Assembly: GCF_013004105.1 (NCBI RefSeq)
Contig: NZ_CP053085.1
Coordinates: forward strand, 3,162,001-3,226,000
Length of the DNA stretch: 64,000 nt
DNA from: Gemmatimonas groenlandica
Lineage (GTDB): Bacteria > Gemmatimonadota > Gemmatimonadetes > Gemmatimonadales > Gemmatimonadaceae
Reading direction: 5' to 3'
The position numbers and the translations under genes were made by a program. The notes beneath the pieces were generated by a model. The model was not told where the DNA came from, made no database searches, and saw only the letters and a list, made by a program, of their open reading frames with translations. Position 1 is the first letter of the stretch. Every line of letters starts with the position of its first letter. Shown in pieces: positions 1 through 64,000 of the stretch.

Positions 1-84
1 AAAGCCCAGCGCCGTAACAAAAAGAGCGCCGAACACCGCCAGCAGGGCGATGAAGAGGGCGCTCTCGAGCATGATGGCGTTCAT
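1..84 (-). CDS. N-terminus of a membrane protein (cut by window edge)
   Basis: Only the first 28 codons are inside the window. Reading the minus strand from ATG at 84 gives MNAIMLESALFIALLAVFGA followed by a further hydrophobic stretch. This is one transmembrane helix starting close to the N-terminus. The family cannot be named from so little. The 274 bases upstream of the start hold the large inverted repeat at 230-346 and no convincing gene. The start is inferred from the helix beginning directly after an ATG; no clear ribosome binding site is visible. Confidence 0.5.
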   Translation of the reverse strand, partial: MNAIMLESALFIALLAVFGALFVTALGF

Positions 85-229
85 ATAGTTACTGAATAGT
101 ACGGTCTGCGCGTCGGAAAAGTGTCATCCATCGGCACGAGGTTGCCTTCACGCGGCCGCAACGTTCCCGTATCTCTATGTTCTACAATGAGATAGGCACC
201 GGCGCCCAGTTGACCTCGACAAACGAAAA

Positions 230-346
230 GCAACAGCCGGAACACGGAGAAAACGGATCTCACCGATCGCACTGATAAACCAAAAGCGTTTTTCGCTTAT
301 CTGTGCGATCGGTATCATCCTCCCGGATCCGTGTTCCCGCTGTTGC
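230..346. repeat. Nested long inverted repeat (fold-back element)
   Basis: Two pairs of arms are nested. The outer arms at 230-248 and 328-346 match as reverse complements at 18 of 19 positions. The inner arms at 262-278 and 297-313 match at 16 of 17, and a small AGCG/CGCT stem sits in the centre. The whole 117 bases can fold as one long hairpin. It lies 12 bases past the stop of the minus-strand epimerase gene and upstream of the next minus-strand gene. It could be a long terminator, a non-autonomous mobile-element remnant or a structured RNA. There is no T-run typical of an intrinsic terminator. Confidence 0.7.
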
Positions 347-358
347 CGTTGCTCTTGC

Positions 359-1732
359 CTACTCACCCAACTCAAACCGCAGCATCTGTTCAAGCTGCGG
401 CAGTCGCCACACAAAGCCCGCGTCGCGCAGCACGCGCGGCTCCACACGCTGACTCGCGAGCACGGTGAGATTGGCCATCTCTTCTCCCAGCAACAGACGC
501 AGCGCGAATGCCGGCGCATGCGCAATCGTAGGGCGACTCATCACGTCGCCTAGCACTTTCGTGAATTCGGCGTTCGTGACCGCGGTCGGCGCCACAATGT
601 TGACCGGGCCGCGAATATCATCGCGCATGAGGCAGAAGTGGATCGCGCCGATCTCGTCGTCGAGCGCGATGGGGCTCACCCACTGTGTGCCGGGTCCGAG
701 CGTACCGCCGGCGCCGTAGCGGAACAGCGGTGCTTGCGTGCCGAGTGCCCCGCCGGCAGCGCCTTGCACGATGCCCGTGCGCAGATGCACGACACGAATA
801 CCCGCCTTCTCCGCCGGTGCGGTGCTCGCCTCCCAGGCGCGACCGACATCGGCGAGATAGTCGTCGCCGAGCGTGCTGCGCTCGTCGAGCACGTCGTCGC
901 CGCGACTGCCATAGATCCCGATCGCCGAGCCACTGAGCAAAACGCGCGGCTTGCGTGAGAGCTGGGCGAGCGTGTGCGCCAACAGTGACGTGCCTTCCAC
1001 TCGACTGCTCTTGAGTGCTACGCGATGCTCCGCAGTCCAGCGCGATGCGATCGATGCACCGGCCAGATGAATCACCGCATCCACGCCTTCGAGTGAACGC
1101 GGATCGAGCTGAGCGCGCTCGGGGTTCCACTGGATGTCGTGACTGCCCGGCTTCGGCGCACTGCGTCCGATGCGGATCACCTCGTGTCCGCCCGTCGACA
1201 GAAACGCCGCGAGTTGCGTGCCGATGAAGCCGCTCGCGCCCGTAATAGCGATGCGCAGGCGTGGCCGGTCGTCGAACTGCGCGTGTCGCGCCAGATCCCC
1301 CAGCATCACCGCATGGCGATAGGCAAACACCCGCTCGAGCGTGCGTTGTGTGTAGCCACCGGCCACCGCGCTGCCGAGACCGCCGAGCGGCAGCTCATAG
1401 CGAATATGGTCGTCGAGCGTGCTCGCCTGGGCATCGATCGGCGCAAAGCCGTGGGTATGCTCCCACACCGAGAACGGTCCATCGCGCATCACATCGCGAA
1501 ACTGCCGGTTCGCGATGTAGTCCCGATGCTCGAGCGTCCATGTCGTGGGAAGGGGGCCGGCGTGCACCTGCAGCACCACCTTGGCACCATCGCGGATACC
1601 GCCGGTGTGCTCGAGCACCTTGGGGCGATCCCACGGCGGCGACAGACGCTCGAAGGCGCCTGGCCGTTCATGCCAGGCGAACAGCGCCTCGACGGGCACG
1701 GGGGCTTGCACCTGCTTCCGAAATTCCTGCAT
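359..1732 (-). CDS. TIGR01777-family NAD-dependent epimerase with N-terminal SRPBCC domain
   Basis: The product is 457 aa. Residues 1-150 look like a SRPBCC ligand-binding fold (FRKQVQAPVPVEALFAWH start). From about residue 159 an extended short-chain dehydrogenase/reductase domain begins with the nucleotide motif ITGASGFIGTQ. It has a YG motif in GSAIGIYGSRGDD and a C-terminal DUF1731-like tail (QRVEPRVLRDAGF). This two-domain form is known for TIGR01777 proteins, whose substrate is not established. The ATG at 1732 is used; a GTG two codons upstream (1738) has a better placed GGAG. It is a housekeeping or accessory gene without an obvious flagellar link. Confidence 0.85.
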   Translation of the reverse strand: MQEFRKQVQAPVPVEALFAWHERPGAFERLSPPWDRPKVLEHTGGIRDGAKVVLQVHAGPLPTTWTLEHRDYIANRQFRDVMRDGPFSVWEHTHGFAPIDAQASTLDDHIRYELPLGGLGSAVAGGYTQRTLERVFAYRHAVMLGDLARHAQFDDRPRLRIAITGASGFIGTQLAAFLSTGGHEVIRIGRSAPKPGSHDIQWNPERAQLDPRSLEGVDAVIHLAGASIASRWTAEHRVALKSSRVEGTSLLAHTLAQLSRKPRVLLSGSAIGIYGSRGDDVLDERSTLGDDYLADVGRAWEASTAPAEKAGIRVVHLRTGIVQGAAGGALGTQAPLFRYGAGGTLGPGTQWVSPIALDDEIGAIHFCLMRDDIRGPVNIVAPTAVTNAEFTKVLGDVMSRPTIAHAPAFALRLLLGEEMANLTVLASQRVEPRVLRDAGFVWRLPQLEQMLRFELGE

Positions 1733-1781
1733 CGACACGAGCACTCTCCACTGCGGCGACCCGCATTCACCGGCCCCTGCG

Positions 1782-2426
1782 CTACCAGCCGCCGGCGTCC
1801 TCGAGATCGAGGACCCGCCAGCAGTACCAACTGGCAACGCTTGCCCACGGACGCCAGTTCCGCGCCACCTTCTCGAGGCGGTCCGCCTCCGGTAGCGCTC
1901 GCATGCGATAGATCCGCTGTGCGCCCTTTCGCACGCCAAGGTCGAGCACCGGGAGCACATCGGGACGGCCGAGCCGGAACATCAGAAACATCTGCGCCGT
2001 CCAGCGGCCCACCCCGCGCACCGCAACCAGGGCGTCGATCACGGCTTCGTCGTCCATCGTGTCGATGACGTCGAGCGGCAGGCGGGCATCTTCGACGTGC
2101 TGCGCGAGGTCGACGATCGCCCGCGTCTTCGCCGTGGAAAGTCCGCACGCGCGCAGCGAGGCCTCATCCGATGCCAGAATCTGCGCCGGCGTGGGCGCCT
2201 CGCTGCCACCACCAATGCGTTCCTTGAATCGACCGTAAATCGTGGACGCGGCACCACCCGAGAGTTGCTGAAAGACGATGGCCCGTGCCAGATGATCGAA
2301 GTGCGAGCCATCGACGCGCGGAATCATCGTGCACGGACCCACACGCTCGATCGCGGCGGCCATCTTCGGGTCGCTGGCACGCAGCGCCGCGACCGCCTCC
2401 TGGAGGCGGCGCGGCGTCAAACGCAC
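1782..2426 (-). CDS. DNA-3-methyladenine glycosylase II (HhH-GPD, AlkA/Mag1-like)
   Basis: This base-excision repair enzyme of about 214 aa removes alkylated purines. A helix-hairpin-helix motif is visible as VRGVGRWTAQMFL. It is followed by LPVLDLGVRKG, where the Asp aligns with the catalytic residue of Mag1-type glycosylases (FPVGDLGVQRG). FQQLSGGAAS in the first half is also typical. No Cys cluster for a 4Fe-4S centre is seen, which argues against an EndoIII/MutY member. The frame extends to a TTG at 2435; GTG at 2426 is chosen. It lies just after the secreted protein gene on the same strand, so the two may be co-transcribed. Confidence 0.88.
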   Translation of the reverse strand: MRLTPRRLQEAVAALRASDPKMAAAIERVGPCTMIPRVDGSHFDHLARAIVFQQLSGGAASTIYGRFKERIGGGSEAPTPAQILASDEASLRACGLSTAKTRAIVDLAQHVEDARLPLDVIDTMDDEAVIDALVAVRGVGRWTAQMFLMFRLGRPDVLPVLDLGVRKGAQRIYRMRALPEADRLEKVARNWRPWASVASWYCWRVLDLEDAGGW

Positions 2427-2442
2427 ACGTGTCAACGCTGGC

Positions 2443-3039
2443 TCACATGGTCAACGAGAACATCACGTGCGCCTTCGGGGTGCCGGCAAACATCAGCCAC
2501 GGCTTCGTATCCGAGGGCGTCGTCGAAATGCCAGTGGTCGCCGTCGTGGCAAACGGGATGTACACGACGAACAGCGGATTTCCCTGCTTCACCGTGCCCG
2601 ACACCGCATCGAACGCGTCCTTCTTGCCGAAAATCTGATAGAGCGACGCCGGGGCCGTCGGCATCTTGAGCTTGCCCGCCTTCACCTCGGCGAAGCGCAC
2701 CGTGTCGACCTGACCACCCTTCACGCCCGACAAACGCAGCGCGCGGCCGCGAGCCATGAACGGGTCCATCGAGTCGTGATAGCAGGACACGTGGAACTGC
2801 TCTTCCGCGGGATCGTCGGCCAGGCACATCATGCCGTTCTTCGTGGGGCGAAGCCATTCCAGCTTGCCGGCCGTCTTGTACCCCATCACACCGGCGCCGT
2901 CACGCATCTCCTTCGGCAGAGCCTGCACGGCCGCCGTGATCTGCTCGGCCACCGGCGGCGGCGTCTGCGCCCCGAGGGTGGTACCGGTCAGCGAAAGGGC
3001 CGCGGCACACGTCACGAGACAACTGGTGCGGAACGACAT
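2443..3039 (-). CDS. Secreted protein of unknown function
   Basis: The product is 198 aa with a clear Sec signal peptide (MSFRTSCLVTCAAALSLTG, cleavage probably after TLGA). The mature part has no transmembrane helix. It contains WLRPTKNGMMCLADDP and FHVSCYHDSMDPFMARGRA, with two Cys that could pair. I do not recognise the family. The start ATG at 3039 has a GGAG nine bases upstream. It is divergent from the histidine kinase at 3115, and the 75 bases between must hold both promoters. Periplasmic or exported location is inferred from the signal peptide alone. Confidence 0.75.
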   Translation of the reverse strand: MSFRTSCLVTCAAALSLTGTTLGAQTPPPVAEQITAAVQALPKEMRDGAGVMGYKTAGKLEWLRPTKNGMMCLADDPAEEQFHVSCYHDSMDPFMARGRALRLSGVKGGQVDTVRFAEVKAGKLKMPTAPASLYQIFGKKDAFDAVSGTVKQGNPLFVVYIPFATTATTGISTTPSDTKPWLMFAGTPKAHVMFSLTM

Positions 3040-3114
3040 GGTTCGAGCTCCGGAAGAAGACGTACGAAAAGTGACAGTTGTGATTACCACCGTGCAGCAT
3101 ATTCTACGGCGCAT

Positions 3115-3795
3115 ATGGCCACCTCCACAAATCCGGTGCCCGATACCGACGCGCTGGTACGCTTTGCCAGGCGGGTCTCGCACGACATCAACAACTTCTC
3201 GACCGTCGTTCGGACGTACAGCGAGCTGCTGCTCTCCGATCTCCCCGAGGGCGATCCGATGCACGCCGACGTCGCGGAGATCCATCGGGCGGCCGACGCC
3301 ACCGTTCGATATCTCCAGCGCGTGACGCAATTTTCACGTGCCGGCAACATGCGACGGCAGCCCACCTCGGTGGACAACGGCATCATCGATGCGCAGGCAC
3401 TCTTCGCCACCGAGCAGGCCGACCGGCCCGTGCACGTGACACTCGACGGCGGCGAGATGCAGGCCGATGCGAGCTGGTGGCGTGATGTCCTCCTCGAGCT
3501 GCTGCGCAACGCGCACGATGCCGCGCCGGCCGGCCGCCCGATCGTCGTGCGGAGCGCCATGCACGACACCGGCACGATCGTCGACATCGAGGACGAGGGC
3601 GACGGCATTCCGGACGACCTGCGGGCGAGCCTCACGGAGCCCTTCGTGACGTCCAAACATGGCGTGCGGGGCGCCGGCATCGGGCTGGCGATCGTCGCGG
3701 CCTTCGTGCATGCACTTGGGGGCTCGATCCAGTTCGATCGGATCGACGGGGCCGACGGGACGCGCACCCGAGTGCGCGTCACCCTTCCCGCGTAG
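3115..3795 (+). CDS. Small soluble histidine kinase
   Basis: The product is 226 aa with no transmembrane segment and no sensor domain. The HisKA H-box is RRVSHDINNFST with His23. The HATPase_c part has the N-box ELLRNAHDA, G1 DEGDGIPDD and G2 GAGIGLAIV. It starts at the ATG at 3115. It is convergent with the che genes. A sensorless cytoplasmic kinase next to a flagellar cluster resembles FlgS, which phosphorylates the NtrC-type regulator FlgR in Campylobacter. The response regulator at 27826 is a candidate partner, but that pairing is inference. Confidence 0.85.
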   Translation: MATSTNPVPDTDALVRFARRVSHDINNFSTVVRTYSELLLSDLPEGDPMHADVAEIHRAADATVRYLQRVTQFSRAGNMRRQPTSVDNGIIDAQALFATEQADRPVHVTLDGGEMQADASWWRDVLLELLRNAHDAAPAGRPIVVRSAMHDTGTIVDIEDEGDGIPDDLRASLTEPFVTSKHGVRGAGIGLAIVAAFVHALGGSIQFDRIDGADGTRTRVRVTLPA

Positions 3796-3811
3796 CGCTA
3801 CACCCCGAGCG

Positions 3812-4918
3812 CTAGACGCGGCTGACGGCGATGGCGTGCAGCAGGGCGTCGGCGATGCGGTCGAGTGGCAGCACATCCACCGCCGCATCGATCTTCACCG
3901 CTTCACGCGGCATGCCGTAGACGACGCACGTCTCCTCGTTCTGGGCGACGGTGTACGCGCCGGCCTCGCGCATGGCTAAGAGGCCCTTGGCGCCGTCGGC
4001 ACCCATTCCGGTCAGTAGTGCGCCCACGGCATTGCGTCCGGCGCTCCGCGCGACGCTCTGAAAGAGCACGTCCACGGCGGGTCGCTGGTGATGCACTTTG
4101 GGACCGTCCTTTACGCGTACCGCCCACCGGGCGCCACTCGCCTGCAGTACCAGATGCTTGCCGCCCGGTGCGACGAGCGCGAGGCCGGGCACGACAAAGT
4201 CCCCGTCCTTCGCTTCCTGCACGCGCATGGCACAGACCTGATCGAGTCGCTTCGCGAACGACAGGGTGAAGTGTTCCGGCATGTGCTGCACGATCACCGT
4301 GCCGGGCGCATCGACCGGAAAACGTCGAAGCACGTGTTCGAGCGCCTGCGTGCCGCCGGTTGAGGCCCCGAGCGCGATGATCTTGTTGGTGGTATTCAAC
4401 GACGCGATCGCCGAACGGCCTGGCACCGGTGGCGCTTCGGCGGTCTCGATTCGTTTCACGACGCGCGCATGCGACGCGGCACGCACCGCGCGCACCAATT
4501 CCTCGGCGACATCGCCCGCGGCGAGCGACGAACCAGGTTTGGCGATGACATCCACCGCGCCGAGTGCGAGCGCACGCAGCGCCGTCTCGCTGTTCTGCGG
4601 GGTCAGCGAACTCACCACCACCACCGGCAGCGGGAAGTGCCGCATCAGCTTGGACAGGAACGACAACCCGTCCATGCGCGGCATTTCGATGTCGAGCGTG
4701 ATGACGTCGGGGCGCAACTGGGCGATGCGCTCGCGCGCGACGTACGGGTCGGTCGCCGTGCCGACGACTTCGATGTCGTCGTGCTTCGAGAGCGCGTCGG
4801 ACAGAATCCGGCGCACGAGCGCCGAGTCGTCCACGATCAGGACGCGCACCACACCTGGCTTGCGCAACGGTGAGCCTGAGCCGGGCAGCGGAACGCCCGG
4901 TGTGAGCGTCGTCGTCAC
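3812..4918 (-). CDS. cheB: CheB chemotaxis methylesterase/glutamine deamidase, system 1
   Basis: CheB removes methyl groups from receptors when phosphorylated by CheA. The 368-aa protein has a receiver domain from about residue 24 (VLIVDDSALVRRIL, phospho-acceptor Asp76 in TLDIEMPRMDG) and a C-terminal methylesterase domain. Its catalytic triad is visible: Ser186 in GASTGGTQ, His212 in IVQHMPEHFT and Asp308 in LTGMGADGAKG. The start is a GTG at 4918 that overlaps the cheX stop by four bases, so the two are translationally coupled. It is the last gene of the operon that starts with cheW. Confidence 0.95.
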   Translation of the reverse strand: MTTTLTPGVPLPGSGSPLRKPGVVRVLIVDDSALVRRILSDALSKHDDIEVVGTATDPYVARERIAQLRPDVITLDIEMPRMDGLSFLSKLMRHFPLPVVVVSSLTPQNSETALRALALGAVDVIAKPGSSLAAGDVAEELVRAVRAASHARVVKRIETAEAPPVPGRSAIASLNTTNKIIALGASTGGTQALEHVLRRFPVDAPGTVIVQHMPEHFTLSFAKRLDQVCAMRVQEAKDGDFVVPGLALVAPGGKHLVLQASGARWAVRVKDGPKVHHQRPAVDVLFQSVARSAGRNAVGALLTGMGADGAKGLLAMREAGAYTVAQNEETCVVYGMPREAVKIDAAVDVLPLDRIADALLHAIAVSRV

Positions 4919-5415
4919 GCGGCGCTCACAGCACCTTGGGAGACCTGCTCCGCGCCCTCGCGTTCACCGAACACGTAGAGCACCGCTTCGGCGCGACCGT
5001 CTTCTACTCCGAACATGATGCTCGCCGATGGCGCGTCGTCATCGCGCGACACGCTGTCGACGCCTTCATGTACCTGCGGCGCCGATAGGTGAAACACGGC
5101 TTCGGCACCCGCAATCACGGGCAATACGTTACCACAAATCACGTTCGCGATTTCCCCCAGCGCGTCTCGCTGCAGCGGCGCTTGCCGGGAGGCATCCTCG
5201 CCCAGCATGTTCGCCGCTATCGCCGACAGGATGCTGGATGAAGCCCGCAGCACGAGCCGGCCGCGCAGCGGACCGCGAAACTCTACCGACACCGCCACGT
5301 CGAGTGGGGCCGCGGCCTGTTCCGGCGAAAGCTCGTGCTCCGGAAAGAGGAGCGCGAGCTCCTCAAAAGTCGCTGTCGTCGCTCGTGACAGAGACTGGAC
5401 CGTAGTACTCGACAT
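4915..5415 (-). CDS. CheX/CheC-type chemotaxis phosphatase, system 1
   Basis: The 166-aa product resembles the CheX/CheC/FliY phosphatase family that dephosphorylates CheY-P. ALGEIANVICGNVLPVIAG fits the family's helix with the conserved Glu and Asn (E-x2-N). The start is ATG at 5415, with GGAG seven bases upstream. A longer frame to 5490 has no such site. Its first 53 bases overlap the end of cheY in another frame. Chemotaxis context supports the call; it could also be described as a CheC-like protein with only one active helix. Confidence 0.8.
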   Translation of the reverse strand: MSSTTVQSLSRATTATFEELALLFPEHELSPEQAAAPLDVAVSVEFRGPLRGRLVLRASSSILSAIAANMLGEDASRQAPLQRDALGEIANVICGNVLPVIAGAEAVFHLSAPQVHEGVDSVSRDDDAPSASIMFGVEDGRAEAVLYVFGEREGAEQVSQGAVSAA

Positions 5416-5791
5416 CGGTGACTCCAGTAACGCGAATGATGGTGTCGCGCAGGGTCTCCGGCGCGAACGGCTTGCGGACGACTGCGGCACCCAGCTCGTG
5501 GAGCGCCGCCAGACGGGTCTCGCTGCCTTCCGTGGACACCACGATGACGGGCAGCGAAGCGGTTTCCGGTGTGGCGCGGAGACGCCGTAGCATCTCTTCG
5601 CCGTTCATCACCGGCATGTTGATATCGAGGAGCAGCAGGTCTACCCACTGTTCCTGGAGGACGAACAGTCCTTCTTCGCCATTGCCGGCCTCGAGGACCG
5701 TACCCAGCGGAAGACCACTCATCCTGAGGGTGCGCACGACCATCTGCCGCATGACGGCACTGTCGTCGACCACGAGAACGTTAAAGGCCAT
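5363..5791 (-). CDS. cheY: CheY-type single-domain response regulator, system 1
   Basis: This 142-aa receiver domain has the acidic pair Asp9-Asp10 (VLVVDDSAVMRQM), phospho-acceptor Asp56 in LLLLDINMPVMNG and Lys107 in VVRKPFAP. No output domain follows. About 20 extra C-terminal residues (VEYYGPVSVTSDDSDF) are acidic and atypical for CheY. It sits between cheD and cheX in the cheW operon, with its 3' end inside cheX. A second CheY is encoded at 10931 next to cheZ, so this copy may instead act as a phosphate sink or adaptation regulator. That role is inference. Confidence 0.92.
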   Translation of the reverse strand: MAFNVLVVDDSAVMRQMVVRTLRMSGLPLGTVLEAGNGEEGLFVLQEQWVDLLLLDINMPVMNGEEMLRRLRATPETASLPVIVVSTEGSETRLAALHELGAAVVRKPFAPETLRDTIIRVTGVTDVEYYGPVSVTSDDSDF

Positions 5792-5809
5792 GAGTCGGTT
5801 TCCAGTGCT

Positions 5810-6322
5810 TCAGAGCTTACTTTCGGCGCCGTTGATCTTGAGCGTGACCTCGCCTGTGGTCACGTCCACCCACATCGTGCGGGACGTCTGGACTCCCCCG
5901 GTGTCGTGCGCGTGCACGAGCACTCCGTTCTTCCACAGCAGCTTGCGCAGCGCGATCATGTTGCGCTTGCCGATCTGAAAGCGGTCGTCTTCTTCACGAG
6001 CACCGGCGTGCGCGCCGCCGGCCACCTTCACCTGCATGCGCTCCTTCTTCGCGCCGAGCTTGTAGCACTCTTTGAACAGAAGTGGCACGCCACTATCCAC
6101 GAACATGGCGGGCTTATCCTTCATCTTGGCTTCGTCGATGGTGCCGGTGGGCAACATGACGTGCAGCATCCCCGCGACGGAGACGACTGGGTCATAGACC
6201 ACGATACCAAGACAGCTGCCAAGGGCATAGGTGATGATTCGCTCGCCTGGCGTGTTGGAGACCTTCACGTCGGCCACACCTACGACTCGATCGACCGCGC
6301 GCACGGGCGCAATCGTACCCAC
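5810..6322 (-). CDS. cheD: CheD receptor glutamine deamidase
   Basis: The product is 170 aa. CheD deamidates glutamines in chemoreceptors and can bind CheC-type phosphatases. The catalytic triad spacing known from Thermotoga CheD is present: Thr31 and Cys37 in ITYALGSCLGI, and His54 in GMLHVMLPTG. The start is a GTG at 6322, one base past the cheR stop, so it is coupled to cheR. It lies in the cheW-R-D-Y-X-B operon. Confidence 0.93.
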   Translation of the reverse strand: MGTIAPVRAVDRVVGVADVKVSNTPGERIITYALGSCLGIVVYDPVVSVAGMLHVMLPTGTIDEAKMKDKPAMFVDSGVPLLFKECYKLGAKKERMQVKVAGGAHAGAREEDDRFQIGKRNMIALRKLLWKNGVLVHAHDTGGVQTSRTMWVDVTTGEVTLKINGAESKL

Positions 6323-6323
6323 G

Positions 6324-7163
6324 CTACTTCACGTAGACCGCGGGCTGCACATACCGGAACCGGTGTGTGAGGCCCGTGAGACTTTCCGAGTGTCCGACGA
6401 AGAGGTGTCCGCCGGGACGGAGCAGCGCCCAGTAGCGCTCGACGAGCTGCTGTTGGGTAGCCTTGTCGAAATAGATCATGACATTGCGACAGAGAATGGC
6501 ATCGAACGGTCCCTGCATCGGCCACCGTTCCATCAGATTCAGCTTCGCGAAGTGGACCAGCCGCCGGAGCGGCTTGCCCGCCTCGCACACCTCTCGGCCC
6601 TGCGGGTCGCGCGTGCGGGTCCAGTACTTCTGCATCCACGCCGAGGGCACGTCGACCATGATCTCGGCCGGATAGGTGGCCGCCTTCGCCGTGGCCAGCA
6701 CGCGATGACTGAGGTCGGTCGCGAGAATGCGCACGTCACGCGTGTTGATGTCGCTGAAGCTCTCGTTGGCGAGCATCGCCAGCGTGTACGGCTCTTCACC
6801 ACTCGAACATCCGGCGCTCCAGATCCGCACTGGACCCTTCAGCGTCGGGAAGACCGCGTCACGTAGGTAGTCGAAGTGCGACGCCTCGCGCAGGAAGCTG
6901 GTCTTGTTCGTGGTGAGCGCATCGATCATCTCGGCGAACTCGCGGCGCGACGGCTCCTTCTCGACGAAGTCGAGATACGCATCGAAGTCCGGCAAGTTGA
7001 GCTTGCGCAGCCGCTTGGCCAGACGGGCACGAACAAGCCCCTCCTTGCCTTCGCGCATGCGGATTCCCGCGTGCTCGTGGAGCACGTCGGTGATTCGCGC
7101 GAACTGCGCGGGCGAAATCTCGCATTCCGTGAAGAATGCGCTGCTGGAGATCGGGGCGGCCAT
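6324..7163 (-). CDS. cheR: CheR chemoreceptor methyltransferase, system 1
   Basis: CheR methylates receptor glutamates using S-adenosylmethionine. The 279-aa protein has the N-terminal helical domain (residues 1-80), the family motif TTNKTSFLRE, and SAM motif I in IWSAGCSSGEEPYTLAML. It also has ILATDLSHRVL and the CRNVMIYFDK motif. Length and motif order are normal. It follows cheW by 32 bases and precedes cheD directly. A second CheR is encoded at 52546 in system 2. Confidence 0.95.
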   Translation of the reverse strand: MAAPISSSAFFTECEISPAQFARITDVLHEHAGIRMREGKEGLVRARLAKRLRKLNLPDFDAYLDFVEKEPSRREFAEMIDALTTNKTSFLREASHFDYLRDAVFPTLKGPVRIWSAGCSSGEEPYTLAMLANESFSDINTRDVRILATDLSHRVLATAKAATYPAEIMVDVPSAWMQKYWTRTRDPQGREVCEAGKPLRRLVHFAKLNLMERWPMQGPFDAILCRNVMIYFDKATQQQLVERYWALLRPGGHLFVGHSESLTGLTHRFRYVQPAVYVK

Positions 7164-7195
7164 CGGAGAACCAGAGAAGGGCGGAAGGATGCGCG

Positions 7196-7699
7196 TCAGG
7201 CCGCGTGCGACTGCGCGGCTTCGAGCGCCGCGATCTCGCTGCTGGCGAGCACCTTGTCGATGTCAAGCAGCAACTTCACACGTCCGCCGGCCTTGCCGAT
7301 GCCAAGCAGGAATTCCGTGCGAATGCCGGCGCCGAAACTCGGCGCGTCCTCGATGTCCGCTTCCGCGATCGCGACCACTTCACTCACGCGATCGACCACG
7401 ATGCCGGTCTGGATGCCGCGCATCTGCACGACGATGATGCAGCTGTCCTCGCTGCCGTCGTGCTCCATGCGGAACTTGGCTCGGAGGTCCGTGATCGGGA
7501 TGACCTTGCCGCGCAGATTGATGACGCCGCGCACGAACTCCGGCATGCGGGGTACGCGCGTGATCGGCTGCATGCCGATGATCTCGCTCACCTTCAGAAT
7601 CTCGAGACCGTATTCTTCGCCGGCGAGAAAGAAGGTGAGATACTTGCCCGCGCGGGACTGCGTGGCGACGGTGGAAACCGATTCAGTCTGCGTGCTCAT
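7196..7699 (-). CDS. cheW: CheW coupling protein, system 1
   Basis: The 167-aa scaffold protein links CheA to receptors. A CheW SH3-like fold is indicated by KYLTFFLAGEEYGLEILKV, the motif VPRMPEFVRGVINLRGKVIP and VVDRVSEVV. About 15 N-terminal and 10 C-terminal residues extend beyond the fold. It is the first gene of the cheW-R-D-Y-X-B operon and has its own sigma28-type promoter at 7755-7782. Confidence 0.95.
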   Translation of the reverse strand: MSTQTESVSTVATQSRAGKYLTFFLAGEEYGLEILKVSEIIGMQPITRVPRMPEFVRGVINLRGKVIPITDLRAKFRMEHDGSEDSCIIVVQMRGIQTGIVVDRVSEVVAIAEADIEDAPSFGAGIRTEFLLGIGKAGGRVKLLLDIDKVLASSEIAALEAAQSHAA

Positions 7700-7754
7700 A
7701 GCTCGCTCATTTTGGAAAGAGGGTACGCGGGTCCCACGACCCGACTGCTGTGTG

Positions 7755-7782
7755 GTATCGGCGCCCCCTCGTCGGAGCTTGA
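7755..7782 (-). promoter_or_regulatory. sigma28 (FliA) promoter of the cheW operon
   Basis: On the minus strand the site reads TCAAGCT-N13-GCCGATAC, against the FliA consensus TAAAGTTT-N11-GCCGATAA. It lies about 55 bases upstream of the cheW ATG and downstream of cheA, so cheW can be transcribed apart from cheA. The -10 element is identical to that of the cheA promoter. Confidence 0.75.
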
Positions 7783-7843
7783 CTCGAACACGTGTTGCCC
7801 AAAGGTCCCAGCGACACCGGGACCCGTGATGATTACGTCCTGA

Positions 7844-10045
7844 TCAGGCGGCGGCCTGTCGGTCGCGGCGCACCGGCGACGGCTCGTGGCTCTGCGCCAG
7901 CGCCACGGTTTCGGTCACGTCGAGGATGAGCCCCACGCGACCGTCACCCAGAATCGCGCCACCGCTCACGCCCGGGACCTTGCCGAGGCCGTCGCCGAGT
8001 GTCTTGGCCACCACTTGCTGCTGACCGAGCAGATCGTCCACGAGCAGGGCGGTCCGGCGATCGCCGTCGCCCACGATCATCAGCAGGCCATCGAGCGGCG
8101 ACTGCACCGCGCCGTGCACATCGAAGAGACGGTGCAGTCGGATGATCGGCAGCAGCTCGCCGCGCAGCAGCACCGCCTCACCACGCCCAACGACGGTCGA
8201 GAGCATCGACTGCTCCGGACGGAAGCTCATGTGGATGTGCGTAAGCGGCACGATGAAACGCTCATCGCCGACGCGGACCAGCATACCATCAGTCACCGCG
8301 AGCGTCAGCGGCAGGCGGATGGCGAACGTGGTGCCCTTGCCCGGCGCCGACGTGATGTCGATGCGACCGCGGATTTTCTCCAGGTTTCGCCGCACGACGT
8401 CCATGCCGACGCCGCGTCCCGAGATGTCCGTGATCTGCTCGGCGGTCGAGAAGCCGGGAGCGAAGATCAGGTTGAACACGTCGCTGTCCGTCATGCCCTT
8501 GTCGCTGTCGATCAGCCCCTTTTCGATCGCCTTCTTGACGATCTTGTCGCGATGCAGGCCGCGGCCGTCGTCCTTGAGCTCCACGACCACGTTGCCCGAG
8601 GCGTGGTAGGCATGCAGACGCACCACGCCCAGACGCGGCTTACCGTTCGCCACGCGCTCATCGGGCCCTTCAACGCCGTGGTCCACCGCGTTGCGGACCA
8701 TGTGCACGAGCGGATCGCCCAGCACGTCCACCATGTTGCGATCGATTTCGACATCGTCGCCATCGGTGACGAACTGCACCGTCTTGGACGCCTTCGAGGC
8801 CGTGTCGCGCACGACGCGCGTGAGCTTCTGGAACGTCGCGCGGAGCGGGACCATGCGCATGGACATACTGAGGTCCTGCAACTCACGGACGATCTTGCCG
8901 GCGTGCGTGACCTTGCGCAGCAGGTCATGCTGCTTCCCCGCGCCGAATAGCTCGTCACCGGCAATCATGGATTGCGCGATCACCAACTCACCGACCATGT
9001 CGATCAGGCGGTCGAGTCGATCAGTGCGCACGCGAATCGTGGCATCGGCATTCGACTCCACGCGCGGCTTGTTGCCATTCCCGCTGGCCGCAGCGGACGC
9101 CGCTGGCGTCGAGGCGACCGGGGCGGCCGACGTCGAAGCGACCGGGAAGATATCGTCGGTCTCGGACACGGCCCGCACGGCAGTCGGCGCGAGCGGCTGG
9201 ACCACCGGCAGCATCACGCCGTCGGCGTCGCGCGTGGGGTCGTAGCCGGCGAGCGCGTCGAGGAGCTCGTGGTAACCGTCGGGAATCGGCAGCTTGCCGT
9301 CGCCGTTCAAGCCGGTTTCCACCGACACGAGCAGCGCCTTGAGCATGTCGGCCGACCGCAGCGAGAGATCGGCGCACCCCTTGGTGTAGGCAATTTCCTT
9401 GTCGCGCACGCGACTCAGCAGGGATTCTGCTTCATGCGCGAAGGCGGCGATGCGGGAGAGTCCCAGGAAGGCCGAGGTGCCCTTCACCGTATGGAAGGCG
9501 CGGAAGACGGTATTGACCGCTTCCTCGTCGTCGGGGAACTCCTCGAGTTGCAGCAGCGCGGCTTCCGAGTTGACCACACATTCGTTGCTCTCCGTAATGA
9601 AATCGGGGAGCAGGTCGCGGTCGGCATCGTCAGGCAGCTGATCGACGCCCACGTGGTGCTGCAGTGAGCGCTTCTGTTCGTGCGGCGCTTCGGGTTCGTC
9701 GAGCTCGAATACGGGCACGCTGGCGGTCACGGCGGCGGCGGCCGTCTCGGCGGCGCGCGCCACGATGCGGTCAGCCGGCGACACGCTGCCTTCACTGGCG
9801 CGCATCGCTTCGTCGATCGCGCCGCTGACATCGGCGAACGCGGCCGGAATATCGGGCGCCGTTCCATTGACGATGGTGCCGAGCACGCGCGCCGCGCGGG
9901 CGACGAACGGCTGCGCACGTAGCGGCACGCGATTCTCGAAGGCGAGATCGGTGAGCGCTTCGCGCAGCATCGCAAGATCGGCGGTATCGGTTGCTTCCAG
10001 CTGCATCAGCAGCGTGGCGGCATCATCGAGATTCAGAGAGGACAC
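7844..10045 (-). CDS. cheA: CheA chemotaxis histidine kinase, system 1
   Basis: The product is about 733 aa. Residues 1-130 look like a degenerate helical region without a phospho-His. A typical HPt domain follows (RAFHTVKGTSAFLG, His about 185), then an Ala/Ser-rich linker, the dimerisation domain (RVRTDRLDRLIDMVGELVI), HATPase_c (N-box HMVRNAVDHGVE, DDGRG, G2 SGRGVGMDVV) and a C-terminal CheW-like domain. No CheY-binding P2 domain is evident. GTG at 10045 is chosen; a TTG at 10051 is in frame. Its own sigma28-type promoter lies at 10104-10131. Confidence 0.95.
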   Translation of the reverse strand: MSSLNLDDAATLLMQLEATDTADLAMLREALTDLAFENRVPLRAQPFVARAARVLGTIVNGTAPDIPAAFADVSGAIDEAMRASEGSVSPADRIVARAAETAAAAVTASVPVFELDEPEAPHEQKRSLQHHVGVDQLPDDADRDLLPDFITESNECVVNSEAALLQLEEFPDDEEAVNTVFRAFHTVKGTSAFLGLSRIAAFAHEAESLLSRVRDKEIAYTKGCADLSLRSADMLKALLVSVETGLNGDGKLPIPDGYHELLDALAGYDPTRDADGVMLPVVQPLAPTAVRAVSETDDIFPVASTSAAPVASTPAASAAASGNGNKPRVESNADATIRVRTDRLDRLIDMVGELVIAQSMIAGDELFGAGKQHDLLRKVTHAGKIVRELQDLSMSMRMVPLRATFQKLTRVVRDTASKASKTVQFVTDGDDVEIDRNMVDVLGDPLVHMVRNAVDHGVEGPDERVANGKPRLGVVRLHAYHASGNVVVELKDDGRGLHRDKIVKKAIEKGLIDSDKGMTDSDVFNLIFAPGFSTAEQITDISGRGVGMDVVRRNLEKIRGRIDITSAPGKGTTFAIRLPLTLAVTDGMLVRVGDERFIVPLTHIHMSFRPEQSMLSTVVGRGEAVLLRGELLPIIRLHRLFDVHGAVQSPLDGLLMIVGDGDRRTALLVDDLLGQQQVVAKTLGDGLGKVPGVSGGAILGDGRVGLILDVTETVALAQSHEPSPVRRDRQAAA

Positions 10046-10103
10046 GGGCAAACCGTCGGAGGGCTACAGTCGGTACCCACTTGGGTACGATCATCACTGA
10101 GCA

Positions 10104-10131
10104 GTATCGGCTCGCATGGCCGTCAGGTTTA
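10104..10131 (-). promoter_or_regulatory. sigma28 (FliA) promoter of cheA
   Basis: The minus strand reads TAAACCT-N13-GCCGATAC, with a perfect -10 core and spacing identical to the flgM and cheW sites. It lies about 58 bases upstream of the cheA start and downstream of the hairpin at 10167-10192 that follows cheZ. Confidence 0.75.
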
Positions 10132-10166
10132 CCACTGTTCGCCAATTCGACCCCGCTACGACGAAC

Positions 10167-10192
10167 GGCCCGTACCAGTGATGGTACGGGCC
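10167..10192 (-). terminator. Hairpin terminator after cheZ
   Basis: A perfect 11-base-pair stem (GGCCCGTACCA / TGGTACGGGCC) with a four-base loop stands between the cheZ stop and the cheA promoter. No T-run follows on either strand, so termination may be weak or Rho-assisted. Its position fits the end of the flgM-cheY-cheZ transcript. Confidence 0.6.
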
Positions 10193-10223
10193 GCCGTAGT
10201 CACGCGTCGGAGCGGGGGGGACG

Positions 10224-10919
10224 CTACGCCGCGGGAGCGCGCACCGCCGTGAAGATCTCGTCGGCCAGCGCTTGGCGCGTTTCCGCGTTGAGTGTCGTGG
10301 CGTTCGGATCGTAGGTCGCTTCGTCGGGCGCACCATGCTGCCCATCGGAAATGACCTTCACTTGGTCTGCATTGTGATCGAAGAGCTTGGCCACGTCGAG
10401 CAGCCGGTTCTCCATCTCGACCAGCACCGCTGACGCGTGCGAGAGCTGCTGCGACGTGATGTCCTGGAACTGGAGCGCACCCATCATGAGAAAGAGCTCG
10501 TCGCGCAGATTCGCACGAATACCACCGGCCTTCTCCCGATCGGGGGTGTCCGCGGCATCGATCGTATCGAGCTCGTCGACCATCTGCGTCGCGCGGTCGC
10601 AGGCGTCCATGATGTTGATGGCCGCGTCTTCCGTCGCCGACGTGACTTCACGGATCTTCTCGTGCGTCGTCGCGAGCTTCTCGAGTGCGGTCGTCTGCAG
10701 CGCGGCGCGGCTCTCGCGCAAACGCGACAGCACGTTCAGGATCTGCGCGTTCGCCTGTTCGAGAATCTGCGGCAGTTCGGACAGCGAGAGCATCGGAATC
10801 ACTCGCGCTGGCGGCTCGGCGGCGTCTCGGACATCATGCATGCCTGTCAGCTCATGGTCGACGAGGCGGAGGGCCGCCTCCGACTCGTACAGGACTTCCT
10901 GCGCACGGGTACTGGTCAT
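10224..10919 (-). CDS. cheZ: CheZ-type CheY-P phosphatase
   Basis: The 231-aa, mostly helical protein carries the CheZ active-site motif LQFQDITSQQL. Asp153 and Gln157 have the same four-residue spacing as Asp143/Gln147 of E. coli CheZ. The C-terminal segment LADEIFTAVRA resembles the CheY-binding tail. The start ATG at 10919 has GAGGA eight bases upstream. It follows cheY by 11 bases, as in proteobacterial cheYZ pairs. CheX-type phosphatases occur in both che systems as well, so CheY-P breakdown has several routes. Confidence 0.9.
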   Translation of the reverse strand: MTSTRAQEVLYESEAALRLVDHELTGMHDVRDAAEPPARVIPMLSLSELPQILEQANAQILNVLSRLRESRAALQTTALEKLATTHEKIREVTSATEDAAINIMDACDRATQMVDELDTIDAADTPDREKAGGIRANLRDELFLMMGALQFQDITSQQLSHASAVLVEMENRLLDVAKLFDHNADQVKVISDGQHGAPDEATYDPNATTLNAETRQALADEIFTAVRAPAA

Positions 10920-10930
10920 TGGACTGGTCC

Positions 10931-11302
10931 TCAGGCCGCGGCTGCCGGGAGGAGCGCGTCGATCTTCTCCTTCAGCACCTGCGGAGTGAATGGCTTGACA
11001 ATGTAGTTGTTCACGCCTGCTTCCATTGCCGTCAGGATGTCTTCCTTCACGGAGCGCGCCGTCACCATGAGAATGGGCACATGGCGCCCATCATCACGCG
11101 ACCGCAGCACTTTCGTGAACTCGGTGCCGCTCATGTTGGGCATGTTCCAGTCCGTGATCACGAACTTGATCGAACTGTCGAACTTCGCCAACGCTTCCTG
11201 ACCGTCGCCGGCTTCGACGGTGTCGTTGAAGCCGATCCGCTGCAGCGAATTGATTACGATGCGCCGCATAGTCGCGGAATCGTCCACCACAAGGAACTTC
11301 AT
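10931..11302 (-). CDS. cheY: CheY motor-controlling response regulator
   Basis: This is a canonical 123-aa CheY. It has the acidic pair Asp7-Asp8, phospho-acceptor Asp51 in VITDWNMPNMSG, Thr81 in MVTARS and Lys103 in YIVKPFTP. The DWNMPNMxG motif is that of enterobacterial CheY, and the gene is coupled to cheZ, so this copy is the most likely FliM-binding regulator. The start ATG at 11302 has an AGGAG. It is transcribed with flgM from the promoter at 11659-11686. Confidence 0.95.
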   Translation of the reverse strand: MKFLVVDDSATMRRIVINSLQRIGFNDTVEAGDGQEALAKFDSSIKFVITDWNMPNMSGTEFTKVLRSRDDGRHVPILMVTARSVKEDILTAMEAGVNNYIVKPFTPQVLKEKIDALLPAAAA

Positions 11303-11345
11303 ACAGCCGGTCTCCTGATCGTGCCGGTCGGAGTGGGCCGCAGAC

Positions 11346-11633
11346 CTACAGATCGCCGCGCGTCAGAATGCGGCGCGCTACCTGGTCCACGACATCGAGA
11401 GTGTTGTAGGCGCCCGTGAGCACCTTCGTGCGTAGCTCGGCCACACGTTCCGGGTTCAGGGCGTTCGCCTGCTCAGTGTTCAGGCGACGACCCGCGTCCG
11501 AAATCTGGACCGAGTCCGACTTCACCGGCTTGGTGGCCGGTGACTGCGTGATCTCCTGCGCGGGACGCTGTACGGCAGGGCTGCTCGTCGGCGTCGGGCG
11601 TAGTGGATCGAAACTGCTTCCGTTTATTCGCAT
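11346..11633 (-). CDS. flgM: FlgM anti-sigma28 factor
   Basis: The 95-aa protein has the FlgM pattern: a flexible, Pro-rich N-terminal half and a C-terminal sigma-binding part (DSVQISDAGRRL, then NPERVAELRTKVLTGAYN and VDQVARRIL). FlgM holds FliA inactive until it is exported through the finished hook. A strong GAGGAGGAGGAA lies five bases before ATG 11633. Its promoter is itself a sigma28 site, giving feedback. FliA is encoded far away, at 60129. Confidence 0.92.
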   Translation of the reverse strand: MRINGSSFDPLRPTPTSSPAVQRPAQEITQSPATKPVKSDSVQISDAGRRLNTEQANALNPERVAELRTKVLTGAYNTLDVVDQVARRILTRGDL

Positions 11634-11658
11634 AGGGGTTCCTCCTCCTCACATGGGA

Positions 11659-11686
11659 CTATCGGCAGGAATGGCGCGCAACTTTA
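11659..11686 (-). promoter_or_regulatory. sigma28 (FliA) promoter of flgM-cheY-cheZ
   Basis: The minus strand reads TAAAGTT-N13-GCCGATAG, the best FliA match in the window. It lies 26 bases upstream of the flgM ATG. It is the reference used here to recognise the weaker sites. Confidence 0.85.
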
Positions 11687-11757
11687 CAAGTCGGGAGGAT
11701 TTCCTTATCCCGGAATGCGACGTCCCTGTCGCCCAGTGACACAGGTAGAGCCCGTTC

Positions 11758-11776
11758 GGGACCGAACCACGGTCCC
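11758..11776 (-). terminator. Small hairpin after the filament-gene operon
   Basis: A 7-base-pair perfect stem (GGGACCG / CGGTCCC) with loop AACCA sits 18 bases past the stop of the gene at 11794 and upstream of the flgM promoter. It lacks a T-run. It may mark the end of the fliC-fliD-fliS transcript. Confidence 0.4.
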
Positions 11777-11793
11777 GGCGGTCATGCACCGAG

Positions 11794-12060
11794 CTATCGG
11801 CTCGGCCGTGCGGGGTAGCTGATGTCGAGCGTGGGGGCCGGAACATCCTGCTCCGACAGATCCCCCTGAAAGTGCACGGCAGCCCCGGTGTGCCACGGCT
11901 TTCCATCCGTGCCGCTCACCAGGTATGCCGCCCGCAATCGCAGCAGTTCGACCTCGTCATGCTCCATCAGTGCCTCGTGCTGAGCCGCCTGATCGAGCTC
12001 GTCCAGCTTCTCCTGCAACAGGGAGCCGAACGCCTCGGGGGTGGCCGGTCGTATGGACAT
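11794..12060 (-). CDS. Small protein of unknown function in the fliS operon
   Basis: The product is 88 aa, acidic and helical in the first half (FGSLLQEKLDELDQAAQHEALMEHDE is split by no Pro), then WHTGAAVHFQGDL and a Pro-rich tail. There is no signal peptide or transmembrane segment. I do not recognise the family. It lies 17 bases after the FliT/FlgN-like gene and is the last gene before the flgM promoter. Codon use fits its neighbours. A filament or chaperone accessory role is suggested only by position. Confidence 0.6.
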   Translation of the reverse strand: MSIRPATPEAFGSLLQEKLDELDQAAQHEALMEHDEVELLRLRAAYLVSGTDGKPWHTGAAVHFQGDLSEQDVPAPTLDISYPARPSR

Positions 12061-12077
12061 CGTCGGCTGGTCTCAGA

Positions 12078-12569
12078 TCAGCGGAGACGGTCAACCAGAT
12101 GTGCTCCGGCGGCCGCTCCGTATCCAAGTCCTGCGCTGCTCGCGCGCTGTACCGCGTCAAGCTCGCTCCGGATCTCGTCGGTCCGGCGCGCCACCCTGGC
12201 GGCCAGTTCCATCGTGACGCGGTGCGACGTGCTCAGCGCTGCGGACACTTCCGTGAGCAGCGCATCCGCGTCATCGACCGCCCGTTCCGTCGCCGCATAT
12301 AGAGGGCTATCGGCTGTCGGGCGTTCGAGACGCAGCATCACCAGATGTTCGGTGAGGTCCTGCAACATTTGGTCGCGCTGTTCAAGGAGGCTGAACAGGC
12401 GGTCGTCATCTTGGCCGACCACCTCGACGGCTTCGCGTGCGAGCGCATCCGCGCTGGCACAGATCGCCAGCGCTCCGCGAGCCGCCGCTTGGCGAGCCTC
12501 GGGACTGCGACGACCGAACCGGCCGCTGCGAATGGTGTCGAAGGCGTTCATGATCGGGTTCCGGGTCAC
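12078..12569 (-). CDS. FliT/FlgN-like flagellar chaperone (probable)
   Basis: The 163-aa product is almost all helical. It has LFSLLEQRDQMLQDLTEHLV, which is the pattern of FlgN/FliT chaperones, and a C-terminal end SSAGLGYGAAAGAHLV resembling the FlgN tail. Its position directly after fliD and fliS matches fliT. The frame starts at a GTG (12569) overlapping the fliS stop by four bases. ATG 12551 with GGAA is an alternative. The call rests on helix pattern and position, so a FlgN function cannot be excluded. Confidence 0.6.
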   Translation of the reverse strand: MTRNPIMNAFDTIRSGRFGRRSPEARQAAARGALAICASADALAREAVEVVGQDDDRLFSLLEQRDQMLQDLTEHLVMLRLERPTADSPLYAATERAVDDADALLTEVSAALSTSHRVTMELAARVARRTDEIRSELDAVQRASSAGLGYGAAAGAHLVDRLR

Positions 12570-12964
12570 GCGGTCTTCAGCTTCGCCACGCCGACGTTGC
12601 CGGCGGCGGAGGAGAAGCCGTCTCGGAGCGCCGTCGCGATGTTCACGAGCTTGCGCATCGTGGCCACATCACCGCGCTGCCCGATGTCGACGAGCTCATA
12701 GAGCATGAACTGATACAAATCGGCCAACTGATTGGCGAGCGCTCCACCCTTCTCGAAATCGAGCGTGGCCAGCAGCTCGCCAACCAGGCCGCGCGCGCGG
12801 CGCAGCGACGTGACACGCAACTCGATATCCTTGCGGTCCATCGCGATCCGGGCGCGCTCCAGGTTCACAACCAGCTGTTCGAACACGATTACGACGAGTC
12901 GCTCGGGAGAGGCCGACTGGATCTCCATTTCGCGATACGACGAGGACTGGCTGGCGTAAGACAT
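12566..12964 (-). CDS. fliS: FliS flagellin export chaperone
   Basis: FliS binds the flagellin C-terminus and stops premature polymerisation. The 132-aa protein has family features: an N-terminal Tyr-rich start (SYREMEIQSASPERLVVIVF), LERARIAM and LYQFMLYELVDI. The length is typical. It lies 63 bases after fliD and overlaps the next gene by four bases. Confidence 0.93.
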   Translation of the reverse strand: MSYASQSSSYREMEIQSASPERLVVIVFEQLVVNLERARIAMDRKDIELRVTSLRRARGLVGELLATLDFEKGGALANQLADLYQFMLYELVDIGQRGDVATMRKLVNIATALRDGFSSAAGNVGVAKLKTA

Positions 12965-13027
12965 CGGGGACAGTGGCTGGAGTCAGAACAGATACGTGGA
13001 CTGCGTCTCTCTCTCGAGTATCGGCAG

Positions 13028-15076
13028 TTACCCGTTGCCCTGAAGTCCCTTTACACTGGAAAGCAGCGAGCTGCTCTGCGACGTGAGACGGCTCATCGCT
13101 TCTTCCATACGCGTGAACTGCGCCACGAGCTGTTCGCGCTTGAGTTCAATGCGCTTCTGCGCATCGGCCTCGCGCTTTTTCAGCAGAATCGTGTTCTGAT
13201 TGATGTTCTTCAGCTGCGCGCTGATCGTCCCGACGCCGAACTGCGTCGCGTTGTCGGTTGCCGTCACGAACGCCTGCCCCACACCCGAGAAGCCGAAGAG
13301 GGCTTCGATTTCGCTGGGCTTGTCGGCGAGGGCGGTCTTGAAGGTGTCCTGGTTGAACGTCAGGATCCCGTTCCGGTCCAGCGTCACACCAGCGATGGTC
13401 AGCTTGTTGTACGTGGGGTTGCTGCTCACATCGGTGCGGAGCGCTTCCTGAAACGTGCTCACCACACCGCGCAACAGCGTATCGGCGTACAGCGGTGCAT
13501 CACCCAGACGCTGCTCATCGAAGAACTTCCGGATCTCGTTGTACGAGTCCACGAACTTCTGCACGGAGTCGACCGTCCCCTTCACGTCCCGATCGATCGT
13601 CACATCGATCTCCGTGCCGGGTTCGGCCGTGCTCAGCGAGAGCGTGACGCCGGCAATGGCGTCGGTGATGTTGTTGGTCGATCGCGTGACTTCGCGACCG
13701 TCCACCCGGATCACCGCATCCTGACCCACTTGCAGTTCACGACTCCGTCCGGCCACCGACGTGCTGGCCGAGCCGAGCGAGCCGGTCGTACCGTCGGCAT
13801 GCGTCACCGACATCGACATCGACAGGCGCGAAGCGCCGCCCGTTTCGTCGGTGAGGCGCATGCGTCCGTCGCTCCCGAGAGCCGCGGTGGCCGTGCGCGA
13901 GCCGGAGCCGAAGCCCGTGGTGGCGTCGTTCACCTTGTCGAGCAGCGTCTGCATGGTATCGCTCGCGCCAACGACCAGTCCGATCGTCACGGCGGTACCA
14001 TCGCCGCGCATCCCGCGGATGTTGATGGCATCGCCGACGGCCAAATTGGACGCGGAACCTCCGAACTTGAGTCCGACCAGCGACGTCGCGGCACCGGCGA
14101 CGGCATCGGCCGCGTCGGTGTACACGGGCGTCTGCACCGTCTGCTTCACACTGCCGGTGGTGCCGGCGGCAAAGCCGAGCGCATCGATGACCGCCTGCGA
14201 GTCGGCATCACCATCGACCGCCGTGACGTTGCCGTCGACGACCAGGCGATAGCGTGTCTCGCTACCGTAGGCTTCGGATTCCACCGAGGCCGCACCGCCA
14301 GCCGCGTTGATCTTGGCCGCGATCGACGCAATCGACTCGGTCGCCAGATCGGCGGTGATAAGGGTACTACCCACCCGAATGGAGGCCGGTTGCGGGGACA
14401 CCGCGAGTCCGAGTGCCGCCGCCGCGCTCATGCTCGCCGACGAAATCGGCTTGCTGCGCGTGTCGATGAAGCCGAGCTCGCGCGCCATGCCACCGGTGCC
14501 GTCGGCAATGGTCACGCCGGACGCGCCAGCGGTGTTGCTGGTCAGCACGAGACGACCGGCGGTTCCGCCTTCGCTCACGATGGCCGCCGTCACCCCGATA
14601 TTGGCGTCGTTGATCTTCGTCCGGATGTCCGCGAGCGACTCGGTGCCGACGATGTCGATCGACGTCCCGTTAATCGACATGGATCCGGTCAATCCTCGCG
14701 CCGCCGTGGTGTCGGCGACCGAGGCGCCGCCGATCTTCGCCGTGTCGGCGAGTTGCAGCACCTCAACGCGATAACGCCCCGGCGTCGCGGTGAGCGAGGC
14801 CGTGGCCGACAACAACGTGCGGGACGTGCTCGGACTGGGCGGGACGGTCGCCAAAAAGCCGCCGAACCCGGTGCGTCGCAGATTGCGCGCATTCGTGTTC
14901 AGCGTTTCGACGAGGCCCTGCATCTTGGTCCACGCCGTCTTCTGTGCCGCGCGCTTCGTGATGCGATCGGTAATCGGTGTGACCTGACGGGCTTCATAGG
15001 CCTTGATCGTCGAATCGACGATATCGCCCCATTGAATGCCGGTGCTCAGTCCACTGATGTTGATCGGACTCGACAT
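13028..15076 (-). CDS. fliD: FliD filament cap protein (HAP2)
   Basis: The 682-aa protein caps the growing filament. The N-terminal FliD domain begins INISGLSTGIQWGDIVDST. Inner regions carry repeated INGTSIDIV and ADIRTKINDANIGV units of the FliD D2/D3 type. The C-terminal domain has NQDTFKTALADKPSEIEALF and a final coiled coil. It is longer than E. coli FliD (468 aa) because of extra middle domains. Start ATG 15076 has AGGAGGAA upstream. No separate promoter is visible between fliC and fliD, so readthrough past the fliC hairpin is likely. Confidence 0.95.
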   Translation of the reverse strand: MSSPINISGLSTGIQWGDIVDSTIKAYEARQVTPITDRITKRAAQKTAWTKMQGLVETLNTNARNLRRTGFGGFLATVPPSPSTSRTLLSATASLTATPGRYRVEVLQLADTAKIGGASVADTTAARGLTGSMSINGTSIDIVGTESLADIRTKINDANIGVTAAIVSEGGTAGRLVLTSNTAGASGVTIADGTGGMARELGFIDTRSKPISSASMSAAAALGLAVSPQPASIRVGSTLITADLATESIASIAAKINAAGGAASVESEAYGSETRYRLVVDGNVTAVDGDADSQAVIDALGFAAGTTGSVKQTVQTPVYTDAADAVAGAATSLVGLKFGGSASNLAVGDAINIRGMRGDGTAVTIGLVVGASDTMQTLLDKVNDATTGFGSGSRTATAALGSDGRMRLTDETGGASRLSMSMSVTHADGTTGSLGSASTSVAGRSRELQVGQDAVIRVDGREVTRSTNNITDAIAGVTLSLSTAEPGTEIDVTIDRDVKGTVDSVQKFVDSYNEIRKFFDEQRLGDAPLYADTLLRGVVSTFQEALRTDVSSNPTYNKLTIAGVTLDRNGILTFNQDTFKTALADKPSEIEALFGFSGVGQAFVTATDNATQFGVGTISAQLKNINQNTILLKKREADAQKRIELKREQLVAQFTRMEEAMSRLTSQSSSLLSSVKGLQGNG

Positions 15077-15106
15077 GCGTTCCTCCTACTGCTTTTCTAA
15101 GGCCAG

Positions 15107-15140
15107 ACCCCGGGGCCGGCAAACTCGCCGACCCCGGGGT
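15107..15140 (-). terminator. Strong hairpin between fliC and fliD
   Basis: A 14-base-pair stem (ACCCCGGGGCCGGC / GCCGACCCCGGGGT, one wobble) with a six-base loop lies 26 bases after the fliC stop. It has no long T-run. Partial termination or 3' protection here would let flagellin mRNA exceed fliD mRNA, as expected from need. Confidence 0.65.
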
Positions 15141-15166
15141 TAATCACCTACTGGAGAACTTCAGGT

Positions 15167-15934
15167 TTAGCGGAGCAGCTGGAGCACGTTCTGGCTGCCC
15201 TGGTTCGCCTGCGACAGCATGGCCTGTGCAGCCTGCGTCAGAATGTTGTTCTTGGTGAATGTGGCCATTTCTTCCGCCATGTCGACGTCGCGGATGGTCG
15301 ACTCGGCCGCGCGGACGTTCACGACGGCAGACTTCAAGTTCTGCACCGTGTAGTCGAGCACGTTCTGGCCGGCACCGATGTTGGCGAGCGTGGAGTTCAC
15401 CGCATCAAGGGCCGTGTCTGCATTGGCAAGCGTCGACGACGCGGAGAGCGACGTCAGCGTGAGCGCGGCATTCACGGTGACCGTGCCGTTGGACGACGAG
15501 TCAGAAACCTGGAACGTGAGCGAGGCGAACACCGAGGCGCCCTGGAAGTCCGCATCCGCCAGGATACGAGCCGACTCAGTCTGGAGCGTAGCGATTTCGG
15601 TGCCGAGGGTGGCCGACACGGTGCTGTTGTTACCCGTCGACTCCTTCTGCGTGATCAGTTCCTTCTGACGTTCGATGATGCGCTGGATCGTGGACGCTGC
15701 ACCTTCCGCGATCTGAAGCATCGCATTGCCCTGCTCCGCATTCGAAGCCGCCTGCGTGAGCGACCGGCTCTGCGTGCGAAGCTTGTTGGCGATCGAGAGA
15801 CCAGCCGCATCGTCAGCCGCACGGCTGATCTTGAGGCCAGAGCTCAACTTCCGCATGCTGTTCTCCGTCGCCATGTTGTTGACGAAGATGTTGCGCGAAG
15901 CAGTGATGGCGCCGACGTTCGTGTTGATACGCAT
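15167..15934 (-). CDS. fliC: Flagellin, short type lacking D2/D3
   Basis: The filament subunit is 255 aa. The N-terminal D0/D1 region begins MRINTNVGAITASRN and contains RKLSSGLKISRAADDAAGLS. The C-terminal D1/D0 has VRAAESTIRDVDMAEEMATF and ends NQGSQNVLQLLR. The middle is only a short Ser/Thr-rich stretch (FQVSDSSSNGTVTVNA), so surface domains D2 and D3 are missing. The Ser/Thr-rich part is a plausible O-glycosylation target for the adjacent island. A GGAGG precedes the ATG, and a leader hairpin and a sigma28-like site lie upstream. Confidence 0.97.
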   Translation of the reverse strand: MRINTNVGAITASRNIFVNNMATENSMRKLSSGLKISRAADDAAGLSIANKLRTQSRSLTQAASNAEQGNAMLQIAEGAASTIQRIIERQKELITQKESTGNNSTVSATLGTEIATLQTESARILADADFQGASVFASLTFQVSDSSSNGTVTVNAALTLTSLSASSTLANADTALDAVNSTLANIGAGQNVLDYTVQNLKSAVVNVRAAESTIRDVDMAEEMATFTKNNILTQAAQAMLSQANQGSQNVLQLLR

Positions 15935-15961
15935 GAAACTATCCTCCGTGATGTTTACTCT

Positions 15962-15977
15962 GAGGCATCCGTGCCTC
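15962..15977 (-). other. Stem-loop in the flagellin mRNA leader
   Basis: A 6-base-pair perfect stem (GAGGCA / TGCCTC) with a four-base loop ends 28 bases before the fliC ATG, just ahead of the GGAGG. It may stabilise flagellin mRNA or control its translation. FliW is encoded nearby, but no CsrA gene or clear CsrA-type GGA loop is seen in this hairpin on the minus strand other than its CGGA loop. Confidence 0.45.
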
Positions 15978-16013
15978 GCCCGGATCCGACTATCGAATCG
16001 CGGTCAGATGATA

Positions 16014-16040
16014 TTGTCGTCCGAGCTCGAAAGAACTTGA
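16014..16040 (-). promoter_or_regulatory. Probable sigma28 promoter of fliC
   Basis: The minus strand reads TCAAGTT-N12-GACGACAA. The -35 matches the cheW site and the spacing is the canonical one, but the -10 has two mismatches. It would give a leader of about 70 bases. No better site is visible in the 209 bases between fliC and the divergent gene at 16144. Confidence 0.45.
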
Positions 16041-16143
16041 GCGGGAGATTTCGAATGCTTCGCTCGGATGGAACGCCGTATCACAGTTCAGGCGCACTCG
16101 ATACGGCAGTGGCGCGCATCGTCACACCATCGGCGCCTCACGC

Positions 16144-17583
16144 ATGACGTCGCGCCCCAGTGACATCGAAGCGTGGCTGGTGGCGGGCCAAACGGCGCTC
16201 GATGCGGGCCATCATACCGACGCCGCCGCCGCGTTTGCGCGGGTGCAGCACGCGCTGCCCGGTGAGATCACGGCGGCGCTGCTGGTGGCCAACGCCTGGC
16301 GGCTGGCGGGCAACACGGTGGCCGTGCGCGATGCCCTGCTGTCCGCGTTTCGTCACGCGACCGACGCCACGTCCGGCCCCGCTCCTATAGAAAGCGCCGA
16401 GGTCACGGCGATCTATGAACTCGGCGCCGCGTTGCTCGACGCGGGAGCACCCACCGAAGCACGGCGGCTCTTTGAACGGGTGGTGCGAAAACGCCCCAAG
16501 GACCCGGCCGCGCTGGGCGCGCTGGCTGGTGCGACGCGGGCGGAAGGCGATCCGCAGCGGGCATGGCCGATCGTGCAGCGCGCGATGGCGATCGCTCCCA
16601 AGCAGCCGGCGCTGCTGCTGACGGCCGCCCAGATCCGGCACGCGCTCGGCGATCTCACCCGCGCACGGTACTGGCTCGATCGTGCGGAAACCGTGCGTCC
16701 GGCCCATGTACCAACGCGGCTTCAGCGCGCGCTGACCTCTCTTCTCGAGGGCCCCAGTGCGGAAGGCTGGGCGGACTTCGAACACCGCGGATTGCCCACT
16801 CCCCCGGACACTGGCGCGGCCGCGTGGCACGGCGAACCGCTCGATGCGCAGTCGATTCTTGTCACGGCGGAACAGGGTCAAGGCGACAACTTCCAGTTCG
16901 TGCGCTACGTGGCCGCGCTCTCTCAGCGTGGCGCATCGCGCGTGGTGGTGGAGTGTCATCCGGGCGCGTTGTCGCTGTTCATCGCGAGCGGCTTCGACGC
17001 GGTGGCGAAGGGCGAAGCGCCGGTTACCGACTGGTACGTACCGATGCTGTCGCTGCCGCATCGGCTGGGAGCCGGCGCCGACGTGGCCAGTGCTGGCATC
17101 CCGTATCTGCGCACGGGGGTGGCCGCGCGTCCGAGTGCGGCACCGTCCAGGCGTCGTCGCGTGGGCGTGGTCTGGCGGGGGAATCCGGCGTTTCTGTCGA
17201 CGACGCTGCGGGATTTTGACCCGGCGTTGCTACCGCGCCTGCTGGATATCCCGGACGTCGAGTGGGTCTCGCTGCAGGTTGGCGCAACGATCGGCGAGAC
17301 GCCAAGCACATTTCTCAAACCGCAATTGTCTTTGAACTGGCTTGATACTGCTTTATTGCTGGAGCAGTACGATGCCTTGGTCAGCGTGGACACGGGTACT
17401 GCCCATCTGGCCGGTGCGATGGGAATCCCCACCTATATCCTGCTCCCCTTCACCCCCGATTGGCGCTGGGGGCTCGCCACCGACGCCACGCCCTGGTACC
17501 CGGCGGCGCGACTGATCAGACAGCGAGCGCCGCGTGACTGGGCGAGCGTCGTCGAGGCGTTGGCTCGCGCACTCGGCTCGTAG
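16144..17583 (+). CDS. TPR protein with glycosyltransferase family 9-like domain
   Basis: The product is 479 aa. The first 200 residues contain TPR-like helical repeats (AAFARVQHALPGEI, ARRLFERVVRKRPKDPAAL, AWPIVQRAMAIAPKQPALLL). The C-terminal half resembles the heptosyltransferase-like fold (WHGEPLDAQSILVTAEQGQG, VGVVWRGNPAFL, VSVDTGTAHLAGAMGIPTY), whose SVDTGTAHLAGA segment is typical of TPR-GT9 proteins found beside flagellin genes. It is divergent from fliC. It probably glycosylates flagellin or transfers a sugar in the cytoplasm; the substrate is not readable. No clear Shine-Dalgarno is seen. Confidence 0.8.
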   Translation: MTSRPSDIEAWLVAGQTALDAGHHTDAAAAFARVQHALPGEITAALLVANAWRLAGNTVAVRDALLSAFRHATDATSGPAPIESAEVTAIYELGAALLDAGAPTEARRLFERVVRKRPKDPAALGALAGATRAEGDPQRAWPIVQRAMAIAPKQPALLLTAAQIRHALGDLTRARYWLDRAETVRPAHVPTRLQRALTSLLEGPSAEGWADFEHRGLPTPPDTGAAAWHGEPLDAQSILVTAEQGQGDNFQFVRYVAALSQRGASRVVVECHPGALSLFIASGFDAVAKGEAPVTDWYVPMLSLPHRLGAGADVASAGIPYLRTGVAARPSAAPSRRRRVGVVWRGNPAFLSTTLRDFDPALLPRLLDIPDVEWVSLQVGATIGETPSTFLKPQLSLNWLDTALLLEQYDALVSVDTGTAHLAGAMGIPTYILLPFTPDWRWGLATDATPWYPAARLIRQRAPRDWASVVEALARALGS

Positions 17584-17585
17584 CG

Positions 17586-17604
17586 TCCGGCAGATTCTGC
17601 CGGA
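17586..17604 (+). terminator. Hairpin after the TPR-glycosyltransferase gene
   Basis: A perfect 8-base-pair stem (TCCGGCAG / CTGCCGGA) with loop ATT starts two bases past the stop codon. There is no T-run. It separates this gene from the sigma54-driven operon that starts at 17801. Confidence 0.5.
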
Positions 17605-17686
17605 TCCGGAGGACGACGTTGCCGATTCACGTCGCGCCACAAGCCCGGCAAACCTGCTAAGATGTTGAATAGCAATGACTTGAATA

Positions 17687-17702
17687 TGGCACATTCCGTG
17701 CA
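17687..17702 (+). promoter_or_regulatory. sigma54 (RpoN) promoter of the glycosylation operon
   Basis: The sequence TGGCACA-N4-GTGCA matches the -24/-12 consensus TGGCACG-N4-TTGCW, including the essential GG and GC at 10-base spacing. It lies about 100 bases upstream of the GTG start at 17801. It places the sugar genes under the same sigma factor as the hook and export operons. Confidence 0.7.
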
Positions 17703-17800
17703 TTTGGACGGGTCGCCATGCCTGTCTCCTCGTCTCTCCACACGCCCAGCACGAAACAGCGTGCGTCGCTCGCGCCAGTGTCTGCGCGCGGGAGCCGCTA

Positions 17801-20560
17801 GTGCGTCCGGTCGTCTGGGTAGGGCCAGTCTTCGAACCCACCGGCTATGCCGACGAAGTTCGAGGAATGGTGGCCGCCCTCGAGGCGGATCGAGTTCCGG
17901 TCAGCCTGCGCAGTAGCACGAGCGACGCACGGGGATTTCGCGAGACCCTGAGCGCCGACCACTTGGCCGCACTGACGCGGTGTGTCGAGCGTCCGGTGCC
18001 AGGGCCGTTCATTCAGGTCCAACACGCGACGATCGACAGCTTCGCGCCCTCCCACGAGGAGTCGGTGTACTCGGTCGGGCGCTCGATGTTCGAGACCGAC
18101 GGACTTCCCGGGCACTGGGTCGCCGGCGCGAATGCCCTGGACGAGCTGTGGGTGACCGGTGACTTCAACGCGCAGACCTTTCGTGACGCCGGCGTCCGCG
18201 TGCCCATGCACGTCATTCCCGGTGGAATAGACAGTCAGCTCTTTCACCCGGACGGCGCACCGTACGCGGTCCCCGGCGTTCGCGGGACCGTGTTCCTGAG
18301 TGTCTTCGAGTGGCGCTTGCGCAAAGGGTGGGACGTGCTGCTGCGCGCATGGGCAGAGGCGTTCTCTCCCGATGACGATGTCACTCTGGTCATTCGCGCC
18401 TATCCCATCGGCAACGTGGACGGTCGACGAAACGCCGACATTCTGAACGAGCGTATCGACCACTTCCTCGCCGAAGCGTGTGGCCGGCGTCGTTCCGACG
18501 TCGCGCGGATCGTGCTGATCGGCGAGCGGGTGCCAGCACGCGATCTGCCCGCCCTGTATCGCATGGCCGACGGCTTCGTGCTGCCCACGCGCGGGGAAGG
18601 GTGGGGTCGCCCCTTTATGGAATCGATGGCGTGCGGCGTACCCGTAATCGCGACGAATTGGAGCGCGCATCTCGCCTTTCTGAACGCCGACAACGGCTAC
18701 CTCATCGACGTCGACGGCCTCGTGCCCGCCGACGCCACCGAAGTGTCGGTCTACGCGGGACAGCGCTGGGCAGACCCCAGCGCCTCGCACCTGAGCGCAC
18801 TCTTTCGCCGCGTCCATGCCGACCGCGCCGAAGCACGCGCCCTCGGCGCTCGCGCGCGACAGGACATGGTCACCGAATGGCCGTGGTCTCGGGTCGGTGC
18901 GGCGATTGGTGCGCGCCTGAAGGACATCGGTCGGACAGTGGATGCCATGAGCGCACCGGCGGGTCGTGCAACAGCAACCGAGGCCTCGACGGCCGGTGTG
19001 ATCGTCGAGGGTGGCAGCGGCAACACACGGCGCCGTCATTCCAACGCCAGCGAATGGCTCTTCGCACTCCAGCAGCGCGGCAACGTGCCGTACGCTTGGC
19101 GCACCGACGAGCAGGGCGTTCGACCGTCCTGGTCATCTCCCGCAATCGAAGCCTGGCGGCATCTTCGCCGTACGCTGCCTGCGGTGGCCGTCCATGTCAC
19201 CATCCTCGACGAGACCGCGCTCGTCACCCGTCCGTGCACGCCATCGCAAGGGACGTGGGTCATCGATACGGGCAGCGTTGTGACCGACCGTGTGCCACCC
19301 TGTCTGGTCACGTCACTGCGCGATCGCGCCGATATCGTCGTCGTGCCTCACGACATGGCGCGTGCCGCCGTGCTCGCGATCGGTGTCGATCCGGCGCGCA
19401 TCGTCGTGCTCCCGGCGGCAGTTGACGCCAGCCAGTTCACGCCGACGGGTGCGAAGTACGGCAGACCGGCGACCGCCGCCACCCGCTTTCTCGTGATCGG
19501 TGGAGACCGGCCGCACCGCGCACTCGCACGCGTGGTCAGTACCTATGATCGCGCATTCACCGCCAGCGACGATGTGCTGCTGCATCTCGTGCTGCCATCT
19601 CGCCGCGAGGGAGACCTGAGTGCCTGGAGCGCGCGGCTCATGTCCGACGTATCGGCCGGCCGGCGACATCCGAATCTCCCTGCGCTCTGGGTCGACAGTT
19701 CGCCCATTGCGTACGATGAGATGCCGTCGCTCTATCGTTCGAGCGACGTGCTGTTGCATGTGGGCACGGCAACTGGTCGCGGCCGCACGCTCCGTGAGGC
19801 GATGGCATGCGGGGTTCCGGTGATCGCCACCGACGATGATCTGTCCCGACAGATCGTCGGTACGGACGCCGGCTGGCGTGTGCCTCCGTTCGCCGACACG
19901 TCGGCCGCTGCGGGCGCGTGGCATTCGACGCTCATCAACGCCATGCAGATGGCGACGGACGTTTCGGAGCGCGGTAAGCGGGCCCGGGCGGCCCACGCAC
20001 GATCGCAGACCTTCATCACAGTCGGCGCTAGCCGGAGGGCGATGGCCGAGGCGTTGACGCATTGGGGCACGCTCACTCCGCGCGCGCTTCGCGCGGACAC
20101 GCCGTCAGCGACGACGAGTCGCTTCGCGCTACAATCCCCGCGCAGCCTCGTGATTCTGGCGCACGCCGACTGGCACAACGGCACGTCACCTGCCATCGCG
20201 CGCGCCTTCGCCGGCGCCTGCTCGACCGATGATGACGTCACGCTCGCGATCTGTCTCGACCCGGCGCAAGGTGTGAGCGCCGAGGACGCGACAGACCGCC
20301 TTCGTGCGGCGATGCAACTGGCCGGCGGCAGCGACGCCCAGTGGCCGGACATGCTGCTCATCGAGGATCCGCTCGACAGCGACACCCTGCATCGCTTGCG
20401 CGCATCGGCCGACATCGTCGTCGCCGTGCGTGATCCCGCTGCGGCGGCGGCAGCTCGCGCGGCAGGGTGTGCGGTGATCGACTCGCTGCTCCCGTCTGCG
20501 TGGCACGCCGCGATCGCGCACCAGTATCCTCGAGAACTTTCTTCCAGACTGTCTGCATGA
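17801..20560 (+). CDS. Large multi-domain glycosyltransferase (two GT4 domains)
   Basis: The product is 919 aa, cytoplasmic. The first GT4/GT-B domain (residues 1-380) has the donor-site motif GEGWGRPFMESMACGVPVIA near 265. A second domain (about 420-760) has GRGRTLREAMACGVPVIA near 660, where the first Glu of the E-x7-E motif is replaced, so it may be weakened. A third partial segment from about 775 (DWHNGTSPAIARAFAGA) resembles another GT half. The start is a GTG with GGGAG upstream. It is the first gene of the operon 17801-24289 and follows a sigma54 site. The acceptor is unknown; flagellin is inferred from context. Confidence 0.8.
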   Translation: MRPVVWVGPVFEPTGYADEVRGMVAALEADRVPVSLRSSTSDARGFRETLSADHLAALTRCVERPVPGPFIQVQHATIDSFAPSHEESVYSVGRSMFETDGLPGHWVAGANALDELWVTGDFNAQTFRDAGVRVPMHVIPGGIDSQLFHPDGAPYAVPGVRGTVFLSVFEWRLRKGWDVLLRAWAEAFSPDDDVTLVIRAYPIGNVDGRRNADILNERIDHFLAEACGRRRSDVARIVLIGERVPARDLPALYRMADGFVLPTRGEGWGRPFMESMACGVPVIATNWSAHLAFLNADNGYLIDVDGLVPADATEVSVYAGQRWADPSASHLSALFRRVHADRAEARALGARARQDMVTEWPWSRVGAAIGARLKDIGRTVDAMSAPAGRATATEASTAGVIVEGGSGNTRRRHSNASEWLFALQQRGNVPYAWRTDEQGVRPSWSSPAIEAWRHLRRTLPAVAVHVTILDETALVTRPCTPSQGTWVIDTGSVVTDRVPPCLVTSLRDRADIVVVPHDMARAAVLAIGVDPARIVVLPAAVDASQFTPTGAKYGRPATAATRFLVIGGDRPHRALARVVSTYDRAFTASDDVLLHLVLPSRREGDLSAWSARLMSDVSAGRRHPNLPALWVDSSPIAYDEMPSLYRSSDVLLHVGTATGRGRTLREAMACGVPVIATDDDLSRQIVGTDAGWRVPPFADTSAAAGAWHSTLINAMQMATDVSERGKRARAAHARSQTFITVGASRRAMAEALTHWGTLTPRALRADTPSATTSRFALQSPRSLVILAHADWHNGTSPAIARAFAGACSTDDDVTLAICLDPAQGVSAEDATDRLRAAMQLAGGSDAQWPDMLLIEDPLDSDTLHRLRASADIVVAVRDPAAAAAARAAGCAVIDSLLPSAWHAAIAHQYPRELSSRLSA

Positions 20561-20566
20561 GTGCCC

Positions 20567-21541
20567 ATGAGTAGTCCAATTCGCCGCAAGGTTGCCGTGT
20601 GCGCGTTGTTCCGGAACAGCGCCGCGTACATCGATTACTTTCGCGCCGTCATGACGGCGCAGGCACGCGATCACATCGAGCTAGCGTTCTCACTCGTCGA
20701 GGGAGATTCCACCGACGACTCGCACGCGCGCCTTCAGGCGTGGGCCGCGGCGGACAGCCGTGTCACACTCTCGAAGGTCGACGTCGAACCCGTGGCCGAC
20801 TTCGCCGATCGCGTCAGGAAGTGGGCGATGCTCGGCAATGTGGCCGTCGAGCAGGCGCTTGCCACCGACTGCACCCATGTGCTCTGGTGCGAAAGCGACC
20901 TCGTGCTCCCATTCGATCTGCTCGACCAGCTGCTGGCCGAACCAGCGGATATCGTCGCCCCCGCCATCTTCCTCGGCACACTGTTCTACGACACGTGGGG
21001 ATTCCGCGGACTCGACGGCGCGCGCTTCAACAATGAAGCGCCCTACCATCGCGAGTTTCGCCATCATGCCCGTGTGCCGCTGAGCAGCGTCGGCAGCTGC
21101 GTCCTGTTCCGGCGCGAGCTGTTCGACCAGGGTGTTCGCTTTCGCGGCAGCTATGACGACGGACTGCTGGTTGGTGTCTGCCGAGATGCCGCCGCACTCG
21201 GCTTCCAGACCTACATGGACAGTCGTATTGCCATCGTGCACCCCACGTCGCTATGGAAGCGCCAGCAGTACACGCTGGGTGCGGTCGACGTCCAGTGCTT
21301 CCGCCCAGAGAACAACGACCTGCTGGCGCGCGCAGCGCAGCGGGTCGTCTCGGACGTTCGCATCACCATCGGCAGCGTAGACATGAGCGGCGACCATCCC
21401 GTGTTCGCGCCGGTGCATGACATCATGCGCGCGCATCTCGCGGATACGCCGTTTGCCGTCCGCCTTCGTCTCGCCTCAGAGCGCGACAAACAGTACGCGC
21501 TGATCCTCTCTGATATCCCCGCTCCCCGGGTCTTGCCATGA
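20567..21541 (+). CDS. GT-A type glycosyltransferase (Anp1/GT62-like)
   Basis: The product is about 324 aa. Its features are VAVCALFRNSAAYIDYF at the start, LVEGDSTDDSHARL, and CESDLVLPFDLLDQLL, where ESD takes the place of the DxD metal site. The pattern RNxxxYIxxF plus SLVEGDSxDxT resembles Anp1-type glycosyltransferases. It begins right after the stop of the previous gene (an in-frame GTG lies at 20561, the ATG at 20567), so it is coupled. Its stop overlaps the next start by four bases. The sugar is unknown. Confidence 0.75.
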   Translation: MSSPIRRKVAVCALFRNSAAYIDYFRAVMTAQARDHIELAFSLVEGDSTDDSHARLQAWAAADSRVTLSKVDVEPVADFADRVRKWAMLGNVAVEQALATDCTHVLWCESDLVLPFDLLDQLLAEPADIVAPAIFLGTLFYDTWGFRGLDGARFNNEAPYHREFRHHARVPLSSVGSCVLFRRELFDQGVRFRGSYDDGLLVGVCRDAAALGFQTYMDSRIAIVHPTSLWKRQQYTLGAVDVQCFRPENNDLLARAAQRVVSDVRITIGSVDMSGDHPVFAPVHDIMRAHLADTPFAVRLRLASERDKQYALILSDIPAPRVLP

Positions 21542-22746
21542 CTGCCATCCGCTATCCGGTCACCGAGCCACATCTCGATGACAACGACCGCTCGCACCTG
21601 CTCGACGCGTTCGATTCGGGCTGGATCAGCTCGCAGGGACCGTATCTCCAGAAGTTCGAGCGCAACTTTGCCGAGTTCGCCGGAACGACGCATGCGTTAG
21701 CCACCTGCAACGGAACGACCGCCCTCCACCTCGCGCTGATGGCGCTCGACCTGAAGCCGGGGCAAGAGGTCATCGTGCCGACGTTCACATACATCGCATC
21801 GGCGAATGCGGTGCACTACTGTGGCGCCGTGCCGGTCTTCGTCGACTGTTCGGCCGATACCTGGAACATGGATCCGGCAGCCGTCGAAGCCGCCATCACG
21901 GAGCGCACGGTGGGCATCATGCCCGTGCATCTCTACGGCATGCCCTGCGACATGGACGCCATCGCGCAGATCGCGCAGCGGCACAGGCTGTGGATCGTAG
22001 AAGACGCTGCGGAAGCGCATGGCGCCACCGTGAACGGTCGACGCGTCGGCAGCCTCAGCACGATCGCCAGCTTCAGCCTGTTCGGCAACAAGATTATGAC
22101 GACGGGAGAGGGCGGTGTCGTGACCACCAACGATCCGGAACTCGCACGGCGTATGGAGCTGCTGCGCGGGCAGGGCATGGACCCATCGCGGCGCTATTGG
22201 TTTCCGATCGTCGGCTACAACTACCGCATGACGAACCTCGCGGCCGCACTCGGCGTGTCTCAGCTCTCCAAAGCTGAGCGCTTGATTGCCGCGCACCAGC
22301 AAGTGCACGCCTGGTATCGCGAAGCACTTGGAGACGTGCCCGGGATTGCCTGGCAGGGCGAGCGACCGGACACGACGAGCGTGCAGTGGCTCACCAGCAT
22401 TCGGCTCAGGGCTGCCGAGCATCGGCCGGCGCTGCGCGACGAACTCATGGCTCGCTTGCGAGCCGACGGGATCGATACGCGCCCGTTCTTCTATCCGATG
22501 CACAGTATGCCGCCCTACGAGTCGTCTCGCCCGTTTCCGGTCGCGGACGCCATTGCGTCGTCAGGCATCAACGTTCCGTCGTCGCCTCGACTCACCCGCG
22601 AGGACGTGTTCGCGATCGCCGCTCGCATTCGACACCATGTCGAAGAGATCGAGCTGGGAGACGTGTTCGGTGGCGTGTCGGTGTCGGTGCCCGATGCGAC
22701 CGGTGTTCCGGACACCGAACGCGCTATCTCGTCGGCGGCCGCGTGA
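21538..22746 (+). CDS. DegT/DnrJ/EryC1/StrS-family sugar aminotransferase
   Basis: The 402-aa PLP enzyme transaminates a keto-sugar nucleotide, as in perosamine or bacillosamine synthesis. Visible motifs are ATCNGTTALHLAL (phosphate cup), TFTYIASANAV, IVEDAAEAHGA with the PLP-binding Asp156, and FGNKIMTTGEGG with the Schiff-base Lys185. C-terminal FFYPMHSMPPY is also typical. Together with the next gene it would make an N-acylated amino-sugar. The 4,6-dehydratase needed earlier in the pathway is not in the window. Confidence 0.92.
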   Translation: MTAIRYPVTEPHLDDNDRSHLLDAFDSGWISSQGPYLQKFERNFAEFAGTTHALATCNGTTALHLALMALDLKPGQEVIVPTFTYIASANAVHYCGAVPVFVDCSADTWNMDPAAVEAAITERTVGIMPVHLYGMPCDMDAIAQIAQRHRLWIVEDAAEAHGATVNGRRVGSLSTIASFSLFGNKIMTTGEGGVVTTNDPELARRMELLRGQGMDPSRRYWFPIVGYNYRMTNLAAALGVSQLSKAERLIAAHQQVHAWYREALGDVPGIAWQGERPDTTSVQWLTSIRLRAAEHRPALRDELMARLRADGIDTRPFFYPMHSMPPYESSRPFPVADAIASSGINVPSSPRLTREDVFAIAARIRHHVEEIELGDVFGGVSVSVPDATGVPDTERAISSAAA

Positions 22747-23408
22747 GCAACACCGGCGTGGGTACGATCAAGGTCGCCATTCTCGGCGCCGGTGGATTCG
22801 CCCGCGAAGTGTGGTGGGCACTCCTCGACGCGCAGGCTCACCAGAGTGCGCTGCGCTTTGAGCCCGTCATGTTCGTGGACCGCGAACCGCGAGCGACGCT
22901 GTTGAAGGGACTTCCGGTGGGAACCCTCGCTGACGTCTCCGGCGACACGTTTCTGGTGTGTGGCATCGGCGGCATGACCGACATCAAGGATCGCGTGGTG
23001 TCGGCTGCACGCGCCGAGGGCTATCGGTTTGCACCGGCGATCATCGCCGCGGGGGCGCGCGTTGGACCCGACGTCGAGATCGGCGAGGGCACGATCGTCT
23101 GTGCGGGCACCATTGCCACCACCGATATCGTGATCGGCGCGCATGTGGCGGTCAATCTGGATTGCACCATCGGGCATGATGCCGTCATCGGCGACTTCGT
23201 CACGGTATCCCCGGGCTGCCATATCTCCGGCGGCGTGCATCTGGGCAGCCACGCGTACATCGGCACCGGTGCATCCATCCTCGAGCACGTGCGCATCGGC
23301 AATCACGCCATTCTTGGAGCGGGTGCCGTGGCCACGAAAGACATCGGCGAGTATGCACTGGCGGTCGGCGTGCCGGCCGTCGTGAAGAAGATCCGCCACG
23401 CGGCCTGA
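22743..23408 (+). CDS. NeuD/PglD-like sugar-nucleotide acyltransferase
   Basis: The product is 221 aa. It has an N-terminal Rossmann-like part (VAILGAGGFAREVWWALL) and a C-terminal left-handed beta helix of hexapeptide repeats (VGPDVEIGEGTIVCAG, VNLDCTIGHDAVIGDF, IGTGASILEHVRIGNH). The His in DCTIGHDAVIG corresponds to the catalytic base of PglD. It acylates the amine made by the preceding aminotransferase. It starts at a GTG overlapping the previous stop by four bases. The acyl donor cannot be read. Confidence 0.9.
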   Translation: MSNTGVGTIKVAILGAGGFAREVWWALLDAQAHQSALRFEPVMFVDREPRATLLKGLPVGTLADVSGDTFLVCGIGGMTDIKDRVVSAARAEGYRFAPAIIAAGARVGPDVEIGEGTIVCAGTIATTDIVIGAHVAVNLDCTIGHDAVIGDFVTVSPGCHISGGVHLGSHAYIGTGASILEHVRIGNHAILGAGAVATKDIGEYALAVGVPAVVKKIRHAA

Positions 23409-23437
23409 GCGCCACCTCTTACCTCTCTGCGATCGAT

Positions 23438-24289
23438 ATGACCAGTCCTGTCCTCTCCCCTGTGGTTTCCTCCATTGCACAGCGCAATCTTGACGCCATT
23501 CGCGACGTCATCGGGTCGCCATCGCTGAACAGCGCGACGGCCGATACGCTCGAGCAGCTCGCGCCGGACGATGTCAACAAGCCGCGCTTGATCGAGTGGC
23601 TTCGCGAGGGGGCCGCACAACAGGAGCGTCGATTCGAAATCCGGTCTGCCCTGCGGGCGATCGCGCACGCGACCCAGCCGCGCAGCTATCTCGAGATCGG
23701 CACGCGTCGCGGATGGAGTCTGGCACAGGTGCTGGCGGAGTCGCCCGATGTGCACGCGTACTCCTTTGATTGGTGGACGCAGAACTACGGCGGCGTGGAC
23801 AATCCCGGTCCGGGATTCGTACGCGACGAAATGCGGCGCGTAGCGCCCGAACATCGCGGCGCCCTGCACTTCCTCTCCGGGAACAGTCATGACACGCTCC
23901 CCGTCTTCTTTCAGGAAGTACAGCTGGGCGCGGTGGAGCTGGATGAAGACGCGCTGTTACGCACCGGCGAAGCAGCCCCCCGTATGTTCGATCTGATCAC
24001 GGTGGACGGAGATCACACCGCACTTGGCACGTGGTGGGATCTTGCCGACGTGCTGCCCCACATGGCCGTGGGCGGTGCACTGGTGTTCGACGATCTGCTC
24101 GATTCGTCGGACGAATTGCTGGGCGATTCGCCGAGCAGCCGGTACGCGCACATTCGTTCACATCCCGACGATCTTCGTCCCTCGCTCCTTTGGCTTTGGG
24201 AGCACTTGAAGTCGGTACTGGACGGCTGGGAGTTCATCGAATCGTTCGACTCGATCGTCCCGATCGGCATTGCGGTGCGCATGCGTTAG
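23438..24289 (+). CDS. Class I SAM-dependent methyltransferase
   Basis: The 283-aa product has SAM motif I in SYLEIGTRRGWSLAQVL and the second acidic motif FDLITVDGDHTALGTW, a pattern of Methyltransf_24-type enzymes. The substrate is unknown. It is the last gene of the glycosylation operon, so O- or N-methylation of the flagellin sugar is plausible. It is convergent with the glycosyltransferase at 24318; only 28 bases separate the two stops. Confidence 0.8.
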   Translation: MTSPVLSPVVSSIAQRNLDAIRDVIGSPSLNSATADTLEQLAPDDVNKPRLIEWLREGAAQQERRFEIRSALRAIAHATQPRSYLEIGTRRGWSLAQVLAESPDVHAYSFDWWTQNYGGVDNPGPGFVRDEMRRVAPEHRGALHFLSGNSHDTLPVFFQEVQLGAVELDEDALLRTGEAAPRMFDLITVDGDHTALGTWWDLADVLPHMAVGGALVFDDLLDSSDELLGDSPSSRYAHIRSHPDDLRPSLLWLWEHLKSVLDGWEFIESFDSIVPIGIAVRMR

Positions 24290-24317
24290 CGCACCGGCGC
24301 CAGCGCGCCCGCGCATG

Positions 24318-26174
24318 CTACGCGAGCGAGACGCTCGCCATCAGCGCGCGCGCTGATGCCGTCCAGGAAAACTGCTTCGATGTCTCCACACCGGCGTGAT
24401 TCACCGCCAGCTCACCGCGCTGGCGTTCGCCGTGAACGTCCCGGAGATGTTGCACCAATTGTTCGTGCTGCGGGTCGCCCCACGCAGCCCAGCGGCCATA
24501 GTGCTCGCCCGGCACCGACTCCTCGAGCGCGTCGATCGCGACCAGCTTCGCATTGTCCGCGGTGAGAAAAGCCGTGTGCGCCGTACATGCCGACGCGATG
24601 ACGCGCTTGCCCATGGCGAGCATCTCGAGGGCCTCGAGGTTCCAGCCTTCCGCGCGCGCCGGAAAAACGGCGCAATCGGCGATCGCCATCGCGGCGGCGA
24701 GATCCTTCTGATGCGGCAGCGGCTTCGTTACCAGCGTGATTCGCGAGGCCATGGGCGATCGCTTGAACGGTGCTAGAAGCTCGTCGAGTCGCGCCGCGTC
24801 GACGAACGCGTTGTGGCAGATGAGCACCAGTTGCACGGCGTCTTTCGGCGAGAAGGCTGCTTCGAACGCGCGGAGCAACTCGCGCTGCCCCTTCCGGGAT
24901 TCGAGCTTCCCCACGCTCATGAAGACCGTATCGCGACCGCGCTTGCTGGCGGGGGGTACATGCTCGTGGAACACCGTGCGATCGACACCAAGCGGAACGA
25001 TGTCGATTGGCGTACGCCAAATGCCGTTCTCCAGCAGCACGGCACGCGCCCACTCGCACGTCACGATGAGGCGATCCTGCCGTTCCAGATGGTGTCGCTC
25101 TGACGCATCGAAGCTGTCGAGCTCGAAAATGGGGAACCCGATGCGCGGCCCGCGGCCGACATGCAGCGCCAGGTCGAACTGTTGCGAAAGACGCACGCTC
25201 GGCGCCGTGTCGTCGAACTCCCCCTGGCGAGCCAATGCCGCACCAAGCTGATCGTTCTTCACGATGCTTCGGTCGACGTTCCCCAGCGGGAAATACGCGA
25301 CCGGCACACCGAGCTGCGTGAACTCGCGCAGCAGGTGCGCACCGACCACACCATATCCGGTCCTGCAGTACGGCGCGATGAAAGAGAATCGGTCGGATGA
25401 AGGCGGCGCCGCACTCGTCGGGACCGGCGTACGGACAACGGCCGGCGTACGCTCCTCCATCACGAGTGCGCTCACGGGCTGCTCGGTCGCCGTGCCGGCG
25501 ATGGCGATAACCGGCGTCCCCGCATCCCAGTCGGCCGTAGCGAACAGTGACGGTTCACCATCCGCATCGCGCATTTCGTGTATACCGAAACCCGTCGACC
25601 GAAGCAGTGCGTACGCCTCGGCATGGGAGGCCTCGGAGGCGTTTGCCGACGGAGAGAGGCAGATCGCAACGACCCGCCCGAGCACGATCAGGGCGTTGAG
25701 GCTCTGCAGCACCGGCGCCAGCGAGATCGCGTCGGCATGCACGAATACTCGCCCTTCAAAACCGATGCGATCGGCCACGAGCGTAACCAGCCGATCATTG
25801 GAGAAATCGGCGTGCACAAATGCGTCGAGCCAGCCGCCGACCTCGCGCGCTGCGCTCTGCAGCAGCGGAAGGGTTCCCGTTTCGTCATCGAAGACGAAGA
25901 CGCTGGGCAGGCCTGTCGGTGCCGTGACGGCCGACAAGGAGACAAAGCCGAAGCCTGGTGCGACATCGACGAGCGCATCGCCCGCTTCCAGCTGCGCATC
26001 GAGGAACAGACGAAGCTCAGCGACGACGCCGGTAGACTGCTCCTCCTCCACCGTTTCACGCCATGCCGCGTGTAATGGCTGTGCGGGGATGTGAAATCGG
26101 GGGGCGCCGTCCTCGCGGCGCTGGGCGCTCTCGAGCGCGGGCACGTTCGGCGTCGATGAAGACGTGGACGGCAC
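24318..26174 (-). CDS. Fusion of a methyltransferase-like domain and a GT4 glycosyltransferase
   Basis: The product is 618 aa. Residues 35-230 resemble an FkbM/Rossmann methyltransferase (GDALVDVAPGFGFVSLSA), but key glycines of SAM motif I are altered, so it may not bind SAM. From about 275 a GT4 domain follows (FIAPYCRTGYGVVGAHLL, KLESRKGQRELLRAF, ARAEGWNLEALEMLAMGKRV). It starts at a GTG six bases after the fliW stop and shares the flgL-fliW transcript. This couples a glycosyltransferase to flagellin quality control. The substrate is inferred to be flagellin or hook-associated protein. Confidence 0.78.
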   Translation of the reverse strand: MPSTSSSTPNVPALESAQRREDGAPRFHIPAQPLHAAWRETVEEEQSTGVVAELRLFLDAQLEAGDALVDVAPGFGFVSLSAVTAPTGLPSVFVFDDETGTLPLLQSAAREVGGWLDAFVHADFSNDRLVTLVADRIGFEGRVFVHADAISLAPVLQSLNALIVLGRVVAICLSPSANASEASHAEAYALLRSTGFGIHEMRDADGEPSLFATADWDAGTPVIAIAGTATEQPVSALVMEERTPAVVRTPVPTSAAPPSSDRFSFIAPYCRTGYGVVGAHLLREFTQLGVPVAYFPLGNVDRSIVKNDQLGAALARQGEFDDTAPSVRLSQQFDLALHVGRGPRIGFPIFELDSFDASERHHLERQDRLIVTCEWARAVLLENGIWRTPIDIVPLGVDRTVFHEHVPPASKRGRDTVFMSVGKLESRKGQRELLRAFEAAFSPKDAVQLVLICHNAFVDAARLDELLAPFKRSPMASRITLVTKPLPHQKDLAAAMAIADCAVFPARAEGWNLEALEMLAMGKRVIASACTAHTAFLTADNAKLVAIDALEESVPGEHYGRWAAWGDPQHEQLVQHLRDVHGERQRGELAVNHAGVETSKQFSWTASARALMASVSLA

Positions 26175-26179
26175 GACCG

Positions 26180-26686
26180 TTACGACAGCCGCAGCCCGTC
26201 TTCCGCCACCGGATACGCGGACAGATCCATCGGCTCTCGCAACGAATACTGCTCGTCACGGTTGACGATCTGCTGCGCGAGGCCTTTGCTGATGTTGAAC
26301 ACGATCGGTGCACGGAAATTTCCGGTGACCGGCTCACTCGACGTCATCGGCAACGCGACCATCACCAGCGCCAGCGCATCGGTCGGCTCGACGATCTGCA
26401 GCGCGTCGCGCTCCGAGTCACCGAGGTCGATGCCGTAGTCGGTATGCCCGACAAAGGGATCGGCCAGCACGAACGTCGTCTGCGGCTCGTCGACCGAGAG
26501 CAACCACCAGAGTCCCTGACGCGCCGCGGGGAGCAGCGCGTAGGTGGTACGCTCCGGAAAACCCCACAACGCTTCCGTGAAATGCATCACAGCGTCTCCG
26601 CTCACTTCGATCGTGCCAACGGCCGGCGACGTGATCGTGTACGTCGTGGTGCTGCGATCCTGCTGGTCCATGACGGCGTGACTCAT
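26180..26686 (-). CDS. fliW: FliW flagellar assembly factor
   Basis: FliW binds flagellin and antagonises CsrA. The roughly 168-aa product has the family pattern MHFTEALWGFPERTTYALLP, WWLLSVDEPQTTFVLADP and NFRAPIVFNISKGLAQQIVN. It follows flgL directly. No csrA gene, the usual neighbour, is present in the window. Several starts are possible (TTG 26689, ATG 26686, ATG 26671); ATG 26686 is used. Confidence 0.92.
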   Translation of the reverse strand: MSHAVMDQQDRSTTTYTITSPAVGTIEVSGDAVMHFTEALWGFPERTTYALLPAARQGLWWLLSVDEPQTTFVLADPFVGHTDYGIDLGDSERDALQIVEPTDALALVMVALPMTSSEPVTGNFRAPIVFNISKGLAQQIVNRDEQYSLREPMDLSAYPVAEDGLRLS

Positions 26687-26691
26687 CAACG

Positions 26692-27600
26692 TCAGAGGTA
26701 ATTGGCCAGGCTGAGTCCGAGGATACGCGAAGTCGCGCTCATCGCCGCCTGATATAGCGTCTGCTTGCCTACAAGTTCGACCATCGCCTTGTCGATTTCT
26801 GTATCGCGCAAGTCCGAGCGGAACGCCTTGAGGTTCAACTCCATGAGATCGAGGTTGACCGTAGCCATTTCCAACTCGTTGATGCGCGCACCCTGCGTAC
26901 CGATCAGCGACTGCACGTTGCTATTTGCCGTCGTGATGCGGTCTGCTGCTGCCTGAATCGCCGTCGGATCGTTGTTGCCGAGCGCCGTAGAGAGCGCGCG
27001 AAGCGACTCGAGGGCATCGGTATCGAGGAAGACTTCCGTACCGTTGTGCGTCGGCGTGACGAACCGATTGTCACCGATCTCGAGCGTGATGTTTCCGCTC
27101 GGATTGACCGGATTCCCCGCCAGCGTCAACTGCGAGAAGCTGCCGGTCGCCGGCGCGGGCGTGGCGAATGGAGCTTCTCCGGCGCGATTGCCGCCGAACA
27201 GATATTCGTCGCCGATGCGCGTGTTGCCAAGGTTCGCCGCCAAGTTGATCAGCTGATCGACCTCGGCTTTGACGATGAGGCGTGACTGCGGATTGGCCGT
27301 CGCACTGGCCTGCCCGATGCCGAGCTCGATACCGCGCGTGAGCGCGTTCGTGAGCTGGTCCAGCACGTTCTCTTCGGCGGAGGCGCGGGCGTTGCCGCTG
27401 TCGACGTTCCGCTTGAACTGCGAAAGCGCGCGCATCGAACTGCCGATACGCACGAGCTCACCGCCGCTGGTGGGGTTGTCGGACATCTTCCGCAGGCGAA
27501 TGCCAGAAGAGATGTCATCCCGAATGCGATCGAGCCCCTGCAGGTTGGCCTGCAGGCGCGATTGGCTGTTCCGGGTGATGATCGAGTTGGTGACGCGCAT
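26692..27600 (-). CDS. flgL: FlgL hook-filament junction protein (HAP3)
   Basis: The 302-aa product starts MRVTNSIITRNSQSRLQANL, the usual FlgL N-terminus, and has SSGIRLRKMSDNPTSGGELV and a D0 C-terminus (ATSRILGLSLANYL). It joins FlgK to the filament. The frame continues to a GTG at 27648, but that start would sit almost on the predicted transcription start, so ATG 27600 is preferred. A sigma28-type promoter lies at 27670-27696. Its partner flgK is not in the window. Confidence 0.93.
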   Translation of the reverse strand: MRVTNSIITRNSQSRLQANLQGLDRIRDDISSGIRLRKMSDNPTSGGELVRIGSSMRALSQFKRNVDSGNARASAEENVLDQLTNALTRGIELGIGQASATANPQSRLIVKAEVDQLINLAANLGNTRIGDEYLFGGNRAGEAPFATPAPATGSFSQLTLAGNPVNPSGNITLEIGDNRFVTPTHNGTEVFLDTDALESLRALSTALGNNDPTAIQAAADRITTANSNVQSLIGTQGARINELEMATVNLDLMELNLKAFRSDLRDTEIDKAMVELVGKQTLYQAAMSATSRILGLSLANYL

Positions 27601-27669
27601 CTGACCTATGGATTCGGTGACCGTTACATCCCTGAAGGGTTGCAACACGGTGCCGGCACTCCTCTACAA

Positions 27670-27696
27670 GTATCGGACTGGTGAGCGGTTCCTTTA
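27670..27696 (-). promoter_or_regulatory. sigma28 (FliA) promoter of flgL-fliW
   Basis: The minus strand reads TAAAGGA-N12-TCCGATAC, with canonical spacing and a one-base change in the -10. It lies about 70 bases upstream of flgL, in the region divergent from the regulator at 27826. Confidence 0.7.
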
Positions 27697-27769
27697 GCAA
27701 CGCAGCCTGGAACGCTCTTTTCTTCGCGTTTTTCAGGCTATGCGGCTAATTTTGCCGGGTAGCTCGCTC

Positions 27770-27790
27770 GGGCGCCTTGCTGAGGCGCCC
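27770..27790 (+). other. Hairpin in the leader of the sigma54 activator gene
   Basis: A perfect 8-base-pair stem (GGGCGCCT / AGGCGCCC) with loop TGCTG lies 35 bases upstream of the ATG at 27826. It could be an operator or an mRNA element. No sigma54 or sigma28 site was found for this gene, so it is probably at the top of the hierarchy with a housekeeping-type promoter. Confidence 0.45.
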
Positions 27791-27825
27791 ATCCGACGCC
27801 CACTTCGTCCCAGCGCTGCTCCGCC

Positions 27826-29295
27826 ATGGCCACAATTCTGTACGTTGATGACGAGCCAAGCGTCGGGCTGATTCTCGAGGATTCGCTCGCCCAATCCGGC
27901 CATACGCCGATCGGCGCCCGAAGCGTGCCGGAAGCGCTCCAGATCCTGGAGCGGGGTGGCATCGACCTGATCATCTCCGACTATAGAATGCCGGGGCTGA
28001 CGGGGCTGGAGTTCATCCAGCTGCTCACGCGGGAGGGGTACGACATCCCCCTGATCATGCTCACGGGCCACGCCAGCATCGAGCACGCCGTCGCCAGCAT
28101 CAAGGCGGGGGCGATCGACTATATCACCAAGCCCGTCCGTCCTCAGCAGCTCGAGCTGGCGGTGGATCAAGCGCTCGAGTTCGTGCGCCTGCGGCGCGAG
28201 AACGAGACGCTCCGCAAGGAAGTGATGCAGTTCCGGAACGAACGGCAGATCATCGGCGACTCGCCGGCGATCCGCCGGATCCTGCAAACGGTGTCGATGG
28301 CCGCACCCACCCGCGCTACGGTGCTGCTGCAGGGCGAGTCGGGCACGGGTAAGGAACTCTTCGCCCGAGCCATTCACGACCAGAGCGAGCGCCGCGACAA
28401 GCCGTTCATCAAGCTCAACTGCGCCGCGCTCCCTGAGGGACTGGTCGAGTCGGCCCTGTTCGGCCACGAAAAGGGCGCCTTTACCGGCGCCATCAAACGG
28501 GTCGAGGGTGCGTTCGAGCGGGCCAATCGCGGCACGCTGTTGCTGGACGAAATCTCGGAGATGCGCCTCGATCTGCAGGCCAAGCTGCTCCGCGTGCTCC
28601 AGGAACAGGAGTTCGAGCGGGTCGGCGGCACGTCGCCCATCAAGGTGGATGTGCGCATCGTGGCCACCACCAATCGCGATCTGGCCTCCGAGGCCGACCA
28701 CGGGACGTTCCGGCAGGACTTGTACTATAGACTGTCCACGATCCCCGTGCTGATCCCACCGCTGCGCGATCGGCCCGAGGATATCGCGGTCCTGGCGCTT
28801 CGCTTCGCAATGCGCACGGCGGCCGAGCTTGGCAAGAAGATCGACGGCATCTCGCCCGACGCCCTCGAATCGATGCAGCAGTACCCGTGGCCTGGCAACA
28901 TCCGCGAATTACAGCATGTGATCGAGCGCGCCGTGATTCTCACGCCGGACCCGATGATCCACGCGCACTGCCTGGAAGGGACGCGGTTCGGCCTGGCCCA
29001 CTCACTCGGCTCGCCGTCAATTCGCACACGCTCGATCCCCACGCCCGGTACGGTTCCGGCGGTAACGACCGGTACCACCCCCGCCGCCGGGATGGCCATT
29101 GGCGGTGCGACCAACGGCAACATCGCCTTGGCGTCGCTGAATGTGGCCGATGCCGAACGAGTGCTTATTCAGCATGCGCTGGCAGCTGCCGATAATAACC
29201 GTACGAAGGCAGCCGAACTGCTGGGCATCAGCGTGCGCACTCTCCGCAACAAGCTCAACGGTCCCGGCAAGGACGCCGACGGCGACGAGGAGTAG
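27826..29295 (+). CDS. NtrC-family sigma54 activator (FlgR/FlbD/FleQ-like)
   Basis: The 489-aa product is the likely master regulator. A receiver domain has Asp52 in IISDYRMPGLTG and Lys102 in ITKPV. The AAA+ domain has Walker A GESGTGKE (170-177), the sigma54-contact loop GAFTGA (217-222), Walker B GTLLLDEI and WPGNIRELQHVIERA. After a long Pro/Gly/Thr linker a Fis-type HTH (RTKAAELLGISVRTLRNKLN) ends the protein. It is followed directly by the sigma54-controlled flgB operon. The small kinase at 3115 is a candidate phosphodonor. Confidence 0.93.
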   Translation: MATILYVDDEPSVGLILEDSLAQSGHTPIGARSVPEALQILERGGIDLIISDYRMPGLTGLEFIQLLTREGYDIPLIMLTGHASIEHAVASIKAGAIDYITKPVRPQQLELAVDQALEFVRLRRENETLRKEVMQFRNERQIIGDSPAIRRILQTVSMAAPTRATVLLQGESGTGKELFARAIHDQSERRDKPFIKLNCAALPEGLVESALFGHEKGAFTGAIKRVEGAFERANRGTLLLDEISEMRLDLQAKLLRVLQEQEFERVGGTSPIKVDVRIVATTNRDLASEADHGTFRQDLYYRLSTIPVLIPPLRDRPEDIAVLALRFAMRTAAELGKKIDGISPDALESMQQYPWPGNIRELQHVIERAVILTPDPMIHAHCLEGTRFGLAHSLGSPSIRTRSIPTPGTVPAVTTGTTPAAGMAIGGATNGNIALASLNVADAERVLIQHALAAADNNRTKAAELLGISVRTLRNKLNGPGKDADGDEE

Positions 29296-29319
29296 TCATT
29301 CGCGTGGTCGCCGGCAACT

Positions 29320-29341
29320 CCGACCGGGTGACGGTGGTCGG
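29320..29341 (+). terminator. Weak hairpin after the activator gene
   Basis: A 6-base-pair stem (CCGACC / GGTCGG) is followed by CAAGTTTGG. It is only a modest terminator candidate in the 279-base gap between the activator and flgB. The rest of that gap holds the sigma54 promoter and its dyad. Confidence 0.3.
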
Positions 29342-29496
29342 CAAGTTTGGTCCTCGGTCTACCCGGCAACAATTGCCCCGATGGCGTGATTGACCGCACC
29401 CGGCTTGCTTGGAAACACTCGGGACTCCGTACTTGAACTCACGACTCAAGACTAACGGCAGCAATGAGTTAGCACGCGACAATAGATGAGTGCCCG

Positions 29497-29523
29497 ATGG
29501 CCGGTCCTTTGTGGCCCGGCCAT
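29497..29523. repeat. Dyad overlapping the flgB sigma54 promoter
   Basis: The arms ATGGCCGG (29497-29504) and CCGGCCAT (29516-29523) are perfect inverted repeats. The right arm overlaps the -24 element and spacer of the promoter at 29512. The flgF promoter has the same arrangement, so it may be a binding site for a regulator or a structured element rather than a terminator. Confidence 0.55.
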
Positions 29524-29527
29524 TGCT
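29512..29527 (+). promoter_or_regulatory. sigma54 (RpoN) promoter of the flgB operon
   Basis: The sequence TGGCCCG-N4-TTGCT followed by TTTTA differs from TGGCACG-N4-TTGCW at one position. The predicted start is about 37 bases upstream of the flgB ATG. It can drive flgB through flgE. Confidence 0.8.
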
Positions 29528-29574
29528 TTTTACCGGTGTGGATACGCTCGCCCTTTCACACCGGGACTACGCAG

Positions 29575-29877
29575 ATGCTCTTCGGACTCATCGATCGCAC
29601 TACCTCCGCCACGTCGCTCAAAGGCGCACTCGACAAGAGTGTGGAGCGGTCTCGTGGCATCGCGGATCGCGTCTCCAAGGCAACCGTGGGCAACGGTGAC
29701 GGCTTCGCGCTCGAAGCGAAGGCCGGCACCGCCCAGGCCAACCTGAATTCCGTCAACGTGGAAGACGAGATGACGGCGCTGGCGGATGAACAGATCCGCT
29801 TCCTCGCTACCACCCGCCTTCTCGAAAAGACCTACGCGAGCCTTCGCACCGCCATCAAGGGTGGAGGTAACGGCTGA
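29575..29877 (+). CDS. flgB: FlgB-like proximal rod protein, short form
   Basis: The 100-aa product is shorter than usual FlgB (about 130-140 aa). The C-terminal part fits the family (NVEDEMTALADEQIRFLATT, then LLEKTYASLRTAI). The N-terminal part has IDRTTSATSLKGALDKSVER, but the rod-protein signature with ANNIANxxTPGY is replaced by RGIADRVSKAT, and the central loop is shortened. Position before flgC and fliE supports the call. ATG 29575 is downstream of the sigma54 start point; the next stop overlaps the flgC start as TGATG. Confidence 0.75.
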   Translation: MLFGLIDRTTSATSLKGALDKSVERSRGIADRVSKATVGNGDGFALEAKAGTAQANLNSVNVEDEMTALADEQIRFLATTRLLEKTYASLRTAIKGGGNG

Positions 29878-30494
29878 TGTCGATTGATCCGACGCGCCGC
29901 CCCGCCCTGCTCCCGATCCCGGGGCAGCAGACGATCCGCCCGATGTTTCGCTCCTTGGGCATCGCCGCCAGCGGACTCAGTGCCCAGCGCCAGCGCATGG
30001 AGACGATCGCCCAGAACATGGCGAACGCCGATGTCACCCGCGGCCCCGACGGTCAGCCATACAAGCGGAAAGACGTCGTGATGGAAGCGGCGACGTCGCA
30101 GAACGCGCTCTACAACTCCGAGAATTTCGCGTCGACCATGGGCACGGCCGCCGCCAGCAACAGTGTGTTCGGCAGTAACGCCTTCGAAGTGGCGACCAGC
30201 GACTCCCGCAAAGCGATCGAAGTGCCCGTGCTGCCGACGACCGGCGGCGTGAATGGCACGATCGGCGGTGAGTTCGGCGTCCGCGTGGCGGGCTTGGCGG
30301 AAGATCAGGGTGAAGGCCGTCTCGTGTACGAGCCCGGCCACCCCGACGCCAACGACGCCGGCTATGTGCGCTACCCCGACATCGATACGACGCAGGAAAT
30401 GGTCAAGCTGATGGATGCGAAACGCATCTTCGAAGCGAACGCCGCCGTCTTTCAGACCGCCAAGTCCATGCTGCGCGCGTCGATCGACATCTGA
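29877..30494 (+). CDS. flgC: FlgC proximal rod protein
   Basis: The 205-aa product has the rod signature SLGIAASGLSAQRQRMETIA and QNMANADVT, and the C-terminal PDIDTTQEMVKLMDAKRIFEAN split over the D0 helix. Compared with typical FlgC (about 135 aa) it has 22 extra N-terminal residues and an insert with many Ala/Thr/Ser. The TGATG overlap with flgB supports the start at 29877; ATG 29943 (MFRSLGIAA) would give the usual N-terminus. Confidence 0.9.
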   Translation: MSIDPTRRPALLPIPGQQTIRPMFRSLGIAASGLSAQRQRMETIAQNMANADVTRGPDGQPYKRKDVVMEAATSQNALYNSENFASTMGTAAASNSVFGSNAFEVATSDSRKAIEVPVLPTTGGVNGTIGGEFGVRVAGLAEDQGEGRLVYEPGHPDANDAGYVRYPDIDTTQEMVKLMDAKRIFEANAAVFQTAKSMLRASIDI

Positions 30495-30512
30495 TGAACT
30501 AACCGCACTTCC

Positions 30513-30584
30513 GCTGCGGGCTCGGGGATCGGCGTGACTCTTCCTCCTCCTCCTCTCCGAACCACACGGTCCCCGACCCGCAGC
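30513..30584. repeat. Long imperfect inverted repeat after flgC
   Basis: The arms GCTGCGGGCTCGGGGA (30513-30528) and TCCCCGACCCGCAGC (30570-30584) pair over 15 bases with one bulged C. They enclose a pyrimidine-rich loop containing three TCC repeats. It sits in the 167-base gap between flgC and the next gene and could slow transcription or stabilise upstream mRNA. Confidence 0.6.
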
Positions 30585-30605
30585 ACTCCTGGCAGCACCG
30601 CCCGA

Positions 30606-30641
30606 CTCGCTTCACTCGCTGCACTCGTTTCACTCGCATCA
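30606..30641 (+). repeat. Four tandem copies of a 9-base repeat
   Basis: The units CTCGCTTCA, CTCGCTGCA, CTCGTTTCA and CTCGCATCA follow each other without gaps, consensus CTCGYNTCA. They end 20 bases before the ATG at 30662, so copy-number change could alter the leader of the next gene. Confidence 0.65.
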
Positions 30642-30661
30642 ACCGAACACCAGAGATTCAC

Positions 30662-31039
30662 ATGAGCGTCAACGGCATCAACAACACCCCGCTGCTTCCC
30701 AACCTCGGCGCGAACCGCGCCGAGACGGCACGCACGCAGAACGGCGCGCAGAATGGCGCCGAGCGCGCGCAGCAGGCCACGACGAACGCTCGGGCATCTC
30801 AGAACGCCGCACTCAAGCCGCAGACGCCGATCGCTGGTCAGTCATCGGCGCAGAACACTGTACCGGCTGAAGCGCCGGCCGGAACCGACCCGACGTTGTG
30901 GAGCGTGTTGACGAACGACGAGCGCAACTTCTTCGCGAAGACCGCCGCGCTCGGCCCACTCACGTACAGCCGTATCAAGGCCGTCACGAACCCTGCGCCG
31001 CCGACGGCGCGCGGGATTCGCCTCGACGTCCGCGCCTGA
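30662..31039 (+). CDS. Protein of unknown function between flgC and fliE
   Basis: The product is 125 aa. Residues 1-70 are Asn/Ala/Gln-rich and probably disordered, as in exported axial proteins or FlgM. A compact C-terminal part reads DPTLWSVLTNDERNFFAKTA then LGPLTYSRI. It has no signal peptide and no transmembrane helix. I do not recognise it. Its place between flgC and fliE, where nothing is normally found, suggests a rod- or export-related part. The start is ATG 30662. Confidence 0.7.
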   Translation: MSVNGINNTPLLPNLGANRAETARTQNGAQNGAERAQQATTNARASQNAALKPQTPIAGQSSAQNTVPAEAPAGTDPTLWSVLTNDERNFFAKTAALGPLTYSRIKAVTNPAPPTARGIRLDVRA

Positions 31040-31065
31040 TTCCCGACTCCCACCGACTGATCATC

Positions 31066-31383
31066 ATGCAGAATCGAATCGATCTTCTTACGCGGGCGAT
31101 GCCCGAGTTCGGCGGACGCGACACCGGCCTCTCCAAGCAGGTGCCGGTCATCGGTGAAGGCGAGAACTCGTTCGGTAACACGCTCACCAAGGCCATCAAC
31201 GAAGTGTCCGACGCGCGCGATCGCGCGGGCGACCTCACGCAGCGGTTCGCCGCCGGTGAGAACGTCGAGCTGCACCAGGTGATGGCAGCCAGTGAAGAAG
31301 CAGGTCTCGCGCTCGATATGATGATCGAGCTCCGGAACAAGGTCGTCGAGGCCTATCGGTCCGTCATCGCCATGCAGTCCTGA
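31066..31383 (+). CDS. fliE: FliE MS-ring/rod junction protein
   Basis: The 105-aa product has the FliE pattern SFGNTLTKAINEVSDARDRA, FAAGENVELHQVMAASEEAG and LRNKVVEAYRSVIAMQ. FliE joins the MS ring to the rod and is an early export substrate. ATG 31066 is chosen because the family alignment begins there. It is followed by fliF after 13 bases. Confidence 0.93.
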   Translation: MQNRIDLLTRAMPEFGGRDTGLSKQVPVIGEGENSFGNTLTKAINEVSDARDRAGDLTQRFAAGENVELHQVMAASEEAGLALDMMIELRNKVVEAYRSVIAMQS

Positions 31384-31396
31384 GTAAGCGACAGTC

Positions 31397-32977
31397 ATGA
31401 ACTCCCTGATGGAATCTCTCTTCGGACGCATGGGCAACGGACGGCAGATCGCGATCATCGCGGTCGGCGTCGTGGCCACGGCGCTCGTGTTCGGTGTGTC
31501 GCGCTGGGCGACGCAGCCGACGATGGTGCCGCTCTATGCGGACATCCCCGTCGAGAACGTGAAGGCGATGACCGACAAGCTCACCGAGACCGGCATCGTG
31601 TACGAACTCGATCGCACCGGTTCGACGATTATGGTGGCGAGCGCCGATCTGGCGCGCGCCCGCGTGAATCTGGCGGCGGAAGCGATGCCGACAGGCGGAC
31701 GCCCGGGCCTCGAGCTGTTCGACAAGCCGTCGTGGGGCATGACGGACTTCACGCAGAAAGTGAACTATCGCCGCGCCCTTGAGGGAGAACTCGAGCGTAC
31801 GATCGGCAAGCTGAAGAATGTCGAGATGGTGCAGGTGCACCTCGCGCTCGAAGATGCGCAGATGTTCAAGGCGAACGAGCGGCCGAGCAAGGCGTCGGTG
31901 ACGCTCAAGATGGCCGGTGGCGAGACGCCGCGCGCCGAAACGGTGCACGGTATTGCGAGCATGGTGGCGAATAGTGTGGGCGGCCTCGACCCCGAGCACG
32001 TGACGATTGTCGACGAGCGCGGACAGGCCCTCACGCTCGAAGACGAAGGCTCGGTGGCCGGTCTCTCCAGCCGTCAGCTGTCGGTGCAGCGCGAAGTCGA
32101 GACGTACATGGAGCAGAAGGCCGACAAGCTGCTCAACAGCCTCGTCGGCGCCGGCAACGCCCGCGTACAGGTGGCCGCCTCGATCAACTTCGATAAAGTC
32201 GAGCGCACCGTGCAGGCCGTCGACCCCGAGCGCCAGGCACTCTCCACGGAACAGAAGGCGGAAGTGACGCCGAGCAATCCTTCGCAGGGCGCCGGCTACA
32301 GCACGACCGCGACGTCGTACGAAAACACCAAAAGCGTCGAGAGCTTCAGCGGCGCGATCGGCAATCTCAAGAAGCTGACCGTCGCAGTGCTCGTGGCGGA
32401 CAAGGTGACGATGCCGGTGCTCGACACCACGCTAAAGACGGCGCAGGCGCCGATCATCACGGTGCGCACGCCCGAAGAAATCGCCCGCATCGAAACGCTC
32501 GTGCGCAATGCGCTCGGCGTCGACTCGACGCGCGGCGACATGATCTCGGTGGTCAGCGCACCGTTCGACATGCCGACCCCGATCGTGCAGCGCGACACGG
32601 TGCTCCCGCCGCAGGACATGGTGGCCAAGCTGCAGGCGAACCCGAAGCCGGTCGTCGCGATCGCCGCGCTCGTGGTATTACTGGTCATCGCGCTCGTGAG
32701 TGTGAGCGCGCTCAAGCCCAAGAAGTCGAAGGCCGTGGCCGGCGGAACACCGAACCTGCTGCCACCCAACGCCGGGTATCCGGAACTGCCCGCCAGCTCG
32801 CAGATGCAGTCGGCGATGCAGGGCATGAACGAGTACGAAGAGGAACTCGAGGAGCCCAAGCGCCCCGTGCGTCTTCCCCCGCCGCCCACCACGCCGGAAC
32901 GTGAACAGGCTATGGCCACCGTGGACCAGCGTCCTGACGCTGCGGTTCGTGTCATGCGCGGCTGGCTTCGCTCGTGA
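31397..32977 (+). CDS. fliF: FliF MS-ring protein
   Basis: The 526-aa inner-membrane protein has a first transmembrane helix at about 17-36, RBM domains (VPLYADIPVENVKAMTDKL; ELERTIGKLKNVEMVQVHLA) and SKASVTLKMAGG. A second helix lies near 415-440 (VVAIAALVVLLVIALVSVSA). The cytoplasmic tail binds FliG. Its stop overlaps fliG by four bases (GTGA). Confidence 0.97.
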   Translation: MNSLMESLFGRMGNGRQIAIIAVGVVATALVFGVSRWATQPTMVPLYADIPVENVKAMTDKLTETGIVYELDRTGSTIMVASADLARARVNLAAEAMPTGGRPGLELFDKPSWGMTDFTQKVNYRRALEGELERTIGKLKNVEMVQVHLALEDAQMFKANERPSKASVTLKMAGGETPRAETVHGIASMVANSVGGLDPEHVTIVDERGQALTLEDEGSVAGLSSRQLSVQREVETYMEQKADKLLNSLVGAGNARVQVAASINFDKVERTVQAVDPERQALSTEQKAEVTPSNPSQGAGYSTTATSYENTKSVESFSGAIGNLKKLTVAVLVADKVTMPVLDTTLKTAQAPIITVRTPEEIARIETLVRNALGVDSTRGDMISVVSAPFDMPTPIVQRDTVLPPQDMVAKLQANPKPVVAIAALVVLLVIALVSVSALKPKKSKAVAGGTPNLLPPNAGYPELPASSQMQSAMQGMNEYEEELEEPKRPVRLPPPPTTPEREQAMATVDQRPDAAVRVMRGWLRS

Positions 32978-34035
32978 GTTCTGCCATGATTGCTCTCCCT
33001 CGCGGTGGCGCAAACTCCGCCGACAAGTATTCCCCCGACCGCCTCACTGGTCGCCAGAAAGTGGCGATCGTGTGCATGGCGATCGGCACCGAGCATGCGG
33101 CCAAGGTCACGGCCGGCCTGCACCCCGAAGAGGCAGAGATCGTCGCGCTCGAGATGGCGCAGCTCGATCGCGTACCGCCTTCGGTCGTCGACATGGTGCT
33201 CGCCGAGTGGCTCGAGCTGACGCTCGGCGTGGATTCCATGAGCACCGGTGGTGTGGAGTTCGCCAAGGACGTGCTCGAAGCCGCATTCGGTGCGGCCAAG
33301 GCGCAGCAGATTCTCAAGCGTATTCAGGGGCAGCTCGCCGACAGCGATCGCTTTGGCCGGCTTCGTCGCGCCGACCCGCAGCAGCTCGGCAACACGCTGC
33401 GCGGTGAACACCCGCAGACGATCGCGCTCATTCTCGCCCACCTCGATCCAAGCCACGTCGCCGCCATTCTGCGCGAGCTCGATCCGGCGCTGGGCGGTGA
33501 CGTAATGTTCCGCATCGCCAAGATGGAGAAGGTCTCGCCCGAGATGATCTCTCTAGTTGAGCGCGCGATCGGCAACGAAGCGGACCTCGCGTTTTCGCAA
33601 GGCATGTCCAGCGTTGGTGGTCCGGCAGCCGTGGCTGCAGTCCTCAACCTCGTCAGCACGTCGCTCGAGAAGGAAGTGCTCGACCTGGTGGCCGAGAAGG
33701 ACGCGCACCTCAGCGATCAGATCAAGAACCTCATGTTCGTCTTCGAAGATCTCTCGTCGCTCGACGACAAGTCGCTACAGCGCCTGCTGCGCGAAGTGGA
33801 CGTCAAGCAGCTCGCACTGGCCCTCAAGGCCGCGAGCCCCGAGCTCAAGACGAAGATCATGCAGACCATGTCGCAGCGCGCGGTCGCTGGCCTCAAGGAA
33901 GAGATGGAGTTCCTCGGCCCGGTCAAGATGCGCGATGTGGAAGCGGCTCAGACGGACATCGTATCGAAGGTACGCGCCCTCGAAGAGACCGGCGAGATCG
34001 TGCTGAGTGCCGGAACCGACGATGTCATCATCTGA
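32974..34035 (+). CDS. fliG: FliG rotor/switch protein
   Basis: The 353-aa product has the N-terminal domain, the EHPQ motif (GEHPQTIALILAHLDP) and the C-terminal torque domain (FVFEDLSSLDDKSLQRLLRE) with charged residues that face the stator. It connects FliF to FliM. A GTG at 32974 overlaps the fliF stop; ATG 32986 is an alternative. Confidence 0.97.
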   Translation: MSSAMIALPRGGANSADKYSPDRLTGRQKVAIVCMAIGTEHAAKVTAGLHPEEAEIVALEMAQLDRVPPSVVDMVLAEWLELTLGVDSMSTGGVEFAKDVLEAAFGAAKAQQILKRIQGQLADSDRFGRLRRADPQQLGNTLRGEHPQTIALILAHLDPSHVAAILRELDPALGGDVMFRIAKMEKVSPEMISLVERAIGNEADLAFSQGMSSVGGPAAVAAVLNLVSTSLEKEVLDLVAEKDAHLSDQIKNLMFVFEDLSSLDDKSLQRLLREVDVKQLALALKAASPELKTKIMQTMSQRAVAGLKEEMEFLGPVKMRDVEAAQTDIVSKVRALEETGEIVLSAGTDDVII

Positions 34036-34045
34036 GGACCGACCA

Positions 34046-34675
34046 ATGCGAGCAACTGCCTGGTCTCTCGACGAGTTCGCCGTGGCCGACGGCTTCGGCG
34101 AATTCACCCCCGCGGAAACGCGGGTACCGGCCCAGTCGCCAGACGACCTGGAAGCGGACTTCCAGGCGCGCCTCGCGGTCGAGCGGTCGCGCTCCGAAGC
34201 GGCAGCGTACAGCCGCGGCCGTGCCGATGGCGAACGTGCCGCCCGCGCCGGCGTGGACGAAGAAATCGCGTCGGCGATGGCGTTGCTCTCCGAGGCGCTC
34301 GCCAATGTGCAGCTGCACGAAGCGCGCTGGGTCAGCAATGCCGAAGAGAACATCGCCGCGATCGCGGTGATGGTGGCACGGCATATCGTGCAGCGCGAAG
34401 TGAATGCCGATCCGTCTTTCGTTCGTGACGTAGTGCAGAGCGCGATGGCGCAGTATCCGCTCGACCAGGAGATCACCATCCGCATCAACCCGGAAGATCT
34501 CCATGCCTGCCGCGCGTCCATAGAGGAAGCCGGTCGGCGTGAGATCCGCTGGATCAGTGATGCGTCGATCCTTCGTGGCGGGTGTCTGATGGAAGGACGC
34601 GAGCGCATCATCGACGGCCGCGTGGACACGGCGCTCGAGCGCGCCTATCGCAGTCTCGGTGGAGTGCAGGCGTGA
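34046..34675 (+). CDS. fliH: FliH export ATPase regulator
   Basis: The 209-aa product has a charged N-terminal region with AAAYSRGRADGERAARAGVD (the GxxxG-like helix of FliH), a central coiled coil and a C-terminal domain (EITIRINPEDLHACR; GCLMEGRERIIDGRVDTALE) like the FliH/HrpE family. It binds FliI. ATG 34046 has GAGG nine bases upstream; an upstream frame inside fliG is not used. Its stop overlaps the fliI start by one base. Confidence 0.9.
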   Translation: MRATAWSLDEFAVADGFGEFTPAETRVPAQSPDDLEADFQARLAVERSRSEAAAYSRGRADGERAARAGVDEEIASAMALLSEALANVQLHEARWVSNAEENIAAIAVMVARHIVQREVNADPSFVRDVVQSAMAQYPLDQEITIRINPEDLHACRASIEEAGRREIRWISDASILRGGCLMEGRERIIDGRVDTALERAYRSLGGVQA

Positions 34676-36054
34676 TGTCGCCGACGCGCACCGCAGCGAC
34701 GTTCGACGACGGATACACCAACATGCTCGACGCCATGCAGGACCGCCTCGCGCGCAGCGAGCGCTTCGGTTCGTACGGTCGTGTTACGCGCGTCGTCGGA
34801 CTCGTGGTCGAAGCCACGGGCATCGATGTCGGACTCGGGTCACTATGCCGCATCACGAGCCACTCGCGCGAGCGGTCGGTGCTGGCCGAAGTGGTGGGAT
34901 TCAACGAGCGAAGCGTGCTCCTCATGCCGCTCGGTGAACTCGACGGACTGCATGCCGGCGCCAGCGTTCAGCCGCTCGGTCGCACCTTCGGTGTTGATGT
35001 CGGCCCCGGACTGCTGGGTCGCGTGCTGAATGGCCTCGGTCATCCCATCGACGGCAAAGGCAAGCTCGATACCGTGGAGCGCGTGCCGCTCTCGGCCGAA
35101 CCGCCCAATCCGCTCACGCGCGACACGATCGACCGTCCGCTCGAAACCGGTGTGCGCGCGATCGATGGACTGCTCACGATCGGCCGTGGTCAGCGCGTTG
35201 GAATCTTCGCCGGCTCCGGCGTGGGTAAGTCCACGATGCTCGGCATGATCGCGCGTAATGCGCAGGCCGATGTGAACGTGATCGCGCTGCTCGGTGAGCG
35301 CGGTCGTGAAGTCCGCGAGTTCATCGAGAACTCGCTGGGTGAAGAAGGACTTGCCCGTTCCGTCGTCATCGTGGCCACCGGCGATCAGGCTGCGCTCGTG
35401 CGCGCTCGCGGTGCGCTCGTGGCCACGGCGATCGCCGAGTACTTCCGCGATCAGGGCAAGCAAGTGCTGCTCATGGTGGACTCGGTCACGCGCGTGGCGA
35501 TGGCTTGGCGTGAGATCGGTCTCGCCACCGGCGAGCCGCCCACCACGAAGGGCTATCCGCCCTCGGTCTTCGCCAACCTGCCGCGACTGCTCGAGCGCGC
35601 CGGCAACGCAACCACCGGTGGCATCACCGGCATCTACACCGTACTCGTCGACGGTGACGACTTCAACGAGCCGGTCGCCGACGCGTCACGCTCGATTCTC
35701 GACGGCCACATCGTGCTCACCCGTCGCCTCGCGGCACAGAATCACTTCCCGGCCATCGACGTGCTCGACTCGAAGAGCCGCGTGAAAGATGCGATCACGA
35801 ATGAAGTGCAGCGGCGTGCCGGTAGCGCGATGCTGCGACTCGAGGCGGCGTATCGCGAGAAAGAAGACCTGATCATGGTCGGCGCGTATCAGAAGGGGAG
35901 CGATCCCTACGTGGACGCCGCGATCATCTATCGGCAGCGCGTGCTCGAGTTCCTGCAGCAGCGTCCCGACGAAATGACACCATATGGCGACACGTACAGC
36001 GCGCTCGCCCAGATCGCCGAGGCTATTGAGTCGTCGGTGCGGAGACGCCCGTGA
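34675..36054 (+). CDS. fliI: FliI flagellar export ATPase
   Basis: The 459-aa product is homologous to F1 beta. It shows Walker A GIFAGSGVGKSTMLGMI, LLGERGREVREFIE, Walker B LLMVDSVTRVAMAWREI and SVFANLPRLLERAG. The length is typical. It is followed by fliJ with a GTGA overlap. Confidence 0.97.
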   Translation: MSPTRTAATFDDGYTNMLDAMQDRLARSERFGSYGRVTRVVGLVVEATGIDVGLGSLCRITSHSRERSVLAEVVGFNERSVLLMPLGELDGLHAGASVQPLGRTFGVDVGPGLLGRVLNGLGHPIDGKGKLDTVERVPLSAEPPNPLTRDTIDRPLETGVRAIDGLLTIGRGQRVGIFAGSGVGKSTMLGMIARNAQADVNVIALLGERGREVREFIENSLGEEGLARSVVIVATGDQAALVRARGALVATAIAEYFRDQGKQVLLMVDSVTRVAMAWREIGLATGEPPTTKGYPPSVFANLPRLLERAGNATTGGITGIYTVLVDGDDFNEPVADASRSILDGHIVLTRRLAAQNHFPAIDVLDSKSRVKDAITNEVQRRAGSAMLRLEAAYREKEDLIMVGAYQKGSDPYVDAAIIYRQRVLEFLQQRPDEMTPYGDTYSALAQIAEAIESSVRRRP

Positions 36055-36551
36055 GCTTCAAGTTCCGGTTGCAGCGCATCCTCGAATTGCGCGAGCAGCA
36101 CGAGCAGGCAAAGGCGCGCGCATTGGCCGGTGCACGCGACAGTGCGGATGCGGCGCATCGCGCGAAGGACGAGATCGCGAACCTGCGCGATCACAGTAAG
36201 CAGCAGATCACGACCACCGCGAACAATGGCCCGCGTATCGGCCATCTCCATCAGCTCGGATTTGTGCTCGCATCGCTCGACGAACGGGTGCTTTTGGCCG
36301 CTGATGCGGCAAAGCTTGCCGATATAGACGTGCAAAAAGCGCAGGGAATGCTCGAAGAAGCGGCCCGCGACCGACGCGTGCTCGATCGCCTAAAGTCGCG
36401 CCACGCCGACACTTGGCGTGCTGAGAGCGCTCACAAGGACCGAGTCGCTATGGACGAGATCGCTCTGGCGCAGTTCTCGCGTAAAGCAGGGCTGAATGCG
36501 GCGGATGACGCCGCGAGCAGCAACACCCCCATTGATGGTTCGCATTCATGA
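36051..36551 (+). CDS. fliJ: FliJ export chaperone/central stalk
   Basis: The 166-aa product begins FKFRLQRILELREQHEQAKA, the FliJ signature. The rest is an antiparallel coiled coil rich in Ala/Arg/Asp. It starts at a GTG overlapping fliI by four bases and overlaps the next gene by four bases. Confidence 0.9.
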   Translation: MSFKFRLQRILELREQHEQAKARALAGARDSADAAHRAKDEIANLRDHSKQQITTTANNGPRIGHLHQLGFVLASLDERVLLAADAAKLADIDVQKAQGMLEEAARDRRVLDRLKSRHADTWRAESAHKDRVAMDEIALAQFSRKAGLNAADDAASSNTPIDGSHS

Positions 36552-37258
36552 AGCAGCTGATCATCCCGATCGTGATAGGACTCCTGGCCGGCCTCGGTGG
36601 CGGCACGGGGTACTCGTACATGAAGACCTCGGCGAAGTACACGGCCGACTCCACGCACATGGCAGATAGCCTCAAGGCCCATCCGCCGGCTGACTCGACC
36701 GACGCGGATTCGACGCATGGCGAAGCGGCAGCGCATGACAGCGTGCCTGCCGACAGCACCGCGCATGGTATGGACGCGCCGGGCGCACACGAAGCCGCCG
36801 CACCGATGACGCCGGCCGACAGCATTCGCTTGTTGGACGCGACACGCCGCGACCTGAAGGACGTGTCGGCAAAGCCGGCTCCGGGCAAAGCCGTCGATAC
36901 GCACGCCGCGCCCGCGAAGGCGACCCCCGATGCGCACGCGACGCCGAGCCTGAAGTCGCAGACGCAGTCGGCGCCCGACGCGAAGTCCACCACCGCGTCT
37001 GCTGCCAACGTCGTCAAGGAAGCGCGTGATGCCGCGATGAGCACCGCGCTCCCCGAGCAGCGGCTGGCCAAGATCTTCTCGGCGATGGCCGCGAAGGACG
37101 CCGCCAAGGTCCTCGACCAGATGACCGACGGCGATGTCCGCACGATTCTCGGCATGATGAACGACCGCCAGGCGGCCGCCATCCTCACGTCGATGTCCGC
37201 ATCTCGTGCCGCCGCCATCACGAAGGGTGGCAGCAAGGCCCCCGGAGGATCGCTATGA
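36548..37258 (+). CDS. MotE/MgtE-N-like membrane-anchored flagellar protein
   Basis: The product is 236 aa. One N-terminal membrane helix (LIIPIVIGLLAGLGGGTGYS) is followed by a long Ala/Asp/His/Pro-rich disordered linker (about 30-155). The C-terminal domain has LPEQRLAKIFSAMAAKDAAK and TILGMMNDRQAAAILTSM, as in MotE and FliG-like MgtE-N domains. In alphaproteobacteria MotE is a periplasmic chaperone of MotC; here the position between fliJ and fliK is the common one for such proteins. The actual partner is unknown. Confidence 0.78.
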   Translation: MKQLIIPIVIGLLAGLGGGTGYSYMKTSAKYTADSTHMADSLKAHPPADSTDADSTHGEAAAHDSVPADSTAHGMDAPGAHEAAAPMTPADSIRLLDATRRDLKDVSAKPAPGKAVDTHAAPAKATPDAHATPSLKSQTQSAPDAKSTTASAANVVKEARDAAMSTALPEQRLAKIFSAMAAKDAAKVLDQMTDGDVRTILGMMNDRQAAAILTSMSASRAAAITKGGSKAPGGSL

Positions 37259-39402
37259 ACGTGATGAAGGCCATTACCACCGCCACACCGCGTCCGGAAC
37301 GGGCCGCCGATCGCGCGATCGAGCGGACCACGCGCCCCGAGAGCGACCGTAACGAGACGGACGCGACAGCCGAGACCGAGAAGAAGCGCAGCGTGTCGCG
37401 CGCCGAGTTCTCCGCCCTGCTCGCGCTCATCTCAGGCGCCGGCTCGCGCGTGCGCTCCGATCTGATTCAGCAGCTGCCGGCCGAGGGCGCGTCCCTCGTC
37501 GACAAACTGCTCGACGAAGCGGCTGCCGAGCAGACGACCGACGAATCGACCGCAGACACCCTCACCGGTGAAGGTGCTTTCCCCGGCGAGAAGGGACTGC
37601 GGACCGCCTTGCAGCATGGCTCTCACGATCGCGAGGCGCAGGAGGCGGCGCAGCAGGTCAGTGAAGCGCTGCGCTACGGCATTCTGAATACGTCGATCGA
37701 CAACACGCCGACCGAGCCGTCGACGGACGATATCATCGATCTGCCCACGTACGCCAAGAATCGTGGCACGAACGGCCTGCTGGGCATTTCGCGCGCGGCG
37801 CAGCAGATCAGCGCGCAGCTTGGCGGCCAGGGAGAGATCGAAGGTGAACGCAACGCGCTGGCGGTGCTCTCGCGCATCGCGACCAAGCGCGGGTCGTCGC
37901 TCGAACAGTTGATGGCCATCGGCGATGTCCGTGGCGCCGACGCTCGCGCCGCGCTGGACGCGTTGCTGGCGAAGGCAGGCACGCCGGCCGGTACCGAAAT
38001 CGCGGACAACGCGGCAGCCGCCGCTGCGGCATCGGCCAGCGCGTCCGCCTTGGCTGCGGCCACGGCGGCCTCCGCCGCCGATCCGACTACGCCGATCAAG
38101 GATCTCGACGCCGTCGCCCCGGAGCTCCGCTCGCGGGTGCAGCGTGTGATCGATCGCATGAAGGGTGAGTATGGCCACGACGTCTCGATCGTCGAGACGG
38201 CGCGCTCGCAGGAACGCCAGGACCATCTGTACGAGCAGGGACGCACGCGTCCGGGCGCCGTCGTGACGTGGACGCGCGATTCCGCGCACACGCGTGGTGA
38301 CGCCGTCGATGTGATCGTGGACGGCTCGTGGGAAAACGCGCAGGGCTTCGCCCGATTGCAGCGCATCGCCAAGGAAGAAGGGCTTCGCACGCTCGGCATG
38401 AAGGACCCTGGACACCTCGAGCTCGCGAACCATGGCGAGCGCGCTCTGGCGAACGCGGCGCCGCAGGCGCTCGACAAGGTCACGGCGGCGTTTCAGCGGC
38501 AGTCATCGTCGGCCGCGCAGGCTGCATCGCAGGCCGCACCGGCTGGCGTAGCCCAGGTCGCGAGTGTGGCTGGCGTGGCGCAGGTGGCCCGCGTGGCCGA
38601 CGCCAACGCCGCTCCCGCGGCGATGGGTGAAGGCGCGGCGGCGTACGTCGCGCAGGCCAATGCGAACAAGGGCGCCAACGGCGAACAGAATGGCAACGCG
38701 TTCGGACGCGGTGCGCGCGATGAGAACGGACATCCGATCAACGATGGCCGGAAGCTCGGTCACACCAAGCAGGACGCCGCGGGCGACACGTCGGGCTTTG
38801 GTGCGCTGCACGGCAACGGCAACGGTCAGAGCGGCATTCAGGCCACGGGTGCCGAGCGCGCCGCCTCGGTTGGTCAAGCAGCGGGCAGTGAGCAGGCACA
38901 GCGCGTGTCGGAGATCCAGGCCATGCGTGCGGATGCGCCAGCCGGTCCGCTATCGCGCATGACCCTCAATGTCGACAACGCGAACGGGACGCAGGATCGC
39001 ATCACGGTCGATCTGCGCGGCAACGTGGTCGACACGTTCATCTCCACCGACGCATCGAGCGCCGAGCGGATGAAGCTGCGCACCGGTGAGCTGCAGGAGT
39101 CGCTGAGCCGTCATGGCCTCGACGCCGAAAGCGTGCGGATCAGCGGTGCCAGCAAGTCAGAGCAGAACGATTCGTCGCGAGCGATCAGCAGCGAGCGCGA
39201 TGCGCTGCGTACGAACGGCGCGACGCAGACCACGTCGGGTGAGGGCGCACAGTCCCAGAGTCAGCGCGACCGGGCAACCGGCCGCGACTGGGATAAGCAG
39301 CAGGATGCTCGCCGCGAGCAGAAGGAGCAAGCGGCGCGTGAGCAGCAGCGCGAACAGGCGAATCAGCGCGGCTGGCAGAATCTCTTCAACGGGACCAAGT
39401 GA
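37255..39402 (+). CDS. fliK: FliK hook-length protein with embedded M15/LAS-type peptidase domain
   Basis: The product is 715 aa. Residues 1-280 are Ala/Glu-rich with few recognisable features. Residues about 285-395 look like an M15 metallopeptidase (CwlK-like): SAHTRGDAVDV supplies His345 and Asp352, and DPGHLEL supplies His387 and Asp384, matching the HxxxxxxD...DxxH zinc site of L-Ala-D-Glu peptidases. After a low-complexity region (400-560) the FliK hook domain follows (LNVDNANGTQDRITVDLRGN, about 565-632). A Gln/Arg-rich tail ends the protein. Operon position between the motE-like gene and flgD is that of fliK. Confidence 0.82.
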   Translation: MNVMKAITTATPRPERAADRAIERTTRPESDRNETDATAETEKKRSVSRAEFSALLALISGAGSRVRSDLIQQLPAEGASLVDKLLDEAAAEQTTDESTADTLTGEGAFPGEKGLRTALQHGSHDREAQEAAQQVSEALRYGILNTSIDNTPTEPSTDDIIDLPTYAKNRGTNGLLGISRAAQQISAQLGGQGEIEGERNALAVLSRIATKRGSSLEQLMAIGDVRGADARAALDALLAKAGTPAGTEIADNAAAAAAASASASALAAATAASAADPTTPIKDLDAVAPELRSRVQRVIDRMKGEYGHDVSIVETARSQERQDHLYEQGRTRPGAVVTWTRDSAHTRGDAVDVIVDGSWENAQGFARLQRIAKEEGLRTLGMKDPGHLELANHGERALANAAPQALDKVTAAFQRQSSSAAQAASQAAPAGVAQVASVAGVAQVARVADANAAPAAMGEGAAAYVAQANANKGANGEQNGNAFGRGARDENGHPINDGRKLGHTKQDAAGDTSGFGALHGNGNGQSGIQATGAERAASVGQAAGSEQAQRVSEIQAMRADAPAGPLSRMTLNVDNANGTQDRITVDLRGNVVDTFISTDASSAERMKLRTGELQESLSRHGLDAESVRISGASKSEQNDSSRAISSERDALRTNGATQTTSGEGAQSQSQRDRATGRDWDKQQDARREQKEQAAREQQREQANQRGWQNLFNGTK

Positions 39403-40211
39403 TGATCACCGCTACGCGGAACGTCGCCAGCGCGTTTGATCCGAACACGATCAAGCCGAGCTACGCCACGACGGACACGACGACGGGAGCAAAGCCACCG
39501 GTTGGCGCGGCCGAGCCGTCGGTCAAAGTGAGTGGCCTGGCCAAGACGAGTGCGATGGGCCAGGACGAGTTCCTGAAGATGCTCGTCGCCCAGCTGAAGA
39601 ATCAGGATCCTCTGAATCCGATGGACGGCAAGGACATGGCGGCGCAGCTCGCGCAGTTCTCGACCGTCGAGCAGCTGATCACGATGAACAAGTCGATGGA
39701 AGCGCAGGCGGCGTCCGCCGGGGCGACCGCCGAAGCGATCAAGGCGCTCGAGACGACGCAGAATGGGCGCGCCGACGAACTCGCGCAGCTCATCGAAGGA
39801 CAGATGGCCATGGGCACCGTTGGCAAGATCGGCGTGACCACGGGCAATACCACCTTCCTCGACAAAGCCGGCAACGGCACCATCGTCGTGGACAGCGGCA
39901 CCATGAAGGGCGGCGCGCGCGTCAGCTTGGTGAACGAGAAGGGCCAGACCGTCAGCACCATCAGTCTGGGTGAAGTGAAGGGCGGGCAGATGTCGTTTGA
40001 ACTTGGCGACTACGCGCAAACACCGCCGCTCCCCGCCGGCAAGTACACGTACAAGTTCGAGGTCGCAACGGATGGCGGCCAGTGGCAAGCAGCGAAGACG
40101 TACACTGCCGGACGGATTACCGGCATGCGGTACGAAAGCGGCAACCCCATCCTGATCATCGGCGATTCGCTCAACGTGCCGATGTCGCAGCTCACCCAAG
40201 TGCGCGCCTGA
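39402..40211 (+). CDS. flgD: FlgD hook-cap protein
   Basis: The roughly 269-aa product has the FlgD signature QDEFLKMLVAQLKNQDPLNP, then MAAQLAQFSTVEQL, and a C-terminal FlgD Tudor/FN3-like part (GGARVSLVNEKGQTV, LPAGKYTYKFEV). The ATG at 39402 overlaps the fliK stop by one base; GTG 39399 is in frame just before it. FlgD caps the hook during assembly and is followed by flgE. Confidence 0.95.
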   Translation: MITATRNVASAFDPNTIKPSYATTDTTTGAKPPVGAAEPSVKVSGLAKTSAMGQDEFLKMLVAQLKNQDPLNPMDGKDMAAQLAQFSTVEQLITMNKSMEAQAASAGATAEAIKALETTQNGRADELAQLIEGQMAMGTVGKIGVTTGNTTFLDKAGNGTIVVDSGTMKGGARVSLVNEKGQTVSTISLGEVKGGQMSFELGDYAQTPPLPAGKYTYKFEVATDGGQWQAAKTYTAGRITGMRYESGNPILIIGDSLNVPMSQLTQVRA

Positions 40212-40241
40212 TCGCGACCTGACCCACGAGGATTTTTACAG

Positions 40242-41762
40242 ATGCTTCGTTCTCTCTTTGCCGGTGTGTCCGGCCTGCGCAACAACCAGGTGCGCATGGA
40301 CGTGATCGGTAACAACATTGCGAACGTGAACACGGTGGCCTTCAAGGCTGGCCGCGTGACGTTCAAGGAAGGCTTTGCCCAGCTGCTGCAGGGCGCGAGC
40401 CGTCCGCCTGGAGACCAGGGTGGTATCAACCCGGTCCAGATCGGCCTCGGCATGCAGATCGGCTCGATCGACCAGATTTTCAATCAGGGCAATCTCGAAA
40501 CGACTGGCTTGAACACCGACGTCGCGATTCAGGGCGACTCGTTCTTCGTCGTGCGAAAGGGCAACCAGAGCTTCTACACGCGCGCTGGCAACTTCCAGGT
40601 GGACGCGAACGGTCAGATGGTGTCGCCGGCCAACGGCTTCATCGTGCAGGGCCGCATGTATGAAAACGGCGTTTTGCAGGACGGCATTCAGGACATCCGC
40701 TTGCCGTTCGGCCAGAAGGTGTCGGCCAAGCCGACGACCGAAGCCGTGCTCGCGGGCAACCTCAACGCGTCAGCCCCGGTGTTCCAGGGTGACTTCCAGG
40801 ATCCGATCGATCGCGCACTGCCGATCAACGAGAAGTCGTGGACGGAGTCGCAGATCGCCGTGTTCGACTCGCAGGGTACCAAGCGCGACATCAAGATTCA
40901 GATGTGGAAGACCGGCCCGAACTCGTGGGATTGGCAGATCGATCCGATCGCCTCGGGCGTTATCGAGAACTTCCAGACGGACGCCAACTCGCCGCCGTCG
41001 GATATCCCACTGCCCACGCCGATTGCCGGCTACGAGATTCTGCCGGCCAACGTGAAAGTGTATAGCTCGTCGGGTACCGAGTATCTGTCGCCCGCCGACT
41101 ACAGCTTCTCCAGCGGGCCGCCACCGGCCGTGCAGTTCACGGCCAGCATGCCGGCGAGCTCCGAGATCAAGATCTCGTACTTCATGAGCCCGACCGCCGC
41201 CACCGCGAGCGAGAACAGCGGTACGTTCACGTTCGACAATGCCGGCATCATGAACACGAACATCTCGGCCGCGATCAACTTCGCGGTGCCGGGAGCGAAT
41301 CCGGTGCAGCTCAACCTCAAGCTCAACGGCGGCGTCAGCGGCCTCACGCAGTTCGCGTCCACGGCGTCGACCGCCGTGCTCCGTGACCAGAACGGCTACA
41401 CCGCCGGTACGCTGCAGAACTTCAGCATCGACCGCTTCGGTCTGATCACCGGCTTCTTCACCAACGGCACCACGTCGTCGCTGGCCAAGATCGTGCTCGC
41501 CGACTTCAACAATCCGAGCGGTATGCTCCGCATCGGTGACAACATGTACCAGGAGTCGGCCAACTCGGGCGGCGCGGTTCTCGGCTTCGCCCTCGAGGGC
41601 TCGCAGTCGCAGCTCACCAGCGGCGCGCTCGAAATGTCCAACGTCGACTTGGCGCAGGAATTCACGAACATGATCGTGGCCCAGCGCGGCTTCCAAGCCA
41701 ACGGCAAGGTCGTGTCGACCTCAGACGAAATGCTGCAGGAGCTGATGAGCATCAAGCGCTAA
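40242..41762 (+). CDS. flgE: FlgE hook protein
   Basis: The 506-aa product has the axial-protein N-terminus MLRSLFAGVSGLRNNQVRMD, then NNIANVNTVAFKAGRVTF. The C-terminus has ALEMSNVDLAQEFTNMIVAQ and TSDEMLQELMSIKR. The middle (about 150-400) holds hook surface domains. It is longer than E. coli FlgE (402 aa). It is the last gene of the flgB operon; a strong terminator follows. Confidence 0.97.
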   Translation: MLRSLFAGVSGLRNNQVRMDVIGNNIANVNTVAFKAGRVTFKEGFAQLLQGASRPPGDQGGINPVQIGLGMQIGSIDQIFNQGNLETTGLNTDVAIQGDSFFVVRKGNQSFYTRAGNFQVDANGQMVSPANGFIVQGRMYENGVLQDGIQDIRLPFGQKVSAKPTTEAVLAGNLNASAPVFQGDFQDPIDRALPINEKSWTESQIAVFDSQGTKRDIKIQMWKTGPNSWDWQIDPIASGVIENFQTDANSPPSDIPLPTPIAGYEILPANVKVYSSSGTEYLSPADYSFSSGPPPAVQFTASMPASSEIKISYFMSPTAATASENSGTFTFDNAGIMNTNISAAINFAVPGANPVQLNLKLNGGVSGLTQFASTASTAVLRDQNGYTAGTLQNFSIDRFGLITGFFTNGTTSSLAKIVLADFNNPSGMLRIGDNMYQESANSGGAVLGFALEGSQSQLTSGALEMSNVDLAQEFTNMIVAQRGFQANGKVVSTSDEMLQELMSIKR

Positions 41763-41768
41763 CCGGGT

Positions 41769-41783
41769 GACCCGATTCGGGTC
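41769..41783 (+). repeat. Hairpin 1 after flgE
   Basis: GACCCGA-T-TCGGGTC is a near-perfect palindrome six bases after the flgE stop. It is the first of three consecutive hairpins in the 325-base gap 41763-42087, which otherwise holds a palindrome and the fliL promoter. Confidence 0.5.
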
Positions 41784-41799
41784 GACCGGATAGGCTGGA

Positions 41800-41817
41800 C
41801 CACCCGGATTCGGGTGG
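41800..41817 (+). repeat. Hairpin 2 after flgE
   Basis: A perfect 7-base-pair stem (CCACCCG / CGGGTGG) with loop GATT. It lies between hairpin 1 and the terminator. Both small hairpins share the core CCCG-GATT-CGGG, so one may derive from the other. Confidence 0.5.
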
Positions 41818-41822
41818 CCAGG

Positions 41823-41866
41823 AGGCGGAGGATGGGGCACGCACGGGCCCTCATCCTCCGCCTTTG
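41823..41866 (+). terminator. Intrinsic terminator of the flgB-flgE operon
   Basis: The stem AGGCGGAGGATG / CATCCTCCGCCT is 12 perfect base pairs, extended by three more inside. It is followed by TTTGGCGTTT. It is the strongest terminator in the window. Confidence 0.8.
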
Positions 41867-41946
41867 GCGTTTCCGGCCCGGCATAAAGTGCCGGGATAAG
41901 CAAAAAGGACCGGATTCTTGTGATAAAGTACAATGTACGGTTTGGC

Positions 41947-41958
41947 GGTCCTAGGACC
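41947..41958. promoter_or_regulatory. Perfect 12-base palindrome upstream of fliL
   Basis: GGTCCTAGGACC is fully self-complementary and lies 66 bases upstream of the -24 element at 42024. An activator site at this distance would fit a sigma54 promoter. No second copy was noticed upstream of the other sigma54 sites, so its role is uncertain. Confidence 0.35.
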
Positions 41959-42023
41959 ACAATTCGCACCTAAGTGATTGTATTTCAACTCATTACCCAA
42001 ACCTCACCACTCAGAACTCAGAG

Positions 42024-42039
42024 TGGCCTGGGTCGTGCT
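42024..42039 (+). promoter_or_regulatory. sigma54 (RpoN) promoter of the fliL operon
   Basis: The sequence TGGCCTG-N4-GTGCT followed by TTT has the required GG and GC with 10-base spacing. It lies 50 bases upstream of the fliL ATG and can drive fliL, fliM, fliN and fliOP. Confidence 0.72.
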
Positions 42040-42087
42040 TTTAGAGGGGTCGTAGCACTTCCTCTGTCCGACTCGACGAACCGATCC

Positions 42088-42657
42088 ATGGCTAACGAAA
42101 CCCCGCAGGCTCCAGAAGGCGCACCCGTTGCGCCCACCAAAGCAAAACTCCCGATGCTGATCGGCATGGTTGCCGTCGGTCTGGCGCTGGGTGGCGGTAC
42201 CGGGGCAGCGGTGCTCGGACCGATGGTTGCCAAGAAAATGGGCAAGGTCACGCCGATCGTCGCCGCTGCGGATAGCGCGCACGGCGGGGACGCGGCTGCC
42301 GCTGAAGGCGAGCATGCTGCGCCGGCTGAAGGTGGCAAGGAGGGCGGAGCCGCCGAGGCCGCGATCCACGTGCTCGACAACATGGTGCTGAATCCGGCTG
42401 GCAGTGGTGGCTCGCGCTACCTCCTGCTCACCGTCGCGATCGAAGTCGGCTCGCCCGCCGCGATCGAGAGCTTCAAAGCACGCGACGCCGAACTGCGCGA
42501 CATCGTGCTGACCACACTGGGCACGAAGCCCGTCGAGCAGCTCACCGATATGGCCACGCGCGAACAGTTCAAGGTCGAAATCATGAAGGCCGTGGACGAG
42601 CGCTTCGGCAAGAAGTCGGTGAAGCGCATCTACTTCCCGCAGTTCGTCGTTCAGTAA
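42088..42657 (+). CDS. fliL: FliL stator-associated membrane protein
   Basis: The 189-aa product has one N-terminal membrane helix (LPMLIGMVAVGLALGGGTGA). An Ala/Gly/Glu-rich linker follows, then a stomatin-like periplasmic domain (YLLLTVAIEVGSPAAIESF, DIVLTTLGTKPVEQLTD, VKRIYFPQFVVQ). FliL rings surround the stator units. ATG 42088 is used; the frame upstream overlaps the promoter. Confidence 0.92.
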   Translation: MANETPQAPEGAPVAPTKAKLPMLIGMVAVGLALGGGTGAAVLGPMVAKKMGKVTPIVAAADSAHGGDAAAAEGEHAAPAEGGKEGGAAEAAIHVLDNMVLNPAGSGGSRYLLLTVAIEVGSPAAIESFKARDAELRDIVLTTLGTKPVEQLTDMATREQFKVEIMKAVDERFGKKSVKRIYFPQFVVQ

Positions 42658-42679
42658 GTCACGCCGCACCGACCACCCG

Positions 42680-43678
42680 ATGAGCTCAGAAACTCTCAGC
42701 CAGCACGACATCGATCGCCTCCTCGGCGGCGGCTCGCGCCAGTCGCCCACGGCGGCGGCGGCGATGGACGTGCAGGTGTACGACTTCCGTCGTCCGCACC
42801 GCGTCTCGAAGGAACGCCTGCGCACGCTCGAAGCGATGTACGAGCGGCTGGTAAAGGGCCTGGAAGCGTGGCTCATCTCGCGTGTGCGCGGACAGATCGA
42901 AGTCCGGCTGCAAAGCGTCGAGCAGTTCTCTTTCGGTGAGTTCACGCTCTCGCTGCCGATGCCCTGCTCGTCGTTCATCTTCGACATCACGGGCACGGGG
43001 CAGAAGGGCGTCATCGACGTCGGCCCCGAGTTCAGCACCTACATCATCGATCGCCTGTTCGGTGGCGAGGGGACGGGCAGCGCGCTCACGCGTGCGCTTA
43101 CCCCCATCGAGCGAATGGCCGTCCGGTCGGTCGCCGACAAGGTCAGCGGTCTCCTTCAGGAGATCTGGCAGGACCATGTCTCGATGGACCTCAACATCAC
43201 GGGCTTCGAGTCGTCGCCCGAAATCCTGCAGGTCGTCAACCGCGAAGATCCCGTGCTCGTGGCGAACGTCGAGTTCACCACCGGCAACGTGAGCAGCCTG
43301 TTGCTCATCTGCCTGCCCTTCTCGGTGCTCGACAAGTTCTTCACGTCGAGCGGCCAGCAGCGCAATGCCTTGCTCACCACCAGCGATCAGGAACGCGAGA
43401 CCACACGTCAGCGCAGCGAGTCGGCGCTTCGCGCCACGAAGGTGCCGCTCACGGCGCGCCTTCCTGACTTCCAGCTCTCCATGCGTGACATCGCCGGCAT
43501 TACCGAAGGCACCATCATCCCCACCGGCATTCCGACCGACGCGCGCGTCATCGTGCGCGCCGGTACGCAGGAACGCTTCATCGGCCATCCCGGCCGCGTA
43601 AGCGGAAATCTCGCGGTGCGCATCCTCGATGCCGTACCCAGCGCCACGACCTCAGACTCACGGACGACCTCCGCATGA
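42680..43678 (+). CDS. fliM: FliM switch protein
   Basis: The 332-aa product has the N-terminal CheY-P binding peptide LSQHDIDRLLGGG, the middle CheC-like domain (YDFRRPHRVSKERLRTLEAM; FDITGTGQKGVIDVGPEF) and the C-terminal SpoA domain (VPLTARLPDFQLSMRDIAGI). It forms the C ring with FliG and FliN. It overlaps fliN by four bases. Confidence 0.97.
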   Translation: MSSETLSQHDIDRLLGGGSRQSPTAAAAMDVQVYDFRRPHRVSKERLRTLEAMYERLVKGLEAWLISRVRGQIEVRLQSVEQFSFGEFTLSLPMPCSSFIFDITGTGQKGVIDVGPEFSTYIIDRLFGGEGTGSALTRALTPIERMAVRSVADKVSGLLQEIWQDHVSMDLNITGFESSPEILQVVNREDPVLVANVEFTTGNVSSLLLICLPFSVLDKFFTSSGQQRNALLTTSDQERETTRQRSESALRATKVPLTARLPDFQLSMRDIAGITEGTIIPTGIPTDARVIVRAGTQERFIGHPGRVSGNLAVRILDAVPSATTSDSRTTSA

Positions 43679-44103
43679 ATCCCGCCGAAATCGACGCGCT
43701 CGTCGCCAGCGCGCAGGCCGCCAAGGCGGCCGGTCAGCCCATCTCGTCGCTCATGGACGAATCGGCTACGCCCTCCGCGGCGCCGGTACGCGCGCCGCAG
43801 CTCACCGAGTTCGAACAGACGATGATGAGCACCACGGAGGTGCCGATCGGCATGCTTCTGGATCTCACCCTCCCCGTCTCCATCGAGCTGGGTCGTACCT
43901 CGATGACGGTGCAGGAAATTCTGCGCCTCGGTCGTGGCTCCGTGATTCAGCTCGATCGCCTCGCCGGCGAGCCGATCGACATCTATGTCGGTGACCGCCG
44001 CTTCGCTGAAGGCGAAGTCGTGGTGCTCGGCGAACACTTCGGCGTGCGCATTACGCGCGTGCTGGCCAATCCGGCCGCCTCCAGCGCTGCCAACGCAGCC
44101 TGA
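43675..44103 (+). CDS. fliN: FliN C-ring protein
   Basis: The 142-aa product has a SpoA domain: IGMLLDLTLPVSIELGRTSM, QEILRLGRGSVIQLDRLAGE and HFGVRITRVL. An N-terminal tail of about 50 residues is Ala-rich. It is coupled to fliM by an ATGA overlap. Confidence 0.96.
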   Translation: MNPAEIDALVASAQAAKAAGQPISSLMDESATPSAAPVRAPQLTEFEQTMMSTTEVPIGMLLDLTLPVSIELGRTSMTVQEILRLGRGSVIQLDRLAGEPIDIYVGDRRFAEGEVVVLGEHFGVRITRVLANPAASSAANAA

Positions 44104-44111
44104 GACCTGAC

Positions 44112-45926
44112 ATGCTGACCGCTGCACTTGGTGTCATCGCTGCTCTCGCCTTCGTCCTCGGACTTGGCGCCGTCTGCCTCTGGGCGCTCAAGCGCTTCGG
44201 AGCCGGTGCCCTCGCGTCGAAAACGCGTGTGCCGTTGGAAGTCGTGCAGCGCATTCCGCTGGGCCCGAAAACGGGGCTCGCCGTGGTGCGCGTGGGAGAA
44301 CGGGTGATGGCCCTCTCGGTCGGCGAAGGTGGTGTGCGCCAGCTGTTCGAACTCGATGAAGTCGACCGCCAGCGCGTGATCGCGACGAGCACGTTGCCGG
44401 TGCCGATGGTCTCCAGCGCGGCCGCGTCGGCCTCGTTCACGATGCCAGCGGCGTTGCCTGGAAAGTTCGGCGCGATGTTCCGCCGCTCGCTCAACGCCAC
44501 GAACGTGCAGGCTGCGATCTCGCAGGCGGATGCCGAGCAGAGCGCCGCGTTTCTGGTGCCAAGTGCGCCGCGCGTCGTGGTGCAGCCGTTCTCGCCGGCC
44601 GAGCCGAGCGAAGTACCGGCATTTCTGACGGCCGCCGTGACGACACGCCGTGGTGATGCGATCACCTATACGCCGCATGCGACATCTCCGCAGTCGGCCA
44701 CGCAGCAGGCCGATCGCGACTTCCGGGCGATGCTCGGTATCTCCTTGGGCGGTGCGACGCGTCTCGCGACCTTCGCCGCCGCTATGTTCCTGCTCGGCGC
44801 CACGTCGCTGAGCGCGCAAGCCGCCACCCAGAGTGCGCCGCCGCGGCCGGCCACGCCGGCAGCAGCGGCGGCCGCGCGCAAGCCACTCCAGGCACCGGCA
44901 CTGCCGGGTGCCCCCGCTTCGGCGGCCACGTTGCCTGCACCCACCGCGCCGGGTGCGCCCGACTTCTCGCTGCCGGCCTCGCTGCAGAGCGTGACGCAGG
45001 ATCTCGTGCAGAAGGCAGCCGCAGCCGAAGCAGCGACCAAGCCGGGCGCCGCTGCAAAGCCGAAGAGCCGTAATTCGCGACTCGGCGCCACGCCGGGGGC
45101 CGACAATGGCGCCGTGCTGACGGCGCAAGCGGCCGCATCGCGCCGTCCGATGTCACAGATGGTGGTGGACTCCGCCCGGGACGCGAGCGGACGCGCCAAC
45201 ACCGCGTCTCCGGCGCCGGTCGGCACCGATGATGCGATCATGCGCATGATGCCGCAGATGGATGTGAAGCTCGGCGGCGACGGCGAAACCGGTGGTCTGC
45301 GCCTGAACGGCACCGTCGGCATCGTCGTGATGATGGGGCTGCTCACGCTGCTCCCCACGCTACTGCTCATGATGACGGGCTTCACCCGCATCCTGATCGT
45401 GCTGCACTTTCTAAAGCAGGCGATGGGCACGCAGAGCGCACCGCCGGCGCACCTGCTCGCTGGTATGGCGCTGCTGTTGACGGGATTCGTGATGACGCCC
45501 ACGCTCACGCAAGTGAACCGCCAGGCGATCGAACCGTGGCTCGAAGGCAAGATGACGCAGGTCGAGATGATGAAGACCGGCGTGAAGCCGATGCGCGAGT
45601 TCATGCTGCGTCAGACCCGCGAATCCGATCTGAAGACCTTCGTCGAAATGAGTCGGATGCCACGCCCGAACACCGTCGACGATGTGCCGCTGCACGTATT
45701 GATGTCGGCGTTCGTGGCCAGTGAGCTGCGCACCGCCTTCCAGATCGGCTTCGCGATTTACCTGCCGTTCATCATCATCGATGCCGTCGTCGCCTCAGTG
45801 CTCATGAGTATGGGTATGATGATGCTGCCACCGGCGATGATCTCACTGCCGTTCAAACTCCTGCTGTTCGTGCTGGTGGATGGCTGGACGCTCACCATCA
45901 CGAGCCTCGTGCAGAGTTTCAAGTAG
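44112..45926 (+). CDS. Fused FliO-FliP export-gate protein
   Basis: The product is 604 aa in one uninterrupted frame. Residues 1-90 are FliO: one membrane helix (VIAALAFVLGLGAVCLWALK), then VPLEVVQRIPLGPKTGLAVV. A linker contains a signal-peptide-like helix (RLATFAAAMFLLGATSLSA, about 217-237) and a long Ala/Pro-rich stretch. FliP occupies about 395-604 (VMMGLLTLLPTLLLMMTGFT, RILIVLHFLKQAMGTQSAPP, MLPPAMISLPFKLLLFVLVD). FliP normally has its own cleaved signal, and the inner helix may still be cleaved. The fusion follows fliN by eight bases; fliQ and fliR are far downstream at 54053. Confidence 0.92.
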   Translation: MLTAALGVIAALAFVLGLGAVCLWALKRFGAGALASKTRVPLEVVQRIPLGPKTGLAVVRVGERVMALSVGEGGVRQLFELDEVDRQRVIATSTLPVPMVSSAAASASFTMPAALPGKFGAMFRRSLNATNVQAAISQADAEQSAAFLVPSAPRVVVQPFSPAEPSEVPAFLTAAVTTRRGDAITYTPHATSPQSATQQADRDFRAMLGISLGGATRLATFAAAMFLLGATSLSAQAATQSAPPRPATPAAAAAARKPLQAPALPGAPASAATLPAPTAPGAPDFSLPASLQSVTQDLVQKAAAAEAATKPGAAAKPKSRNSRLGATPGADNGAVLTAQAAASRRPMSQMVVDSARDASGRANTASPAPVGTDDAIMRMMPQMDVKLGGDGETGGLRLNGTVGIVVMMGLLTLLPTLLLMMTGFTRILIVLHFLKQAMGTQSAPPAHLLAGMALLLTGFVMTPTLTQVNRQAIEPWLEGKMTQVEMMKTGVKPMREFMLRQTRESDLKTFVEMSRMPRPNTVDDVPLHVLMSAFVASELRTAFQIGFAIYLPFIIIDAVVASVLMSMGMMMLPPAMISLPFKLLLFVLVDGWTLTITSLVQSFK

Positions 45927-45927
45927 C

Positions 45928-45977
45928 GCGCTGTCAGGCTGGTGCCGACCACGTGTCAGCGAATCCCTGACAGGCGC
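45928..45977 (+). terminator. Terminator-like hairpin after fliOP
   Basis: The arms GCGC-TGTCAGG (45928-45938) and CCTGACA-G-GCGC (45966-45977) pair with one bulge around a 27-base loop. It begins two bases past the fliOP stop. No T-run follows. Confidence 0.45.
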
Positions 45978-46029
45978 GCCGTGTAACGAAAACATCATGG
46001 CGAAAATCGGACTCTCCGTCCGAATGGAC

Positions 46030-46057
46030 TCAAGTCTGTAGTCAACTGTTCCGACAT
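46030..46057 (+). promoter_or_regulatory. Probable sigma28 promoter of chemotaxis system 2
   Basis: The sequence TCAAGTC-N13-TCCGACAT resembles the other FliA sites here, with two changes in the -10. It lies about 96 bases upstream of the second cheA. The rest of the 226-base gap holds the hairpin at 45928 and nothing else recognised. Confidence 0.45.
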
Positions 46058-46152
46058 TCGAAAGTGTTCAGGATTGTACAGGAACTGGACAACGAAGATC
46101 GGGGCGACGCTGCCTCCACACCGCACGCGACACGAGCCGGAGTGGGTGCAGT

Positions 46153-48516
46153 ATGTCCGACACTGGTGACAGCAACGAGATCGTCAACGAGTTCCTGGTC
46201 GAGAGCTATGAAGGGCTCGACCAGCTGGACCTCGATCTCGTCGAGCTCGAACAATGTGGAGGCAACGCCGAGTTGATCGGCCGTGTCTTCCGATGTGTGC
46301 ATACCATCAAAGGCACGTGCGGCTTTCTCGGGTTCGGCGGCCTCGAAAGCGTCGCCCACGTCGGCGAGAACCTGCTGTCGAAGGTCCGCGATGGATCGAT
46401 CGGTGTCTCTCCAGACCTCACGTCGGCACTGTTGCGGCTGAATGACGCGATTCGCAGCATGCTCACGCACATCGAAGCGCACGGCAAAGAGGGCGAGTTC
46501 GATCATGCCGACCTGATCGCTGCGCTGGTTCGGCTGACCGACGCGAAAGCCGCACAGGTCGCGAGCGACGCAGCGATCAGCGAGCAGGAGTTGGCCGACG
46601 CCCTCGAGTTGCCGCCTGCGATTCCGCTACTGGGCGAGATCCTGGTCGAGCAGGGACATGTCAGCACCGCGGACATCGCGGCGGCCGTACACGAACAGAA
46701 CCAGACCGGCGCACCTCGCGTCGGTGAGATTCTCGTGGCTCGCGGCGCCACGACGCACGCGGCGGTCAAGGAAGCACTCGAGACCCAGCAGGACGCGCGC
46801 GCCGGACATGTGAGCGACGGCAGCATCCGCGTCGACGTCGCCCTCCTCGACCGTCTCATGAACTTGGTGGGCGAGCTCGTGCTCGCCCGCAATCAGATCT
46901 TGCAGTGCACCGCCACAAACGCGGACAGCACGCTCAATAGCACGACACAGCGGCTCAATCTCATCACGTCCGAATTGCAGGAAGGCGTGATGAAGACCCG
47001 CATGCAGCCGATCGGCAATATCTGGAGCAAGCTCCCGCGCGTCGTGCGCGATCTCGCGGTCACCTGCAGCAAGCAGGTCACGATCCAGATGGAAGGCGCC
47101 GAAACGGAACTCGACAAGACCATCATCGAGGCGATCAAGGATCCGCTCACGCATATCGTGCGCAACTCGATCGATCACGGTATCGAGTCTCCCCGCGACC
47201 GCGTGCTCAATGACAAGAGCCCGGAAGGCCGCCTCTTGCTGCGCGCCTTTCACGAAGGTGGACAGGTCAACATCGAGATCACGGATGACGGCAAGGGCAT
47301 CGATCCCGTACGCCTTCGCGCCGCCGCCGTCGACAAGGGTGTCTTGACCGCTGAAGCGGCCGCCAGGCTCTCCGATCGCGAAGCACTGCATCTCATCTTC
47401 GCGCCCGGCTTCTCCACGGCTGCCAAGGTGACGAACGTGTCGGGCCGCGGTGTCGGCATGGACGTCGTCAAGACAAACATCGAGAAGATCGGCGGCACGG
47501 TCGACGTCACCAGCACCGTCGGCGTCGGTACGACACTGCGCATCAAGATTCCGCTCACGCTGGCGATCATCCCCGGTCTGATCATCACCTCCGGGGCCGA
47601 ACGGTTCGCGATTCCGCAGGTCAGCCTGCTCGAGCTCGTGCGCATGGAGCACGAGGAGGCGAAGACGCGCATCGAGATGATCTACGACTCGCCGGTCTAT
47701 CGCCTCCGCGGCAAGCTCCTGCCGCTCGTCCATCTCAACCGCACCCTCGGACTGGCGCGCACCCCCTGGCCGAACGAGCCGGGCGCGCCCGATGTGGCGA
47801 CCAGCATCGTCGTGCTGCAAACCGACGGCGTCCCCTTCGGCCTGGTCGTGGACCATATCAACGACACCGAGGAAATCGTGGTGAAGCCACTCGGCAAGCA
47901 GCTCAAAGGTATCTCCAGCTTTGCCGGTGCCACCATCATGGGAGACGGCCGGGTCGCGCTGATACTCGACGTGCATGGACTCGCACAACGGGCCGGCGTC
48001 CTCGCCACCGATCGTGACCGCCACGCCGCCGAACAACGCACGGAACAGCGTGCCGCCGGCGAACCGATGCAGACGCTGCTGGTGTTCTCCAGCGGCGGCG
48101 ATCACCGCATGGCGCTGCCGTTGTCGGAAATCGCGCGTTTGGAAGAGTTCGAACCGACACTGGTGGAACGCACCGGCCGGTATGACGTCGTGCAGTACCG
48201 CGATCAGATCATGCCGCTGGTGCGCCTCGGCAACGTGCTCGAGGGCGTCAGCTCCAACGCCGCCGCTGACGACATGATGCAGGTCATCGTCGTGTCGCAC
48301 AACGAGCAGTATGTCGGCCTCGTGGTCGACCGGATCGTCGACATCGTCGAAACGACCGTGTCTGTCCAGCAGCGTCGCCGCCCCGGCACCGTGCTCGGTT
48401 CAGCGGTCATCCAGAACAAGGTCACCGACATCCTCGATATCCGACGCTTGGTGCAGGACGTGGATGAAGAGTTCCTCGCCATCGCACCGACAGGAGGCTT
48501 CGCGCTCCATGGCTGA
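46153..48516 (+). CDS. cheA: CheA kinase of system 2 with MshEN-like repeats and two CheW domains
   Basis: The product is 787 aa. HPt has His50 in VHTIKGTCGFLG. Where P2 would lie, two MshEN-like repeats occur at about 158-184 (LLGEILVEQGHVSTADIAAA) and 189-212 (VGEILVARGATTHAAVKEAL). Dimerisation (VDVALLDRLMNLVGELVL), HATPase_c (HIVRNSIDHGIE, DDGKGID, SGRGVGMDVV) and a CheW domain follow. A second CheW domain lies at about 650-770 (TLLVFSSGGDHRMALPLSEI, VGLVVDRIVDIVET). It leads the operon that runs to cheX at 53860. Confidence 0.94.
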   Translation: MSDTGDSNEIVNEFLVESYEGLDQLDLDLVELEQCGGNAELIGRVFRCVHTIKGTCGFLGFGGLESVAHVGENLLSKVRDGSIGVSPDLTSALLRLNDAIRSMLTHIEAHGKEGEFDHADLIAALVRLTDAKAAQVASDAAISEQELADALELPPAIPLLGEILVEQGHVSTADIAAAVHEQNQTGAPRVGEILVARGATTHAAVKEALETQQDARAGHVSDGSIRVDVALLDRLMNLVGELVLARNQILQCTATNADSTLNSTTQRLNLITSELQEGVMKTRMQPIGNIWSKLPRVVRDLAVTCSKQVTIQMEGAETELDKTIIEAIKDPLTHIVRNSIDHGIESPRDRVLNDKSPEGRLLLRAFHEGGQVNIEITDDGKGIDPVRLRAAAVDKGVLTAEAAARLSDREALHLIFAPGFSTAAKVTNVSGRGVGMDVVKTNIEKIGGTVDVTSTVGVGTTLRIKIPLTLAIIPGLIITSGAERFAIPQVSLLELVRMEHEEAKTRIEMIYDSPVYRLRGKLLPLVHLNRTLGLARTPWPNEPGAPDVATSIVVLQTDGVPFGLVVDHINDTEEIVVKPLGKQLKGISSFAGATIMGDGRVALILDVHGLAQRAGVLATDRDRHAAEQRTEQRAAGEPMQTLLVFSSGGDHRMALPLSEIARLEEFEPTLVERTGRYDVVQYRDQIMPLVRLGNVLEGVSSNAAADDMMQVIVVSHNEQYVGLVVDRIVDIVETTVSVQQRRRPGTVLGSAVIQNKVTDILDIRRLVQDVDEEFLAIAPTGGFALHG

Positions 48517-48955
48517 TGCAACGCAGTACTGCACCTTCTGGGTGGACACACTCTATCTCGGCATCGACGTGCACTCCGTTCAGGAAGTGATGCGCACCCT
48601 CGAGATGACGCCGGTGCCGCTGGCCTCGGCCTCCGTGGTCGGTCTGATCAATCTGCGTGGACAGATTGTCACCGCGATCGATCTGCGTCGGCGCCTTGGC
48701 CTGCCGCCGCGTCCCGACGATCAGGAACCGATGAACGTCGTCATGCGCACCGACGACGGCGCCGTCAGCCTTGTCGTCGACGAGATAGGTGATGTCATCG
48801 AGGTCAGCAACGACACGTTCGAACGTGTCCCGGATACGATGCAAGGCGAACACCGCGCGCTGATCCGCGGCGTCTACAAACTGAACAAACAGCTCCTGCT
48901 GATTCTGGACGGCGCCAAAACGGCGCTCCCGGAGCTGTCCTACGCCGCCAACTGA
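48509..48955 (+). CDS. cheW: CheW coupling protein, system 2
   Basis: The 148-aa product has the CheW pattern [40 protein letters not shown] and [16 protein letters not shown] 48509 overlaps the end of cheA by eight bases and has AGGAGG upstream. It links CheA to the receptor encoded next. Confidence 0.95.
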
Positions 48956-48993
48956 CGTTCTCTGCCCCTCCCTCTCGTACAGGAACTCCGCAC

Positions 48994-50979
48994 ATGACGC
49001 CCGCTACGACCACCAAGCGCTCCACCCGCGGCCGCACCAACGGCACCGGCGCAACACCGACTGCCGATCTGGCGCCCGCGAGTGTGAACCACGCGCAGGC
49101 GGTTGTCGACGCCATGTCACGTTCGCAGGCGATGATCGAGTTCGATCTCGACGGCACGATTCTCCACGCGAATGACCTCTTCTGCAAGACGATGGGCTAT
49201 CGGCCCGACGATGTGGAGGGGCAGCATCATCGTATCTTCGTCGATCCGGTGTACGCAGCGGGCGCAGATTACGCCAAGTTCTGGAGCGACCTGCGGACCG
49301 GACAACCGTTCGTCGCCGAGTTCACGCGTCGGCGCCGTGACGGCAGCGACGTCATGCTGCACGCGAGCTATATGCCCGTACTCGACGACAGCGGCCGCCC
49401 GATCAAAGTCGTCAAGGTCGCCACCGACATTACCGCGACCAAGACGCGTGATGCGGACCTCTCGGGTCGCCTCGACGCGCTCAATCGCGTGCAAGCCGTC
49501 ATCGAGTTCACGGTCGACGGTACCATTCTGCATGCAAACGACAACTTCCTGGCGACGCTCGGATACCGCCAGGATGAGATCGTGGGTAAGCACCACCGCA
49601 TGTTCATCGAGCCCGCCTATGCGGCCAGTGCCGAGTATGCGCAGTTCTGGGCTAAGCTCGGCGCCGGCGAATTCCAGAAGGCCGAGTACAAGCGTCTCGG
49701 CAAGGGCGGCAAGGAAGTCTGGATCGAGGCCTCGTACAACCCGATCTTCGATCCGAAGGGCCGAGTGGTCAAGGTCGTGAAATTTGCGATCGACGTCACG
49801 CAGCAGAAGCTCAAAACCGTGGAAGCCGAAGGACAGCTTCTCGCCATCAGCCGTGCACAGGCGGTCATCGAGTTCAATCTCGACGGCACGATCATTACGG
49901 CGAACGACAACTTCCTGAACGCGCTCGGCTACCGGCTCGAGGAAATCCGCGGGCAGCACCACCGGATGTTCATCGATCCGGCCTACGCATCGTCTAGCGA
50001 ATACCACACGTTCTGGGCCGACCTCAACGCCGGCAAGTTTCAGCAGGCCGAGTACAAGCGCTTCGGCAAGGGTGGCCGTGTCGTGTGGATCAACGCCAGC
50101 TACAACCCCATTTTCGATCTCAACGGTAAGCCGTTCAAGGTCGTGAAGTACGCCACCGATGTGAACGAGCAGAAGCAGTTACTCGCACTCGTCAGCAACA
50201 GCGCGAGTTCGCTGGCCAGTGCCGCGGAAGAGCTCACGGCGTCGAGCCACACGATGAGTGCGACCGCAGAAGAGACGAGCGCTCAGGCCAACGTGGTCTC
50301 GGCCGCCTCCGAGCAGGTCAGCCGCAATGTGTCGACGGTGGCCACCGGCACTGAGGAGATGAGCGCCAGCATCCGCGAGATCGCGTCGAACGCTGCCGAG
50401 GCGTCGAAGGTGGCAAGCCACGCGGTCAAGGTTGCCGAAACGACCAACGACACGGTGGCGAAGCTCGGCGTGTCGAGCGCCGAGATCGGCAAGGTGATCA
50501 AGGTCATCACCTCGATTGCCCAGCAGACCAACCTGCTCGCCCTCAACGCCACGATCGAAGCGGCGCGCGCCGGCGAAGCCGGCAAGGGATTCGCGGTCGT
50601 CGCCAACGAAGTGAAGGAGCTGGCCAAGGAGACCGCGAAGGCCACCGAAGACATCAGCCAGAAGATCGAAGCAATCCAGAAAGACACCAGCGGAGCCGTG
50701 TCGGCGATCCGTGAGATCTCGCAGATCATCGACAAGATCGCCGAGATCCAGACGACGATCGCGAGCGCGGTGGAAGAGCAGACGGCCACCACGAACGAGA
50801 TGGGACGCAACGTCACCGAAGCCGCCAAGGGCTCGTCGGAGATCGCCGAGAACATCACCGGTGTCGCACAGGCGGCGATTGCCACCTCGCAGGGCGCGGC
50901 CGACTCGCTCCATGCCTCGTCGGAGTTGGCCCGCATGGCCGCTGAGCTGCAGAGTGTCGTGAGCCGGTTTCAGTTCTGA
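48994..50979 (+). CDS. Soluble methyl-accepting chemotaxis protein with three PAS domains
   Basis: The 661-aa product has no transmembrane helix. Three PAS domains lie at about 40-150, 160-275 and 285-395, each starting with a RxQAxIEFxxDGTI pattern and containing [10 protein letters not shown] or [10 protein letters not shown]. They may bind haem, flavin or a small ligand, as in Aer or BdlA-like receptors. A methyl-accepting signalling domain follows without HAMP, with the tip [19 protein letters not shown] and [20 protein letters not shown]. It is the only receptor in the window and is dedicated to system 2 by position. Confidence 0.94.
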
Positions 50980-51353
50980 TGCGAGCCCTCATCGTCGATG
51001 ATTCGCGCGCGATGCGTGCCGTGATCGGCAAGATGGTCAGTGAGATGGGTGTCACGACCACCTTCGCCGCCAACGGCCGCGACGCCATCGATCAGTTGAA
51101 CGCGCTCGGCAAGCCCGACTTTGCACTGGTCGACTGGAACATGCCCGAGATGAACGGCTTCGAGTTTCTCGTGGCCGTCCGTGCCGATCCGCGCTACGCC
51201 GATCTGCCGCTGGTGATGGTCACCACCGAGACCGAGATGAGCCAGGTCGTGAAGGCGCTCGAACACGGCGCGAACGAATACGTGATGAAGCCGTTCACCG
51301 CGGATATCCTCCGCGACAAGCTGGACATGCTCGGACTCGTTCCGGCGGTCTGA
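50979..51353 (+). CDS. cheY: CheY-type response regulator, system 2
   Basis: The 124-aa receiver has the acidic pair in LIVDDSRAMRAV, phospho-acceptor Asp in ALVDWNMPEMNGFEF, MVTTETE and Lys in YVMKPFTA. The DWNMPEMNG motif is that of motor-type CheY. It starts at TGATG over the receptor stop. It could reach FliM or act only within system 2. Confidence 0.94.
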   Translation: MRALIVDDSRAMRAVIGKMVSEMGVTTTFAANGRDAIDQLNALGKPDFALVDWNMPEMNGFEFLVAVRADPRYADLPLVMVTTETEMSQVVKALEHGANEYVMKPFTADILRDKLDMLGLVPAV

Positions 51354-51355
51354 GC

Positions 51356-52555
51356 ATGCGTCGCATTCGCGTGCTGGTGGTGGATGATTCCGTCGTCGTA
51401 CGTCGGCTCGTGACCGACGTACTCAGCGGCGATCCTGACATCGAAGTGGTCGGGATCGCCGCGAACGGCCGCATCGCGCTGCAGAAGATCGCGCAGCTCG
51501 CGCCGGACCTGGTCACGCTCGACATCGAGATGCCGGAGATGGACGGCCTCACGACCATCTCCGAGATCCGGAAGACGTGGACGCGCTTGCCGGTGATCAT
51601 GTTCAGCACGCTCACCGCGCGCGGTGCCGAAGCGACCCTGGAGGCATTGTCACGCGGTGCCACGGATTATGTCACCAAGCCCGCCAACGTCGGCAGCGTC
51701 ACGGTCGCGCAGCAGCGGATACGCGACGACCTCATCCCGAAGATCAGATCGTTGTGCGCAAGCGTACTGCCCGCGGTGCCACCGGCCACGCCCCGTGCGG
51801 CGGCGGTACAAGCGGGGGTACCCGCGGCAGCACCCGCGTCGGGGGCACGCTCCTCGGCCTACCACACCAGTGCCGCGTCCCGTGCACCGATCGGCATCGT
51901 GGCCATCGGATCGTCGACCGGCGGTCCGAACGCGCTGCTCGAACTGATCCCGAGAATCCCGGCCGACTTTCCGGTGCCGATCGTCATCACGCAGCACATG
52001 CCGCCGATGTTCACGAAGTTTCTGGCCGACCGACTGACGGCGATTTCGCAGCTCCCCGTGCGGGAAGCCACGGAAGGCGCGGTGATGGCACCGGGCACGA
52101 TCTGGATCGCGCCGGGAGACTTTCATCTCGTGTTGCGCACCGTGGGCCGTCAGATCGTCGCGTCGATCACGAAGGATCCACCGGAGAACTCCTGCCGCCC
52201 GGCGGTCGACGTCATGCTGCGTTCGGTGGTCTCTTGCTACGGGCCGCGCGTGCTGTCGGTGATCCTCACCGGTATGGGGCAGGACGGACTTCGCGGCAGC
52301 GAAGGCGTTCACGACGCCGGTGGCAGTGTGATCGCACAGGACGAAGCGACCTCCGTCGTCTGGGGCATGCCGGGCTTCGTCGCCCGATCCGGGATCGCCA
52401 GCGCCGTATTGCCGTTGCCGCTGATCGCTCAGGCCATCATCGATCGCGTGACGATGGCTCCCTCCTCGTTTCGCGTCGCGCCGTCGACCGCGCCATCAGC
52501 CGCGCCGCGCCACGCGTCCCCTCCTGCAATGTCGCCAGGTGTCTCATGGCAATGA
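51356..52555 (+). CDS. cheB: CheB methylesterase, system 2
   Basis: The 399-aa product has a receiver domain (VLVVDDSVVVRRLV; TLDIEMPEMDGLTT) and the methylesterase domain with Ser in AIGSSTGGPNALLE, His in VITQHMPPMFT and Asp in LTGMGQDGLRG. A variable Ala/Pro-rich linker of about 50 residues joins them, and about 30 Pro/Ser/Ala-rich residues follow the C-terminal domain. It overlaps cheR. Confidence 0.95.
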   Translation: MRRIRVLVVDDSVVVRRLVTDVLSGDPDIEVVGIAANGRIALQKIAQLAPDLVTLDIEMPEMDGLTTISEIRKTWTRLPVIMFSTLTARGAEATLEALSRGATDYVTKPANVGSVTVAQQRIRDDLIPKIRSLCASVLPAVPPATPRAAAVQAGVPAAAPASGARSSAYHTSAASRAPIGIVAIGSSTGGPNALLELIPRIPADFPVPIVITQHMPPMFTKFLADRLTAISQLPVREATEGAVMAPGTIWIAPGDFHLVLRTVGRQIVASITKDPPENSCRPAVDVMLRSVVSCYGPRVLSVILTGMGQDGLRGSEGVHDAGGSVIAQDEATSVVWGMPGFVARSGIASAVLPLPLIAQAIIDRVTMAPSSFRVAPSTAPSAAPRHASPPAMSPGVSWQ

Positions 52556-53400
52556 CGGCCAAGACGTTCGACTACATCAGGCAGGTTGTCCTGACGCGGT
52601 CCGCCATCGTGCTCGAACCCGGGAAGGAATATCTCGTGGAGTCGCGGCTCGTGCCGCTGGCCAAGGTGCACGGCTTCGCGACGCTCGATGATTTCGCCGA
52701 CGCCATGACCAAAGCCCCGTTCGGGACGATGCATCGCCAGATGGTCGAGGCGATGACCACGAACGAAACGAGTTTCTTCCGCGACATCCATCCGTTCGAC
52801 GCGCTACGGAAGACGATTCTCCCCGAGATCATCGCCCGCAAGGCGGCCACGAAGCAGCTCAACATCTGGTGCGCCGCCGCCTCCAGCGGACAGGAGCCGT
52901 ACTCGGTGGCGATGCTGCTGCGTGAACACTTCCCCGAGTTGCAGAGCTGGAAGTTCAGCTTCATCGCCACCGATCTATCGAATGCGGTGCTCGCCAAGGC
53001 GCGCAGTGGACGCTACGGACAGCTCGAGGTGAATCGTGGACTGCCCGCGCCGCTCATGGTGAAGTACTTCACCAAAGACGGCACGGAATGGATCATCCGC
53101 GACGACATCCGCGGCATGATCGACTTCCGCGAGCTCAATCTCATCGAGAAGTGGCCGCAGCTACCGGTCGCCGACATCGTGATGATCCGCAACGTGCTGA
53201 TCTACTTCGACATCGCGACCAAGAAGCAGATCCTGAAGAACATCCGTTCGATGATGTCGCCCCAGGGCTATCTCATGCTGGGCGGTGCCGAAACCACGAT
53301 GGGGCTCGACGATCAGTTCGAGCGGGTGCAAGTGGAAAAGGGCGTCGCGTACCGTCAGATCGGCGCCACCGGCGCCGGGAGAGTCAATGTCGCAGCTTGA
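52546..53400 (+). CDS. cheR: CheR methyltransferase, system 2
   Basis: The 284-aa product has the CheR pattern EAMTTNETSFFRDIHPFD, SAM motif NIWCAAASSGQEPYSVAML, FIATDLSNAVL and IRNVLIYFDI. Two in-frame starts lie close together, 52546 and 52552; the second gives an ATGA overlap with cheB. It overlaps cheX by 14 bases. Confidence 0.95.
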   Translation: MAMTAKTFDYIRQVVLTRSAIVLEPGKEYLVESRLVPLAKVHGFATLDDFADAMTKAPFGTMHRQMVEAMTTNETSFFRDIHPFDALRKTILPEIIARKAATKQLNIWCAAASSGQEPYSVAMLLREHFPELQSWKFSFIATDLSNAVLAKARSGRYGQLEVNRGLPAPLMVKYFTKDGTEWIIRDDIRGMIDFRELNLIEKWPQLPVADIVMIRNVLIYFDIATKKQILKNIRSMMSPQGYLMLGGAETTMGLDDQFERVQVEKGVAYRQIGATGAGRVNVAA

Positions 53401-53860
53401 AGAGGCGATTCAGGGCATCGTCAGCACGGTGTGGGACAGCATGCTCGGCATTCAAATCGAGCCCGAGAACCCCATTTCCGCCTTCAGTCATCACGACGGC
53501 GATTCGCCAGCGGACCACGCGCACACCTACGCTGGGGTGGTGCAGATCAGCGGGGCGTGGGATGGCGCCGTGACCGTGCAGTGCTCGGCCCGCGCGGCCC
53601 GACACGCCGCCCGCACCATGTTTGGTCTCGCCGACGAAGACGTGTCCATCTCCGATCTCCAGGACGCCCTCGGCGAGCTCACCAACATGACCGGGGGTAA
53701 CATCAAAGCCCTGCTGCCGGAGACCTGCTACCTCGGTCTCCCGGTAGTAGTGGAAGGCTCCGACTACCGTTTCCGCCTCCCCGGCTCGGCTCCCGTGCGA
53801 CGGTCCACTTTCAAGGCCGGCGACGAGTTGGTCGTGGTGACCATGCTGGAGCGGGCGTAG
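53387..53860 (+). CDS. CheX-type phosphatase, system 2
   Basis: The 157-aa product has the CheX helix motif DALGELTNMTGGNIKALLPE, with Glu and Asn in the E-x2-N arrangement used to dephosphorylate CheY-P. ATG 53387 has GGGAG upstream. It is the last gene of system 2; a strong hairpin follows at 53904. Confidence 0.88.
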   Translation: MSQLEEAIQGIVSTVWDSMLGIQIEPENPISAFSHHDGDSPADHAHTYAGVVQISGAWDGAVTVQCSARAARHAARTMFGLADEDVSISDLQDALGELTNMTGGNIKALLPETCYLGLPVVVEGSDYRFRLPGSAPVRRSTFKAGDELVVVTMLERA

Positions 53861-53903
53861 CGGCACTTCTCGCCGCTGTCACACGCGGCAAATCTTGCCG
53901 AAT

Positions 53904-53936
53904 CAAGCGGATCGGTCAATTAGACCGATCCGCTTG
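53904..53936 (+). terminator. Terminator of chemotaxis operon 2
   Basis: A perfect 14-base-pair stem (CAAGCGGATCGGTC / GACCGATCCGCTTG) with loop AATTA, followed by CTTGATG. The long stem makes termination likely even with a poor T-run. Confidence 0.7.
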
Positions 53937-53994
53937 CTTGATGTAAACACCACAATGCCAATGCTTTAACCAACTCTGTGATCCGGGTCTCGCG

Positions 53995-54010
53995 TGGTAC
54001 GACCCCTGCT
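53995..54010 (+). promoter_or_regulatory. sigma54 (RpoN) promoter of the fliQ operon
   Basis: The sequence TGGTACG-N4-CTGCT followed by TTATC keeps GG and GC at 10-base spacing and has one change in each half-element. It lies about 45 bases upstream of the fliQ ATG and can drive fliQ through fliA. Confidence 0.7.
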
Positions 54011-54052
54011 TTATCAGAGCTCGACAGTTCTCCTTTCTCGAGCCGACCCCGG

Positions 54053-54322
54053 ATGTCACACCAACTCGTCATCGACTTATCACGCCAAGCGATCATGACC
54101 GCGCTCATGATCGCGGCCCCGATGCTACTCATCGCCCTCGGCGTGGGTCTCGTCGTGTCGATCATCCAGTCGGTGACCCAGATCCAGGAACAGACCCTGG
54201 CCTTCGTCCCGAAGCTCGTCCTCGTGGGCGGCGCCTTCATCGTCGGCATGCCGTGGCTGCTCCAGATCCTGATCCGCTACACCACCGAACTCTTTCGCGG
54301 CATCCCCGCGATGGTCGGCTGA
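54053..54322 (+). CDS. fliQ: FliQ export-gate protein
   Basis: The 89-aa product has two membrane helices: ALMIAAPMLLIALGVGLVVS and VPKLVLVGGAFIVGMPWLLQ, with SIIQSVTQIQEQTL between them, as in FliQ/EscS. ATG 54053 gives exactly the usual FliQ length. The gene stands apart from fliOP, which is 8 kb upstream. Confidence 0.95.
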   Translation: MSHQLVIDLSRQAIMTALMIAAPMLLIALGVGLVVSIIQSVTQIQEQTLAFVPKLVLVGGAFIVGMPWLLQILIRYTTELFRGIPAMVG

Positions 54323-54336
54323 GCGGAATCGATCTC

Positions 54337-55161
54337 GTGACCCCTTCGACGGGCCTCTTCGGCCTCCCCGACTTCTTCGCTCCCGGCGTCGCGACAGCCT
54401 TCGTGCTGACCGCGCTCCGCGTGGGCGGGCTGTTGCTCGTCGCTCCGGCGTGGTCGGCCAAGAGCTTCCCGATGAAGCTCCGCACCGCCGTCCTCGTCGT
54501 CTTCGCCACACTGCTCATTCCTAGCGCCTCCGCGAACGCCGACCTCACCGCGCTGCGCATTACGCCGGTGACGTTCCTGAGCGAGACCATCATCGGCTTC
54601 GTGATCGGCTTCGCCGCTGCCATCATCGTGGCCGGCGCCGAGTTCGCGGGTGAGCTGATGACGAACTCGATCGGTCTGTCGGGCATGGCGATTCTCGATC
54701 CCGTCAACAACACGCAGGGCGCCATTCTCGGCACCTTCATGCAGATGCTGGCCGTCACGCTGCTCCTCACCGGCGGCGGTCATCTCATCATGCTGCAGGC
54801 CGTCGCGCAGAGCTTCGTCTCGATGCCGCTCGGCGCACCGCTCGATCTACCCAGCGGCATGCTCGCCGTCACCAAGGCCGGCACCACGATCTTCGCGACC
54901 GGCATGCAGTTCGCCGCACCGGTGATCGCCGCCATTCTCGTCTCCAACATCGCGCTGGCGATCCTCGGACGCGCCGCGCCGCAGCTGCAGGTTATGAGCC
55001 TCGCCTTCCCGCTCCAGATCGGGATCGGCTTGCTCACCTTCGCCGGTTCGATCGGCCTCGTCGTTCACGCGCTCGCCGACTGGACGCCGGCCTACGCCAC
55101 GACGCTCGACACTTTTGCGCGGGCGGTGCACGTCGCCCCTGCGCCGACGACGGGGCGTTGA
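54337..55161 (+). CDS. fliR: FliR export-gate protein
   Basis: The product is about 274 aa with several membrane helices. Family segments are ALRVGGLLLVAPAWSAKSFP, ETIIGFVIGFAAAIIVAGAE, GLSGMAILDPVNNTQGAILG and LSNIALAILGRAAPQLQVM in slightly changed form. A GTG at 54337 with GGAA upstream is chosen because the longer frame overlaps fliQ. Confidence 0.93.
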   Translation: MTPSTGLFGLPDFFAPGVATAFVLTALRVGGLLLVAPAWSAKSFPMKLRTAVLVVFATLLIPSASANADLTALRITPVTFLSETIIGFVIGFAAAIIVAGAEFAGELMTNSIGLSGMAILDPVNNTQGAILGTFMQMLAVTLLLTGGGHLIMLQAVAQSFVSMPLGAPLDLPSGMLAVTKAGTTIFATGMQFAAPVIAAILVSNIALAILGRAAPQLQVMSLAFPLQIGIGLLTFAGSIGLVVHALADWTPAYATTLDTFARAVHVAPAPTTGR

Positions 55162-55164
55162 TCC

Positions 55165-56262
55165 ATGTCTGATTCAGATTCCGGCGAAAAGACAGAAGCG
55201 CCCTCTGGCAAAAAGCTCGAGGACGCACGCAACAAAGGCCAGATCGCCAAGAGCCCCGAGCTCACCACCGCCGCCTTCCTTCTGGGCTCCACGCTCACGA
55301 TGACGATGGCCGGACCGCCGCTCTGGCAGTTCCTGCTCGACACGATGGGCAACACGCTGGCCAACGCGGGTGATCTCGAGCGTGGCGGGACGTCGGCCAT
55401 CCCGTTCCTGCAAGCCCTCGGCTTCCGCACCATCGTCGCGATGGTCGGCATGATGGCTGCCCTCGCCGTGATCGCCATCGCGGTGCAGGCCATGCAGACC
55501 GGCGGCTTGCTCACCACCGAAACCCTGACGCCGAAGTTCAGCCGCATCAATCCGATGAACAATCTCGGACGGCTCCTCGGCAAGCAGTCGATCGTCGAAC
55601 TCGTGAAGGCGCTGCTGAAGCTGAGCATCGTGGCGTGGGCCGTGTACTCCACGCTCGCCGATGCCTGGCCCGACGTGCAGGGCCTCGCGCTCGACAAGTC
55701 GCCCGCCGCACTGATGCAGGTCGTGGGCAAGTACGCCATCGCGCTTCTCAAGAACGCCGGCTTGATGTTCCTCGTGCTCGCCCTCGCCGACTTCGCGTGG
55801 CAGAAGTACAGCACGACTGAGTCGTTGAAGATGACGAAGCAGGAAGTGAAGGAAGAGGCGAAGTCGCAGGAAGGCAATCAGGAAATCAAGGGACGCCGTC
55901 GGCAGATCGGCCGCGAGCGCATCCGTCGCCAGATGTTCGCCGAAGTCCCCAAGGCCGATGTCGTCATCGTGAACCCGGTGCACATCGCCATTGCGATCAA
56001 GTACGACCCCAACGTCGCCCCCGCGCCGTACGTCGTCGCGATCGGTCAGCGCAAGATCGCGCTGCGCATCAAGGAACTCGCCTTCAAGCACAACGTGCCT
56101 GTGATCGAAAATATTCCCCTCGCCCGCGCGCTCATCGTCGTGGCGAAGGTGGGCACCGTCATTCCCGTCGAGATGTATCTGGCCGTCGCCGAAGTGCTCG
56201 CCTTCGTGATGCGTCAGCGTGAACGGTTCGGCGCCTCGTGGCGTGGAACGGCCGCCGCATGA
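55165..56262 (+). CDS. flhB: FlhB export-gate/substrate-switch protein
   Basis: The 365-aa product begins SGEKTEAPSGKKLEDARNKG, a variant of the FlhB start, and has four membrane segments between about 35 and 210. The cytoplasmic domain has the autocleavage site as N270-P271-V272-H273 in VIVNPVHIAIAIKYDP; the usual site is NPTH. FlhB cleavage switches export from rod/hook to filament proteins. It follows fliR by three bases. Confidence 0.95.
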   Translation: MSDSDSGEKTEAPSGKKLEDARNKGQIAKSPELTTAAFLLGSTLTMTMAGPPLWQFLLDTMGNTLANAGDLERGGTSAIPFLQALGFRTIVAMVGMMAALAVIAIAVQAMQTGGLLTTETLTPKFSRINPMNNLGRLLGKQSIVELVKALLKLSIVAWAVYSTLADAWPDVQGLALDKSPAALMQVVGKYAIALLKNAGLMFLVLALADFAWQKYSTTESLKMTKQEVKEEAKSQEGNQEIKGRRRQIGRERIRRQMFAEVPKADVVIVNPVHIAIAIKYDPNVAPAPYVVAIGQRKIALRIKELAFKHNVPVIENIPLARALIVVAKVGTVIPVEMYLAVAEVLAFVMRQRERFGASWRGTAAA

Positions 56263-56273
56263 GGAACGTCTAA

Positions 56274-58358
56274 GTGACCAGCGCAGCTCTCCCTATTTCG
56301 CTCCCGGTCGAAGCGGGCAAGAAGGCAGAAGTCGCCCTCGCCCTCGCGGTCGTGCTGATTCTGGCACTGATCGTGGTACCGTTGCCGCCGATCATGCTGG
56401 ACCTGTTCCTCGCCGCCAGCATCGGTTTGTCGCTGGTCGTGCTACTGGTGTCGTTGTACACGACCGACCCGCTCGACTTCAGCAGCTTCCCCGCACTGCT
56501 GCTGCTGCTCACGCTCTTCCGCATCGGTCTCAACGTCTCGTCCACGCGCCTCATTCTCACGCAGGCGCATGCGGGCAAGGTGATCGAAGCGTTCGGCAAC
56601 TTCGTGATCGGCGGCAACTATGCCGTCGGCATCGTGATCTTCCTGCTCCTCATCGGCATCAACTTCATCGTCATCACGAAGGGTGCCGGCCGTATCGCTG
56701 AAGTCGGCGCGCGCTTCGCGCTCGACGCGATGCCCGGCAAGCAGATGGCCATCGACGCCGACCTCTCGGCCGGCCTCATCGACGAGAAGGAAGCCCGCAC
56801 CCGCCGCGACGTGATCTCGCGCACCGCCGACTTCTACGGCGCGATGGACGGTGCCTCGAAGTACGTAAAGGGCGACGCGATCCTCGGCATCCTCGTGGTC
56901 GCTGTCAACATCATCGGCGGCATCTTCATCGGCGTGATCCAAAAGGGCATGCCGCTCGAGAAGGCCGCCAGCACCTACACGCTCCTCACCGTTGGCGACG
57001 GCCTCGTGTCGCAGGTGCCCGCGCTGATCATCAGTACGGCCGCCGGTCTCATGGTCACCAGCGCCGCCGGTAACGAGCGCATGGGCACCGTGCTCAGCAA
57101 GCAGCTCGGTGCGCATCCGCGCGCCATGTGGATGGTGGCCGGTGTGCTGTCGTCGTTCGCGTTGATTCCCGGCCTGCCGATGTTCCCCTTCCTGGCCTTG
57201 GCCGCTGGCGCCGCGGCGCTCGCCAAGATGTCGGAGAAGGCCGTCAAGACGCGCAACGAACTCGCGCAGTTCTCCGCCGCACCGATCGAAGAGATCGAAG
57301 CGCCCGCGCCGAACGATCCGATGCGCGACCTGCTGCAGATCGATCCGATCGAACTCGAAGTCGGCTACTCGCTCATCCCGCTGGTGGACGAAAGCCAGGG
57401 TGGCGATCTCCTCGAACGCATCGGTCTCCTGCGCAAGCAGGCCGCGCTCGAACTCGGCATTCTCGTACCGGCCATTCGTATCCGCGACGACATCCGCCTG
57501 CCGGCCAACGAGTACGTGATCAAGCTGCGCGGCTCCGAAGTCGCGCGCGGCGAGGTGCTGCCGCGCTTCGTCATGGCGCTCAACACCGGTGGTGTGGTCG
57601 AAGAGATCCAGGGTATGGATACCGTCGACCCGTCGTTCGGCATGCCCGCCAAGTGGGTCTCGATGGGCCAGCGTTCCGACGCCGAGGCGCGCGGCTACGT
57701 GGTCGTCGAACCGACCACGGTGGTGGCCACGCATCTGTTGGAGACGCTCAAGAACAGCGCCGCCGATCTGCTCGGCCGTCAGGAAGTGCAGGAAATGGTC
57801 GAGACGCTCAAGAAGTCACACCCGGCGCTCGTCGAAGAGATCATCCCGAACAAGGTCTCGCTCAGCGTGCTGCATCGTGTGCTGCAGCGCCTCCTCCGCG
57901 AGCGTGTGCCCATTCGCGATCTCGTCACGATCCTCGAAGCGATCGGCGACGGCGCAGATGCCACGAAGGATCCCGAAGCGCTCACCGAAGTGGTGCGCAA
58001 GTCGCTCACCAACGTCATCGCCCGCCTGTTCGCCGACCAGACTGGTGTCGTTCGCGGCATCACCATCGGCGGCCGGCTCGAGTCGGCGCTGCTCGGTCTC
58101 TTCTCGCCGCGCTCCTCGAACGTCAACGCCCCGGTGCTCACACCGGAATCGCTGGCGGGCCTGCTGCGCGATCTCAACCAGATGGCCACCACCTTCTCGG
58201 TGGATGGCCGTCCGCTCCCGCTCATCACGCCGCCGTCGCTGCGTGTGGGCGTTCGCCGCCTGATCGAACCTGTGTTGCCCAGCCTCCCGGTGGTCTCGCT
58301 CGCCGAGCTCCCCGCGCAGATCACGCTGAGCAGTGTTGCCACCTGGGAGATGAACTGA
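56274..58358 (+). CDS. flhA: FlhA export-gate protein
   Basis: The 694-aa product has eight membrane segments in the first half and the FHIPEP signature LFRIGLNVSSTRLIL. The cytoplasmic linker region has GAMDGASKYVKGDAIL, and the C-terminal chaperone-binding domain has IRIRDDIRLPANEYVIKLRG and RQEVQEMVETLKKSHPALVE. The start is a GTG at 56274 with GAGGAA upstream. It overlaps flhF by one base. Confidence 0.97.
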   Translation: MTSAALPISLPVEAGKKAEVALALAVVLILALIVVPLPPIMLDLFLAASIGLSLVVLLVSLYTTDPLDFSSFPALLLLLTLFRIGLNVSSTRLILTQAHAGKVIEAFGNFVIGGNYAVGIVIFLLLIGINFIVITKGAGRIAEVGARFALDAMPGKQMAIDADLSAGLIDEKEARTRRDVISRTADFYGAMDGASKYVKGDAILGILVVAVNIIGGIFIGVIQKGMPLEKAASTYTLLTVGDGLVSQVPALIISTAAGLMVTSAAGNERMGTVLSKQLGAHPRAMWMVAGVLSSFALIPGLPMFPFLALAAGAAALAKMSEKAVKTRNELAQFSAAPIEEIEAPAPNDPMRDLLQIDPIELEVGYSLIPLVDESQGGDLLERIGLLRKQAALELGILVPAIRIRDDIRLPANEYVIKLRGSEVARGEVLPRFVMALNTGGVVEEIQGMDTVDPSFGMPAKWVSMGQRSDAEARGYVVVEPTTVVATHLLETLKNSAADLLGRQEVQEMVETLKKSHPALVEEIIPNKVSLSVLHRVLQRLLRERVPIRDLVTILEAIGDGADATKDPEALTEVVRKSLTNVIARLFADQTGVVRGITIGGRLESALLGLFSPRSSNVNAPVLTPESLAGLLRDLNQMATTFSVDGRPLPLITPPSLRVGVRRLIEPVLPSLPVVSLAELPAQITLSSVATWEMN

Positions 58359-59212
58359 TGCATTTCAATTCGGCAGAACGTTTCCGTGGGGTCGATCTCT
58401 CGCGCGTGGCCGATCGGGCCCGCCGCACGCTCGGCGATGATGTGATGATCCTCCACACGCGCACGGTGCGCGATGGTGGCGTGCCGATGGTCGAAGTGCT
58501 CGCGGCGCCGTCCACCGCGATCGATCGCGTGCGTGCGCGTCTCGAGCCTGCGCCGTTCCCGGTGAACATGCGGAAGGCCGACGGCCGTCCGTATTGCATC
58601 GCGCTGGTCGGTCCGACGGGCGCCGGCAAGACGACGACCGCAGCCAAGCTCGCGGTCCGTCGCGGGATGTTCGGCGCCGCGCGCCCGGGCCTGCTCACGA
58701 TCGACACGTATCGCGTGGGTGGCATGGAGCAGTTGGCCACCTACGCCGATCTCGCCGATGTGCCGTTCGAAGTCGTGTACGACGCGCGCGAAGTTGACGC
58801 GGCGATGAAGCGACTCTCGGGCACCTGCGACGTGATCATCATCGACACGCCGGGCCGTAGTCCGGCGTCGGCCGAGCTCACCGAGCGGTGGCGTTCACTG
58901 CTCGACGCGCTCGCTCCCGACGAGGTGCATCTCGTGATCCCCGCGTCGTTGCGCGCCGACCTCGCGGTCGACATCGGCCGCGCCTATCGCGCCACGCGCA
59001 ATCACTGCGGTGCGACGCACCTGATTCTCTCCAAGGTCGACGAAGTGCCGCGTGAATCGGGCATCAGCGATCTCGCGCTGTCACTCGAAATGCCCACGCG
59101 ATGGGTGACCGATGGACAGGATGTGCCCAGCGATCTCAAGCCCGGTGTGTCGCGGTTGCTGCGCGCCTGGGGACTCTCCGCCGATGCGGAGCCTGACTGG
59201 ATGCCCGCATGA
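58358..59212 (+). CDS. flhF: FlhF SRP-type GTPase
   Basis: The 284-aa product has the G-domain motifs VGPTGAGKTTTAAKLAV (P-loop 85-92), TIDTYRVGGMEQLATYADL, IIIDTPGRSPAS and ILSKVDEV. FlhF places the flagellum, often at a pole. It is shorter than usual FlhF because the N-terminal B/N region is only about 75 residues. It overlaps flhG by four bases. Confidence 0.93.
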   Translation: MHFNSAERFRGVDLSRVADRARRTLGDDVMILHTRTVRDGGVPMVEVLAAPSTAIDRVRARLEPAPFPVNMRKADGRPYCIALVGPTGAGKTTTAAKLAVRRGMFGAARPGLLTIDTYRVGGMEQLATYADLADVPFEVVYDAREVDAAMKRLSGTCDVIIIDTPGRSPASAELTERWRSLLDALAPDEVHLVIPASLRADLAVDIGRAYRATRNHCGATHLILSKVDEVPRESGISDLALSLEMPTRWVTDGQDVPSDLKPGVSRLLRAWGLSADAEPDWMPA

Positions 59213-60093
59213 GCGGCTATCAACTCATGTCGCCGCCGCGTGGAACGGCCAGTGTGTCGCAGGTCGACGCGCTGCTGGGCCGCGGCCCGCGCAACAGCAC
59301 GCAGCCGGGTGGCGCACCACGCGGCGCGACAACGCTGCTGGTCGCCAGTGGCCGCGGTGGTAGCGGTACCTCGCTGGTGTCGGCCCTACTCGCGGTTGCC
59401 GCCGCCGGTGATAGCCGTCGGGTGTTGCTCATCGACGCGGATGATTTTGTCGGACCGCTCGCGCTCACTCTGGGCGTGCCGGCGCGCGCCTCGTGGCAGG
59501 ATCTGCGCGGAGGCCGCCTCTCGCCGGCCGACGTGGCGACGCCGGTCAGCACCACGCTGACGCTGGTGGCCGGTGGCGCACCGCGACTTGGCTCCGACGG
59601 GCTCGCGCTCTCCGCCGCCGAACGTCGCGCCTGCATGCGTCGCCTCGGTGTTCTGGCAGATGGAATGGACCTCGTCGTCATCGACTGTGGGGCGCGCATC
59701 GACACGGTGCTCGCCGCGATCACGCCGCACGCCGACGAACGCCTGATCGCCGTCTCCGCCGGGAGTGACCCGGTGGGTCTGGCCTCGACCTACGCCCTCT
59801 GCAAGGCGGTGCACTCCCGTCACGGTGCCCTTCCGATGGACGTACTCGTCAATCGACATGAAGGGAGCGAAGCCGCTCGTTGTTTCGACGCCATCGACGC
59901 CGGTGCCCGTCAGTTTCTCGGAATTTCTCTGCGCCTCGCCGGCGCCGTTCCAGCTGATCCGACGCTCGACGCCGCGCTGCGCGCGGGAATGCCTTTTCCG
60001 CATGCGGCCGCCGGTTCTCCGGCTGCGATAGCTGCTCACGAAGTCGTGATGCGCGCGCTGGCTACTGCTTCACTCTCCCGTTCTGGTACTTGA
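59209..60093 (+). CDS. flhG: FlhG/FleN MinD-like protein with degenerate Walker A
   Basis: The 294-aa product belongs to the ParA/MinD group by LLVASGRGGSGTSLVSALLA, LLIDADDFVGPLAL and LVVIDCGARIDTVLA. An N-terminal tail (VSQVDALLGRG) resembles the DQAxxLR motif that stimulates FlhF. The deviant Walker A, normally KGGxGKT, reads R49-G-G-S-G-T54-S, so both lysines are missing. FlhG limits flagellar number. ATP binding or hydrolysis may be lost. It precedes fliA. Confidence 0.85.
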   Translation: MSGYQLMSPPRGTASVSQVDALLGRGPRNSTQPGGAPRGATTLLVASGRGGSGTSLVSALLAVAAAGDSRRVLLIDADDFVGPLALTLGVPARASWQDLRGGRLSPADVATPVSTTLTLVAGGAPRLGSDGLALSAAERRACMRRLGVLADGMDLVVIDCGARIDTVLAAITPHADERLIAVSAGSDPVGLASTYALCKAVHSRHGALPMDVLVNRHEGSEAARCFDAIDAGARQFLGISLRLAGAVPADPTLDAALRAGMPFPHAAAGSPAAIAAHEVVMRALATASLSRSGT

Positions 60094-60128
60094 CCGTGAC
60101 TCTCGTTTCTACGCAAGGCTCTGCCTCC

Positions 60129-60884
60129 ATGCACACCAAGCTTTGGCAGTCATACCAGGCCGGCAACCAGACGGCACGCGATCGTCTCCTCGAGGAGCAT
60201 CTCGGACTCGTGCATCACGTCGCCCGTCAGGTCTCACGCACCCTCGCCGTGCGTGCCGACTTCGATGAGCTGGTCAGCGCCGGGACGATCGGCCTGATGA
60301 CGGCGCTCGAAGGCTTCGACTTCTCGCGCGGTCTCGCCTTCAGCACGTTCGCCGCTCCCCGCATCCGCGGCGCGATTCTCGACGAGCTCCGCAAGCAAGA
60401 TCATGTGCCGCGCTCGATCCGTCGCAAGACACGTGAAATCTCGGCCGGCCGCGAATCGTTTCAGCGCACGCATGGCCGCGCTCCTGACGACAAAGAACTC
60501 GCGCAGCATCTGAACGTCGACATGGACACGCTCTGGCGCTGGCAGGCCGACGTGGAAGGCGCACATCACATCCCGCTCGACCGCGCGCCCGGCGAGCGTG
60601 AGAACACGGCACCGGTGCCGGCCGAAACGCTCAGCAGCGACGGCGACAACGATGTCGAGGACAGCCTCACGCACGAACAGGAAGTGTCGCACCTCAAGGA
60701 TGCGATCATGCACCTCAAGGAGCAGGAGCGCGTGGTGTTGTCGCTCTACTACTTCGAGGAGCTCAAGCTGCACGAGATCGCGAAGGTGTTGGAACTCACC
60801 GAGTCGCGCGTTTCGCAGATCCGCTCGAAGGCGCTCAGCAAGCTGCGCGTCGAACTTACCCCGCTCCGCGAGAACGTGGCATGA
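60129..60884 (+). CDS. fliA: FliA/WhiG-type sigma28 factor
   Basis: The roughly 251-aa product has region 2 (HLGLVHHVARQVSRTLAVRA, DELVSAGTIGLMTALEGFDF, FSTFAAPRIRGAILDELRKQ), region 3 (ISAGRESFQRTHGRAPDDKE) and region 4 (VVLSLYYFEELKLHEIAKVL, ESRVSQIRSKALSKLR). ATG 60129 is used; a TTG and a GTG lie upstream inside the flhG overlap. It would read the six sigma28-like sites in the window and is inhibited by FlgM at 11346. Confidence 0.95.
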   Translation: MHTKLWQSYQAGNQTARDRLLEEHLGLVHHVARQVSRTLAVRADFDELVSAGTIGLMTALEGFDFSRGLAFSTFAAPRIRGAILDELRKQDHVPRSIRRKTREISAGRESFQRTHGRAPDDKELAQHLNVDMDTLWRWQADVEGAHHIPLDRAPGERENTAPVPAETLSSDGDNDVEDSLTHEQEVSHLKDAIMHLKEQERVVLSLYYFEELKLHEIAKVLELTESRVSQIRSKALSKLRVELTPLRENVA

Positions 60885-61297
60885 GCACGGGCACGACCTC
60901 CGCGTTCCGTGAGTCGATGCAGATGGTCGGCATCGGGCTCGGCGTCACGGTGATTGGCCTGATCGTCGGTGCCGTCGTCGTGTCGCCCGCCGTCTCGCAC
61001 GAACAGCGTCTGCTCGGCATCGGCTCCCTCTTCGGTATCGCCGCCGTGGTGCTCGCCGCCCGTCTCGCGATCCGCGGCCTCCGCTCCCGCCCCACCAAGA
61101 CCACCCGTCAGGCTCGCCAGGCCCCGGCGCCCACCATCACGCTGCGCGGCGGCAAGTCGTCGCGCACCCCGCGTGCCGTCGCCGCCCTCGCCGCCGCCGG
61201 CGCCGACCCCACCGAGATCGCCTGGAAAACCGGCCTCCCTGTAGATGCCGTCTCCATGCTGTTGGAAATCTCGGGCTCGCGCATGTCGGCGGTCTGA
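60881..61297 (+). CDS. Small membrane protein downstream of fliA (DUF6115-like)
   Basis: The 138-aa product has two N-terminal membrane helices (VGIGLGVTVIGLIVGAVVV and IGSLFGIAAVVLAARLAI), a basic linker and a C-terminal helical motif RAVAALAAAGADPTEIAWKT, GLPVDAVSMLLEI. This resembles the short HTH-like tail of DUF6115/DUF2802 proteins that often follow flhF-flhG-fliA. It overlaps fliA by four bases. Its job is unknown; a polar or flagellar-number role is only suggested by position. Confidence 0.7.
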   Translation: MSTGTTSAFRESMQMVGIGLGVTVIGLIVGAVVVSPAVSHEQRLLGIGSLFGIAAVVLAARLAIRGLRSRPTKTTRQARQAPAPTITLRGGKSSRTPRAVAALAAAGADPTEIAWKTGLPVDAVSMLLEISGSRMSAV

Positions 61298-61466
61298 TCG
61301 GCCGCCGAAGCAACAACGAACCGCTTTACCGCGAATTTCCACCGATCACGCACGAATTGGCCCCGCGGGAGCTTCCGATGTCCCGGCGATGACGGCCATA
61401 TCGCTTTTTGTTGTTGAAAACAAAATGCGTTCGTTCGATGGCCACACGACGGTGCGCGACTCACGA

Positions 61467-61515
61467 GGCCATTCGCGGTCGTTTTCGTGTAATCCGCGGC
61501 CAAGCAGTTTTTTTT
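61467..61515 (+). terminator. Probable terminator of the fliQ-fliA operon
   Basis: The interrupted stem GGCC-CGCGG / CCGCG-GCC is followed by AAGCAG and a run of eight T at 61508-61515. It lies in the 449-base gap 61298-61746 after the DUF6115-like gene. The first 170 bases of that gap hold nothing I recognise; the last 75 hold the flgF promoter and its dyad. Confidence 0.5.
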
Positions 61516-61674
61516 GCCCCCGCCCCACCCCTCCGGCAACAACCGCCGAGGCCTCCGAACCACCCGGGCACGATCGGCAGCAATTGCCGCCCTCCGGTCT
61601 TCCCAGTGACCCGCCCCGGCACCTCGCAGCACCACCCAAGCATAAGCAGGACAACAACTTAACAAAAACACCCC

Positions 61675-61698
61675 GGTCGGGCCATTCGTGGCCCGACC
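61675..61698. repeat. Dyad overlapping the flgF sigma54 promoter
   Basis: The arms GGTCGGGCCA (61675-61684) and TGGCCCGACC (61689-61698) are perfect inverted repeats with loop TTCG. The right arm contains the whole -24 element. Taken with the T-run it looks like a terminator, but it precedes an operon and matches the arrangement at flgB. Confidence 0.6.
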
Positions 61699-61704
61699 GT
61701 TGCT
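61689..61704 (+). promoter_or_regulatory. sigma54 (RpoN) promoter of the flgF operon
   Basis: The sequence TGGCCCG-N4-TTGCT followed by TTTTA is identical to the flgB promoter in both elements. It lies about 43 bases upstream of the flgF ATG at 61747 and can drive flgF, flgG, flgA and flgH. Confidence 0.8.
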
Positions 61705-61746
61705 TTTTACCCTGGTGAGTTCGTGTACCCTTTCCAAACCACGACC

Positions 61747-62451
61747 ATGCCCGGACCCGTTCGAACCAATGGGATGAGCAGTGCCGCCGCCGCCATGCAG
61801 ATGCTGGAGCGGAAGCAGCAGGTGCTCGCCAACAACCTCGCCAACGCCTCCACCCGCGGATTCAAAGCGGAGACGGCGTTCGCACGGCTGATGGACAACC
61901 AGCTCGCCAAGACCGACACCGCCCTCGATCTCACCGCTGGATCGCTGACCGAGACCCACAACAGTCTCGATCTCGCCGTCGAAGGGGACGGGTTCTTCGT
62001 CACCAACACCCCCAACGGCGAGCGCTTCGTCCGCAACGGCAGCTTCCGGCTCGATCCGGAACGCCAACTCGTGGATGAACGCGGCAATGCCGTCCTTGGC
62101 GAAGACGGCCCGATCGTGCTCCCCGCGGGCACCGTCGAAGTCGGCAAGGATGGCACCGTCAAAGTGAACGGACGGGTGCTGCAGCGACTGCGGCTCGAGC
62201 GCGTGGATGAAGGCGCGCAGCTCCTGCATGAAGGCGGCACACAGTTCGTGCCCGATGCCTCGCGTAAGGCGATTCCGCCCGGCGAGCGCACCGTGCGCCA
62301 GGGATTCCTCGAGGAATCCAACGTCAACACGATGTCGGCGATGACCGACATGCTCGCCGTGCTGCACCGCTACGGTGCGGCCCAGAAGGCGCTTTCGACC
62401 ATCGATGCCGCGCGCGGGACGTCCGTGAACGACCTCGCCAAGCCCGTTTAA
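61747..62451 (+). CDS. flgF: FlgF proximal rod protein
   Basis: The roughly 234-aa product has SSAAAAMQMLERKQQVLANN, then LANASTRGFKAETAF, NSLDLAVEGDGFFVTNTPNG and the C-terminal FLEESNVNTMSAMTDMLAVL. This is the FlgF/FlgG type of rod protein; FlgF is assigned because the next gene is a better FlgG. GTG 61723 and ATG 61774 are other possible starts. Confidence 0.9.
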   Translation: MPGPVRTNGMSSAAAAMQMLERKQQVLANNLANASTRGFKAETAFARLMDNQLAKTDTALDLTAGSLTETHNSLDLAVEGDGFFVTNTPNGERFVRNGSFRLDPERQLVDERGNAVLGEDGPIVLPAGTVEVGKDGTVKVNGRVLQRLRLERVDEGAQLLHEGGTQFVPDASRKAIPPGERTVRQGFLEESNVNTMSAMTDMLAVLHRYGAAQKALSTIDAARGTSVNDLAKPV

Positions 62452-62463
62452 GGAGAATAGGAC

Positions 62464-63252
62464 ATGGATCCGGCACTTCGCGCCGCCGCTACCGGCATGA
62501 TGGCGCAGCAGACCCGCACCGAAGTCATCGCTAATAACCTCGCCAACGTGAACACGCCCGGCTTCAAGCGGAGCCGTGCGCACTTCGAGGACCTGCTGTA
62601 TCAGACCGTGCAGGATCAGGCCATCCTCGGCGAGACCGCGACCAACACCACCGCCGCGATTCAGGTCGGTCGTGGTACGCGACTCTCCGGCGTGCAGCGC
62701 ATGCACGAACAGGGGCCGCTCGAACAGACCAACCGCAATCTCGACGTCGCGATCGAAGGCGAAGGCTTCTTCCAGATTCAGCTGCCGAACGGCGAGACCG
62801 CCTACACGCGTGACGGCAGCTTCCAGATCTCCGATCAGGGACAGCTGGTCACCAGCGCGGGCTACGGATTGCAGCCGCCGATTCAAATCCCGATCGACTC
62901 GGCCGAGCTCACGATCTCGAACACCGGCATCGTCTCCGTACGTCGCGGCAACGACATCGAACCGACCGAACTCGGACGCATCGAGATCGCGCGTTTCGCC
63001 AATCCGTCGGGACTCATGTCGCTCGGACAGAACCTGCTCGCTCCGACGGCCGCCTCCGGCCAGCCGGTGGTCGGCTTCCCGAATGACGAAGGCATGGGGC
63101 GCCTGCAGCAGGGCAGCCTCGAAGGCAGCAACGTCGAAATCGTGACCGAGATGGTCGAGATGATCGCCGCCATGCGCGCCTATGAGATCAACTCGAAAGC
63201 CATCAAGACGGCCGACGAGATGGGTCAGATCGCCAACAACATCACCCGATAG
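62464..63252 (+). CDS. flgG: FlgG distal rod protein
   Basis: The 262-aa product is close to E. coli FlgG (260 aa): LRAAATGMMAQQTRTEVIAN, NLANVNTPGFKRSRAHFEDL, IEGEGFFQIQLPNGETAYTR and GSLEGSNVEIVTEMVEMIAA. An AGGAGAATAGG precedes ATG 62464. It follows flgF by 12 bases. Confidence 0.97.
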   Translation: MDPALRAAATGMMAQQTRTEVIANNLANVNTPGFKRSRAHFEDLLYQTVQDQAILGETATNTTAAIQVGRGTRLSGVQRMHEQGPLEQTNRNLDVAIEGEGFFQIQLPNGETAYTRDGSFQISDQGQLVTSAGYGLQPPIQIPIDSAELTISNTGIVSVRRGNDIEPTELGRIEIARFANPSGLMSLGQNLLAPTAASGQPVVGFPNDEGMGRLQQGSLEGSNVEIVTEMVEMIAAMRAYEINSKAIKTADEMGQIANNITR

Positions 63253-63260
63253 TCCGCCTC

Positions 63261-63722
63261 ATGAAACTCGTGTTCATGCGACTCCTGGTCTCGCTCTTCA
63301 TGCTCGCCGGCGCGGTCTCCGTGCTCGGCGCGCAGGAACGCACGATCACGGTCTCGGTCGCCGCGCGTGCCCTCGCTCGCGGCGAGACGCTGCAGGCCGG
63401 CGACATCGCGACCATGGACACGACGATTGTCTGGCGCTGGAACTCGATTGCTCCGGATACCACGCGCGCGCTTCCCGGCTGGGTCACGCGCCGCAACATC
63501 GCCCTCGGCGAAGTGTTGCGCGCACCGGCCGTCATGCCGCCGCCCGTGATCACCAGCGGCACGCGCGTCACGGCGATCTGGCAGGATGGCCCGCTGCGCG
63601 TGGTCGTCACCGGCATCGCGACCAACACCGCCGCCATCGGAGCACCGGTCGGCGTTCGCATCGATCCCACACGCAGGCTCGACGGCATCGCTGCCGGGCC
63701 CAATACCGTTCGCCTCCGTTGA
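63261..63722 (+). CDS. flgA: FlgA P-ring assembly chaperone
   Basis: The 153-aa product has a signal peptide (MRLLVSLFMLAGAVSVLGA) and a SAF-type domain (VAARALARGETLQAGDIATM; VTRRNIALGEVLRAPAVMPP), followed by a C-terminal beta part (RVVVTGIATNTAAIGAPVGV). It is shorter than E. coli FlgA (219 aa) and lacks most of the N-terminal domain. FlgA helps FlgI polymerise around the rod in the periplasm. flgI is expected after flgH, outside the window. Confidence 0.88.
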   Translation: MKLVFMRLLVSLFMLAGAVSVLGAQERTITVSVAARALARGETLQAGDIATMDTTIVWRWNSIAPDTTRALPGWVTRRNIALGEVLRAPAVMPPPVITSGTRVTAIWQDGPLRVVVTGIATNTAAIGAPVGVRIDPTRRLDGIAAGPNTVRLR

Positions 63723-63748
63723 AGACCCATCAGGTGAGGACCGTCGCT

Positions 63749-64000
63749 ATGAATCCCACGCGTCTGCTCGTCACGACGAGTGTCGCTGTTGCGCTCGCGC
63801 TCTCGGCGCATCCAGTACTGGCGCAGGCCGCCGGTGCGCAAGCCGCGCCGGCCACGGCCAGCACCGTTACCGTGCCGCCCGTCGCCCCGATCAAACCGCG
63901 CGAATCGTGGACCGCCGACCGCCGCAACTTCGCAGTCGGTGACATCATCACGATTCTCATCGACGACTACACGATCTCCACTGCGGTGAAAGAGAACTCG
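63749..64000 (+). CDS. flgH: FlgH L-ring protein (cut by window end)
   Basis: The first 84 codons are present. A signal peptide (LLVTTSVAVALALSAHPVLA) is followed by an Ala/Thr-rich stretch and RRNFAVGDIITILIDDYTIS, TAVKENS, which is the FlgH core start. No Cys is present, so the lipobox of typical FlgH lipoproteins is missing. The ATG at 63749 has GGTGAGGA upstream. It shows an outer-membrane ring and hence a diderm. Confidence 0.88.
   Translation, partial: MNPTRLLVTTSVAVALALSAHPVLAQAAGAQAAPATASTVTVPPVAPIKPRESWTADRRNFAVGDIITILIDDYTISTAVKENS

Follow-up and report, generated by a model that had tools for sequence, protein, structure and literature searches.

In models of how cells control the number of their flagella, FlhG acts as a MinD-like switch driven by ATP. 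In the flagellar locus described here, from the soil/freshwater bacterium Gemmatimonas groenlandica, the protein in the place of FlhG has lost both lysines of its deviant Walker A motif, which raises the question of whether it is still an FlhG and, if so, whether it could serve the flagellum without an ATP cycle. The gene lies in the window, the stretch of 64,000 nucleotides that was analysed, in the order flhA-flhF-flhG-fliA with overlapping ends, and the same synteny is seen in relatives:

56274..58358, + strand: flhA (ORF list; synteny in relatives)
58358..59212, + strand: flhF, 284 aa, G1-G4 motifs intact
59209..60093, + strand: flhG, 294 aa (ORF list and translation), with K199 as sole lysine
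60090..60884, + strand: fliA (sigma-28), 5' end overlapping the end of flhG

The locus and the ATP site of FlhG

The order flhF-flhG-fliA is that of flhF-fleN-fliA in P. aeruginosa. A profile built from 29 family sequences, all of them without the P-loop lysine, matched FleN (5j1j, 3.9e-41) and Geobacillus FlhG (4rz2, 1.7e-40) best, with MinD (1.4e-19) and the ParA-family ATPase 3ea0 (4e-13), which we take to be TadZ-like, far behind. A Foldseek search likewise placed FleN and FlhG at the top; it used an AlphaFold model from 17 close sequences that, at a mean pLDDT of 55, is too poor for ATP-site geometry. Judged by profile and operon place, the protein at 59209-60093 is a true FlhG/FleN. As the sister family f2 keeps KGGxGK(T/S) at the same locus, RGGSGTS marks a family variant and not a non-member. 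The flagellar cluster of the window also contains an NtrC-type sigma-54 activator of 489 aa (27826-29295; receiver and AAA+ domain), a possible transcriptional partner.

The flhG ORF contains LLVASGRGGSGTSLVSA around the deviant Walker A motif, and four parts of the ATP site can be placed in it:

59353..59373, + strand: deviant Walker A R49-G-G-S-G-T54-S55 (canonical KGGxGKT/S), both lysines absent
59434..59442, + strand: D76-A-D78, Walker A' / catalytic Asp, kept throughout the genus Gemmatimonas
59683..59697, + strand: switch II D159-C-G-A-R163, with Arg in place of the Gly of DxxAG
59785..59787, + strand: S193, equivalent of V. alginolyticus FlhG D171 and MinD D152 by profile alignment

The first-pass annotation had read both Walker A lysines as missing (RGGSGTS; R49 and T54), and this is borne out by the codons, CGC at 59353-59355 and ACC at 59368-59370, as well as by alignment across the clade. 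Still present are Gly50, Gly51, Gly53, Ser55, Asp76, Asp78 and Asp159. The protein has 25 arginines and a single lysine, K199, and the change from Lys to Arg at the signature site may in part reflect this high-GC, lysine-poor make-up.

Reach and history of the lysine loss

None of the 60 FlhGs of the family (f1) with a readable P-loop has the P-loop lysine, the site of T54 being T, A or S. Four rows with a K filed under this family (L089-L092) are ParA-type proteins without flagellar neighbours and were left out of the FlhG counts. Every Gemmatimonas species with a readable P-loop carries RGG(S/A)G(T/A/S)(S/T), and the lysine is also absent from 11 FlhGs of the class families f4, f5 and f6. 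KGGxGKS/T is kept in 12 sequences, namely 11 of 11 in f2, which belongs to the same order, and the outlying f9.

In a tree of 71 sequences from Gemmatimonadota, 57 lysine-free and 14 lysine-bearing, the lysine-free ones form one clade (SH-aLRT 98), so that the P-loop lysine needs only one change. The switch-II glycine, present in 14 of 14 lysine-bearing FlhGs and in 0 of 57 members of the lysine-free clade, also needs a single change, and the Asp equivalent to D171 of Vibrio and Geobacillus is found in 13 of the 14 lysine-bearing rows but in none of the 57 others (Ala, Ser, Gly or Thr). The signature (first) lysine, in contrast, changed seven times, mostly to Arg; its site is always Arg in Gemmatimonas, and Arg occurs in the sister genus g10 as well. 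Thus both lysines are gone, as first annotated, but through separate events, the P-loop lysine once and early, the signature lysine later and repeatedly. The tree places a single loss of the P-loop lysine, along with that of the switch-II glycine and the D171 equivalent, in the common ancestor of four or more families.

A tblastn search on plasmids returned two FlhGs, both with intact motifs, and a literature search on FlhG in Gemmatimonadota found nothing relevant. The lysine-free FlhG of Gemmatimonadota is a new variant of a known protein, as surveyed within this phylum. One record among the relatives, L045 (CALQGY020000005.1), is titled Candidatus Kuenenia stuttgartiensis and carries a Gemmatimonas-type flagellar locus with an FlhG of 71% identity; the title looks misassigned. 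The f2 FlhGs (L141-L152) have KGGVGKS and DQAxxLR intact, but 8 of the 11 carry A, S or E at position 78, which suggests that those without the catalytic Asp bind ATP without hydrolysing it.

The FlhF side and the putative C-ring docking surface

Upstream of the P-loop, the protein keeps a recognizable counterpart of the helix that acts on FlhF:

59257..59277, + strand: SQVDALL, residues 17-23, counterpart of the DQAxxLR helix, Q18 kept

The DQAxxLR helix stimulates the FlhF GTPase via its Gln (review PMC12826062; motif role also in PMC12327844). Compared with it, SQVDALL has Ser for the first Asp and Leu for the last Arg but retains the Gln; relatives read SQADALR, SQLDGLR and similar, and f2 still has DQAxxLR. 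The P-loop of the partner FlhF (58358-59212) had been noted as intact, and it is: the G1 motif GPTGAGKT is kept within the stretch GPTGAGKTTTAAKL. FlhF matches TIGR03499 at profile positions 4-55 (part of the N-terminal B domain) and 194-286 (G domain), and neither the linker nor an SRP54-type N domain was detected in this match. With only 284 aa, the partner of FlhG therefore seems to be reduced too.

Most flhF-bearing genomes have the helix Gln (43 of 57 rows of the tree), and it is absent from all nine genomes without flhF, where genome-wide searches for FlhF gave only Ffh- and FtsY-level matches. Presence of the helix where flhF is kept and its absence where flhF is lost suggest that the two are linked. 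As there were only about three independent FlhF losses, a sign test was uninformative and the correlation was dropped as independent statistics. Within the family, D78 accompanies the N-terminal helix in 26 of 28 FlhGs and is found in 0 of 12 without it.

At the loci L061, L062, L065, L076, L081 and L159, from several genera, flhF is gone from between flhA and flhG. Their FlhGs begin just before the P-loop, without the FlhF-stimulating helix, and that of L159 has AGTPQLGT at the place of the P-loop. Genus g8 (L085, L088, L162, L163) has a gene for an FlhG of some 190 residues, located between flhA and fliA, and no flhF in the genome; most of the P-loop (nucleotide-binding) half is missing from this protein, and the docking half is kept.

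Geobacillus FlhG docks to the C-ring via K177, R207 and F215 (FliY docking; PMC12327844). For the mapping, the numbering of the 4rz2 chain was shifted by 8, which places K, R and F exactly at K177, R207 and F215. The corresponding features of the window, with the candidate docking partners, are:

59803..59805, + strand: K199, equivalent of Geobacillus FlhG K177, invariant (57/57)
59914..59916, + strand: F236, equivalent of Geobacillus FlhG F215, F or W in 56/57
42680..43678, + strand: fliM, N-terminus LSQHDIDRLLGGG, EIDALL-type C-ring peptide
43675..44103, + strand: fliN, N-terminus MNPAEIDALVAS, EIDAL peptide, as reported for FliY

Two of the three docking residues are thus kept; the equivalent of R207 is A228, and the docking Arg is not conserved. 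FliN begins with MNPAEIDALV, so that its EIDAL peptide comes on top of the usual one of FliM. The FliM EID-type peptide occurs in most relatives and is more widely spread than that of FliN, which we rejected as a clade-wide feature as it is present in Gemmatimonas and some genera and missing in g8, g32, f2 and f5. After the domain, the window FlhG has a tail of 9 residues, compared with 25-30 in FleN and Acetoanaerobium FlhG, which leaves no room for a C-terminal amphipathic membrane-targeting helix. Because certain relatives that keep the lysine have short tails too, absence of this helix was rejected as a clade-specific trait.

A proposed ATP-independent adaptor, a possible rewired switch and known systems

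The reading we prefer, although we give it only an even chance, is that of a true FlhG with a degenerate MinD-type nucleotide switch that acts as an ATP-independent adaptor. FlhG would no longer run the ATP-driven cycle between monomer and dimer, cytoplasm and membrane, and would instead be permanently available. Its N-terminal helix (Q18) would stimulate the FlhF GTPase, and the surface around K199 and F236 would bind the N-terminal EID-type peptide of FliM, of FliN or of both, so that assembly of the C-ring would be tied to inactivation of FlhF without ATP. Lineages that later deleted flhF would have done without the N-terminal helix and retained the docking half, the 190-residue form of g8 being the extreme. 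Such an adaptor fits with the nucleotide-independent C-ring docking of FlhG in Geobacillus and Shewanella (PMC7226244) and with the binding of FleQ by FleN K19A, which is unable to dimerise (PMC10723142). In V. alginolyticus, the D171A variant of FlhG is hyperactive and strongly polar (PMC7226244), and Ala or Ser at this site suggests, by analogy, a locked active state. A non-ATPase role, proposed in the first-pass annotation for this one protein, is plausible, since Gly163 and the D171 equivalent were lost on one branch and the tail has no room for a membrane helix, as is a locked one; the trait, however, is ancient and belongs to a clade of four families and not to one genome. Somewhat more tentatively, the whole clade might run its flagella with a nucleotide-free FlhG, a pseudo-ATPase locked in the active state, with ATP cycling dispensable. 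As cells of G. phototrophica bear a single, polar flagellum (PMC9862903), control of flagellar number seems to operate even though the lysines are gone. In Vibrio, FlhG with a mutated Walker A motif loses ATPase activity, polar localisation and number control (PMC7226244), so that an ATP-free FlhG would need other adaptations. Against an adaptor of this kind, GGxG, S55, D76, D78 and D159 are kept in all Gemmatimonas, as if contact with Mg or nucleotide still mattered, and D78 goes with the helix, as would be expected if the FlhF side still made use of some nucleotide chemistry.

These retained residues are what residual ATP binding would predict, and it is a real rival to the adaptor. Here, Arg49 would replace the signature lysine and another basic residue, R163 of switch II or R139/R145 of the helix before it, the P-loop lysine, and FlhG would still bind ATP, perhaps hydrolyse it slowly, and still dimerise. 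We consider such a rewired, working switch possible but somewhat unlikely. The retention of GGxGxS, D76, D78 and D159 in the genus speaks for it, as do the recurrent change from Lys to Arg at the signature site and the company D78 keeps with the N-terminal helix inside the family. It is also favoured by Arg or Lys at R145 in all 54 aligned members of the clade and by Arg at R163 in 37 of 57, the residue there being Gly in lysine-bearing FlhGs. There are precedents as well. E. rectale TadZ, which lacks both lysines, is cited as hydrolysing ATP, and single K-to-A mutants of either lysine in mycobacterial MSMEG_3743 kept ATPase activity (PMC10482377). In TadZ, the P-loop lysine is reportedly replaced by one from an adjacent helix. 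CpaE has KGGVGSS with the signature lysine changed to Arg or His (PMC8513845), and McdA does without the signature lysine (PMC6328274). The earlier statement that both lysines are needed for ATP binding, dimer formation and hydrolysis was too strong, as it fails for the superfamily as a whole. However, R139 and R145 also occur in most lysine-bearing f2 FlhGs and are therefore not specific replacements, the protein has no lysine besides K199, the switch-II Gly was lost too, several genera no longer have D78, and little of the P-loop half is left in g8.

It appears improbable that the clade is losing its FlhG and that the protein survives as a relic of little function only through the structure of the operon. 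Further decay in several lineages (AGTPQLGT, SAPRRGSGVS, the 190-aa forms) favours this view, but dN/dS between the window gene and nine relatives is 0.06-0.29, close to that of flhF and fliA, which by this measure places flhG under purifying selection. Moreover, K199 and A196 are invariant over 57 sequences, and none of the family matches read as FlhG has a stop or frameshift.

Still less credible is a non-orthologous replacement, in which FlhG beside flhF would have given way to a CpaE/TadZ/Ssd-type protein. Such proteins include known cases of Walker A motifs without lysine, KGGVGTS resembles the KGGVGSS of CpaE, and one of the weak family matches is to TIGR03815 (CpaE-like Ssd). Nonetheless, the profile gave about 4e-41 for FleN and 2e-40 for FlhG as against 4e-13 for 3ea0, and the DQAxxLR counterpart together with the intact f2 FlhGs at the same locus ties the protein to FlhG. 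TadZ/CpaE membership was rejected on this far weaker match and on the location in a flagellar operon instead of a pilus locus.

Finally, an artefact, whether a sequencing error or a second FlhG supplying the ATPase function, is refuted: nothing was found in its favour, error or chance is excluded by a motif present in every Gemmatimonas species and a P-loop lysine present in no family member (intact relatives had been named as a possible sign of error or recent loss), the same substitution recurs across independent genomes and MAGs, and the genome-wide search for another flhG copy called for earlier found none in the complete, single-contig genome of 5.18 Mb, whose other MinD-family matches, as read, are ParA/Soj-, Mrp- and Wzc-type proteins, all with intact P-loops.

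Here, such Walker A changes arose once in nature and the protein was retained, and one species of the group has been seen with a single polar flagellum. If FlhG is ATP-independent here, its FlhF-stimulating and C-ring functions have been separated from the ATP cycle; if ATP is still used, this would be a second MinD-family case of replaceable hallmark lysines. Both G. phototrophica and G. groenlandica can be cultured (PMC9862903), so the question is open to experiment.

Among known systems, Gemmatimonas FlhG shares with FlhG/FleN/YlxH (4rz2, 5j1j) its place in flhF-flhG-fliA, a profile match of about 1e-40, the helix Gln, the docking Lys and Phe, the Walker A' Asp and the Walker B Asp. Unlike these proteins, it lacks the P-loop Lys, the switch-II Gly and the D171 equivalent, has Arg for the signature Lys, and ends 9 residues past the domain without a C-terminal membrane helix. 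TadZ/CpaE proteins (TadZ of E. rectale; Liberibacter CpaE, KGGVGSS) are MinD-family members that have likewise lost one or both lysines naturally (PMC10482377, PMC8513845), but they are pilus proteins with much weaker profile similarity and no FlhF-stimulating helix. McdA of Synechococcus elongatus also has a deviant Walker A motif without the signature lysine (PMC6328274), but it still has the P-loop lysine, hydrolyses ATP fast and serves to position carboxysomes. Of two V. alginolyticus FlhG variants, K31A removes a Walker A lysine and D171A alters the Asp also missing in Gemmatimonas FlhG (PMC7226244). Whereas these are laboratory mutants with opposite single effects, Gemmatimonas FlhG combines both kinds of change naturally.
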